Part shown: in pieces, positions 1 through 42,381 of the stretch
How positions within the stretch are numbered: position 1 is the stretch's first letter
Layout: each line of letters starts with the position of its first letter
DNA from: Syntrophomonadaceae bacterium
GTDB lineage: Bacteria; Bacillota; Syntrophomonadia; Syntrophomonadales; Syntrophomonadaceae
DNA: 42,381 nucleotides
Reading direction: 5' to 3'
Assembly (NCBI GenBank): GCA_012729715.1
Contig: JAAYCQ010000229.1
Span: forward strand, 1-42,381
The notes under the pieces: model-generated
What the model saw: only the letters and a program-made list of their open reading frames with translations
What the model was told of the DNA's origin: nothing
The model's database searches: none
Program-made: the position numbers and the translations under genes

Positions 1-85
1 AGGGGTGAGGCGTGAACAGTTTCACCCGGTCCCCTGATTTTTTGTTTTACATAGATGCCGATATGGTAATTGTTAACAACATTAC

Positions 86-158
86 GGAACGGCACAGGGG
101 CCATTCCCTACACGCGCTTGTTCTACATTACGGAACGGCACGGGGGCCGTTCCCTACA
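86..158 (-). repeat. Two tandem REP-like hairpins, stem variant A
   Basis: Two copies (86-112 and 132-158) sit head to tail with a 46-base period, just downstream of dapF. Read on the minus strand each is a TGTAG head, an 8-bp stem GGAACGGC/GCCGTTCC and a six-base loop. The second copy has a perfect stem. In the first, one pair has become a T.G wobble on the TGTAG strand, which supports that strand as the folded one. The layout matches the GTAG-headed REP repeats moved by Y1 (RAYT) transposases, but no such gene is in the window. Confidence 0.8.
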
Positions 159-190
159 TATGACGGTTCTATTTTAAAATTAAGCATTAT

Positions 191-1036
191 TTATAAGACA
201 ACTACGTTTGTAATCGTCCCGGTGAAAACCTCTGCTGCCGGGCCGGTCATGTAGATGTGGTTATCAGTTTGTGACCACTCTATCAGCAAGTCCCCGCCGG
301 GTAAGTGTACCGTAGCCTTGCGACCGGTTTTATTATTAAGGACACAGGCTGCCAGGCTGGCACAGGCACCGGTACCACAGGCCAGGGTTAAGCCGGCTCC
401 CCTTTCCCAGACCGACATAACTATTTCTTCCTTATTTATTACCTGGACAAATTCCACATTGGTGCGGGCGGGAAACATTTCATGGACTTCCAGTAATGGT
501 CCCCAGGTACCAACCGGCGTCTTGTCCACCTCATCAACAAAAATAATGCAGTGCGGGTTTCCCATGGATACAGCCGTAGCTGTAAACTCCTGGTTATTTA
601 CCTTTAACCTTATGCCAGTGTTGCTTCCTTCCCCGTTTACGGGAATGTTTTCTCTTTTTAATTCCGGTTCCCCCATATCTACTTTTATGGCTTCCACCTG
701 CTGATTGTTAATTATAAGTTGGGGAAACCTGGGTCCGGCCAGGGTTCTTACCTTAATGCGGTTGGTTTTTACCAGGCCATGATCATAAGCATAGCGTGCC
801 ACACAACGAATCCCGTTACCACACATTTCCGGTTCAGAACCATCGGGATTAAAGATGCGCATAAATATATCCAATTCCGGATCCGGTCCGGTAATTATTA
901 ATCCGTCGGCACCGATTCCAAAATTACGATGACAGAGTAAACTAGCATGAGTCTGGTAATGGCCGGCTTCTTCCCATGAAGGGGCTTCCATTATAATAAA
1001 ATCATTGCCCAATCCATGCATTTTGGTAAAATCCAT
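191..1036 (-). CDS. dapF: Diaminopimelate epimerase
   Basis: This enzyme converts LL-diaminopimelate to meso-diaminopimelate in the cytoplasm, the last step before peptidoglycan cross-linking or lysine formation. The 281-residue length is normal for the family. Both catalytic cysteines are present: C72 in EMCGNGIRC and C220 in LACGTGACAS. The N-terminal GNDF motif is intact. The ATG is preceded by a G-rich ribosome site (GGGGG) about 7 bases upstream. The gene stands apart from the other lysine-pathway genes at 32-38 kb. A MITE-like repeat separates it from the upstream ATPase gene and REP-like hairpins follow its stop. Confidence 0.97.
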   Translation of the reverse strand: MDFTKMHGLGNDFIIMEAPSWEEAGHYQTHASLLCHRNFGIGADGLIITGPDPELDIFMRIFNPDGSEPEMCGNGIRCVARYAYDHGLVKTNRIKVRTLAGPRFPQLIINNQQVEAIKVDMGEPELKRENIPVNGEGSNTGIRLKVNNQEFTATAVSMGNPHCIIFVDEVDKTPVGTWGPLLEVHEMFPARTNVEFVQVINKEEIVMSVWERGAGLTLACGTGACASLAACVLNNKTGRKATVHLPGGDLLIEWSQTDNHIYMTGPAAEVFTGTITNVVVL

Positions 1037-1054
1037 AACTAACCCCCTGGCTAT

Positions 1055-1207
1055 AATTTTGAATTTTGAATTTTTAATTTTGAATTAACGTAGAAATGCT
1101 CCGCATTTCTTTTTATTGCAATTGCATAACGCAAAAGGTTGAAATAGAAAGAAATACGAAGTATTTCAACCATAATTAAAAATTCAAAATTAAAAATTCA
1201 AAATTAA
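1055..1207. repeat. MITE-like AT-rich inverted repeat, copy 1
   Basis: The element has AT-rich ends that are inverted relative to each other, built from alternating TTGAATTTT and AAAATTCAA units. Inside are two small hairpins: GAAATGC-TCC-GCATTTC on the left and GAAATAC-GAA-GTATTTC on the right. A second full copy lies at 38033-38173 and a right-half copy at 10617-10676. No coding sequence is present, so it would have to be moved in trans. Confidence 0.75.
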
Positions 1208-1276
1208 CCTTGCAACTTCAGGTTACCACAAAATTTTGCAATCCCCTTACCCGCTGCTACCTCCACCCTATTTTCT
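1208..1276. repeat. Tail segment shared with 10677-10738
   Basis: The bases after the MITE-like repeat, including a GGTTACC box and a closing CCCTATTTTCT box, can be aligned with the segment after the partial copy at 10617-10676. Similarity is patchy but ordered. This suggests the repeated unit extends beyond the inverted-repeat part. Confidence 0.5.
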
Positions 1277-1288
1277 TATATACTCCTG

Positions 1289-4003
1289 CTAAGCTTTAAT
1301 TTTACCATATTCAAAACCTGAAAGGAAAAGTCTCTGCCAGGTATACAATATAAATTTCCACAGCAGTCTAAAGCCGCTGATAAGAAGTATCAATACCCAT
1401 TGCCAGCCATCAAGCGGTACGGTTTTAAATACATGCTGGAAAAAGGGCAGGTAAATTATTAACATTTGCATAAATACCGAACAAATAACGGCAAAAACCA
1501 AAAAGCGGTTGCCGAAAAAGCCCAGTTCAAAAGGAGATAATTGTTCTGAACGGCACTCAAAGACATAAAACAGCTGGGCAAACACCAGGGTGGTTAAGGC
1601 CATAGTGCGGGCCACAGCAAGATTCTCAGCCCCATACCAGCGACTGACTACCAAACCCGCAGTAAATGCCAAAAGAGTTACTATAGCAATATATATTCCG
1701 CGTTTAAATATCATTGCTCCCAGACCCCGGGCGAATATATCTTCAGTACGCGGCCGGGGTTGGCGCCGCATTATTCCCGGTTCCGGCGGTTCCAGTCCCA
1801 GGGCCATAGCGGGAAGACCGTCAGTAACCAGGTTAATCCACAGAATCTGAATGGGCAGCAAAGGAAGCGGCATACCAAGGAGGGATGCGGTAAACATTAC
1901 CAGAACCTCCCCGATGTTACAACCCAAAAGATACCTGATAAACTTCCTTATATTATCATAGATAGCCCGCCCTTCATAAACTGCATTAACAATAGTTGAG
2001 AAGTTATCATCCGCCAGAATCATAGCTGAGGCTTCGCGACTGACTTCAGTTCCTGTAATACCCATGGCTACACCAATATCAGACGCTTTTAAAGCCGGGG
2101 CATCATTAACCCCGTCACCGGTCATAGCTACCACATGACCGTGTTTTTTAAGCACTTTAACTATGCGATTTTTATGCTGCGGAGATACCCGGGCAAAAAC
2201 CCTGTTCTTAACTGCTCCCTGATAAAGTTGTTCATCCTGCATTTTATCTATCTGAGGACCGGTAATTACTCCGCCTTTATCAGCTATACCAATTTCGGCA
2301 GCAATGGCCCGGGCGGTAATGGGATGGTCACCGGTAATCATCAGGGGTATTATCCCGGCTCTGATACATTCATTAACCGAATCCTTTACTCCTGCCCGGG
2401 GAGGATCGATCATACCGCATATTCCTGCGAAAGTAAGATTTGTTTCCATTTCGCGGTTGTCAATATGATGGCAATCGTGAGGATTTAGTTTTTTATAAGC
2501 AAAACCAAGTACCCGCAAGGCCTGGGCAGCCCATTCCTCCTGTATATCATTAAGATAATTGTGGTGTCGGGGCTGTAGTACTGAAATACGCCCGTTTTCC
2601 ATTACCTGTGAGCAAAGAGAAGTTATTATTTCCAGGGCTCCTTTTACCAGCAGGATATGTTCACCGTTTTTTTCAATTACTACACTCATCAGTTTACGTT
2701 CGGAATCAAAGGGAATCTCCTTCAGACGATTATAAGAGGGTCTTATACCTGCTTTAGCGGCCAGTACCAGCAGGGCACCTTCGGTGGGGTCACCGGTTAT
2801 TTCATAGTCACCCCTGATTTTTTCCAGGGTGGAGTTGTTGCAGTTGGCGGCAATATCAAGTAACATTCTGCAGGCAATATCGTCCCCTGGTTTTATAGTT
2901 TTTCCACCCACTGTAAATCTGCCTTTAGGATTATAACCCTCACCTTCCACAAATATTTTTTTATCCAGGGTTGCCATTCTTCTTACCGTCATTTTATTCT
3001 GGGTCAGAGTTCCGGTTTTATCAGAGCATATTACGGTAGTACAGCCCAGGGTTTCTACTGCGGGTAAACGCCTGATTATGGCATTCCTTTTGGCCATTCT
3101 CTGAACCCCCAGAGCCAGTACAATAGTTACAATAGCAGGTAAACCTTCAGGAATTGCTGCTACCGCCAGGCTAATACCGGCAAGGAACATAGTCACCATA
3201 TCTTCACCCCGGTAAATACCCATCAAGGTAACCAGGCCACAAACTAGCAGACATATTACAATCAGGTATTTACCCAGTTGATCCAGTTTAATCTGCAGGG
3301 GAGTCATGTCTTGTTTTTCATTTTTCATCATGCGGGCAATCTGCCCCATTACAGTATCCATTCCCGTTGCTATTACTACCGCCTTACCCCTTCCGCGGGT
3401 TACCCCGGTTCCCATAAATGCCATGTTATTGACATCAGCTAGAGGTATTTCCTGGTCAAACTGAGCGAAGGGGTCTTTTGCTATTGGTACAGACTCACCA
3501 GTAAGGGAGGCTTCATCAATTTCCAGGCTGCTGCTTTCCAAAAGTCTGAGATCAGCCGGAATGCGGTCACCTGCTTCAATATAAACGATATCTCCGGCCA
3601 AAAGTTCTTGAGCCGGAATGTTAATCTTCTTCCCATCTCGTAATACCCGGGCATAGGGTGCTGCCAGATTTTTAATCTCTTCCAGGGAACGTTCGGCGCG
3701 GTACTCCTGAATAAATCCCAGTATCGCATTTAATATTACAATTGCCATTATAGTTATGGCATCAGCCATAGCACCTATAATCCCGGAAATTACGGTTGCA
3801 CAAAGAAGAACAATAACCATAGTATCAGTGAACTGTTTAAAAAAGATAGAGAGAGGACTAATCTTTTGTCCTTCTTCCAAAACATTGGCATGCTCAGCAG
3901 CTCTTTTTTCAACTTCCTTGCTATTCAGGCCTCCGTCGCTGTTGGTCTTAAGCAATTCCAGTATATTTTCTATACTTTCTTGATACCAGAGGGAGTTTAT
4001 CAT
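1289..4003 (-). CDS. P-type Ca2+-transporting ATPase (type IIA)
   Basis: This is a membrane pump that uses ATP to move Ca2+ (possibly Mn2+) out of the cytoplasm. The 904-residue length matches the SERCA/PMR1-like type. In order the protein shows an N-terminal cation-ATPase domain, the actuator motif TGES, the transmembrane-4 motif PEGLP, the phosphorylation motif DKTGTLT, the hinge TGDGVNDAP, and a C-terminal group of membrane helices. The ATG follows a clear GGAGG. It is transcribed away from the PHA operon terminator, so it probably has its own promoter. Substrate choice between Ca2+ and Mn2+ cannot be settled by eye. Confidence 0.93.
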   Translation of the reverse strand: MINSLWYQESIENILELLKTNSDGGLNSKEVEKRAAEHANVLEEGQKISPLSIFFKQFTDTMVIVLLCATVISGIIGAMADAITIMAIVILNAILGFIQEYRAERSLEEIKNLAAPYARVLRDGKKINIPAQELLAGDIVYIEAGDRIPADLRLLESSSLEIDEASLTGESVPIAKDPFAQFDQEIPLADVNNMAFMGTGVTRGRGKAVVIATGMDTVMGQIARMMKNEKQDMTPLQIKLDQLGKYLIVICLLVCGLVTLMGIYRGEDMVTMFLAGISLAVAAIPEGLPAIVTIVLALGVQRMAKRNAIIRRLPAVETLGCTTVICSDKTGTLTQNKMTVRRMATLDKKIFVEGEGYNPKGRFTVGGKTIKPGDDIACRMLLDIAANCNNSTLEKIRGDYEITGDPTEGALLVLAAKAGIRPSYNRLKEIPFDSERKLMSVVIEKNGEHILLVKGALEIITSLCSQVMENGRISVLQPRHHNYLNDIQEEWAAQALRVLGFAYKKLNPHDCHHIDNREMETNLTFAGICGMIDPPRAGVKDSVNECIRAGIIPLMITGDHPITARAIAAEIGIADKGGVITGPQIDKMQDEQLYQGAVKNRVFARVSPQHKNRIVKVLKKHGHVVAMTGDGVNDAPALKASDIGVAMGITGTEVSREASAMILADDNFSTIVNAVYEGRAIYDNIRKFIRYLLGCNIGEVLVMFTASLLGMPLPLLPIQILWINLVTDGLPAMALGLEPPEPGIMRRQPRPRTEDIFARGLGAMIFKRGIYIAIVTLLAFTAGLVVSRWYGAENLAVARTMALTTLVFAQLFYVFECRSEQLSPFELGFFGNRFLVFAVICSVFMQMLIIYLPFFQHVFKTVPLDGWQWVLILLISGFRLLWKFILYTWQRLFLSGFEYGKIKA

Positions 4004-4053
4004 GTTGCCGCCTCCACTTGCCCTTTTTGACCATTTTTATTCAATTGTGGGCA

Positions 4054-4092
4054 TTAAAAGAACAGGGGACGAGCCATAGCCCCTCCCCTGTT
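4054..4092 (-). terminator. Intrinsic terminator of the PHA operon
   Basis: On the minus strand an AACAGGGGA / TCCCCTGTT stem is followed by a T-rich run (CTTTT). It lies about 27 bases after the phaC stop codon and before the ATPase gene, so it closes the PHA operon. Confidence 0.75.
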
Positions 4093-4118
4093 TAGCTGTT
4101 AACTTATTCCTTTTTGTT

Positions 4119-5210
4119 TTAAGATCTCTCCCCCAGCCACGAGCTGATGATGGGAAATACTTTATTTTTGGCTATACCCCCGAAAACTAATCCTCCATGT
4201 CCTATCGGGAATTCATAATAACTCTTATCTGAGGAATTCATATAATCCATAGCTACTCTGGCCTGGTGGGGTAAAACAATATGGTCTTTTTCCCCTGCCA
4301 GTACCAGCAAGGCAGCGTCAATATTTTTAAGATTTACCTGCTGGCCACGAAGATAAAATCCCCCTTTAATCAACAGATTTTCCTGGTACATATCGCGAAT
4401 CCATTGCCTGTAGGCACCACCGGGAAAATTAGTATTGTCGTTTACCCACTTGTTCAGAACTTTCCATGATTTAACAGACATACCCTCATCTATTACCTTC
4501 CACAAACGGGTATAAGTACCCCAGAAATTATTAACCGGATTCAACATTTTAACCCCATAATCAACAAAGCTACTGGGTACCAATTCAAAAGTATCGGCAA
4601 TTTTGTCAGCATCAAAAGCTCCGGAATTAATCCATTTGGACGATATTCCGGCGTCCTCGAAATCAAAGGGAGCAGCAAGAAATACCATATTCCTGACCCG
4701 GGGTAGTTCAAAGATTGAGGCATACATGGCCGCCATGGTTCCGCCCATACAATATCCGATTATATTTAGCTCATCGCAACGAGAAAACTGGCAGACTTTG
4801 TGAACTGCATGGGCTATATAATCAAATACCAGGTCAGCAAAGGTTAGGTGGCGATCCTCCCATTCAAAATCTCCCCACTCCAGCATATATACATCAAAAC
4901 CCTCATCCACCAGATGTTCAACCAGACTCATCCCGGGAGTAAGATCAAGGACATAGGCTTTATTAATCAAGGCATAAAGTATTAGTACCGGAGTTCGGTG
5001 CTTAATACCATTGCCACAGTAGCGGTATAGTTTGGACTTATTTTTGCGCCAAACAACATCTTTGGGGGTCATACCAGTTTGCGGATCCGGGTCAAAACTA
5101 ATTATTTCTGCCCATTTACGAGTACTATCCAAAATACGGTCATAGCTTTCCTGTAATTTTTCTCCTACTTCGTCAGCACTACCACTTAACAAATATGATT
5201 TCTTCCCCAT
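4119..5210 (-). CDS. phaC: Polyhydroxyalkanoate synthase, catalytic subunit (class III/IV)
   Basis: This enzyme polymerises (R)-3-hydroxyacyl-CoA into PHA at the granule surface. The protein is an alpha/beta hydrolase of about 363 residues, the size of class III/IV PhaC; class I enzymes are near 600. The lipase-like box GYCMGG gives the nucleophile C154. The other triad members appear to be D309 (GEKDH) and H338 (GHGG). I chose the ATG at 5210, which has GAGG about 9 bases upstream; an in-frame GTG lies 15 bases further up. It starts one base after the stop of the hydratase gene, which suggests translational coupling. Confidence 0.94.
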   Translation of the reverse strand: MGKKSYLLSGSADEVGEKLQESYDRILDSTRKWAEIISFDPDPQTGMTPKDVVWRKNKSKLYRYCGNGIKHRTPVLILYALINKAYVLDLTPGMSLVEHLVDEGFDVYMLEWGDFEWEDRHLTFADLVFDYIAHAVHKVCQFSRCDELNIIGYCMGGTMAAMYASIFELPRVRNMVFLAAPFDFEDAGISSKWINSGAFDADKIADTFELVPSSFVDYGVKMLNPVNNFWGTYTRLWKVIDEGMSVKSWKVLNKWVNDNTNFPGGAYRQWIRDMYQENLLIKGGFYLRGQQVNLKNIDAALLVLAGEKDHIVLPHQARVAMDYMNSSDKSYYEFPIGHGGLVFGGIAKNKVFPIISSWLGERS

Positions 5211-5211
5211 T

Positions 5212-5670
5212 TTATAATCCCTCACTGATTTGTTTTAATGTCCGTTCAATAATATGTTTACGCGGTGGTATAACTATGGCTACGCCGTCCAGAATTACTT
5301 CATCATTCTGGTTAAAACAACAGGTTCGTAATTTTACTCTTCCCCGGGGTAGTTTTTCTACCACTTCGGTTTGAGCGCGTACAGTATCATTAATATAGCA
5401 AGGTGCTAAAAAATCAATATTTTGCGTTTCGTAAATGGTTCCGGCACCAGGCATACGGTTACCTACTACATTTGAGATAAGACCAATAAGCAGCATACCA
5501 TGAACTACACGGGTTTTAAAATGACCCCTGCGGGCTCTGACCTCGTTGACATGAAGCCAGCTAAAGTCTCCGGTTATGCCTGCATAAAGATAAACATCAG
5601 TTTCCGTAATGGTTTTTTCTATATACGCTTTATCCCCCACTTTTAATTCACTATATATATGTTCTATCAT
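5212..5670 (-). CDS. phaJ: MaoC-like (R)-specific enoyl-CoA hydratase
   Basis: This 152-residue hot-dog-fold protein of the MaoC family probably hydrates trans-2-enoyl-CoA to (R)-3-hydroxyacyl-CoA. That step would feed beta-oxidation intermediates to the PHA synthase encoded next to it. The hydratase signature is visible as TGDFSWLHVNE, with the catalytic Asp and His, followed by the HGML segment. The gene sits between the PhaR/PhaE-like gene and phaC, almost abutting phaC. The function is well supported by family and context; chain-length preference is not visible. Confidence 0.87.
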   Translation of the reverse strand: MIEHIYSELKVGDKAYIEKTITETDVYLYAGITGDFSWLHVNEVRARRGHFKTRVVHGMLLIGLISNVVGNRMPGAGTIYETQNIDFLAPCYINDTVRAQTEVVEKLPRGRVKLRTCCFNQNDEVILDGVAIVIPPRKHIIERTLKQISEGL

Positions 5671-5691
5671 TAAACCACATCCCCCATAAAA

Positions 5692-6246
5692 TTAACTCTC
5701 GCTATCTTTTTTCTTACTCTTTCCGGATTTGGTTACGGGCCTGGCGGCTTCACTTTTAACTTCCTGAGAACGGGTTTTCGCATTTAACTTTTTATTAATA
5801 GTATCCAGTTTCTTGTTAATACTGGCAGTTTGCTCTTTTAATTCTGCTATTTCCTGTTTCATAACCTCCTGATAATCTACCAGTCTTATTATGCTGTTGG
5901 TAATTTTGGTGATATTATCGTAGAAATGCAGGTCAAAATCATCCACTTTATCTTCAAGCCCTATTATGAGTTCAGCGATCCTGGCTACATCCTTTTTAGA
6001 TGGAAGCGGATTTACTTCCAGGTACTGGTCCATATTTTGTTGCGAAACTTTATGGAAAGATAAGTACTGGTCTCTGATCTGATCTAAAACTTTGATAAAG
6101 CTTTTGCTGGCTATGAGTTCCCTGGTAGCAACAGACCAGGATTCTTCGGCGTTAAAATATAATTCCTTCCATAGCTCTACGATATCAGGCATGCTGACAT
6201 TATTTCCTGTTTCTGCCTGCTTCTGCTTAGCCTTTTCTTCTGGCAT
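5692..6246 (-). CDS. PhaR/PhaE-like PHA synthase subunit
   Basis: This 184-residue helical protein resembles the small partner subunit that class III (PhaE) or class IV (PhaR) synthases need. It opens with a region like Bacillus PhaR (ELWKELY). In the middle it has a proline-containing turn, LPSKKDVARIAELI, typical of both families. Heptad-rich helices follow, then a Lys/Ser-rich tail. I cannot decide between PhaE and PhaR; the length is closer to PhaR. It lies second in the operon, with GGAGGG upstream of its ATG. Confidence 0.75.
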   Translation of the reverse strand: MPEEKAKQKQAETGNNVSMPDIVELWKELYFNAEESWSVATRELIASKSFIKVLDQIRDQYLSFHKVSQQNMDQYLEVNPLPSKKDVARIAELIIGLEDKVDDFDLHFYDNITKITNSIIRLVDYQEVMKQEIAELKEQTASINKKLDTINKKLNAKTRSQEVKSEAARPVTKSGKSKKKDSES

Positions 6247-6336
6247 AACCTATTTGCCCTCCTATCGTAATAAAAAAATACAACGCGGTTATGACCGGTG
6301 AAGGCCATAACCGCTAAACTGTAGTTCCCGAAAATA

Positions 6337-6681
6337 CTACAGGTTATCTACCTTTTTAGAGAGATCATCTACTTTTTTAGATAACTCGTCAATATAATTA
6401 AAAGTAGGAATTTCTAAATTATCAAATGCGTTTATAACTGCTTCCTGGATCATTTTTTGCATTTGCTGCTGATTCTTCTTAGCCTGATTAGTAAGTTCAT
6501 CAATAACCTTATTAGCCTCTTCCCGGGCTACTTTACGCTGTTCCAGATATTTACGCCCCATGTTCTCAATTTGTTCCTGAGACCAGGACATACTGCCAAA
6601 TGTTACTAACCACATATCCCATAGTTTCTCACTTGAATTTTCTAACATAGCAAATGTTTTGGTAATATTCTCATTGCTCAT
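6337..6681 (-). CDS. Phasin-like granule-associated protein
   Basis: This is a small 114-residue, all-helical, amphipathic protein with a heptad-rich C-terminus (DELSKKVDDLSKKVDNL), like phasins that coat PHA granules. It is the first gene of the PHA operon and has a strong GGAAGGAG ribosome site before the ATG. A structural granule-coating role fits position and composition. The call rests on context and general character because no catalytic motif is expected. Confidence 0.62.
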   Translation of the reverse strand: MSNENITKTFAMLENSSEKLWDMWLVTFGSMSWSQEQIENMGRKYLEQRKVAREEANKVIDELTNQAKKNQQQMQKMIQEAVINAFDNLEIPTFNYIDELSKKVDDLSKKVDNL

Positions 6682-6774
6682 AAAATCACTCCTTCCCCAA
6701 ATAAAAGAATTCTGTCCCGGGTTTTAAGTTGCATCCCCCCTTTCCCCTTGTATTGTTATCCGAAAACAGAATCA

Positions 6775-6857
6775 ATAGTTTATATTTTCTTAAGGAGAAA
6801 ATAATTAACTTTCCAACCGATAATAGTTTATGATACTTTCCTGGTATTGTAAACTAT
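6775..6857. promoter_or_regulatory. Candidate operator upstream of the PHA operon
   Basis: An imperfect palindrome at 6823-6857 has 14-base arms (ATAGTTTATGATAC and GTATTGTAAACTAT) around a 7-base spacer. A third half-site, ATAGTTTATA, lies at 6775-6784. This placement in the 265-base gap before the first PHA gene suggests binding of a dimeric regulator, perhaps a PHA-responsive repressor. I see no convincing -35/-10 pair. Confidence 0.42.
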
Positions 6858-6946
6858 GAAATACAGTTGTTAGAGGGATTAATTGAACAAGAAATGCTGT
6901 TAAATTACCATAATTAATAAATTAACGATTTAGATAAGTATTATCC

Positions 6947-7567
6947 TTACAAAATATTAAGTAGTTGACGGCAGTTATCTGGCTGGAATTCATTTTCATC
7001 GACCGCGGTAATAAAAGTCATGTGTTCATATTCATAGCGCTGGTTGGTAGCAAGGTTGCTATAGATCCCGTAGGATTTTAGAACAAATTCAGTTACTCTT
7101 TCTCCAAACAACAATAAATAGGTAGGGTGTAGAATTTCTATTTCCTCTAGTAGAAAAGACAGGCAGGAAATGATTTCACTGTTACCTGGTTTGACCGGTA
7201 TACCGTCACAAGTCTTATTACTGAGCAAACAAGTATAATCTTTATCAATCCATTTTCCCTCGCCATAACAGGTAACACTTTGTCTGGTAGCACAAGCTTT
7301 CGGTTGGCATCTGACCATAAATGTGTGGTAGATTTTATCCAGTTTAAGTTCTTGTTTAATAATGTTTCGCAATCTAATAATATTATTAATATCCCTGGTA
7401 TAACTATTTTCATATTCAAAGATTAACAAAGCTTCCGGATCTAATTCGCCTTTACCCATAGATGGCTTTCTCAGGCATTTAACCAGTGATGGGCAACGTT
7501 GACATTGGCATATCCTGTCTTCCATCTCAATAATGCGGCGGATGTTTTGTTCTCTATTGCCTACCAC
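6947..7567 (-). CDS. Degenerate family-4-like uracil-DNA glycosylase, Fe-S type
   Basis: The 206-residue protein has the outline of the Fe-S uracil-DNA glycosylase superfamily. C22 and C25 form an N-terminal CxxC, C87 lies in RCQP where family 4 has KCRP, and C135 lies in EIISCLSFL. Those four match the usual cluster ligands. The catalytic motifs are not recognisable: the GExPG-type loop reads IFEYENSY and no HPS-type motif appears near the C-terminus. An insertion at about 88-122 adds C92, C100, C113 and C120. It may bind nucleic acid or a cluster without glycosylase activity. The start is a GTG with a G-rich ribosome site. Confidence 0.6.
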   Translation of the reverse strand: MVGNREQNIRRIIEMEDRICQCQRCPSLVKCLRKPSMGKGELDPEALLIFEYENSYTRDINNIIRLRNIIKQELKLDKIYHTFMVRCQPKACATRQSVTCYGEGKWIDKDYTCLLSNKTCDGIPVKPGNSEIISCLSFLLEEIEILHPTYLLLFGERVTEFVLKSYGIYSNLATNQRYEYEHMTFITAVDENEFQPDNCRQLLNIL

Positions 7568-7717
7568 TATTTTGCCCCCCTAAACTCCTTACTCCTCCTA
7601 AATTATTTATATTACATTGATTAAACCATATACTTTAATACATTCTACAGATTATTCAACACATATATTAATTATTCCTTCTCAGGGAAATATTTTTTAA
7701 AATGTATTTTTAAGTCA

Positions 7718-8101
7718 TTACTTAATCTTATATAAATATTCCCTGGTAGAGGAACCAATTCCCCAGGTAGCGTCACCAAGTTTGGTGCATACATAACTGC
7801 GAAGATTTTCATCTAGTTCAGGATCACCTATATCAAAGACAATATAGAATGCTCTTAATACATCCATCATATTGGTCATCAGCCGTTCTGGCGGAGCCTT
7901 TTTTAACAGTGCATCCTTCTTACCATAAAAATATATCAAACGCTTTAAGACCCACAGAATTTCAACATTTGACCATGTTTTTTGTTTAGTAATTTCATCT
8001 AGTAATTGCTCCGGACCAATTTCATATTCTCTTTTTTCAATATCATTCCATTCCTTGCTACCGAAAACTGTAGCAGGGATTCCAAAAATATTGTCTTCCA
8101 C
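7718..8101 (-). CDS. Hypothetical protein, 127 residues
   Basis: I do not recognise this protein. It is soluble, mixed charged and hydrophobic, and probably helical in the middle, with no signal peptide or membrane segment. The GTG start at 8101 has a textbook GGAGG about 7 bases upstream, which supports a real gene. It is separated by about 150 bases from the UDG-like gene downstream and by a 335-base gap from the PHP gene. Confidence 0.6.
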   Translation of the reverse strand: MEDNIFGIPATVFGSKEWNDIEKREYEIGPEQLLDEITKQKTWSNVEILWVLKRLIYFYGKKDALLKKAPPERLMTNMMDVLRAFYIVFDIGDPELDENLRSYVCTKLGDATWGIGSSTREYLYKIK

Positions 8102-8436
8102 CTTTATACCTCCGATGTAAAGTTAGATATAGTAATACCTGTGCCTGTAAATATATGTACCCAAATAATTGTTTTTCGTCAAGGATATGCCCCGATGCTT
8201 AATGAAATAATAGGAATAAATTACCCGTTTCTAAAGTAAATAGCAATATGATTGCTGCAGGAAGAATTACCAGTAAGTTAATACCAGGTCTTTGAAGAAA
8301 TTGATTTAAGGTTTGTTTCTACAAGAATCAAGATAAATCCTGCTTTATTTTAAATTATATTACTGAACTTAGAATTAACATAAATAGATAAAGAAAAAAG
8401 CTATACATAAAATTATGGACCAAATTTCACGTTAGT
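8102..8436. other. 335-base gap with no supported gene
   Basis: The stretch is AT-rich. A plus-strand open frame ends at 8239 and its last third (about 8110-8239) reads like plausible protein, but it begins inside the neighbouring minus-strand gene and stop codons follow in every frame. It could be a decayed gene remnant. I see no clear terminator or promoter. Confidence 0.4.
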
Positions 8437-9276
8437 TTATTCTTTATGATTAAGGTAGGCATACATTTGATTCACTAAATCTTTAGAGACACCGGCAGAA
8501 CCCATATTGGTCCGGCTTTCCGAACTTGCCGGACCATGATAATCCGAGCCTCCGGTAATTAACAAGCGGTGATGCCGGGCTAACTCCATGAGTTCATCGA
8601 TTTGTTCCGGACTATGTTCAGGATAGAAAACCTCTAAACCCTCTATGCCTGAATTGATAATCTCTGTTACTTTATCTTTATGTTGGATTAAGCCAGGATG
8701 AGCTAACACCGCAATACCACCAGCATTTTTTATCAGTTCAATAGCCTCCTGCGGTAAAAATTTATAGCGGGGAACATAGCCTGGCGATCCCCGTCCTATA
8801 TACTTAGCGAAAGCTTCCGGGATACTAGTACAATATTGATTATTCATCAGAGCCCTGGCAATATGGGGCCGGGCTATTAATTCTCCCTGGGCCAATGCTT
8901 GTACGTGTTCAAAAGTAATTTTTAGCCCTAATTCCTGTAAACGGCCTACCATTTGCTCAGCTCTATGGTAGCGGGAATTGCGAATTTCCAGTAAACGCTG
9001 GTTTAAAGCAACATTTTCAGGGTCAATAAAATATCCCAGAATATGCACTTCATCTTCTCCGGCATCTGTGTTGAGTTCTATGGCCGGAATAAAGTCCAGG
9101 GAGTAAGAGGTAGTATCCAGGTATTGTCGGGCCTGTCCCAATCCTGCCACTGTATCATGGTCACTTATAGCAATTCCTTTTAAACCAATTTTAACCGCCA
9201 TATCGATTATTTCTTGCGGAGTCCGGACTCCATCCGAGGCGGTAGTGTGTATATGCAAATCATAATCAGGTTTCAT
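8437..9276 (-). CDS. PHP-domain phosphoesterase (YciV/RNase AM-like)
   Basis: This is a metal-dependent phosphoesterase of the PHP superfamily. Metal-binding motifs appear in order: DLHIHTTASDG near the N-terminus, ISDHDT, LAHPG and GSDYHG near the C-terminus. Length (about 279 residues) and motifs match the YciV/TrpH group, whose members hydrolyse 3',5'-bisphosphate nucleotides or trim RNA 5' ends. I chose the ATG at 9276, 8 bases after GGAGG; a TTG 15 bases upstream is in frame but lies at that ribosome site. Confidence 0.88.
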   Translation of the reverse strand: MKPDYDLHIHTTASDGVRTPQEIIDMAVKIGLKGIAISDHDTVAGLGQARQYLDTTSYSLDFIPAIELNTDAGEDEVHILGYFIDPENVALNQRLLEIRNSRYHRAEQMVGRLQELGLKITFEHVQALAQGELIARPHIARALMNNQYCTSIPEAFAKYIGRGSPGYVPRYKFLPQEAIELIKNAGGIAVLAHPGLIQHKDKVTEIINSGIEGLEVFYPEHSPEQIDELMELARHHRLLITGGSDYHGPASSESRTNMGSAGVSKDLVNQMYAYLNHKE

Positions 9277-9341
9277 TATTTTGTCCTCCAAAACTTATGT
9301 TTCTGTTTATAGGTGTATAATTACAAACTGGGCCAATAATC

Positions 9342-9368
9342 TGTAGGGGCGAACCCGTGTGTTCGCCC
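9342..9368 (+). repeat. REP-like hairpin, stem variant C
   Basis: A TGTAG head is followed by an 8-bp stem GGGCGAAC/GTTCGCCC and loop CCGTGT. It is the only copy in the window with the TGTAG head on the plus strand. It faces variant B at 9422-9447 about 50 bases away, giving an inverted pair like the mosaic arrangements (BIMEs) described for REP elements. Confidence 0.75.
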
Positions 9369-9421
9369 AGGGTTGGCAATTATGTTACTCAAGAAGCCGG
9401 TACCCGGTTTCGTGCTCGGCC

Positions 9422-9447
9422 GGGCAGACACATGGGTCTGCCCTACA
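9422..9447 (-). repeat. REP-like hairpin, stem variant B, copy 1
   Basis: On the minus strand: TGTA, stem GGGCAGAC/GTCTGCCC and loop CCATGT. It lies just after the M19 dipeptidase gene in that gene's sense direction. The bases after the hairpin (GGCCGAGC) resemble those after copy 2 at 17938. Confidence 0.78.
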
Positions 9448-9491
9448 TATCTGATGTCGGAGGTCTGGCACCTCTACCTTCTGACTTCCGT

Positions 9492-10415
9492 TTATAGCAC
9501 CGCTTTAATCACTCGCAGGGCGTTTTCGGTAAGAATCATATTAGTTTCCGCATGGGTGAAGCCTCTGTCAGCCAGCAGCTGTGGCCATCTTATATATTCC
9601 TCTACTCCCGCCATGAGTAAAACATCGTCCCCGTCAAAATCTGACCCCAGCGCTACATGTTCTATTCCTATCAAGTCTGAAATATAGACTATATGGTCGA
9701 GCAAATCATTTAATTGCGGTTTACCCTCTTCTTTAATAAATTCGGGAATCTGATTAATTCCAATCACCCCGCCATTTTCAGCCAAAGCTTTTAATTGACT
9801 GTCATCCAGGTTGCGTCGATGATTACATAAAGCCCGGGCATTGGCATGGGTAACAAGCGCCGGCTTATTGTAAATATTCAAGGCATCATAATAGCTTTTA
9901 ACTGATATGTGGGAGAGATCTAGTAATATACCCATTTTCTCCATCAGGTATATTATTTCCTTTCCTTTGCTGCTAATTCCACCTGCGTTTGGTTCCTCTC
10001 CTACTCCGTCTGCCAGCAGGTTACGGTTATTCCAGGTAAGTCCAAGACTTCGTAAACCCATTCGATATAGTAAACTTAAAATCTCGCTGTCGCTTCCCAA
10101 GGCCTCGGCCCCCTCCAGGTGCAATATGCCAGCCACTTTCCCTATACTATCAGCAGTGATAATATCCTCGTAAGTATAAACCGGATGCAGATATTTCTGG
10201 CATTGGTCCAGCTCAGTATGATATTTTTCTACCTGTTTTAATATTTGGCGCAGTTCATTCATTCCCTGAGGCATGGTAAACATTGCAAAAAACTGCAGAC
10301 CGATACCGGCTTTTTGTGCCCTTTTAATGTCGAAGTGGCAATCGTTATCGTATAATGACTGACCGTTTTTTTGAATAGAGGAAATGGTATCACAGTGAAG
10401 ATCTACTATTTTCAA
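9492..10415 (-). CDS. Membrane dipeptidase, peptidase family M19
   Basis: This zinc dipeptidase of the renal dipeptidase family cleaves dipeptides, sometimes with D-amino acids, and may recycle spore or wall peptides. Visible motifs are DLHCDT (first metal ligands), HLEGAEAL, LTWNN, DLSHIS, VTHANARAL and LGSDFDG. The length of about 307 residues is normal for bacterial members. I chose the TTG at 10415, 7 bases after GGAGG; an earlier in-frame TTG at 10421 overlaps that site. No signal peptide is visible, so it is probably cytoplasmic. It lies downstream of spoVS, separated by a repeat-rich gap. Confidence 0.9.
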   Translation of the reverse strand: MKIVDLHCDTISSIQKNGQSLYDNDCHFDIKRAQKAGIGLQFFAMFTMPQGMNELRQILKQVEKYHTELDQCQKYLHPVYTYEDIITADSIGKVAGILHLEGAEALGSDSEILSLLYRMGLRSLGLTWNNRNLLADGVGEEPNAGGISSKGKEIIYLMEKMGILLDLSHISVKSYYDALNIYNKPALVTHANARALCNHRRNLDDSQLKALAENGGVIGINQIPEFIKEEGKPQLNDLLDHIVYISDLIGIEHVALGSDFDGDDVLLMAGVEEYIRWPQLLADRGFTHAETNMILTENALRVIKAVL

Positions 10416-10430
10416 TATCAACCCTCCATG

Positions 10431-10544
10431 TTTTTCTGACGCAGATTCACGCAGATTATTATGATTTACACAGATTACTTTTCCTTAATTATTATCAGTG
10501 TTAATCTGTGCCCGAAGGGTCAGCGTCCTTCTGCGTCAAAAAAA
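10431..10544. repeat. Imperfect palindromic repeat of the CGCAGATT family
   Basis: The left side carries GACGCAGATT and a second CGCAGATT; the right side carries AATCTGTG and CTGCGTC followed by a run of A. The arms can fold back on each other. Related copies lie at 15731-15993 and, more divergent, at 33130-33180. The 409-base gap between the dipeptidase gene and spoVS is filled by this repeat, the partial MITE-like copy and the spoVS terminator. Confidence 0.65.
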
Positions 10545-10616
10545 ACCTATTTTCTTAATAACCAGCCATGAGTGCGGGACACGCAACCATTCATGAAAAT
10601 GTTGGGTTCGGTGCAA

Positions 10617-10676
10617 TAAAGAGAAATGCGTTAGCATTTCAACAGTAATTCAAAATTAAAAATTCATAATTAACCC
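10617..10676. repeat. MITE-like repeat, right-half copy
   Basis: A hairpin GAAATGC-GTTA-GCATTTC is followed by the AT-rich AATTCAAAATTAA-type end seen in the full copies at 1055 and 38033. The left half is missing. The tail at 10677-10738 aligns with that after copy 1 and ends in the same CCCTATTTTCT box. Confidence 0.65.
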
Positions 10677-10754
10677 CGTATTTCTGGTTACCCCTGAACT
10701 TCGCCATACCTATACAGTCCGCTACCAGCACCCTATTTTCTCATTATATCTCCA

Positions 10755-10789
10755 TAAAAAGAACCTGCCTTTGCTAAAGCAGGTTCTTT
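10755..10789 (-). terminator. Intrinsic terminator after spoVS
   Basis: On the minus strand a 10-bp stem AAGAACCTGC/GCAGGTTCTT is followed by a T run. It lies about 35 bases after the spoVS stop. Confidence 0.85.
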
Positions 10790-10824
10790 ATATTTAATCA
10801 TTAAAAAATTCCCGTAACCCGTCT

Positions 10825-11085
10825 TTAACGGGGCTCAATAATCAATTTAATTGCTGTTCTCTCTTCACCGTCTATTATTATATCGGTAAAAGCAGGAATA
10901 CATATTAAGTCCATCCCGCTGGGAGCAACAAATCCACGGGCAATAGCAATCGCCTTAATGGCCTGGTTAATAGCACCTGCTCCTATAGCCTGTATTTCTG
11001 CAGCTCCTTTTTCTCTTAGAACACCTGCGAGTGCTCCTGCAACCGAATTTGGACTGGACTTAGCTGAAACCTTTAATACCTCCAT
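10825..11085 (-). CDS. spoVS: Stage V sporulation protein S
   Basis: This is a small 86-residue Alba-like protein, full length for the family and highly conserved (MEVLKVSAKSSPNSVAGALA). In Bacillus it is needed for normal spore coat and stage V development and may bind nucleic acid. The ATG has a strong GGGAGG site. A sigma-H-type promoter lies upstream (11143-11171), in line with its known sigma-H control in Bacillus. It follows ymdB in the same order as in Bacillus. Confidence 0.97.
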   Translation of the reverse strand: MEVLKVSAKSSPNSVAGALAGVLREKGAAEIQAIGAGAINQAIKAIAIARGFVAPSGMDLICIPAFTDIIIDGEERTAIKLIIEPR

Positions 11086-11142
11086 GAAATAACCTCCCTC
11101 AAGAATTAGTATATTAGAAAGATTAGTTGCTCTCCCTAATGT

Positions 11143-11171
11143 ATATTCTAAGTTGATATGGTAATTCCTTC
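11143..11171 (-). promoter_or_regulatory. Candidate sigma-H promoter of spoVS
   Basis: On the minus strand a -35 box GAAGGAATT fits the sigma-H consensus RnAGGAWWW exactly. After an 11-base spacer the -10 box TTAGAATAT fits RnnGAATWW except for the first base. It lies about 60 bases before the spoVS start. Confidence 0.65.
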
Positions 11172-11256
11172 TTTTTGGTAAAAACTTTTGGATAATTTTT
11201 CTTTTTACAGAAAAAATTACGCAAGGTTATACATGAAGATATTTAATTTTTAAAGA

Positions 11257-12039
11257 TCAAGGAAGGGTTAAGCTAATACGGTCGATTTTTTGAACCTGGT
11301 TATTATTGTCATCGATACTTAGTATTACTCCTTGCAGTATGGCAGTACCACCAGCAACTTCCAGGCGAACGGGCCTCTGATAAATTATTTTATTAATAAC
11401 CATATCTTTATCCATACCCAGAATAGATTCTTGGGGACCAGTCATTCCCAGGTCGGTAATATAGGCAGTGCCTCCGGGTAATATCCTCTCATCAGCTGTC
11501 TGAATATGAGTGTGAGTACCCAATACTGCAGTCACTTTACCATCAAAATAGTATCCTAAGGCAAGCTTTTCCGAAGTTGCTTCCGCGTGAAAATCAATAA
11601 TGATAATATCACTATGTTTTTGTATTTCTTGTAGTGCCTGTTCTATGCCTCGAAAGGGACAATCTAAGGGAGATAAAAAAACCCTTCCCATAGCATTTAT
11701 TACTGCAATTTTTTTATTTATGCCGCCGGTATAAATATGATAACCCTGCCCCGGACAATAGGGAGGGAAATTTATCGGCCGTACCAATCTAAATTCATCA
11801 TCAACAAAGCTATATATTTCCTTGTTATCCCATACGTGGTTACCCATAGTTAAAACGTCAATACCACTGTTTAAAAGCTCATTCAATACCTGGCGGGTCA
11901 ATCCCCTGCCACCGGCAGCATTTTCAGCATTGGCAATAACAAAGTCGATGTTATGCTCTTTTTGTATGCCCGGCAATAATCCCTTAATAGCTCTTCGGCC
12001 AGGTCTACCAACGATATCGGCGATTACCAGTATATTCAA
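11257..12039 (-). CDS. ymdB: YmdB-family metallophosphoesterase
   Basis: This calcineurin-like phosphodiesterase acts on 2',3'-cyclic nucleotides in Bacillus, where it affects biofilm and motility decisions. It has 260 residues, normal for the family. Signature motifs are ADIVGRPGR, NAENAAGGRGL, TMGNHVWDNKE, DFHAEATSEK and GTHTHIQTAD, which supply the di-metal ligands. The start is a TTG about 10 bases after GGAGG, three bases after the preceding gene's stop, so the two are likely cotranscribed. Its position between rny and spoVS is the conserved one. Confidence 0.95.
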   Translation of the reverse strand: MNILVIADIVGRPGRRAIKGLLPGIQKEHNIDFVIANAENAAGGRGLTRQVLNELLNSGIDVLTMGNHVWDNKEIYSFVDDEFRLVRPINFPPYCPGQGYHIYTGGINKKIAVINAMGRVFLSPLDCPFRGIEQALQEIQKHSDIIIIDFHAEATSEKLALGYYFDGKVTAVLGTHTHIQTADERILPGGTAYITDLGMTGPQESILGMDKDMVINKIIYQRPVRLEVAGGTAILQGVILSIDDNNNQVQKIDRISLTLP

Positions 12040-12042
12040 TCT

Positions 12043-12537
12043 TTATAATCCTCCAGTATTCCTGTTAAACATGCACAACCTGCCATGGTCGCGATAAGCA
12101 AAAAGATCGCCAACATTATTATTTAGCTGTAACAGCAGATCACGTTTAACCTTTTTCTTAAATGAGTCATGGTTTAATATACTTTTACCATTGTCCAGCA
12201 GACAATCGTAAAATTCTTCTCGTAATAATAATATTAATAAATTAATTTCTTTTTCATCAAGGCTTTTAATATCCCGATAATAACGAAGAAAAGTTAAACC
12301 GGACAGTCTTTTAAACCTAATACTGAATATTTCCGGCTTGTTTTCCTCCAACTTATGTAATAATTGTATACATTCTCGGCCTCTGGTAATGAACTTCTGT
12401 TCCTCCTCCGGTTCTATCTCCCTGCCTAATGCTACTTCGATTATCAGTAAATCACTATTATAATCATATTTGACTATATTAATCTCGGGAAAGTTTACTG
12501 ATACGTTCAAAAATATTTCCACACCCGTTTCACTCAT
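12043..12537 (-). CDS. Hypothetical protein between rny and ymdB
   Basis: I do not recognise this protein of about 164 residues. It has a beta-rich first half and charged helices in the second half, with no membrane segment. I chose the ATG at 12537 because AGGGG lies about 10 bases upstream. The open frame extends 32 codons further, but that extension runs back into the T tract of the rny terminator. It is tightly linked to ymdB, with only a 3-base gap. Confidence 0.7.
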   Translation of the reverse strand: MSETGVEIFLNVSVNFPEINIVKYDYNSDLLIIEVALGREIEPEEEQKFITRGRECIQLLHKLEENKPEIFSIRFKRLSGLTFLRYYRDIKSLDEKEINLLILLLREEFYDCLLDNGKSILNHDSFKKKVKRDLLLQLNNNVGDLFAYRDHGRLCMFNRNTGGL

Positions 12538-12632
12538 TCTGCATCTTCCCCTTAATAACTCAGTAGTAAACATTTCTTTAAGCCAAATCCAAATTCCTTC
12601 CGGATAATATATGCAAAAATTGACACTCCTCA

Positions 12633-12661
12633 TAATAAAAGCAGGGCAATTTGCCCTGCCT
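12633..12661 (-). terminator. Intrinsic terminator after rny
   Basis: On the minus strand a GC-rich stem GCAGGGCA/TGCCCTGC is followed by TTTTATT, about 15 bases after the rny stop. It separates rny from the downstream hypothetical-ymdB pair. Confidence 0.85.
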
Positions 12662-12675
12662 TATTGTCTTTTAGC

Positions 12676-14214
12676 TTATTTTGCATATTCTACCGAGCGG
12701 GTTTCACGTATAACCACCACTTTTATTTGTCCGGGGTAATCCAAATCATTTTCTACCCTATTAGCAATATCGCGGGCCAGATTTATAGCCTTTAAATCGT
12801 CTATTTCTTCAGGTTTAACGATGATTCTTATTTCCCTACCGGCCTGAATAGCAAAGGTTTTTTCAACTCCATCAAAAGATTCAGCGATGCCCTCCAGTTT
12901 CTCCAATCGCTTGATATAAGCTTCCAGAGTTTCCCTGCGAGCACCAGGGCGTGATGCCGAAATGGCATCTGCAGCCTGAACCAGAACTGATTCAATATGC
13001 TCCGGTTCTATATCACCATGGTGAGCAGCAATAGCATTAATTATTTCCTTACTCTCGCGATATTTTTTAGCCAGGTCAACCCCAATTTCAATATGCGGTC
13101 CTGAAACCTCGTGATCCACTGCTTTTCCTATATCATGCAGCAGACCTCCCCTCTTTGCTAGCGCTATGTCAACATCTAATTCAGCTGCCATAACACCTGC
13201 CAAATGAGCTACTTCAATTGAATGCCGTAATACATTTTGTCCATAACTGGTACGATATTTTAACCTGCCTAGTAGTTTTATCAATTCTGGATGCAATCCG
13301 TGTACTCCCACCTCAAAGGCAGCCTGCTCACCTACATCCCTGATTTCCTGATCAATTTCCTTTTGAGCCTTTTCCACCATTTCCTCTATACGAGCAGGAT
13401 GGATGCGCCCATCAGATACCAGGTTTTCCAGGGCTACCCTGGCAATCTCTCTGCGTATAGGGTCAAATGATGAAAGGATTACTGCTTCCGGAGTATCATC
13501 AATGATTAAATCTACACCGGACAGGGTTTCAAAAGTGCGAATATTACGACCTTCTCTACCAATAATTCTACCTTTCATTTCGTCATTAGGCAGTGCCACC
13601 ACAGAAACGGTAGTTTCCGATACAACATCTGCAGCACACTTTTGAATAGCTATAGATACTATATTCTTGGCTCTCTTATTGGCTTCTTCTTTTGCTTCAG
13701 TTTCGATATTTTTAATCATTACCGCAGTTTCATTACGGATTTGTTGCTCAACATTATATAACAACAATTCTTTGGCTTCTTCAGAGGTTAAGCCGGATAG
13801 CCGCTCTAATTCCTTGAGTTGCTGGGTTAGAATAAGCTGTAAATCTTGATTAGTTTTTTCCAGCTCCTTCTCCCGATCATAAAGAGTCTGTTCCTTTTTC
13901 TCCATATTCTCGGACTTTTTATCCAGCATCTCTTCTTTTTGAATTATCCGTCTTTCCAAGCGATCCAGTTCGCGACGACGGTCACGGATATCCTTTTCTG
14001 CGTCCTGCCGATTACGGTGTATTTCTTCCTTGCCTTCCAGTAGAATTTCCTTTTTACGAGCTTCTGCCTCTTTTGCACACTCCTCAAGAATGCGTGAAGC
14101 CTCTTCCTCAGCAGCACCTATTCTACTTTCGGCAATAAGTCTTCTGCCATAATATCCAGCAGCCAGCCCTACAGCCAATGAAAGCGTTATTATTATAAAG
14201 CTTGTCAGATTAAT
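12676..14214 (-). CDS. rny: Ribonuclease Y, probable non-AUG start
   Basis: RNase Y is a membrane-anchored endoribonuclease that initiates mRNA decay in Firmicutes. After the anchor come a long charged coiled coil (about 25-170), a KH domain ([10 protein letters not shown]) and an HD domain ([12 protein letters not shown]). The first conventional start is a TTG at 14178 (500 residues), but it would cut the anchor in half. The frame remains open upstream and encodes the rest of the hydrophobic helix ([12 protein letters not shown]). No ATG, GTG or TTG exists there. An ATT at 14214 lies 6 bases after AGGGGGT, giving 512 residues; a CTG at 14208 is the alternative. Confidence 0.92.
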
Positions 14215-14267
14215 GTTTTCACCCCCTTTTTTGTTAATTCATTTTTATTAGCGATTAAAGTCTTTAA

Positions 14268-14299
14268 ACAAAAAAACCGAGTACAAACCCGGTTTTTTT
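14268..14299 (-). terminator. Hairpin with T tract between recA and rny
   Basis: On the minus strand an AACCG / CGGTT stem lies in A- and T-rich flanks with a T7 run. It is about 295 bases after the recA stop and 55 bases before rny, so it either ends recA transcription late or attenuates read-through into rny. Confidence 0.6.
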
Positions 14300-14594
14300 A
14301 AGAAGGTCCTGTAATTTTTAAATGCCGCTATTTTACACAATAAAATTATTGATACATATTTAAAGGTATAAAATTGCTCGCAGCATTCTATAACAGGTGA
14401 GATTTCTTAAAACTCACCTACCCAACAGACAACTAACGTATATCTCCAAATGAAAGAGTATATGTTTTACATATATCTCCACTAATTCATTATCCATTCA
14501 CCGGAAAAACACTAACAGTGTCTATATGGTAAAATCACAAGGATTACTTCTTTACCAAGTCTTATATCAATTTTAGTTACTTTCCCCAATAGTG
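14300..14594. other. Non-coding gap after recA
   Basis: No gene is supported here; a recX, often found after recA, is absent. The stretch is AT-rich. It holds a 7-bp hairpin (AGGTGAG/CTCACCT around 14395-14420) and two TATATCTCCA direct repeats near 14441 and 14480. I see no clear promoter for rny. Confidence 0.5.
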
Positions 14595-15629
14595 TCAAGA
14601 TTCGTCCAAATTGTTGGTAGCCTGTAATCTGGCTTTTTCCATTTCTTTAACTTTATTATTTAACATTTGCATGAACTCGGGATTATTTTTTATATATTCC
14701 TTGGCGTTTTCCCGGCCCTGTCCCAACCTTTCACCTTCATAGGAATACCAGGAACCGCTTTTCTGGATGATATCCTTTTCCGCGGCAATGTCCAGAAGAT
14801 CTCCTTCTCGAGAAATACCAGTTCCATACATAATATCAAATTCCGCATTTTTAAACGGTGGGGCTACCTTGTTTTTTACGACTTTAGCCCGGGTACGGTT
14901 GCCAATTATGTCTGTGCCCTGTTTGATAGTATCTCCTTTTCTAACTTCGATTCTAACGGAAGAATAAAATTTCAAAGCCCGACCGCCGGTAGTAGTTTCC
15001 GGATTGCCATATATAACGCCCACTTTCTCCCGGATTTGATTTATAAAGACGGTACAGGCCTGGGATTTCCCAATATGGGCCGTTAATTTACGCAGAGCCT
15101 GAGACATTAAACGTGCCTGCAGTCCCACATGGACATCACCCATTTCCCCGTCCAATTCTGCACGGGGAACCAGAGCTGCTACCGAGTCGACTACAATAAC
15201 ATCAATGGCACCGCTTCTAACCAGGGCTTCGGCAATCTCCAAAGCCTGTTCTCCTGAATCCGGTTGGGCTACCAGCAAGTTATTTATATCTACCCCCAGC
15301 CTTTTCGCATATTGTGGATCTAAAGCATGTTCGGCATCAATAAATGCTGCCATACCACCTTCACTCTGTGCCTGGGCTATGGCGTGTAAAGCTACGGTAG
15401 TTTTTCCAGAAGACTCGGGGCCAAAGATTTCTATCACCCTACCCCGGGGTAAGCCTCCTACCCCCAGAGCCAAATCCAGGGAAAGACAGCCGGTAGATAT
15501 AACCTCGACGTTCATGGCTGCAGCTTCACCCAGTTTCATTATCGACCCTTTGCCAAACTGTTTTTCTATTCCTTTAATCGCATTATTAAGGGCATCTATC
15601 TTGCCCTGATTGACTTGACTGGTATCCAT
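14595..15629 (-). CDS. recA: Recombinase RecA
   Basis: RecA forms the ATP-dependent strand-exchange filament and stimulates LexA self-cleavage. The 344-residue length is typical. The Walker A motif GPESSGKTT, the Walker B region [12 protein letters not shown] and the conserved GGRALKF segment are intact. The ATG follows GAGGAGGG. A sigma-A promoter and a LexA box lie immediately upstream, so SOS induction is expected. It sits between thpR/cinA and rny as in many Firmicutes. Confidence 0.99.
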
Positions 15630-15644
15630 TTACAAAACCCTCCT

Positions 15645-15658
15645 CAAACATATGTTCG
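15645..15658 (-). promoter_or_regulatory. LexA (SOS) box of recA
   Basis: The minus strand reads CGAACATATGTTTG, matching the Firmicutes SOS consensus CGAAC-N4-GTTCG except at one position in the right half. It lies between the -10 box and the ribosome site of recA, where a bound repressor would block initiation or early elongation. Confidence 0.85.
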
Positions 15659-15671
15659 CCTCTTTTGTCTA

Positions 15672-15701
15672 ATCATAATCCAAGCCTTTTACAAATGTCA
15701 A
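15672..15701 (-). promoter_or_regulatory. Sigma-A promoter of recA
   Basis: On the minus strand a perfect -35 TTGACA is followed by an 18-base spacer and -10 TATGAT. The SOS box begins about 13 bases downstream of the -10. Confidence 0.8.
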
Positions 15702-15730
15702 TGATTTTTAACCAAATTTTGCATTTTTTT

Positions 15731-15993
15731 ATTTAGGCGCAGAAACCGCGGAAGATCTATGGGAATTACGCGGCTAATAAGAAGTTTAATTAGAAAATAG
15801 AATATTTAGACGCAGAGGGACGCAGATATTTATGTTTAACGCTGATGAGGAAAATGCTCTGCGTTAATCAGCGTAAATCTGCGTCAAAAATCTCCTAATC
15901 CCTTAAGCCCAGAACCTTACCTTCATAAAATCTATTAACAAATACAAATCCGGGTATTCCTTTAAGAAACCGCGTCCTCCGCGTCTAAATACT
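15731..15993. repeat. Composite nested inverted repeat, CGCAGATT family
   Basis: The outer ends are inverted copies: TATTTAGGCGC on the left and GCGTCTAAATA on the right. Inside, 15809-15885 is a second palindrome bounded by GACGCAGA and TCTGCGTC with inner AACGCTGAT/ATCAGCGT arms. A TTAATTAGAAAATAG box at about 15787 is the reverse complement of a box found at 33024 and 33186. With the recA promoter it accounts for most of the 379-base recA-thpR gap. Confidence 0.7.
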
Positions 15994-16008
15994 CCTACGC
16001 CTCACCCC

Positions 16009-16569
16009 TCACCCTTCTAACTGATACTTCTCCAACACTAAATACTGGGGACCGCTGGAGGAGAGGCGGCTTTCCATCAGGAAAAACTGCTCAACCGGTA
16101 AGTCATAGCTCTTTAATCCATTACTTAAACGGCTGGTAGTTAATACTGTTTCATCCAGGTTGCGCTCGGAACGTATCCGGCCCAGAGTCAGATGAAAACT
16201 ACGCTTATTCTCTGCTTCGAATCCCAATTCGCTCAAATATGTATCAATTCTTTCGCCCAGGAACTTTGCTTTGTTCATTTCTCCTTTAACCCCTAACCAC
16301 ATTACCCGGGGCCGGTTTTTATTGGGAAAGAAACCTATTCCCGCAGTTGTAAAATTAAATACCGGACAGGCCTGAGCTGTCATTGACAGCCTGGTTTTAA
16401 TTTCATTAAGTTGACCTTCCTTAACTTCACCCAAAAACTTAAGGGTAATATGATAATTCTCGTACTCTACCCATTTAATATCAGGCTTTAGCCGGCTCAA
16501 TTCTGTTTTTATCTGTAAAGCCTGCTCTTTAATTGCTTCGGGTACCGGTATGGCTATAAAAATTCTCAC
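16009..16569 (-). CDS. thpR: RNA 2',3'-cyclic phosphodiesterase
   Basis: This 186-residue member of the 2H phosphoesterase superfamily hydrolyses 2',3'-cyclic phosphate RNA ends, and historically was called 2'-5' RNA ligase. Both catalytic HxT motifs are present: HITLKFLGE and HLTLGRI. The start is a GTG two bases after the cinA stop, so the pair is cotranscribed. Its own TGA stop lies inside a repeated GGGTGAGGGGTGAGG-type tail also seen at 1-14 and 40560-40575. Confidence 0.93.
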   Translation of the reverse strand: MRIFIAIPVPEAIKEQALQIKTELSRLKPDIKWVEYENYHITLKFLGEVKEGQLNEIKTRLSMTAQACPVFNFTTAGIGFFPNKNRPRVMWLGVKGEMNKAKFLGERIDTYLSELGFEAENKRSFHLTLGRIRSERNLDETVLTTSRLSNGLKSYDLPVEQFFLMESRLSSSGPQYLVLEKYQLEG

Positions 16570-16571
16570 TA

Positions 16572-17825
16572 TTAAATGCCTCCATATTGCAGCTGTCGTC
16601 TTAACATATCCAATGCCGTTTTAGCTGATAACATTCGTACTGCTTCCCGGCCTCCGGCAAAATGCATTTCCTTAACAGTACAAAAATCTTTGGCCGCCAG
16701 GGCAATATAAACAAGTCCCACCGGTTTCTCCACGGTTCCCCCATCGGGTCCAGCAATTCCGGTAATTGCCAGACTAAAATCGCACCCTGATTTGCTTAGT
16801 ATACCTCGGGCCATTTCTTCTGCCGTCTCCCGGCTAACTGCACCGTAGCTTTCCAATGTTTCTTCCTTTACTCCTAAGAACCTGACCTTGGCTTCATTGC
16901 TATAGGAAGTAACTGAACCCCAAAAGTACCGGGAACTACCGGGTAAATCGGTAATCATTTGCGCCAGTAAGCCACCACTACAAGATTCGACAACCGCCAG
17001 TCTTTTTCCTTTAGTCAATAGTAATTGTGCTACCACCCCGGCCAGAGTTTCATCATCATACCCAAACACATACCTGTCCATAGTGCTTTCAATCCGCCCT
17101 GAGATTTCCCTCAATACCTGTTTACTATGTGAAGAATTTTCACCCTCGGCAGTAACTTTAATATGGACTTCTCCCTCATGAGCCAGTAAAACTATACTGC
17201 AGCCACGGGGTTCATTTATAATATCCATTAACATTTCATCGACCTGGGATTCACCTGGCCCCATAACCTTAATAGTACAATTGGCCGATTGTTTTTCGTC
17301 CAGGTTAAAATCTCTTTTAAGCAGGGATTCCACTTCCTGCATGTACATAGCCTGCATCTCCCGCGGTGGTCCGGGAAGTAAGACCAGCACTTTATCATCT
17401 TTTTTAAGATACATTCCGGGTGCGGTCCCTTTTGCGTTTTTAAGGATTATAGCTTCCCGGGGAAATAAGGCCTGTTTTAAATTAGCCTCCGGCATCTTGC
17501 GCTTACGGCGGGCAAAATATTCTTGCAGGTGCTTAACTTCTTCCTCTACCAGTTCCATCTGGCAACCGGCTACTTCACAGGCTATTTCCTTGGTCAAATC
17601 GTCAAATGTAGGACCTAATCCCCCGCTGCATATAACCAGGTCGGCCAGTTTGAAACCGTTTATAAATGCGTTTTTGATTTGCTCACGGTTATCACCTACG
17701 GTAAATCTGGCAATAACTCTTACCCCCAGATGATTTAGCTCTTGGGAGAGAAACATGCAGTTGCTGTCCACGGTTGATCCCAATAAAAGCTCAGTACCGG
17801 TAGAAACGATACAGGCATGTAACAT
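16572..17825 (-). CDS. cinA: CinA, competence/damage-inducible protein
   Basis: CinA has an N-terminal MoaB-like domain (STGTELLLG, GGLGPTFDDLT), which in homologues acts on ADP-ribose or NMN-type nucleotides. The C-terminal nicotinamide-nucleotide amidohydrolase domain is also present (VESCSGGLLAQ, GIAGPDGG). The length of about 417 residues is full for the two-domain form. I chose the ATG at 17825, about 10 bases after GGGAG; an in-frame GTG at 17834 is only 1 base from that site. It lies upstream of thpR and recA, the common Firmicute arrangement. Confidence 0.94.
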   Translation of the reverse strand: MLHACIVSTGTELLLGSTVDSNCMFLSQELNHLGVRVIARFTVGDNREQIKNAFINGFKLADLVICSGGLGPTFDDLTKEIACEVAGCQMELVEEEVKHLQEYFARRKRKMPEANLKQALFPREAIILKNAKGTAPGMYLKKDDKVLVLLPGPPREMQAMYMQEVESLLKRDFNLDEKQSANCTIKVMGPGESQVDEMLMDIINEPRGCSIVLLAHEGEVHIKVTAEGENSSHSKQVLREISGRIESTMDRYVFGYDDETLAGVVAQLLLTKGKRLAVVESCSGGLLAQMITDLPGSSRYFWGSVTSYSNEAKVRFLGVKEETLESYGAVSRETAEEMARGILSKSGCDFSLAITGIAGPDGGTVEKPVGLVYIALAAKDFCTVKEMHFAGGREAVRMLSAKTALDMLRRQLQYGGI

Positions 17826-17891
17826 TGCTTTCACGCTCCCTTACCTATTTAGTATAAGCAATTCCCTCCTCTATTTATCGAAAATTGAAAA

Positions 17892-17921
17892 TAAAAAAAA
17901 CCGGGTACCATAATACCCGGC
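17892..17921 (-). terminator. Intrinsic terminator after the FtsH-like operon
   Basis: On the minus strand a CCGGGTA/TACCCGG stem is followed by a run of eight T. It lies about 125 bases after the FtsH-like stop, beyond a REP-like hairpin, and insulates cinA. Confidence 0.85.
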
Positions 17922-17937
17922 TTATAAGAGCTTGGCC

Positions 17938-17964
17938 GGGCAGACACATGGGTCTGCCCCTACA
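17938..17964 (-). repeat. REP-like hairpin, stem variant B, copy 2
   Basis: On the minus strand: TGTAG, stem GGGCAGAC/GTCTGCCC and loop CCATGT. It lies downstream of the FtsH-like gene in sense direction, followed by GGCCAAGC and then the terminator. Confidence 0.8.
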
Positions 17965-18044
17965 TTTGCCTTACTCTAAACAACTTCTCAAGTTACAATT
18001 CGCCGTTAGTCGCGAGAAAACGTTATTGATATTGCGATCTGATA

Positions 18045-19505
18045 TTATATGAACTGCAAAAAGTGTTCGCGGTCGATGCTTTCTTCATCGACCAGGTATT
18101 TAGCCAGAGAATGGAGGCTATGTTCCATTTTCCTTAACATATCCAGGGTAATCTTTTCCAAGTCACCGATAATCTTATGACATTCGCGGTACAACATTTC
18201 TCCGGGTATGTCATCGCCGCTGATAATACCCAGTGAAGATAAACCGGCTTCAACTATCTCCCGGGATAATTTCCAGGCTTGACTGAAATCATTCCTTGCC
18301 CCGGTACTGCGGTTACCAAACTTGATTTCTTCAGCCAGGGCTCCGGCCAGCATAACCATAATCTGTCTGTCCAATTCATCCCTGGTATAGAGGTACTGGT
18401 CATCCTGAGGGGCTTTACGCATGAACCCCAAAGCCTTTCCCCGCGGTATAATGGTTAAGGAAGAAACCGTTCCCGGTTCCAGCATCTCACTCACCAGAGC
18501 ATGACCACTTTCATGAATACTAATTCGCTCCATTTCAACCGGTGTAGGCCGGCGATCCAGTTTCTCACCCATAATTACTTTATCAATAGCTTCTCTGAAA
18601 TGCTGGTTTGCAATTTCACTGGAGCCTTCCCGTAATGCCAGTATGGCTGCCTCATTGGCTAAACTCTCCAGGTGAGCACCGGAAAAGCCAAAAGTGGCCC
18701 GGGCTATCTCATCCAAAACCTCTATATTACTAACCGGTTTATTACGGGTATGAATATCCAGAATAGTTTTACGTCCGCCCTTATCTGGCAAACCCACCTG
18801 TACCTGGCGGTCAAAACGACCGGGCCGAAGTAATGCCGGGTCCAGCATGTCAGCGCGATTGGTTGCACCTATAATAAGGACATAAGGCTCTTGATTACTG
18901 CTGATACCATCCATTTCTACCAGTAGTTGATTTAATGTCTGGTCATATTCCAGGTGACTAGTGTGGGAACCCCTTTTGCCGCCAAGAATATCCATTTCAT
19001 CTATAAAAATAATAGCGCTGCGTTTCTTTTCCTTATGTGCCTTTTTTCTAGCGTCATTGAACAGTTTTCTTATCCGTTTGGCACCTACTCCGGCATAAAC
19101 CTCAATAAATTCACTGCCGGATGCGGCAATAAAAGCAGAACCAGTATAACTGGCAGCAGCCTTGGCCATTAGGGTTTTACCGGTGCCGGGTGGACCGACT
19201 AAAAGTACCCCTCTTAGGGGACGAATACCCATATGGTAAATAGCCTCGGGTTTAACTACAAACTCCAGTGCTTCCTTCAGTTCGTTTACTGCGCTATCCT
19301 GACCTCCAATATCTGTAAAATCTATCTTCGGTCCCCTTCTGCTACCTGATCCCGGTTCTTCGAATTTTATAGAACCCTGGTTGAGCATAAACAGATAAAA
19401 GAAGGCTGCCAGCACAACAATTAATATCACCGGTATTACATTAATGCCGATAACAGCCAGAAATATTACAATGGCTAAGCCAATCCCTAGCAAAATCTCT
19501 TTCAA
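18045..19505 (-). CDS. FtsH-type AAA+ zinc protease lacking an ectodomain
   Basis: This is a membrane-bound ATP-dependent zinc protease of the FtsH family. It has 486 residues, against roughly 600-650 for housekeeping FtsH. The N-terminus is just two nearly continuous hydrophobic helices (about 3-41), with no room for the usual ectodomain between them. Active-site features are intact: Walker A GPPGTGKT (104-111), Walker B IIFIDE, arginine-finger region RPGRFDR, zinc site HESGH (331-335) and third-ligand candidate D406. The pore loop reads VYAG rather than the more usual MFVG. The TTG start overlaps the stop of the preceding gene by four bases, so it should be translationally coupled to that gene. 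Confidence 0.9.
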   Translation of the reverse strand: MKEILLGIGLAIVIFLAVIGINVIPVILIVVLAAFFYLFMLNQGSIKFEEPGSGSRRGPKIDFTDIGGQDSAVNELKEALEFVVKPEAIYHMGIRPLRGVLLVGPPGTGKTLMAKAAASYTGSAFIAASGSEFIEVYAGVGAKRIRKLFNDARKKAHKEKKRSAIIFIDEMDILGGKRGSHTSHLEYDQTLNQLLVEMDGISSNQEPYVLIIGATNRADMLDPALLRPGRFDRQVQVGLPDKGGRKTILDIHTRNKPVSNIEVLDEIARATFGFSGAHLESLANEAAILALREGSSEIANQHFREAIDKVIMGEKLDRRPTPVEMERISIHESGHALVSEMLEPGTVSSLTIIPRGKALGFMRKAPQDDQYLYTRDELDRQIMVMLAGALAEEIKFGNRSTGARNDFSQAWKLSREIVEAGLSSLGIISGDDIPGEMLYRECHKIIGDLEKITLDMLRKMEHSLHSLAKYLVDEESIDREHFLQFI

Positions 19506-20044
19506 CTGTCCCCACCCCCGTTGGTCTGTGTTTGTGCTATATCAAAGGTTTTGTACAGGTAAGAGTCCGCATCTTCCAGTTGTAGATAAACCCGCTTGTC
19601 ATCTACATAAAGTCGGGATTCTATACCCTTATCACCGCTGCGCTCCTTAATCTGCTCATCCAACCATAAATATTGCTGCTCGGATAAGCCCTGATAGAGC
19701 ACAGGTTGTAATTCATTATAAAAATGACTCAACTCTTTGCTTCCTGCATCCTGAATTTCTATTTTACATTTAACATTTTTAATTTTTCCGTTAATTGTTG
19801 ATTCAATTTGGTTATAGCTATCCTGGATGTTATCTACCTGCTCAAGTTCCACTTGAATTAAATATTCTTTATCAACTTTTGTTATCTTTGCGCTTTTTAC
19901 GGCAGGCAGCGTAGCCAGCTGTGTAGTTAATGGTTTTTCTACCATATATTTGTTATACAGATTGTAGCCGCCCAGCAATATCGCCAAAGTTACAAAAAGT
20001 GATATTACAGCAGTAATTATTTTAAATTCACTGTTTTTCATCAT
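19502..20044 (-). CDS. Single-pass membrane protein coupled to the FtsH-like protease
   Basis: The family is unknown to me. This 180-residue protein has an N-terminal hydrophobic helix (about 9-27) and then a soluble domain of about 150 residues rich in charged and beta-type segments, probably outside the membrane. It ends GGGDS with a TGA that overlaps the start of the protease gene. Its promoter region faces the divergent gene at 20236. Given the coupling, it may act as a partner, adaptor or separate ectodomain for the protease; that is inference. Confidence 0.75.
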   Translation of the reverse strand: MMKNSEFKIITAVISLFVTLAILLGGYNLYNKYMVEKPLTTQLATLPAVKSAKITKVDKEYLIQVELEQVDNIQDSYNQIESTINGKIKNVKCKIEIQDAGSKELSHFYNELQPVLYQGLSEQQYLWLDEQIKERSGDKGIESRLYVDDKRVYLQLEDADSYLYKTFDIAQTQTNGGGDS

Positions 20045-20168
20045 ATTTCTACAATCCCCCTGCGGTCATTATAGCATAGGAGTTTAATGCAGATTGAGAC
20101 AAAATTATGGTAATTTAAGAACAATTAATGACTTTTGTCGATATAGGGCTTTATTTGTAAATCAAGCG

Positions 20169-20177
20169 TGCTATAAT
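20169..20177 (+). promoter_or_regulatory. Extended -10 promoter element
   Basis: TGCTATAAT is a perfect -10 with the extended TG motif, about 58 bases before the plus-strand gene at 20236. No good -35 hexamer is seen, which extended -10 promoters can tolerate. Confidence 0.6.
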
Positions 20178-20235
20178 ATAGCTAAAGGATAGTGAATGTA
20201 GTAACAATCACAAGTAGGAAAAGAGGTGAACATAA

Positions 20236-20550
20236 ATGACTAGTCGCAGCAAAATTTATTCTGATTGGCACCAACGTTATATGGAGCAAATGGGTCTAGA
20301 TTTTAGTGTACAACCTCTGAATATGGAAGAAACAAACGAGGAGTGGCGGAAGGCTTTTGCTCAGGAAGCAGCTCCGGAAGAATACAACTGGACCGGAGTA
20401 TACCTGGAGTCCCTCGACGACATCTATGGTACTGGTGACATTGATTACCGTTACACTGTAGAAGAGTTTAATGAGGAATTGAGAAAGACCATGTATAATG
20501 TTGTAAACCTGGACAAATCTTATAAGCGTAGCTGTCCCAAGACAGCCTAA
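20236..20550 (+). CDS. Hypothetical acidic protein, 104 residues
   Basis: I do not recognise this small, acidic, Tyr/Trp-rich soluble protein. It has a good AGAGGTGA ribosome site, an extended -10 promoter and a downstream GC hairpin, so it looks like a genuine single-gene unit. It is one of only three plus-strand genes and interrupts the conserved minus-strand block between pgsA and the FtsH-like pair. Confidence 0.78.
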   Translation: MTSRSKIYSDWHQRYMEQMGLDFSVQPLNMEETNEEWRKAFAQEAAPEEYNWTGVYLESLDDIYGTGDIDYRYTVEEFNEELRKTMYNVVNLDKSYKRSCPKTA

Positions 20551-20558
20551 CATAACAT

Positions 20559-20580
20559 GGAGGGGCTTTTGAGCCCCTCC
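20559..20580 (+). terminator. GC-rich hairpin between convergent genes
   Basis: A perfect 8-bp stem GGAGGGGC/GCCCCTCC with loop TTTTGA lies 9 bases after the small gene's stop and 14 bases from the end of pgsA. It lacks a clean T run on the plus strand, so it may be a weak or shared terminator. Confidence 0.5.
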
Positions 20581-20593
20581 CCCTCCCTTTAAT

Positions 20594-21127
20594 TTACCCC
20601 AACTCTTTGCGGAAGCGATAAAAGTACTCCACACCTGATATTATGGTTATAACTACGGCAATATACATAGCCCACTGCCCTATCGGTAAAGTGGTAATAC
20701 TGCGGTAGGTGTTTTCTAAAATTACCAGCAGCACGGCAATAACCTGGGTTGCGGTCTTTAGTTTACCGAAAATACTAGCCGGAATAACTACCCCATCCCC
20801 TGCTTTTATAGCCCGTAAACCTGAAACCGCAAATTCCCGGCCTACTATTACTATAGCTATCCATCCTGAAATTCTACCCAATTCAACCAGACTGATCAAA
20901 GCTGCCGTAATTAATAATTTATCAGCCAGAGGGTCAAGTAATATTCCCAATCTGGTTACCTGTTTCCAGCGCCGGGCCAGGTAACCATCTAAACTATCGG
21001 TAAGGGCAGCTAATATAAATATAGCGGCGGCAAAATAATCACCATAAGGTATGCTAATTAACAGAAATACGACGAAAACGGGAATGAGTATTATTCTTAA
21101 AATAGTTAGTTTATTGGGCAGGTTCAT
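20594..21127 (-). CDS. pgsA: CDP-diacylglycerol-glycerol-3-phosphate 3-phosphatidyltransferase
   Basis: This membrane enzyme makes phosphatidylglycerol phosphate from CDP-diacylglycerol. It has about 177 residues and several hydrophobic helices. The CDP-alcohol phosphotransferase signature is complete: DSLDGYLARR followed by GILLDPLADK. I chose the ATG at 21127 because GGAGA lies 8 bases upstream; an in-frame TTG lies five codons earlier. The start overlaps the 3' end of rimO, so the two are likely translationally coupled. Confidence 0.94.
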   Translation of the reverse strand: MNLPNKLTILRIILIPVFVVFLLISIPYGDYFAAAIFILAALTDSLDGYLARRWKQVTRLGILLDPLADKLLITAALISLVELGRISGWIAIVIVGREFAVSGLRAIKAGDGVVIPASIFGKLKTATQVIAVLLVILENTYRSITTLPIGQWAMYIAVVITIISGVEYFYRFRKELG

Positions 21128-22445
21128 CGACAAGTTCTCCAATCATATCGTAATTTCTAACCCCGGCCAGGCGAACCCGAGTAAACTCACCCCGCGGTAG
21201 TTTACAGCTGCTTTTTATTAGAGTAAGGCCATCTACTTCAGGCGCTTGAAAATAAGCCCTTCCAATATAGAGATTGGAGGATAGCTGTCCCGAAACCAGG
21301 ATTTTCTCAGTCTTATCGATACGGGCTATATTTTTCTTACGAGTAATCTTTTGCTGTAATTCCATGATAATATCCAAACGTTTTTTCTTTATCGTTTCTT
21401 CGATGTGATTGGGAAGATTAACAGCTGCGGTCCCTTCTTCACTATTAAAGGCAAAAGCGCCCAGCCAGTCAAACTCTACTTTTTCTATAAAGTTATACAA
21501 CTCTTCAAAATCGTCTTCCTCTTCTCCAGGGAAACCCAACATTACCGTAGTTCGTAAAACCAGACCGTCTATTTCATTTTTAAGTTTGTGAATTAACTTC
21601 TCCAGATGCTGGCGATCATGTTTGCGGTTCATCATTTTTAATATTTTACTGGAAACATGCTGTATAGGAATATCCAGATAAGGGATGACCTTATCTAACG
21701 AAACTATACTATTAATAATATCATTATTTATATGAGCCGGGTGCAGATAAAGTAGCCTTATCCAGTCTATCTCTACTTTATCTTGCAGCTCTTTTAGTAA
21801 CTGTGGTAATAAATATTTCCCTCCTAAATCATAGCCATAGTTAGCTGTATCCTGGGCGATTAAAACTAATTCCTTAATCCCCTGCTCGGCCAGGATATGG
21901 GCTTCTTCTACCAGTTCAGTCAGCGGGCGTGAGCGCAGGTTACCCCTTATAGATGGTATAGCACAATAGCTGCAACGGTTATTACATCCTTCAACAATTT
22001 TTAGATAGGCAGAACCGGGTGGGGTGGACAGAATTCTAGGCCCCTTTTCTACGAAGGTCTCAGGTATCGGCCCTACTTTAAGGATTCGCTCGCCATTTTC
22101 CAGCTGATTTATAATATCATTTATGGCAGCAAAAGAGGAGATGCCTACAACCGCATCTAGTTCAGGCATCTCATCAAATAATTCATTTCCATATCTTTGG
22201 GATAAACATCCGGTAGCTATCAAATACTTTAAAATTCCCCCAGATTTTAGTTCCGCAGTTTCCAGTATGGTGTTTATACTTTCTTCCCGAGCTTCTCCAA
22301 TAAAGCCACAGGTATTAATTATTACCACATCAGCCCGTTCTATGGAATTTACTATCTTATGCCCGGCGCTGCTTAAAAGCGCCATCATTATCTCTGTATC
22401 AACCCGATTTTTGGAACATCCCAGACTAATAAAACCTATATTCAC
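21111..22445 (-). CDS. rimO: Ribosomal protein S12 methylthiotransferase
   Basis: This radical-SAM enzyme thiomethylates an aspartate of ribosomal protein S12 using two 4Fe-4S clusters. It has 444 residues. N-terminal cluster cysteines lie in LGCSKNRVDTE, NTCGF and TGCLSQRY. The radical-SAM cysteines lie in CNNRCSYCAIP. A C-terminal TRAM region follows. The start is a GTG preceded by GGAGT. LGCSKNRVD favours RimO over MiaB or MtaB. It sits between rodZ and pgsA. Confidence 0.95.
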   Translation of the reverse strand: MNIGFISLGCSKNRVDTEIMMALLSSAGHKIVNSIERADVVIINTCGFIGEAREESINTILETAELKSGGILKYLIATGCLSQRYGNELFDEMPELDAVVGISSFAAINDIINQLENGERILKVGPIPETFVEKGPRILSTPPGSAYLKIVEGCNNRCSYCAIPSIRGNLRSRPLTELVEEAHILAEQGIKELVLIAQDTANYGYDLGGKYLLPQLLKELQDKVEIDWIRLLYLHPAHINNDIINSIVSLDKVIPYLDIPIQHVSSKILKMMNRKHDRQHLEKLIHKLKNEIDGLVLRTTVMLGFPGEEEDDFEELYNFIEKVEFDWLGAFAFNSEEGTAAVNLPNHIEETIKKKRLDIIMELQQKITRKKNIARIDKTEKILVSGQLSSNLYIGRAYFQAPEVDGLTLIKSSCKLPRGEFTRVRLAGVRNYDMIGELVDEPAQ

Positions 22446-22465
22446 GTAAGTTACTCCTGTTCCAG

Positions 22466-23176
22466 CTAGGACTTTGCTTTAAACTCTGCTTCTTTTACTT
22501 CCCCATATTTTCCGATAGGTTCAACCTTTTCACCATTAAAGGTAATATCAATTCCTCCAGCGTTCCCGGCTTTGATATAAACCGATTCTTTCCCTTTGAA
22601 CTCTTGTTTATCCCCTGCCTTTATGATTTTAGTAAATACCGTTTCGCCATCAACCACTACATTAAGCCAGCAATCCTGACGAGCCTCTATCAATACCAGC
22701 GCCCTTTTCACTTCTGGTACAGGCGGGGAAGGTTGCTTTACCGGTTCCTCAACTTTTGGAGGTACTGTGGCTTGTTGATCTGGAATATCCATCCGTCCAG
22801 TAATATAGCCTAAAACCAGTTTACCTGCCCATAAAGCAATGATAAAAAAAACAATGCCGGCCAGTATATTACGATATAGTACAGGAAAGCCAACATCGAC
22901 TTCTTTTTGACTAATTTGTGTTACTTCTTCGTGAATCGATTCATTATAATAAGCCCGGCTTTGAAATTCCACTACCATTTCATCCGCATTAAGTCCTAAA
23001 AACTTGGAATACCTGCGAACAAAACCGGTAGCATATACCCTGGGAGGAAGAACCTCAAATGTTTCTTGCTCCAGAGCATTAATATAGAGCTTCCTGATTT
23101 TCGTTTCTTCTTCTATATAATCCAGGGAATAACCTTTAGCTTCCCGAACTTCTTTTAACTTTTCTCCAAAACTCAT
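22466..23176 (-). CDS. rodZ: RodZ-like cell-shape protein
   Basis: RodZ-type proteins link the MreB cytoskeleton to the membrane. The roughly 236-residue protein starts with a helix-turn-helix domain (GEKLKEVREAKG... about 1-65). A hydrophobic helix follows at about 105-125, then a Pro-rich linker and a C-terminal DUF4115-type beta domain (LVLIEARQDCWLNVVVDGE). I chose the ATG at 23176, 8 bases after AAGGGTG; a GTG three codons earlier is the alternative. It corresponds to ymfM in the Bacillus block. Confidence 0.88.
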   Translation of the reverse strand: MSFGEKLKEVREAKGYSLDYIEEETKIRKLYINALEQETFEVLPPRVYATGFVRRYSKFLGLNADEMVVEFQSRAYYNESIHEEVTQISQKEVDVGFPVLYRNILAGIVFFIIALWAGKLVLGYITGRMDIPDQQATVPPKVEEPVKQPSPPVPEVKRALVLIEARQDCWLNVVVDGETVFTKIIKAGDKQEFKGKESVYIKAGNAGGIDITFNGEKVEPIGKYGEVKEAEFKAKS

Positions 23177-23208
23177 TTTATTCACACCCTTAAAGGCATA
23201 TTAAGGCT

Positions 23209-24162
23209 TTATTCGCCGGCAGCTGCTCCTATGCTAATCCTAATAGCCTGTCGGAGCGGATAACCGCTGGATAACCCATAAATTAAGCCTGCTAACAAGA
23301 ATGGAAGACGGTTTTCAATGGCGAACATCTGACTGGGTAATAAAAGTACATCTATTGCTTTTTTATTTTGAAAATAAATAACCCGGCTGCTGCCATCGGT
23401 TAAAATCCAATTCTGATGCTCTAATATTGTTCTCACCTTTTGGGCACATAGGTCAAGGCTATCACTCTTAACCCCGAGAACCACAGTAGAATAACTCCAT
23501 AAATATTCAGGAATATCTTCAGGGGATTCTATATTCATATATGTACACAAATACGGAAGTTTTTCATCTTCCTTACCATATAGCTTTTTAATTATATTTT
23601 CCTGAAACTGAGGGTCAATACATAACCATTCACAATTAAATACTACCCATTCTTTTAAACTAATAGCCTTTTGATAATCTTTCCAACTATAGCATTCTTC
23701 ATAGCTGCTAATACTGTTTACAAAAATTCTTCGGCAGCTTCTTTTTTGGGTATGACGGTAAATATTACTGGTATCAATTTCTCTTTCCCTGAGTTTGCTT
23801 ATTATGTCGTCACTAACATTATCATTACCAGTAACTGTTATTACTTTAACATTTACCCCAAAATTAGACAAGACACTACTAAACTCAACTGCAAATCCAC
23901 CATAATCAACATTAATAGTTGTATTCCCATTCTCCGTCTGGACATCAATATTAATACAACTTTCTCCTATAACCACAGCAGATCCTGCTTCGTTAATAAC
24001 ATACCCCTTGCCCAGAACAACACCCTTTTTCATCAAATTAGATATATGTACAGCTACAGATGAACGGGTAATGCCAAAACGACGAGATAATTCATCTTGC
24101 GAAATTAGAGGCTCTTTTTTTATGGCTTCAAATATTTCCCTCTCCCGTAAGGTAAGTCTCAT
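23209..24162 (-). CDS. Winged-helix regulator fused to a degenerate PfkB sugar-kinase domain
   Basis: The first 55 residues form a winged helix-turn-helix (LSRRFGITRSSVAVHISNL). The remainder has the shape of a PfkB/ribokinase-family domain, including a VNVDYGGFAVEFSSVLSNFGVN-type region and a VTGND motif. The hallmark GAGD catalytic loop is not present: the corresponding region reads FAIENRLPFLLAGL. It is therefore probably a ligand-sensing transcription factor rather than a kinase. E. coli YeiI-type proteins have a similar layout. It lies between ftsK and rodZ, which is not its place in Bacillus. Direct repeats upstream may be an autoregulatory site. Confidence 0.75.
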   Translation of the reverse strand: MRLTLREREIFEAIKKEPLISQDELSRRFGITRSSVAVHISNLMKKGVVLGKGYVINEAGSAVVIGESCINIDVQTENGNTTINVDYGGFAVEFSSVLSNFGVNVKVITVTGNDNVSDDIISKLREREIDTSNIYRHTQKRSCRRIFVNSISSYEECYSWKDYQKAISLKEWVVFNCEWLCIDPQFQENIIKKLYGKEDEKLPYLCTYMNIESPEDIPEYLWSYSTVVLGVKSDSLDLCAQKVRTILEHQNWILTDGSSRVIYFQNKKAIDVLLLPSQMFAIENRLPFLLAGLIYGLSSGYPLRQAIRISIGAAAGE

Positions 24163-24188
24163 TTATATCTCCCTTATATGCATTTGCC

Positions 24189-24216
24189 CTGGTGTAATAT
24201 CATATAAATCTGGTGT
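24189..24216. promoter_or_regulatory. Paired CTGGTGT direct repeats upstream of the regulator gene
   Basis: CTGGTGT occurs at 24189-24195 and 24210-24216, exactly 21 bases apart, so both lie on the same DNA face. They sit 27-54 bases before the start of the winged-helix regulator gene and may be its own binding site. Confidence 0.35.
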
Positions 24217-24265
24217 GCAATTAAAAACATCCTTGTTAAATGTATTGTTTTATATACAAACCATA

Positions 24266-26572
24266 CTAACATAGTTTATTTTTAGCGTATAGTTTTTCAA
24301 GTTGCTCACTATTGATAAGAACTTCCCTCTTTTTATTATTATCCATCTCTGAAACAATTCCCCGATCCTCCATCAAATCAACCAGTCGTGCCGCCCGGGC
24401 ATAGCCTATACGCAGTCTGCGCTGCAACAATGATACCGATGCCTTTTTACTATCTACGAAAACATTTACCGCATCCCAAAAGAGGTCATCCCCCCAGTCA
24501 TTCTCTGCTTCCTGCAGAGATAATTCCAACTCCCGGGGTGGTTCAGGCTCTTCCTGACCGACAAATTGCTCTTTAATAAAATTAACCGTTGCTTCAATGT
24601 CACTATCAGAAACAAAAGCTCCTTGAATACGGTAAGGCTTGATTGCACCTACCGGGAAGAATAACATATCCCCTTTTCCCAGTAATTTCTCGGCTCCAGC
24701 TGAATCTAATATAGTCCTGGAATCAGCCTGAGAAGAAACTGCAAAAGCAATGCGGGAAGGTATGTTGGCTTTAATGACACCAGTAACTACATCTACTGAA
24801 GGACGCTGAGTAGCTACTATCAGGTGCATTCCTGCGGCTCGGGCCATCTGTGCCAGGCGGCATATCGAGTCCTCCACTTCCACCGGAGAAACCATCATCA
24901 AATCAGCCAGTTCATCTATAATAATAACTATGTAAGGCAATTCATCCTGAGCTACTAAATTATAACGCTGAATATCTCGAACTCCCTTTTCCGCAAACAG
25001 CTTGTAGCGTTTTTCCATCTCACTAACCATCCACCGCAACACTACCGAAGCTTTGCGTGGGTCGGTAACTACCGGAGTAAGCAGGTGAGGTATACCATTA
25101 TATACAGTTAACTCCACCATTTTCGGGTCTATAAAGACCATCTTCATTTCGCTGGGAGTTGTATTATATAGAAAACTCATAATGATACTATTTAAACAAA
25201 CGCTTTTTCCTGAACCGGTAGAGCCCGCAATTAATAAATGCGGCATATCATTTAGCCGGGCAACTACCACATTACCGGAGATATCCTCTCCCAGAGCAAA
25301 AGCCAGGGGGGTGCTCAGTTTGCTAAAAGCGGGGGAGCTTATCAGATTACGCAGTCCCACACTTAGTATTTTATTATTAGGCACTTCTATTCCTATGGCT
25401 GATTTGCCCGGTATGGGTGCTTCTATTCTAATGCCCGGTGCTGCCAGATTAAGCTGCAAATCATCAGCTAAACTAATTATGCGGCTGATTTTAATCCCAG
25501 GTGCTGGGGACAACTCGTATCTGGTCACCGATGGTCCACAACTAACCTGATTAACCTTTACCCCAATACCGAAATTAGAAAAAGTCTCCTCCATTACCGA
25601 TATACTTTCCTTGATATTTTTCTTATCAATCTTACGTTCACTGCTGATGTTACTTAACAGCTCCAGGGGGGGCTTCTGGTATTCGCTTTCGTTTGCTTCC
25701 GGTTTGGCAGATAAAACCAACCTTAAATTACTCTTCCTGGGTTGGCTTGGACTCGTTTCTTCTTTAAACTCCTCTTTCCCTGCGGCAGCTTCTGGAGGGA
25801 TATCAGGTTCCAAATGTAAATCTTCAAAAGGCAGGAGCCGCGGTTGTTCATGACTATCTATTATTACCGGTTCCTTTTTAGGTGTAGTGGGTGGTGATGG
25901 TTCTTCTTCCTCTTCAAATAATAAAGGATAAACCCTGGTCCAGGTTTTTCGCGCGATTACCCTGCTGGTATTAATTATTTGCCCCAGGGGTCTATCAATA
26001 ATCTGTACCAGGGCCACCAGCACTCCCAAAAGTAAAATGATGATGGTACCAATATTACCCAGCAGTCTTACCAGAGCGTAAGCCAGACTGCCTCCTATGT
26101 ATCCTCCGCCCAAACCTCTGGCGCCGGCTTCTAAAGCATTAAGACCAACCGGTATGCGATAAATACTTATTCCCATAAGAAAAACCAGGGCCAGTATGGT
26201 TATTCCCCACATCCGGCTCGACCAGTATTTCTTTAAGACCCCAATATGTATAGACCATAGTAATAGGTAGAATGAAGCAATAAATGCTCCGTCTCCCAAT
26301 AACAATTCCAGGCCTTTAGCAATGCCGGTACCTACCAGGCCGATGAACTGTTCGTTCCCGGTTAATCCCTGAAAGCGACTAACGCAGATATAAATAAATA
26401 CGGATAGCATAAAAAGAACAATTGAAACAATCTCCGCCCTCAGACCATCTAACTTTTCCTCTTGCTCCCGGGAGCGGGTCTCTTTTTTCTCGGTTATGTT
26501 GAAAGTGCGTACGGACTTGTCCGTTTTCTTTTTTGAGCCAGTTTGTTTACCGGTAGTCTTTTTAGTAGCCAT
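24266..26572 (-). CDS. ftsK: DNA translocase FtsK/SpoIIIE
   Basis: This membrane-anchored hexameric motor pumps DNA through the septum during division and sporulation. It has 768 residues. A basic N-terminus is followed by four hydrophobic helices (about 45-195), an acidic Pro-rich linker, the alpha/beta motor with Walker A AGSTGSGKS and Walker B IIIDELADLM, and a C-terminal gamma winged helix (LLQRRLRIGYARAARL) that reads oriented KOPS/SRS-type sequences. The ATG start has an AGG-rich upstream site. It corresponds to spoIIIE in Bacillus, next to tepA/ylzJ apart from the intervening uppP. Confidence 0.95.
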   Translation of the reverse strand: MATKKTTGKQTGSKKKTDKSVRTFNITEKKETRSREQEEKLDGLRAEIVSIVLFMLSVFIYICVSRFQGLTGNEQFIGLVGTGIAKGLELLLGDGAFIASFYLLLWSIHIGVLKKYWSSRMWGITILALVFLMGISIYRIPVGLNALEAGARGLGGGYIGGSLAYALVRLLGNIGTIIILLLGVLVALVQIIDRPLGQIINTSRVIARKTWTRVYPLLFEEEEEPSPPTTPKKEPVIIDSHEQPRLLPFEDLHLEPDIPPEAAAGKEEFKEETSPSQPRKSNLRLVLSAKPEANESEYQKPPLELLSNISSERKIDKKNIKESISVMEETFSNFGIGVKVNQVSCGPSVTRYELSPAPGIKISRIISLADDLQLNLAAPGIRIEAPIPGKSAIGIEVPNNKILSVGLRNLISSPAFSKLSTPLAFALGEDISGNVVVARLNDMPHLLIAGSTGSGKSVCLNSIIMSFLYNTTPSEMKMVFIDPKMVELTVYNGIPHLLTPVVTDPRKASVVLRWMVSEMEKRYKLFAEKGVRDIQRYNLVAQDELPYIVIIIDELADLMMVSPVEVEDSICRLAQMARAAGMHLIVATQRPSVDVVTGVIKANIPSRIAFAVSSQADSRTILDSAGAEKLLGKGDMLFFPVGAIKPYRIQGAFVSDSDIEATVNFIKEQFVGQEEPEPPRELELSLQEAENDWGDDLFWDAVNVFVDSKKASVSLLQRRLRIGYARAARLVDLMEDRGIVSEMDNNKKREVLINSEQLEKLYAKNKLC

Positions 26573-26894
26573 CTACCTAACCTTTCATTTGCTATAATTT
26601 GGTAACCAATTACATTTTATGATAAACTACTTCGTTCATCAATTGTAAAATCCTGCTCTTACCATTATACAATTGCAGACTCGGGTTTACGGGAGGAGAT
26701 AATCTTACCCTATCTATTTTCATACCCTATTATAATGATGTGTCTGGAAAACGAAATCGGGTGAGAGATTGTAGGGGTTGGCACTCAGCGGCTATAAATA
26801 AGTAATACTTACAAAACAAGATTGGGCTGATGCCCAGTTGGCCACCAAACGTTTTTGAATCATGGCTAAGTGCTTAAATCTACCCGGCATGACC
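26573..26894. other. 322-base gap between ftsK and uppP
   Basis: No gene is seen. On the minus strand a TATAAT at 26664-26669 could be a -10 for ftsK but lacks a matching -35. The half nearer uppP holds a TGTAGGGG head at 26769-26776 without a matching arm, probably a decayed REP-like copy, and a short hairpin TGGGC-TGAT-GCCCA at 26823-26836. Confidence 0.5.
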
Positions 26895-27674
26895 TTAAAC
26901 CGTAAAGTAAAATACCAGGGTTACCAGTGCCACCGCCCAACAATAATAGGAAAATACCGATAACCTGCCATGCCGTACCAGCCGCATCACAATTTTAATG
27001 GCCAGGTAACCAAACAAAGCAGCTACCAGAGTACCTACTGTATAAGGTATAAAATTCTGAGCCCAGGCACTACTACTGACATCACTTAATTCAAAAATCC
27101 CCGCCCCCAGTATTACCGGTATGGACAGCAAAAACGAAAACCGAGCGGCCAGTTCCCTTTCCATTCCAGCAAAGAGACCTGCCGCTATAGTGGAACCAGA
27201 CCTTGATATTCCCGGAACAATAGCCAGTGCCTGCAACAAACCTATAAAAAGAGCATCCTTGTAACTGGTATTCGGTATATCCTTTAACCCTATCATTTCC
27301 CGCGACCATTTCTCCGAAAACCGCAGGGCAAACCCGGTAAATATTAGCCCTAACCCTACTACCAGCAGTGACTCAAAGGCTTTTTCAATTACCGGAGCCA
27401 CCAGATACCCGGCTATGGCTGCAGGAATACAGCCAACTACGATTAAATAAGTCAGGCGGGTAAAAGGCTTTTTCAAAATGTCTATAATATCATCCCAAAA
27501 GGCTACAAAAACCGCCAGGAGGGTACCCATATGTAGCATTATATCAAAAGTTAAGGGGGATTCCTGTACACCCAGGATGTGCTGGAAAATAACTAAATGG
27601 CCGGAACTACTAACCGGCAGAAACTCGGTCAAACCTTGGACCACACCCAACAATATGGCATGTAAATATGTCAA
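26895..27674 (-). CDS. uppP: Undecaprenyl-diphosphatase
   Basis: This integral membrane phosphatase of the BacA/UppP family recycles undecaprenyl pyrophosphate to the carrier lipid for wall synthesis; extra copies can give bacitracin tolerance. It has 259 residues and about seven or eight hydrophobic helices. Both signature motifs are present: PVSSSGHLV near the N-terminus and [10 protein letters not shown] in the middle. The start is a TTG about 9 bases after GGGAG. It interrupts the ftsK-ylzJ-tepA order found in Bacillus. Confidence 0.95.
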
Positions 27675-27736
27675 ACTCTCATCTCCCCAAAAGTACTTTA
27701 TAAATTATAGCACAGTGCTGCTAAAACATACCTCCT

Positions 27737-27756
27737 AATATGTTCGGGAACATATT
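27737..27756. repeat. Perfect 20-base palindrome
   Basis: AATATGTTC and GAACATATT flank a GG centre. It lies upstream of uppP and downstream of ylzJ, so it could be an operator for uppP or part of the neighbouring hairpin repeat. The core resembles a GAAC...GTTC box in reversed orientation, so it is not a canonical SOS box. Confidence 0.5.
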
Positions 27757-27768
27757 CCCCGAAGCGAA

Positions 27769-27837
27769 GCTGAAGTGGACAAATAAGTCCGGTAAGTCCG
27801 GTGCCTGTCCCCGAACTTACCGGACATATTGGCCCAC
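27769..27837. repeat. Long hairpin repeat abutting the ylzJ stop
   Basis: An 11-bp perfect core GTCCGGTAAGT/ACTTACCGGAC (27787-27797 and 27815-27825) extends outward through AATA/TATT to GTGG/CCAC. The loop carries a TGCCTGTCCCC segment of a type common in intergenic repeats. Its outer end touches the TAG stop codon of ylzJ. Confidence 0.65.
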
Positions 27838-28052
27838 TATACACCTGGTTTCAGCTGTATTATACTCCCCGGTTGATACTGCTGATTTATATAATCCATA
27901 GGATCGGTGCTATCCAGGCTTAATACTCTGACCTGGTCAACCTCCAGGCATTCACCATTTAAATGTCCGCCCGAGGGCAGCTTTATCCTTATCCGAGGTA
28001 GGGGTTCAGTTTGGCTAAATGCCTCCCAGGGGTCGGGAATGTAGATTATCAC
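27837..28052 (-). CDS. ylzJ: YlzJ-like protein
   Basis: This small 71-residue protein of the YlzJ family has no known biochemical role. It opens [14 protein letters not shown], typical of the family, and its ATG overlaps the 3' end of tepA by four bases. The pairing with tepA next to ftsK/spoIIIE is conserved in Bacillus and relatives. Confidence 0.82.
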
Positions 28053-28768
28053 TGAACCAGACCTCCTTTACTATCCTTCAACTCGTGAATTTTTTGTACG
28101 GCATCCTTAAGGCCACCCACAGCATCCATCAAGCCACAATCAACCGCATCTTTGCCTACCAGAACAGTGCCGATATCCCGGGCCAAATCTCCGGTCCTAA
28201 ACATCAAATCCCTGAACTTCTCTTCCGTCACCCGGGAATGCTCGACCACGAATTTCACTACCCTATCTTGCATCTTGTCGAGGTATTCATACGTCTGGGG
28301 AACTCCGATTACTAGCCCAGTTAAGCGTATTGGGTGAATCGTCATGGTTGCTGAAGGGGCAATAAATGAATAATCGCTGCTAACGGCTATACTGGAGCCT
28401 ATAGAATGTCCCCCGCCCAGCACTATCGAAACGGTAGGCTTGGATAAGCTGGCAATCATTTCGGCCAATGCCAGACCTGCCTCTACATCGCCTCCCACAG
28501 TATTTAGTACAACCAGCAATCCTTTTATCTGCGGGTTTTCTTCCACTGCCAGCAGTTGAGGAATAATGTGTTCATACTTGGTGGTTTTGTTTTGCGGCGG
28601 TAGAACCATGTGACCTTCAACCTGTCCGGCTATAGTAAGGCAGTGGATGTCGCTTTTAAATGAAGGTATATCAATTTGTCCCATTTCCTTTATGTTATCT
28701 AGCTTCTGCTCCTGGGTTGTTTCCTCATTAGCTTTTTCTCCATTATCATCAGGCGTTATGTCGGTCAT
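28049..28768 (-). CDS. tepA: ClpP-like translocation-enhancing protease TepA
   Basis: This 239-residue member of the ClpP/crotonase fold was described in Bacillus as helping protein export, possibly by clearing signal peptides or failed precursors. The ClpP-type region includes [20 protein letters not shown] and a GGGHSIGSS segment where the nucleophilic serine would lie. The N-terminal 35 residues are acidic and probably disordered. The ATG has an adequate ribosome site and the gene is coupled to ylzJ. Confidence 0.88.
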
Positions 28769-28840
28769 TAATTATGCTTCTCCCTTCCTAAACCTATTTA
28801 TCATTAGAATTACCCAAAACGGGAGCAAATACGCAAACAT

Positions 28841-28870
28841 AAAAAAACTACCCGACAATAAACCGGGTAG
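28841..28870 (-). terminator. Terminator-like hairpin upstream of tepA
   Basis: On the minus strand CTACCCGG...CGGGTAG is followed by seven T. It almost repeats the rnj terminator at 30168-30202. Because the gene between them is on the opposite strand, no minus-strand gene needs a terminator here unless it blocks antisense read-through. Confidence 0.75.
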
Positions 28871-28962
28871 CGTAAAGTTCCAGAGATACAGAATAAACAA
28901 TTGCTTAACAACTAAAGTGCTTGGCACCGTATTTAGAATTCTCCTAATCGGGATTCCAAATA

Positions 28963-28971
28963 TGGTATTAT
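28963..28971 (+). promoter_or_regulatory. Extended -10 promoter of the lipoprotein gene
   Basis: TGGTATTAT is a good -10 with TG extension, 31 bases before the ATG at 29002. No clear -35. Confidence 0.45.
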
Positions 28972-29001
28972 GTTCATATATTTGGTGTGGGGGTGGGTAA
29001 T

Positions 29002-30141
29002 ATGAGTCGCTCAGTGCTAGCTGGTGCGATATTAGTTTTGATGGTTTGTTTAACCCTGGTCGGTTGTGGGGAATCTCAGACTTCCGTTAATAGTAAAGCT
29101 GAAAAAACGCAAGAACGGTTGATTGAATCAATTGTTAATAGCTGGAGCATGTCCGAGGCCCATTCGCTGTTGCCAAAGGAAGAAACAAAATTTGAGGTGA
29201 TCTGGGCGGAAATGCCATATGTTGAATCTGTATATGATAAGGGTAACCTGCGGCTATATCTTTCGCCTGCAAATATAAACCAGGATACTATCTTTGCCTG
29301 TATGCTCAATTCTTCAAATCCGGCTTATAAAAACATTAAGTCCTGGGAATCGACAGATAATTATGACATAATGCATTCGGGCAATTTTACTGTTATCTGT
29401 AATAAAAAACTAATCAGCGAAACAACTTTTAATGAAATAAAAAACGGGCTTTTTACTTATGATTCACTGGTAAAGTTAATAGGTACAGCCAGTTTTCAGG
29501 ACCATTTGCACGGGTTAGGTCCATTTACATATGAATATTTTCCCCAGGGGCTTTCATTTATCGAATGTGATCTAGATGAATATCGACTTTTACCGGACCA
29601 ATTACCAGATAATATCTCGGTTACAGAACCTGCCGAGCTAGCAGCTTTCAACCGCAATTTAACCTATAACGATTATCTAACAATGCAATCTGAGATGCGA
29701 AAACGGTTTGCATTAGAATGTATTGAGCAACAAAAAAAGCGCCAGGAGGCGCTGGCCAAGGGCGAGAAGTCGCCTGATGATAAATATACTGCCGGAAGCT
29801 ACTGTGAAGATGTTTATTGGAAAAATTATATTGTAGTCGCATCACCAGACCGTTCTGAATACCTTATAAATGTAGGTGATTGGCTGTATGATTACCAATG
29901 GTTTGATAATGAGAATCTGGTGTATGTGAATTCATTTTCCACCCTGTATATTTTGAATATGAAGTCGCTTAAAACAAGTACTATTGCGGAGTTTCATCTT
30001 AATCCACCGGAACCTGATGCTTTAAGAGTATACCCCGGAGAAAAAATATGTTTTAAATCGGACGGAACTGATTACGAGATTACCCTAACCTTTAATCAGG
30101 ATGCTTCTTCATTTGAAACTAATATAAAAGCAATCAAGTAA
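29002..30141 (+). CDS. Hypothetical lipoprotein
   Basis: This protein of about 379 residues has a lipoprotein signal peptide: a hydrophobic stretch ending in the lipobox LVGC, with the modified cysteine near residue 22. The rest is soluble, with no repeats or motif that I recognise; the C-terminal third may fold into beta-rich repeats. I chose the ATG at 29002 with GGGGGTGG upstream; a GTG at 28987 is in frame. It is a plus-strand insertion in the conserved rnj-tepA junction, bracketed by two near-identical hairpins. Confidence 0.82.
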   Translation: MSRSVLAGAILVLMVCLTLVGCGESQTSVNSKAEKTQERLIESIVNSWSMSEAHSLLPKEETKFEVIWAEMPYVESVYDKGNLRLYLSPANINQDTIFACMLNSSNPAYKNIKSWESTDNYDIMHSGNFTVICNKKLISETTFNEIKNGLFTYDSLVKLIGTASFQDHLHGLGPFTYEYFPQGLSFIECDLDEYRLLPDQLPDNISVTEPAELAAFNRNLTYNDYLTMQSEMRKRFALECIEQQKKRQEALAKGEKSPDDKYTAGSYCEDVYWKNYIVVASPDRSEYLINVGDWLYDYQWFDNENLVYVNSFSTLYILNMKSLKTSTIAEFHLNPPEPDALRVYPGEKICFKSDGTDYEITLTFNQDASSFETNIKAIK

Positions 30142-30167
30142 ATAAACTATAAAATTTTATGTTCGTA

Positions 30168-30202
30168 TAAAAAACTACCCGGCTATTAAAACCGGGTAGT
30201 TA
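30168..30202 (-). terminator. Intrinsic terminator after RNase J
   Basis: On the minus strand a 10-bp stem AACTACCCGG/CCGGGTAGTT is followed by a T run, about 30 bases after the rnj stop. It may also serve the convergent lipoprotein gene. Confidence 0.85.
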
Positions 30203-30230
30203 GTACATTTCTGACGATTGACGACATTTA

Positions 30231-31895
30231 TTACACTTCCATAATAATCGGTAATATCATAGGGCGGCGGCCGGTTTTTTCGTATAGATGCTTGCCTAAC
30301 CGCTCACGTATCTGGGCTTTCATGACTGCCCATTCGGTGATATTCCTTTTAGCGCATATATCCAGGGCTTCTCTTACCCTTTCCCGGGCATCCTCTATCA
30401 ATTCTTCAGATTCCCGGACATAGACAAATCCGCGGGTAACTATATCAGGCCCGGCGACCACGTCACCGCCATCTTTATTAATAGTCACTACCACTATCAT
30501 AATACCATCCTGGGATAGCTGTTTACGGTCACGTAAAACAATATTACCGACATCCCCTACTCCGAAGCCATCAACCAGAATCTTACCTGCAGTTACTTTA
30601 CCAGAAATACTAGCCTTTTTCTTGCCTACTTCAATGATCTGGCCGTTTTCGGCTACAAATATGCGGGAACGGGGTATACCGAGGCTCTCCGCCAATTTGG
30701 CGTGTTTCATGAGATGACGGTATTCCCCGTGTACCGGTATGAAATACCTGGGTCTAATCAGATTCAGCAAAATCTTAAGCTCTTCCTGGGAAGCATGTCC
30801 GGAAACATGTACCCCCATAGTTTTTTCGTAAATTACCTCGGCACCTTGACGGAATAATAGATCGACCGTTTTAGCCACCAGTTTTTCATTACCAGGTATA
30901 GGAGTAGCTGAAATAATTACTGTATCCCCTGCCTCAATACTCACCCAGCGATGGTCAGCGGTAGCCATACGAGTTAATGCGGACATAGGCTCACCCTGGG
31001 AACCGGTAGTAACTATTACTACCTCATTAGGCGGATAATTATTTATTTCCTCCATCTCGATTAATATGCCTTCAGGCACATCCATATAACCTAGTTCATG
31101 TGATATCTTTACGTTATTGACCATACTGCGGCCAACGATAGATACTTTCCTGCCGTACCTTTGGGCCGTACATAACACCTGTTGAATCCGATGTACATTA
31201 GAGGCAAAGGTAGTAACAATTATTCTGCCTTCGCATTTACCGAACAGGTCATCAAAGGTATTGCCAACCACCTTTTCCGACATAGTAAAGCCGGGTTTAT
31301 CAGCATTAGTGCTGTCTCCCAGCATAACCAGTACACCTTTTTCCCCTAGTTCCGCCAGTTTGCGAAAATCCACCACCTGACCATCAACCGGGGTCTGATC
31401 CAGCTTAATATCGCCCGTGTGCAATATTATACCCATAGGAGTGTGAATAGCTATACCCATAGCGTCGGGTATACTATGACTAACTCTTAAAAACTCTATT
31501 TCAAAAGGCCCGATCTTCAAAACATCTCTCGGTTTAACGACATGAAAGTTTTCATTGTTCAGGTCATGTTCTTTTAGTTTTCCTTCCACTATGCCCAGAG
31601 TAAGTCTGCTTCCATACACTGGTATATCCATCTCTTTTAAAAGATAAGGAAGGGCGCCGACATGATCTTCATGCCCGTGGGTCAATAAAACTGCCTTAAC
31701 TTTTTCTTTGTTTTCTAATAAATAAGTAATATCAGGAATTACGACGTCAATTCCGAGCAGTTCCTCTTCAGGAAACATCAGACCAGCGTCGATTACAACA
31801 ATGGTATCCTGATATCGGATGACCGTCATATTCTTGCCTATTTCCCCCAAACCGCCCAGGGAAATAATTTGTATACGGGAATCAGCATCCGACAC
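30231..31895 (-). CDS. rnj: Ribonuclease J
   Basis: RNase J is a metallo-beta-lactamase/beta-CASP enzyme with endonuclease and 5'-3' exonuclease activity on RNA. Its 554 residues are the usual length. The zinc motif HGHEDHVGALPYL is intact, and the beta-CASP region and the C-terminal domain (GFGVGDVGNIVLRDRKQL) are present. The start is a GTG after AGGAGG. By position it corresponds to Bacillus rnjB, but with only one copy in view I cannot assign J1 or J2. Confidence 0.95.
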   Translation of the reverse strand: MSDADSRIQIISLGGLGEIGKNMTVIRYQDTIVVIDAGLMFPEEELLGIDVVIPDITYLLENKEKVKAVLLTHGHEDHVGALPYLLKEMDIPVYGSRLTLGIVEGKLKEHDLNNENFHVVKPRDVLKIGPFEIEFLRVSHSIPDAMGIAIHTPMGIILHTGDIKLDQTPVDGQVVDFRKLAELGEKGVLVMLGDSTNADKPGFTMSEKVVGNTFDDLFGKCEGRIIVTTFASNVHRIQQVLCTAQRYGRKVSIVGRSMVNNVKISHELGYMDVPEGILIEMEEINNYPPNEVVIVTTGSQGEPMSALTRMATADHRWVSIEAGDTVIISATPIPGNEKLVAKTVDLLFRQGAEVIYEKTMGVHVSGHASQEELKILLNLIRPRYFIPVHGEYRHLMKHAKLAESLGIPRSRIFVAENGQIIEVGKKKASISGKVTAGKILVDGFGVGDVGNIVLRDRKQLSQDGIMIVVVTINKDGGDVVAGPDIVTRGFVYVRESEELIEDARERVREALDICAKRNITEWAVMKAQIRERLGKHLYEKTGRRPMILPIIMEV

Positions 31896-32013
31896 CCTAA
31901 CACCTCCTTTATTCAGTTTTAAGTTTTCCGAACATAACCACCTTGCTTATTATAGCCCATCAGTAAGTTATATACAACTTCATATAATACCATATTATGT
32001 TATGTTCCCTATG

Positions 32014-32048
32014 TAAAAAATTTAAGGATAGACTTTTCATCTATCCTT
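32014..32048 (-). terminator. Intrinsic terminator after dapA
   Basis: On the minus strand AAGGATAGA/TCTATCCTT with a 7-base loop is followed by AAATTTTTT, about 18 bases after the dapA stop. Confidence 0.82.
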
Positions 32049-32065
32049 ATAAAAACTTGCTACGC

Positions 32066-32947
32066 TTACGGTAGTAATTTTGCATTAATTAATAATTCCT
32101 GTATAAATGTTTTTTCCGTTGGACTAGCCTCTGCCAGGGGGAGGCGTAAACCGCCTACATTTTTTCCCAACTGGTTTAATGCCTCTTTCAGCGGTACCGG
32201 GTTAGTTGTAATAAACAGCCCCTTAAATATGGGGAAAAGCTGTTTATGCAAGTCAGCGGCTGACTTAACCTCTCCCTGGTTAAAGGCTTCGATCATGGCC
32301 AGTATTTGGTTACCCACCAGATGAGAAGCAATGCTTACTACGCCTCGTGCACCCAGGGCCATCATAGGCAAGGTCAGAGAATCATCACCGGAATAAACGG
32401 TCATATCCTCGGGCAGCAGGGTCATCAAGGTGGATACCTGGTCCATACTGCCACTGGCCTCTTTGATGGCAACTATGTTTTCAATTTCTGCTAACCGGGC
32501 TACTGTTTCCGGCAGCAGGTTAATACTGGTGCGTCCGGGAACATTGTATAGCATTACCGGCAGGGATACAGTCCCGGCAATTGCTTTAAAATGCTGGTAT
32601 AATCCCTCCTGGCTGGGTTTATTATAATAGGGGCAAACCAGCATAACCCCGTCTACCCCTAGTTTTTCCGCCTCTTTACTTAGTTCCAAGGAATGTTTAG
32701 TGTCGTTGGAACCGGTTCCGGCCCACACCGGAATACGTTTACCCAGTTTACCTTTCACGGCTGCAAATAGTTTTAGTTTCTCTTCATCAGATAAAACCGG
32801 GGATTCACCGGTAGTTCCACTAACTACAATACCTTCAGTACCATTATTAGCCAGGTATTCGGCCAGTTTTGCCGCTTTGGCATAATCGACCTGTAATTGG
32901 TCATCATATGGTGTTACCATTGCCGTCAACAGCCGGGGAACTGTCAT
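32066..32947 (-). CDS. dapA: 4-hydroxy-tetrahydrodipicolinate synthase
   Basis: DapA condenses pyruvate with aspartate semialdehyde; the product feeds both lysine/diaminopimelate (via DapB) and dipicolinate (via DpaAB). It has 293 residues, the usual length. The Schiff-base lysine lies in VAIKEASG, the catalytic tyrosine in MLYNVPGRT, and the GTTGE loop is present. The ATG follows GGCGGTG. The gene is separated from lysC by a 249-base repeat-filled gap, so it may have its own promoter or be read through. Confidence 0.97.
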
Positions 32948-32999
32948 TTTATCACCGCCACTTCTATGTTATTAAAATAATAATATCAATACTCGAACC

Positions 33000-33011
33000 G
33001 GGCAGACACAT
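33000..33011 (-). repeat. Truncated REP-like hairpin, variant B
   Basis: Only one stem arm (GGGCAGAC) and part of the loop remain; the second arm and TGTAG head are missing. The break coincides with the start of the 25-base direct repeat at 33014. Confidence 0.55.
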
Positions 33012-33013
33012 AC

Positions 33014-33200
33014 GAATTAAAATCTATTTTCTAATTAACCCCGTATTTTGTTTCTAACCCATGGCGGAACGGCACAGGGGCCGTTCCCTACATATGATTA
33101 TTCTGCGATTCGCCTTATGGGTAATATTCATTAAAAAATCCGCGTAAATCCTAATATAATCGGCGCGATTAGCGTGAATTAAAATCTATTTTCTAATTAA
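33014..33200. repeat. 25-base direct repeat flanking a repeat-filled segment
   Basis: Identical 25-base copies lie at 33014-33038 and 33176-33200, starting GAATTAAAATC and ending CTAATTAA. The second copy includes the lysC stop codon. Between them are a REP-like hairpin (33066-33092) and a weak CGCGTAAATC/GATTAGCGTG repeat (33130-33175). This may be a tandem duplication of the lysC 3' end or an insertion. Confidence 0.7.
33066..33092 (-). repeat. REP-like hairpin, stem variant A, copy 3
   Basis: On the minus strand: TGTAG, perfect stem GGAACGGC/GCCGTTCC and loop CCCTGT. It lies downstream of lysC in sense direction. Confidence 0.8.
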
Positions 33201-34417
33201 TTACCCAATTCAAATTTGTCATGTAAAGCATTTACTGCTTTTTCTAAATCATTTTCCTTAACCAGACACCATATGTTGGTGTATGAATCACCGGATTGTA
33301 AAATGTTTATCTCTTGATTATTCAGCGCTGCCACTACGTTAGCCATTACACCGGGAATTCCGGTCATAGCTGCTCCCACTACCGCTACCTTGGCACAATT
33401 CATTTCCATTTGAGGCTCAATATTTAACCCTTTAAGAACCTGCCGGGCTGACTCTGCCTGTTCACCCTGTATAGTAAAAACAATTCGATCTAGCTGTACA
33501 TTTATAAAATCTACACTTATACCAGCATCAGCCAGGCTCTGAAAAACATTCAGTTCCAACTGAGCTCCATTATTATTACTATTCTCTATTTTAATCTGAG
33601 TAAGATTGGATGTATAGGTTATTCCTGTTATTAATTGGTCTTTAATCAAGCGCGGGGTATGGCTATCGTAGAGCTGGTTACTTATTAATGTTCCCTGATT
33701 ATCAAGGCTGGTAGACCTTACCCTAAGAGGCACATTTCCCTGCATGGCAATTTCTATAGCCCGAGGATTAACTACTCTGGCACCTTCTCGCGCTAATTGA
33801 CAGATTTCATTATAGCTTATGGCCTCAAGTAACCGTGCATTACTTACTATACGCGGATCTGCGGTCATAATGCCTTCCACATCGGTAAAAATATCAATTA
33901 TTTCAGCATTTAAGGCTACACCCAGGGCACTGGCGGTGGTATCACTGCCACCCCGTCCCAGGGTAGTAAGTTCTTCATTCTCACTTATACCTTGAAATCC
34001 CGCCACCACCGGAGTAACGCCCTTTTCCAAACAGTCTAATATATTTCTGGGATTAACATATAAAACATGGGCATTACCAAAATTACCGTCAGTAACTATA
34101 CCTGCCTGTTCACCTGTAAAAAATCTGGCTTTTATACCAATACTGGAGAGGTAATTGGTTAATAATACTCCAGATATTATCTCCCCACAAGACATTAACA
34201 GGTCCATTTCTCGGCTCAGGGGTTCCTGGTTAATTTCCTTTACCAACTTAATTAAGGTATCAGTAGCATACGGATCGTTGTCTCTTCCTATAGCTGATAC
34301 TACAACTACCACTTTCTTGCCTGAACTGATGGTTGAGCTCACAATATTCCCGACCTGGGAGCGAAGTTCAGTGGTGGTAAGGGAAGTTCCTCCGAACTTC
34401 TGTACAGCTATTTTCAA
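33197..34417 (-). CDS. lysC: Aspartate kinase
   Basis: This enzyme phosphorylates aspartate, the entry step to the lysine, threonine, methionine, diaminopimelate and dipicolinate branches. It has 406 residues, the alpha-subunit length, with the kinase motifs KFGGTSL and GRGGSDTTA and two C-terminal ACT domains (about 260-400) for feedback control. Gene order matches Bacillus dapG, the diaminopimelate-sensitive isozyme, but effector specificity cannot be read by eye. The start is a TTG after AAGGTG, 14 bases after the asd stop. No lysine riboswitch is visible upstream. Confidence 0.94.
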   Translation of the reverse strand: MKIAVQKFGGTSLTTTELRSQVGNIVSSTISSGKKVVVVVSAIGRDNDPYATDTLIKLVKEINQEPLSREMDLLMSCGEIISGVLLTNYLSSIGIKARFFTGEQAGIVTDGNFGNAHVLYVNPRNILDCLEKGVTPVVAGFQGISENEELTTLGRGGSDTTASALGVALNAEIIDIFTDVEGIMTADPRIVSNARLLEAISYNEICQLAREGARVVNPRAIEIAMQGNVPLRVRSTSLDNQGTLISNQLYDSHTPRLIKDQLITGITYTSNLTQIKIENSNNNGAQLELNVFQSLADAGISVDFINVQLDRIVFTIQGEQAESARQVLKGLNIEPQMEMNCAKVAVVGAAMTGIPGVMANVVAALNNQEINILQSGDSYTNIWCLVKENDLEKAVNALHDKFELGN

Positions 34418-34431
34418 ATATTTTCACCTTC

Positions 34432-35448
34432 TTAATAAAGGTTTTTCTCAACGATTAACTCGGCTATCTGAATAGCATTAGTAGCCGCGCCCTTTCTAAT
34501 CTGGTCGGCGGCTATCCAGATAGCCAGACCATTATCGGTTGATATGTCGCGCCGTATCCTACCCACAAATACTTCATCCGAGTTAGAAGTAAAAAGCGGC
34601 ATAGGATAATGGTTATTCTGAGGATCATCCTGTACTATTATCCCTGGAGCCTGAGATAAAATCTCCCGGGCCTGGGTAACTGACAGGGGTTTCTCGGTTT
34701 CCAGGTTAATCGATTCGGAATGGCTCCGGTATACCGGTACTCGTACTGCGGTAGCAGCAATTTTTAGGTCCGGAGCATGCATAATTTTACGGGTTTCCCA
34801 TACCATCTTCATTTCTTCCCGGGTATAGTCTTCTTCAACAAATACATCAATATGGGGAATTAGATTAAAGGCTATAGGATGCTGAAATACCTCTAATACC
34901 GGCTGGATACCGTCAATATGGGCCTTAACGTGCTGATCCAGTTCATCTAACCCCGCTTTACCGGCACCAGACACCGCCTGGTAGGTGGATACTATCACTC
35001 TTTTTAGACCTGCCGCCTGGTGAATGGGATTAATGGCCACCACCATAATAATGGTAGAGCAATTGGGATTGGCAATTATCCCTTTATGCCAGTCCACGTC
35101 TTCAGGGTTAACCTCCGGTACTACCAGGGGAACATTATCGTCCAACCGAAAAGCGTAACTATTGTCAATGGCAACACAATCATTAGCTACGGCCTCTGGT
35201 ATCAATTGCTTGCTTATATCGGTACCTACGGCAAACATGGCTACATCAGCCCATTTAAAAGCATCATTACTGGCAGCCCGGACTGTCAGATCTTCACCAG
35301 CAAATTTAACTTTGCTCCCTGCCTCGCGGGGATCAGCCAGGCAGACTAATTCGTTTATTTTAAGCTTTCTCTCCTCCATAATTTTCAGCATTTCCTGACC
35401 AACTGCACCTGTTGCACCAACCAGTGCTAACTTTATTCCCTCAGCCAC
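34432..35448 (-). CDS. asd: Aspartate-semialdehyde dehydrogenase
   Basis: Asd reduces aspartyl phosphate to aspartate semialdehyde with NADPH. It has about 338 residues. The nucleotide-binding start VGATGAVGQEM and the active-site cysteine in NPNCSTI are clear. I chose the GTG at 35448 because AGGAGGT lies 6 bases upstream; an in-frame TTG six codons earlier would put that ribosome site inside the gene. It is cotranscribed with dpaAB and lysC. Confidence 0.96.
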   Translation of the reverse strand: MAEGIKLALVGATGAVGQEMLKIMEERKLKINELVCLADPREAGSKVKFAGEDLTVRAASNDAFKWADVAMFAVGTDISKQLIPEAVANDCVAIDNSYAFRLDDNVPLVVPEVNPEDVDWHKGIIANPNCSTIIMVVAINPIHQAAGLKRVIVSTYQAVSGAGKAGLDELDQHVKAHIDGIQPVLEVFQHPIAFNLIPHIDVFVEEDYTREEMKMVWETRKIMHAPDLKIAATAVRVPVYRSHSESINLETEKPLSVTQAREILSQAPGIIVQDDPQNNHYPMPLFTSNSDEVFVGRIRRDISTDNGLAIWIAADQIRKGAATNAIQIAELIVEKNLY

Positions 35449-35499
35449 AACCAGACCTCCTGTCAAAAAACTCTGGTCTCTATTTTAGCACTGCCCTTT

Positions 35500-36117
35500 T
35501 TAATTCTCAAGAAACTGCACCGGACCAAGTAAAACTGGCTGCAGTTGCTTGCCTTGAAGTGCACATACTACTGTATCTAAAAGTTTATCCATACAGGCAA
35601 CTAGAGAATTGGCTTTGTTAAAGGGGTCATCCTGGTGAAAGGGAACAAAATATATATTTTTCATATTAATTAAAAGGCCAATATTGCGGGCATTAATACC
35701 CAGGGCATCATTGGTGGAAATTGCTATAACTACAGGTCTTTGATTACGTAAATGAGCTTTAATGGCCATTAAGGCCGGCGTATCTATTATCCCATTGGCC
35801 AGTTTGGCTATGGTATTTCCGGTTGCCGGTGCCACTACCACCACATCCAACAGTTTCTGTGGACCAATTGGTTCAGCACCGACTATAGTGTTAATTACGG
35901 GCTTATTACATATCTCGTTAATTTGCGTTTTCAGGTCATGAACCTGATAAAAGCGGTTATCAGTTTCATCAACCGTATATGAAAATATTGGTAAAATATC
36001 AGCACCTTCACCTTTAAGCTCTCTTATCTGGGGGATAACTTCCCCAATGGTGCAATGAGAACCGGTGACTACCACCCCCACCCGGACACCCCGTAACCGG
36101 CTATGAGTTTCCAGCAA
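35500..36117 (-). CDS. dpaB: Dipicolinate synthase subunit B
   Basis: This 205-residue flavoprotein-like subunit (SpoVFB) joins DpaA to make dipicolinic acid in the mother cell, for heat-resistant spores. The family pattern TGSHCTIGEV near the N-terminus and VVVAPATGNTIAKLANGI in the middle match the flavoprotein (Dfp-type) fold. The start is a TTG with a G-rich site (GGGGGGTG). It lies 15 bases after dpaA. Confidence 0.94.
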   Translation of the reverse strand: MLETHSRLRGVRVGVVVTGSHCTIGEVIPQIRELKGEGADILPIFSYTVDETDNRFYQVHDLKTQINEICNKPVINTIVGAEPIGPQKLLDVVVVAPATGNTIAKLANGIIDTPALMAIKAHLRNQRPVVIAISTNDALGINARNIGLLINMKNIYFVPFHQDDPFNKANSLVACMDKLLDTVVCALQGKQLQPVLLGPVQFLEN

Positions 36118-36132
36118 TCTCTACACCCCCCT

Positions 36133-37050
36133 TCAGGCAAATAGTAAACCGGCATCTAATTTTGTCAGTTCACTTATGATTAATTTAGGAACAACATCTG
36201 CCAGAATTTTGCCTGCATATACCGGGGCAACCTTGCCGGGCAGACCGGGGGCAAGAATAGCCTTGAGTCCATAGGTGTTGGCTGCTTCGAAATCAGTTCC
36301 TCCTGGCTGCGTGGCCAGATCAATTATGAGCACATTGGAATTGGTATATTTAAGAATATCCCTGGTAATAATCAGTGCCGGGACCGTATTAAATACTATG
36401 TCTGCACTATTCATAATTTCCCGTAATTCAGGGAAGGTAGCCTGTTTACAGCCCATTTCATAAGCTCGGGCCAATTGCCCTGGATTACGGGCAACCACGG
36501 TAATATCAGAACCCAATGCTTTTAAGGTCCGCGCCAATGTTATTGCTGTCCTGCCAAAACCAATAACACAGGTTTTACTGCCATGGATAGTTATTGAGGT
36601 CTCTTCCATGGCTATCTGGATAGCACCTTCGGCTGTAGGTATGGAATTAAGTATGGCTATTTCATCCATTTCAATTATTTCAATCAGGTTAAAACCATAG
36701 ACCTGGGCCCATTCCTTAAGAAATGGCCGGGCTGAGCCTATAATAACCAGGGCATTAGGGGCTATAGTCTGTATAGCCTTTTCAGTTAGTATTAGGCTGT
36801 TTTCAGAATATACTGCTCTAATTAAACCATCAGGACTAGTACCAGGAATAGGTAATATTACTACCTCGGCGTCTTTACAAGCTTCTTCTACGGTATGAAC
36901 CATAAAGGCCCCAGGGCCTATTTTATCCTGGGGATAACCAGCAACAGCTACTGTAGCCCCCATTTTTACTAGTTCGTTTACCAGGATAAGCTCCCGCTCA
37001 TCACCGCCTAATACAGCAATTTTGACTCCAGAAAGCACCGAACTCACCAT
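36133..37050 (-). CDS. dpaA: Dipicolinate synthase subunit A
   Basis: DpaA (SpoVFA) is the NAD(P)-binding subunit that oxidises the DapA product to dipicolinate. It has about 305 residues. It begins VKIAVLGGDERELIL, the family signature, and a second dinucleotide-binding motif CVIGFGRTAITLARTL lies near residue 160. Three overlapping starts are possible (GTG 37053, ATG 37050, GTG 37047); the G-rich site favours the later two. A sigma-K-like promoter lies 40-68 bases upstream. Confidence 0.94.
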   Translation of the reverse strand: MVSSVLSGVKIAVLGGDERELILVNELVKMGATVAVAGYPQDKIGPGAFMVHTVEEACKDAEVVILPIPGTSPDGLIRAVYSENSLILTEKAIQTIAPNALVIIGSARPFLKEWAQVYGFNLIEIIEMDEIAILNSIPTAEGAIQIAMEETSITIHGSKTCVIGFGRTAITLARTLKALGSDITVVARNPGQLARAYEMGCKQATFPELREIMNSADIVFNTVPALIITRDILKYTNSNVLIIDLATQPGGTDFEAANTYGLKAILAPGLPGKVAPVYAGKILADVVPKLIISELTKLDAGLLFA

Positions 37051-37089
37051 CACTCCCCCTTGAGCTTAAACTATGGCCACAATTAATAG

Positions 37090-37118
37090 CATTATATGTA
37101 TACCGTGCAAATGTGGTG
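37090..37118 (-). promoter_or_regulatory. Candidate sigma-K promoter of dpaA
   Basis: On the minus strand CACC fits the sigma-K -35 (mACm). It is followed by 16 bases and CATATAATG, which fits the CATAnnnTA -10 except for the final base. The embedded TATAAT has no sigma-A -35. This matches late mother-cell expression of dipicolinate synthase. Confidence 0.5.
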
Positions 37119-37135
37119 CTTGTCTGGAATATAAG

Positions 37136-37183
37136 AAAAGGAGGGTTCTTCACCTACGCTTAAACGTAAGTGAGGAACCCTCC
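37136..37183 (-). terminator. Long-stem intrinsic terminator after dapB
   Basis: On the minus strand a near-perfect stem of about 19 bp (outer GGAGGGTTC/GAACCCTCC, inner CTTACG/CGTAGG) is followed by TTTTCTT. It separates dapB from the sporulation-controlled dpaA operon. Confidence 0.88.
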
Positions 37184-37203
37184 CACTAATTAAAAGCCTG
37201 TCT

Positions 37204-38004
37204 TTACAATAAGTTTTCCATGCCGTAAACCAGCCCCTGGTGATCAATCATCTTTTTGACCACCATTATTACTCCCGGCATAAATCCGGCCCGGTCTATG
37301 GAATCATGGCGAATCTTTAGGGTCTGCCCAGAGCCACCAAAAATAACCTCCTGATGGGCAACTAGCCCCGGCAGGCGAACGCTATGTATTCTTACCTGCT
37401 CTATATTACCACCACGACAGCCGGCAATTTTTTCAAACTCCCGGATATTTCTAGGAACCCGGCTAGTGCGGCTTTCATTTATTAGTTCCGCGGTTTTAAT
37501 GGCGGTCCCGGAGGGAGCGTCCATTTTTTGATCATGGTGGAGCTCAATAATCTCAACGTCGGGAAAATAACGGGCTGCTTCGCGGGCGAATTTCATCATC
37601 AGCACTGCTCCAATAGCAAAGTTAGGTATTATGGCCAGGCCCACCTTATTATCCACCGCCAGTTTTTCCAACTGCCGCAGTTCTACTTCATTCAGACCAG
37701 TAGTGCCTACTACGCAGGTAATTTTATTTTTCAAAGCGGTGCGGGTATTGTTAAATACCGCCTGGGGATTGGTAAAGTCAATCATTACCCGGGGTTTAGT
37801 TTTTTCAATTACGCGATCCAGGTCGTTTTCCACCTTCAAATCTATCTCTTTCAGCTGGCTTAGCTGAGAAAGCTTTTCTCCCTTACCCCTAATATCAACC
37901 AGTCCTACCAGTTGCAAATCCTCATCCGGGTAAACTGCTTTTACCGTCTCCAATCCCATTTTACCGAGTACTCCGGTTACGATTACTTTAATTTTATCTG
38001 CCAT
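37204..38004 (-). CDS. dapB: 4-hydroxy-tetrahydrodipicolinate reductase
   Basis: DapB reduces the DapA product with NAD(P)H, committing it to diaminopimelate and lysine. It has 266 residues. The nucleotide motif GVLGKMG is at the N-terminus and the catalytic and substrate-binding motif ELHHDQKMDAPSGTA is intact. The ATG follows GGAGGT. It is isolated from dpaA by a strong terminator, so the lysine and dipicolinate branches are separately controlled. Confidence 0.97.
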   Translation of the reverse strand: MADKIKVIVTGVLGKMGLETVKAVYPDEDLQLVGLVDIRGKGEKLSQLSQLKEIDLKVENDLDRVIEKTKPRVMIDFTNPQAVFNNTRTALKNKITCVVGTTGLNEVELRQLEKLAVDNKVGLAIIPNFAIGAVLMMKFAREAARYFPDVEIIELHHDQKMDAPSGTAIKTAELINESRTSRVPRNIREFEKIAGCRGGNIEQVRIHSVRLPGLVAHQEVIFGGSGQTLKIRHDSIDRAGFMPGVIMVVKKMIDHQGLVYGMENLL

Positions 38005-38032
38005 AAATCTACCTCCAGTAATAATTATGAAT

Positions 38033-38173
38033 GTTGAATTTTTAATTTTTAATTAATGTCGAAATGCTTACACATTTCTTTTATTCCACAAAGAATTAAA
38101 ATATCCGAAATAAAGAGAAATACGAAGTATTTCCACCATAATTCAAAATTCAAAATTAAGAATTCAAAATTAA
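38033..38173. repeat. MITE-like AT-rich inverted repeat, copy 2
   Basis: Same layout as 1055-1207: inverted AT-rich ends, left hairpin GAAATG...CATTTC and right hairpin GAAATAC-GAA-GTATTTC, the right one identical to copy 1. It fills the gap between the gene at 38174 and dapB, and its end abuts the upstream gene's TAG stop. Confidence 0.75.
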
Positions 38174-38602
38174 CTATAACTTATTGTACTCCCGTGCTTG
38201 TTCTAATACAAACTTGCTGATTTCCTGCATAGCCCGTCGCTCAGTAAAGCTTAACCAGTCTTTATGTTTTCTTCCCTTTTTAATAAGCTTAATGAATTTT
38301 TCCACCTGGGAGTATTCGGTTCTTATTTTGGTTATCAGGTCCGGTCCTTTGGTATGCTGATAAAGGTTCTCCAGATCCTTTATTATTTCATCAGCACCAT
38401 TATTAATAGCTACTACCGCCGCCTGATCTAAAAGCATATGTTTTTGCAGATCATGTTCGAGAAACTCCTGAATTAGAGCCCAGCGTTTCTCACCCCGAAC
38501 CATAAGTATTTGCATAGAAATATCCTTCTTGCAGCTTTCTATAATAAGTACTTGTTCTATAGTGCTTTTATAAATACTATTTACTCTATCCAGATTATCC
38601 AT
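38174..38602 (-). CDS. Hypothetical helical protein, about 142 residues
   Basis: I do not recognise this charged, mostly helical soluble protein with a basic stretch (KLIKKGRKHKDW) near residue 110. I chose the ATG at 38602 because GGGAGG lies 6 bases upstream. The frame opens 14 codons earlier, but that extension has no ribosome site. It is divergent from rqcH and upstream of dapB. Confidence 0.65.
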   Translation of the reverse strand: MDNLDRVNSIYKSTIEQVLIIESCKKDISMQILMVRGEKRWALIQEFLEHDLQKHMLLDQAAVVAINNGADEIIKDLENLYQHTKGPDLITKIRTEYSQVEKFIKLIKKGRKHKDWLSFTERRAMQEISKFVLEQAREYNKL

Positions 38603-38794
38603 TACTAACCTCCCATGCCCCGAGGCAATAAACAACGGGTACATGTAACATATAAAAATGGTTTTTCTCCTACCCTATTATTTTAACTTACTATAAAAAT
38701 TTTAGGTAAACTGAAAACAGGATTATTTGTAATAGCGCGGCTCTAATGCTATACTTTTGCTGTTACTTAGCCCGTTTAAAGGAGGCCTTGGACC

Positions 38795-40558
38795 ATGCCT
38801 TTTGATGGAATGGCTATCAGGGCGGTGTGCCAGGAATTGGACCGTGACCTGAACAATGCCCGCATAGATAAAATACACCAGCCGGAAAAGGACGAAATAG
38901 TTTTCCTGATACGAGCCCCGGGAAGTAAACCCCGGCGATTACTCATATCTGCTAACCCCCGTTGGGCCAGGATACATTGCTGTGAGCAAAGAAAGGAAAA
39001 TCCCAGCAACCCACCGGCATTTTGTATGCTGTTACGTAAATATCTGGAAGGCGGAAAAATTAAAGCCATCAAGCAGGTAGATTTTGAGCGCATAGTACAT
39101 ATATACATTGAAGCCCTGGATGAATTCCGGGAATGGAAGACAAAGCTATTAGTCTGTGAGTTTATGGGTCGTCATTCCAATATTATACTTATAAATCCGG
39201 AAACCCAGATTATCTTGGACGCTATCAAAAAATATGGCAGTGACCTTAGTTCCTACCGGGAAGTCTTACCGGGTAAAAACTACATTAGTCCACCTGATCA
39301 GGGTAAAATGAATCCCCTTTCCTGTAGTTTTTCCGATTTTGTTCAGCTTATGTGGCAACAGGAGGTTGATTCTACTCTCGCATCGGCGCTATTTAAGGCT
39401 TTAAGCGGCATCAGCCCCTTTAGTGCTGGGGAAATATGCCAGGCTGCAGGTATTAACCCCGATGTACCGGTAGAAGAATGCGGAGAATTTGAATTCAGCA
39501 GTATTTTTAAGCAGGTGCAAAAAACTATTGCCGCAATAGATTATGGTCAGTTTGAAACGCGGCTGTTGTATAAAAACAACCAGCTCTGGGAGTTTGTCAT
39601 ATCCCCTCCGTCCCCGCCTGCCCTCGGAGGCAAAAGCATAATTTATCCTTCAGCCAATAGTGGAATTGATACCTACTACCAGCAGCGACTGGACAAAATC
39701 CGCCTGGATTCCAGTAAAACTAATATTACCCGTACCATAAAATCAGTGCTGGACAAGGCTTATCGCAAGCGGTTTATGCAAGAAGGAGACAAAAGCAAAG
39801 CTCTGGAGAATGAAAAGTATAAGACCTGGGGGGAGCTGTTAACCTCCTATGCTCATCAGTTTCAAAAGGGTGACACCGTAGCCCAATTGGAGGATTTTTA
39901 TAGCGGAGAAACGGTAAATATTAACCTGGACCCCCGTTATACTCCGATTCAGAATGCCCAGAAGTATTTCAAAATTTATAATAAAAGCCGTTCCGCCCTT
40001 AAGCATCTGGAGAATTTAATGGCCAGGAACCAGCAGGATATTGATTATCTGGAATCAGTATTGGTAGCCATTAAACAGGCTGAAAGCATGAGTGAACTGG
40101 ATGAAATCATTGAAGAATTGGAAAAAGAGGATTATTTGAAAGAACACGGCAAACGCAAAAAACAGCAGCAGCGCAGTGAGCCGCGTACCTTTATTTCTTC
40201 TGATGGACTGGAGATTATGGTGGGACGAAATAATCGCCAAAATGATGTCCTGACCCTTAAACAGGCCCGGGGGCATGACCTGTGGCTGCATGCCAAAGAT
40301 ATCCCCGGAACCCATGTAATAATTAAACTGCCGCCATCCTTAACTTCTATTAATGATGTTCCGGATAAGAGCCTGGAGGAGGCTGCCAATCTGGCAGCCC
40401 ATTTCAGTAAAGCCCAGGAATCCAGCAAAGTGCCGGTGGACTATACTTTCCGGGCCAATGTGCGTAAGCCCGGCGGCGCCCGCCCAGGCATGGTGATTTA
40501 CGATAATTACTGGACCATAATGGCCGATCCTCACGAGGCCAGAATAAGTGAGGAGTAA
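38795..40558 (+). CDS. rqcH: Ribosome quality-control protein RqcH (NFACT/Rqc2 family)
   Basis: RqcH binds stalled 50S subunits and directs C-terminal alanine tailing of the trapped peptide; older annotations call it fibronectin-binding protein. It has 587 residues. The N-terminal NFACT-N domain opens with MPFDGMAIRAVCQEL, a long coiled coil lies at about 370-470, and the NFACT-R domain at the C-terminus has DLWLHAKDIPGTHVII. The ATG follows GGAGG by 7 bases. It is a single plus-strand gene followed by a repeated GGGGTGAGGG tail and large hairpins. Confidence 0.93.
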   Translation: MPFDGMAIRAVCQELDRDLNNARIDKIHQPEKDEIVFLIRAPGSKPRRLLISANPRWARIHCCEQRKENPSNPPAFCMLLRKYLEGGKIKAIKQVDFERIVHIYIEALDEFREWKTKLLVCEFMGRHSNIILINPETQIILDAIKKYGSDLSSYREVLPGKNYISPPDQGKMNPLSCSFSDFVQLMWQQEVDSTLASALFKALSGISPFSAGEICQAAGINPDVPVEECGEFEFSSIFKQVQKTIAAIDYGQFETRLLYKNNQLWEFVISPPSPPALGGKSIIYPSANSGIDTYYQQRLDKIRLDSSKTNITRTIKSVLDKAYRKRFMQEGDKSKALENEKYKTWGELLTSYAHQFQKGDTVAQLEDFYSGETVNINLDPRYTPIQNAQKYFKIYNKSRSALKHLENLMARNQQDIDYLESVLVAIKQAESMSELDEIIEELEKEDYLKEHGKRKKQQQRSEPRTFISSDGLEIMVGRNNRQNDVLTLKQARGHDLWLHAKDIPGTHVIIKLPPSLTSINDVPDKSLEEAANLAAHFSKAQESSKVPVDYTFRANVRKPGGARPGMVIYDNYWTIMADPHEARISEE

Positions 40559-40576
40559 GGGGTTAGGGGTGAGGGA

Positions 40577-40645
40577 GAACATGGGGACTGTCCCTGCTGT
40601 TTCCGCCTTGGAACCAGAGGAAACAGAGGGACTGTCCCCGTGTTC
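40577..40645. repeat. Large inverted repeat with GGGACTGTCCC cores
   Basis: Arms of 28 and 27 bases (40577-40604 and 40619-40645) pair around a 14-base loop: GAACA/TGTTC at the outer end and CTGTTTCC/GGAAACAG at the loop. Each arm also contains its own small palindrome GGGACTGTCCC. This type of repeat is known next to Y1 transposase genes in other Firmicutes; none is present here. Confidence 0.75.
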
Positions 40646-40673
40646 GACCGGCCAGAGGCACTAACGGAAGTCA

Positions 40674-40702
40674 TATATCAAAAGGACCGTCCCCGTGATA
40701 TA
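40674..40702. repeat. Hairpin of the same type with a different outer stem
   Basis: The outer stem TATATCA/TGATATA encloses an inner GGAC-C-GTCC. It shares the GGAC/GTCC core plan of 40577-40645 but has an unrelated outer stem. Confidence 0.6.
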
Positions 40703-40706
40703 TTCA

Positions 40707-40733
40707 GGGCAGACAAATGGGTCTGCCCCTATG
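40707..40733 (-). repeat. REP-like hairpin, variant B, overlapping a stop codon
   Basis: On the minus strand: CATAG (degenerate TGTAG), stem GGGCAGAC/GTCTGCCC and loop CCATTT. The TAG of the head is the stop codon of the gene at 40729-41028. Confidence 0.75.
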
Positions 40734-41028
40734 AATTTAATACCTCTATCGAGCCGTCCGGGTTTTTCTGGACTTTACTGTCTTCTTCCAGTATGTAGAT
40801 TTTATTATTCACCGTATCTATGGCTACATCCCGGTTAATCAGGGTGTTTACCTCATTCTCGGTTACCAGGGAGCGGATTTGCACCCCGTTATCATAAATT
40901 TGTATGGTCAATTCCCCGTGTTCCCGTTTAATTACTTCATGCTGATGACGGGTATAAGGTTTCATAAAAATATACTCATAACCACCCTCGGCAAAAAACA
41001 TTTCCTGTCCATTAAGAAAAACCCGCAC
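40729..41028 (-). CDS. Hypothetical protein, 99 residues
   Basis: I do not recognise this small, probably beta-rich protein; no signal peptide or membrane segment. The GTG start is about 8 bases after GGAGGG and 12 bases after the pyrE stop, so it is cotranscribed with pyrFE. Its TAG stop is provided by the head of a REP-like repeat, so the C-terminus may have been altered by that insertion. Confidence 0.68.
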   Translation of the reverse strand: MRVFLNGQEMFFAEGGYEYIFMKPYTRHQHEVIKREHGELTIQIYDNGVQIRSLVTENEVNTLINRDVAIDTVNNKIYILEEDSKVQKNPDGSIEVLNS

Positions 41029-41040
41029 CGTTATTCCCTC

Positions 41041-41619
41041 CTATTTAGAGCGACTGCCCGGTTTCACCAAAGGTAGTTTGCCCTTAGCGCAGAGTGGGCA
41101 ATTAGATGACTCCCAGGAACTGATATCCATGCTTAAAACCGCTTCTTGTTTAACCCCAAAATCCACCTGCCCGTTACTTCTATCAACTAATGTGCCAACA
41201 CCCACTACCTTGGCGCCAAACTTCTCTACCACGTTCATTACTTCCTTTACCGAACCGCCGGTAGTTACCACATCTTCAACCACCAGCGCCCGCTGACCGG
41301 CATCCAACAAGAAGCCTCTCCTAAGAACCATTTCCCCATCTAATCTTTCGGTGAATATAGCCGGCACATTAAGCTGCCGGGCTACCTCATAAGCTACTAC
41401 AATGCCGCCCAGGGCAGGGCCAATGACTACTTCAATATTATCATCCCGAAATTTATCCGCCAGCTGCCGGGCCAGTTTCTCAGTATAATGAGGATACTGT
41501 AAAACCCTGGCGCACTGCATATACTGATCGCTATGTCTGCCGGAAGTTAACAGGAAATGCCCTTCCATTAAAGCACCCGAATCCATAAATACTTTTACCA
41601 CTTCTTCATAGTTTAGCAA
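41041..41619 (-). CDS. pyrE: Orotate phosphoribosyltransferase
   Basis: PyrE joins orotate and PRPP to give orotidine 5'-phosphate in UMP synthesis. It has about 192 residues, with GHFLLTSGRHSD near the N-terminus and the PRPP motif VVEDVVTTGGS. I chose a TTG at 41619: GGAGG lies 9 bases upstream and the protein then begins LNYEEVVKVF, the usual family start. An ATG eight codons earlier would overlap pyrF and lacks a site. It starts one base after the pyrF stop. Confidence 0.95.
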   Translation of the reverse strand: MLNYEEVVKVFMDSGALMEGHFLLTSGRHSDQYMQCARVLQYPHYTEKLARQLADKFRDDNIEVVIGPALGGIVVAYEVARQLNVPAIFTERLDGEMVLRRGFLLDAGQRALVVEDVVTTGGSVKEVMNVVEKFGAKVVGVGTLVDRSNGQVDFGVKQEAVLSMDISSWESSNCPLCAKGKLPLVKPGSRSK

Positions 41620-41620
41620 G

Positions 41621-42343
41621 TTACAACTCCTCCATTTCATCAATTATCATCTTAACTGCTTTAATTGGATCAGCAGCTTTTAATATAGGGCGGCCAATAA
41701 CCATATAATCTGCCCCCATCTTAAGGGCATCGGCAGGAGTAGTTATCCTCACCTGATCATTTTTTTCCGACCAGGCAGGGCGAATTCCAGGTGTTACAAT
41801 TTTAAAATCGCTACCACAGGCAGAGCGAATAGCAGTTATTTCCCGGGGGGAACAAACTACACCTTGTATTCCGGCATTCTTAGCCATCAAGGCCCATTTA
41901 ACCACTACTTCTTCTACCTGAAGCCCCGATATTAACATTTCATTTTCCAGCTCTGACTGGCCTATGCTGGTCAGCACGGTAACTGCCAGGATAATAGGAG
42001 ATGTCTGGCCCAGGCGATTAGCTTCTTCTTTCACACTGCTGGCTACATTCTCCAGCATGACCCGTCCCCCGGCAGCATGGACATTAAACATATGGCAGTT
42101 CAACCTGGTCATTACTCGGCCCGCTGCTGCTACCGTATTGGGTATATCGTGAAACTTCAAATCGACAAAGACCCGGCCCCCGAGTTCGTTGATTTTGTTT
42201 ACTATGGAGGGACCAGTGCTGTTAAAAAGCTGCATTCCTACTTTGAAAGCACCAACAAAAGGTGCCAGTTGGCCTACAAAACCCAGAGCTTCGGCTTCAC
42301 TATCCACATCCAGGGCTAGAATAATACGATCTTTGGCCTGCAA
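41621..42343 (-). CDS. pyrF: Orotidine 5'-phosphate decarboxylase
   Basis: PyrF decarboxylates OMP to UMP. It has 240 residues and a TIM-barrel pattern: KDRIILALDVD at the start, catalytic DLKFHDIPNT near residue 62 and the phosphate-binding end VIGRPILKA. The start is a TTG about 7 bases after AGGAGGAGG. The frame stays open to the window's right edge, probably because it runs into the end of an upstream pyr gene. With pyrE it forms the end of a pyrimidine operon. Confidence 0.96.
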   Translation of the reverse strand: MQAKDRIILALDVDSEAEALGFVGQLAPFVGAFKVGMQLFNSTGPSIVNKINELGGRVFVDLKFHDIPNTVAAAGRVMTRLNCHMFNVHAAGGRVMLENVASSVKEEANRLGQTSPIILAVTVLTSIGQSELENEMLISGLQVEEVVVKWALMAKNAGIQGVVCSPREITAIRSACGSDFKIVTPGIRPAWSEKNDQVRITTPADALKMGADYMVIGRPILKAADPIKAVKMIIDEMEEL

Positions 42344-42381
42344 TTCTTTTTCCTCCTCCTGAGTTGTTTTTTCGACCGCAT

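Follow-up and report, generated by a model that had tools for sequence, protein, structure and literature searches.

What does a UDG-like protein do when it keeps the iron-sulfur cysteines of family-4 UDGs but lacks their catalytic motifs? The question is raised by one gene in a 42,381-nt stretch (the window) of a contig of a Syntrophomonadaceae bacterium. The first-pass annotation placed this gene correctly at positions 6947-7567; it lies on the minus strand and is read from 7567 to 6947. Table 1 lists its parts and its neighbors. Residue counts refer to 41 orthologues, comprising the window protein and 40 further loci, and comparisons with ordinary UDGs refer to 21 paralogues, comprising the 20 best-scoring ordinary UDGs of the order Syntrophomonadales and the window genome's own copy.

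Table 1. Coordinates of the UDG-like gene, the parts of its coding frame and its neighboring genes in the window. Cluster cysteines are numbered by their order in the sequence.
Feature	Position	Strand	Support
P-type ATPase gene, frequent downstream neighbor	1289..4003	-	38/41 loci
PHA genes (phasin-like, PhaR-like, MaoC-like, PhaC)	4119..6681	-	adjoining in the window
UDG-like gene, 206 aa, GTG start	6947..7567	-	intact ORF
DEN (190-192) in place of motif B HPS/HPA	6992..7000	-	alignment and column counts
C135, cluster cysteine 4	7163..7165	-	41/41; aligned to family-4 UDGs
Insert 93-126, between cluster cysteines 3 and 4	7190..7291	-	spacing against paralogues
C113 and C120, both new and invariant, always 7 apart	7208..7231	-	41/41
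C92, new invariant cysteine; on the water-positioning Asn (Tth N89) in an ungapped reading	7292..7294	-	41/41
C87, cluster cysteine 3	7307..7309	-	41/41; aligned to family-4 UDGs
FEYEN (50-54) in place of motif A GEGPG	7406..7420	-	alignment and residue counts
G38-K39-G40	7448..7456	-	G38 and G40 in 41/41, K39 in 39/41
C31, kept, common to ordinary UDG paralogues too	7475..7477	-	40/41 orthologues, 20/21 paralogues
C22 and C25, cluster cysteines 1 and 2	7493..7504	-	41/41; aligned to family-4 UDG cysteines
AGGGGGG, likely ribosome-binding site, strong	7575..7581	-	sequence
127-aa protein gene, no known family, adjoining upstream	7718..8101	-	41/41 loci

Family membership and predicted fold

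The window protein contains a UDG domain by sequence, scoring 26.5 bits against the Pfam UDG family (PF03167, cut-off 24.3 bits), and falls far under the cut-offs of the NCBIfam family-4 UDG models (31.3 versus 250 bits and 22.3 versus 125.3 bits). A profile built from 30 orthologues aligns by hhalign with the 21 ordinary UDG paralogues over 146 columns (probability 89, E = 2.3e-6); as a control, the same profile aligned with an unrelated neighboring family gives a probability of 0.2%. Further, a profile search of the PDB returns the family-4 UDG 4zbx as its top match (E = 4.6e-7).

Structure prediction points the same way. When the alignment includes 44 phage UDGs (51 of 80 viral loci taken, six near-copies dropped and L218 left out), the predicted model reaches a pLDDT of 83.5 and a pTM of 0.83, with low pLDDT at residues 97-104 inside the insert; a model from five close orthologues alone, without the phage UDGs, has a pLDDT of 34. 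Searching with the predicted model, Foldseek finds 36 matches at E ≤ 0.001 (best E = 1.2e-8), every one a family-4 UDG or a UdgX, and VIA-align superimposes the model on 4zbx with a Z-score of 17.1 and an rmsd of 3.1 over 164 residues. The model is UDG-like with UDG sequences in its own input, and the sequence-profile results are for that reason the independent leg of the fold assignment. On sequence comparison and modeling together, the window protein belongs to the UDG fold, with a predicted three-dimensional structure, as the annotation had proposed from the letters of the gene.

Loss of the catalytic motifs

The absence of the active-site motifs, also noted at first pass, holds across the family with one qualification. 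In particular, GExPG is found in 0 of 41 orthologues and none has HP[SA] where motif B should be, but motif A is not entirely lost, because 31 of 41 retain E51, the counterpart of the motif-A Glu in the alignment. The position of the uracil-binding Asn (Tth N80) is occupied by Phe in 31 orthologues and Tyr in 10, and by Asn in none. The string HP[SA] appears somewhere in three orthologues (L085, L103 and L110) and never at the motif-B position; the nearest is that of L110, which falls at window residue 195 in the alignment, five beyond the motif-B columns 190-192. Within columns 186-199, His occurs in at most three of the 41 sequences per column, and the C-terminal stretch of the orthologues contains no conserved His or other motif standing in for the lost ones, so the catalytic residues have not moved to another place there. 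Just one His, H81, is largely conserved (38/41). The ordinary paralogues carry GEGPG, NxxKCRPP and HPAALLR in every case (21/21).

According to a study of Thermus UDGa (PMC5387724), the pocket of that enzyme consists of E41, G42, E47, F54, N80 and H155, N89 is proposed to place the water, and the H155S substitution alone reduces k2 more than a thousandfold. The motif loss in all 41 orthologues and the size of the H155S effect, taken together, make uracil excision by the window protein very unlikely, judging from its sequence.

Conserved cysteines and the insert

Seven cysteines are invariant in the 41 orthologues (C22, C25, C87, C92, C113, C120 and C135), and four of them (C22, C25, C87 and C135) align with the cluster cysteines of family-4 UDGs, in agreement with the initial reading. 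Overall, 18 columns are invariant in the 41 sequences and seven of these are Cys, in a protein with 11 Cys among 206 residues; the excess has a hypergeometric p of 3e-6, a statistic that ignores that Cys is often conserved. The insert with extra conserved cysteines is likewise present between cluster cysteines 3 and 4. However, of the four additional cysteines that had been counted toward a second site, C92, C113 and C120 are found in 41/41 orthologues while C100 is Cys in only 21/41. A further candidate, C31, is Cys in 40/41 orthologues (L121 has its Cys one residue further on), and is not supported as a new ligand, since 20/21 ordinary paralogues have it too; the new set is therefore C92, C113 and C120. 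Three new cysteines are one short of a complete second four-cysteine site, which would have to draw on C31 or some other ligand.

The distance from C87 to C135 is 48-53 in the orthologues versus 16 in 21/21 ordinary paralogues, which amounts to 32-37 extra residues between cluster cysteines 3 and 4. The spacings C87-C92 (5), C113-C120 (7) and C120-C135 (15) are constant in 41/41 orthologues, and the C92-C113 spacing varies from 21 to 26. An ungapped count from C87 puts F83 on Thermus N80 and C92 on Thermus N89, using the N80-N89 distance in Thermus and N124-N133 in the paralogue alignment; the placement of C92 is a reading, not proof, because hhalign opens a gap after C87-x4.

By eye, the layout of C120-x14-C135 (7163-7210, minus strand) resembles the ordinary stretch between the third and fourth cluster cysteines (C..P..P...E...C), as if partly copied. 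Because of this resemblance, C120 may serve in place of C87 as the third ligand of the first cluster.

Distribution and selection

Orthologues are present in 53 of 63 genomes of the Syntrophomonadales, each covering 164 or more of the 200 profile positions; one further match, in G022 (43 positions, E = 5e-5), falls within a frame that itself scores as an ordinary UDG. Across a phylum sample of 398 genomes there are 32 matches, of which 15 are long and all in the order, and 17 are weak stretches outside it. Twelve of these 17 were translated, with G234 read partly, and show GE(A/G)PG in ten, AEAPG in L073 and neither in L077; the weak stretches outside this group are L075, L079, L082 and the G081 and G269 matches. 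One order member in the phylum sample, G038, has no match to the UDG-like family. A short-pattern search, which also reached beyond the phylum, finds close relatives at four loci, two in Syntrophomonas and one each in Gelria and Syntrophomonadaceae.

The family is under purifying selection, with dN/dS values of 0.076-0.090 against three genus members and saturation against a fourth. An unrooted tree was built from 43 sequences: 16 of the 41 orthologues, 10 of the 21 paralogues, seven phylum UDGs and 10 viral UDGs. In it the UDG-like family forms one clade on a long stem (support 100/100) and the ordinary paralogues form a separate clade (100/99). Moreover, an ordinary UDG match at E = 1.2e-36 or better is found in 58/63 genomes of the order, and uracil repair is thus covered. 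The window genome also has a third UDG-superfamily protein (L161:2025-2564, 179 aa, PF03167 E = 4.1e-6), which is without the family-4 cysteines. In the open literature on inactive or unusual UDG paralogues and on Syntrophomonas UDGs, as far as search listings and the openings of abstracts show, there is nothing recognizable on the UDG-like protein.

Genomic neighborhood

The most constant neighbor is the gene for a 127-aa protein, which lies directly upstream on the same strand in 40/41 loci and 136 bases upstream in L088. It is kept upstream even in two outer families, where the genes further upstream differ. It occurs in 59/63 genomes of the order, including all 53 with the UDG-like gene and six without it (G011, G017, G020, G035, G038 and G042), and in 16/398 genomes of the phylum sample, all 16 of them in the order and 0/382 elsewhere; it is a signature protein of the order. 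The window copy has no Pfam, NCBIfam or PADLOC match, and Pfam searches with 30 other members of its family touch ten families, each in one or two members and at E = 0.015 or worse, while a PDB profile search gives a single match, a designed TIM barrel, at E = 0.016. The gap between the two genes (7568-7717, minus strand) contains a AGAAGGAA box, present in all five genus members aligned.

Downstream, three or more PHA genes separate the UDG-like gene from the P-type ATPase gene in only 9/41 loci, and a link to PHA genes is rejected as a general feature. In the window cluster, PhaC scores 343 bits versus the class III cut-off of 365 and PhaR 60.8 versus 148, and the synthase is therefore assigned to the PhaR type outside Bacillus. 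A PhaR-type synthase is known in S. wolfei, where a proteome study reports PhaR, PhaC and a dehydratase of the PHA cluster (PMC4324140); the word 'uracil' is absent from the main text of that study. The stretch 5600-8500 has a single terminator-like site, which follows the phasin-like gene at 6314-6285; this number does not exceed chance expectation.

The P-type ATPase gene lies within about 3.2 kb downstream in 38/41 loci. Ten genomes of the order lack the UDG-like gene; of these, four (G017, G020, G022 and G038) keep an ATPase match of 56-63% identity, G011 has a partial match of 55%, G018 and G042 have matches of 42-46% only, and in G035, G072 and G076 no match is found at E = 1e-100. At the locus in G035 a 70-aa C-terminal ATPase remnant stands in the usual ATPase place (L158:1140-1352), and the gene that follows the 127-aa gene is the ATPase in G038 and, from a reading of the ORF, a lepA-like gene in G011. 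A strict shared loss of the two genes is rejected, given the four genomes that keep the ATPase, and the joint-loss pattern is suggestive at most, because several of the genomes are incomplete. A phage or defense role is also rejected, with no viral-contig relatives by sequence patterns, no PADLOC match and PHROG matches at E = 0.0066 or worse.

Proposed function and alternatives

The UDG-like protein probably does a different job from an ordinary UDG, because the residues of uracil chemistry are lost, the iron-sulfur cysteines are kept and new cysteines are gained. We propose that the order's ancestor either acquired a family-4-related UDG or evolved one, and that this protein then lost its uracil chemistry, while its fold and [4Fe-4S] cysteines would have been kept as a scaffold that may still bind a cluster. 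The active-site region would have been rebuilt, with the uracil-binding Asn replaced by Phe or Tyr and the motif-B His lost, and C92 could form a second cysteine site with C113 and C120 of the insert, perhaps joined by the shared C31 or by H81, the site most likely holding Zn or an iron-sulfur cluster. A protein of this kind, without glycosylase activity, may sense or regulate through nucleic acids in response to redox or metal state, with the 127-aa upstream protein as a possible partner. To this reading (an iron-sulfur protein on a UDG fold, with no uracil excision, a second cysteine site and a sensing or regulatory role linked to nucleic acids) we give a probability of about 45%. The computed anatomy, from homology and predicted fold to lost motifs, conserved cysteines, selection, gene pair and clade, is well supported; metal binding, lack of activity and role are inferred from it. 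Nucleic-acid sensing or regulation is favored on two grounds, the descent of the family from DNA binders and its constant gene partner, although the lower net charge of the orthologues (median 0 versus +3 in ordinary UDGs) speaks mildly against nucleic-acid binding. The E51 retained in 31/41 orthologues and the six genomes that have the 127-aa gene alone also weigh against the proposal. A more specific form, in which the inherited [4Fe-4S] cluster and a second metal center on the former active site together would make a redox or metal sensor working with the order-typical 127-aa protein, is tentative and rather doubtful.

Alternatively, the insert could hold zinc in a structural role, with the protein acting as an adaptor or as an assembly partner of, say, the 127-aa protein, without any sensing. 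The constant C113-C120 spacing and the constant gene pair are consistent with such an adaptor, but the 127-aa gene persists without the UDG-like gene in the six genomes named above, and we consider this account unlikely.

The position of the new cysteines also allows for a nucleic-acid enzyme with cysteine chemistry, in which, by analogy with UdgX, a nucleophile in the insert region (C92, C113 or C120) would attack a sugar or a modified base. In its favor, C92 reads onto a catalytic position, and the R-loop of UdgX is presumably the same loop as the insert, lying between the third and fourth cluster cysteines. UdgX itself is regarded as an offshoot of family 4 that diverged through a change in a loop (PMC10359453). 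Such chemistry is nevertheless improbable for the window protein, as the base-recognition residue is aromatic in 41/41 orthologues, no conserved His or polar residue replaces motif B, KRRIH is found in 0/41, and the constant C113-C120 spacing resembles a metal knuckle.

The seven invariant cysteines together with C31, in anaerobic hosts, could instead belong to an electron-transfer protein that carries two iron-sulfur clusters on a UDG scaffold and takes part in syntrophic redox metabolism. Across the 41 loci, none of the constant neighbors is a redox gene, and the cysteine spacings depart from the usual ferredoxin pattern, CxxCxxC; this role appears quite improbable. A decaying UDG pseudogene or an assembly artefact would account for the missing catalytic motifs, but is rejected with near certainty by the low dN/dS, by stop-free orthologues in 53 genomes and by the invariance of the new residues.

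The family, as a nucleic-acid-linked iron-sulfur protein or otherwise, offers a clean example from nature of a repair-enzyme fold that has lasted throughout an order's history despite lacking the repair motifs, beside an ordinary copy in most genomes. To our knowledge, the purpose of the cluster in family-4 UDGs is not settled, and a paralogue with the cluster cysteines but without the chemistry would let cluster and catalysis be studied separately. The family is, in addition, one half of a constant gene pair whose other member matches no family searched.

Comparison with known systems

The predicted fold is closest to the family-4 UDGs (UDGa; 4zbx, 1vk2/1l9g and 1ui0), with Z-scores of 14.2-17.1 and the same four cluster-cysteine positions. 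Unlike these enzymes, the UDG-like family is without GExPG, the uracil-binding Asn and the motif-B HPS, and it has the extra residues, with their new invariant cysteines, between cluster cysteines 3 and 4. UdgX is similar in predicted fold (Z = 13.2-14.2) and in having a changed loop near the pocket. However, UdgX contains GEQPG, HPS and KRRIH, none of which stands at its place in the 41 orthologues, where G[EQ]xPG is found in 0/41, KRRIH is absent throughout and HPS does not occur at the motif-B place. A more distant likeness is found in the phiLo family-A DNA polymerase (9qhs), whose chain residues 34-203 form a UDG-like region (Z = 11.3), though this region is part of a polymerase and its Foldseek E-value is only 1.6e-3. 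Finally, the ordinary UDG paralogues, including the window genome's own copy (G000:C122:12992-13429), share with the UDG-like family the UDG domain and the positions of C22, C25, C31, C87 and C135, and differ from it in forming their own clade and in keeping all of the catalytic motifs.
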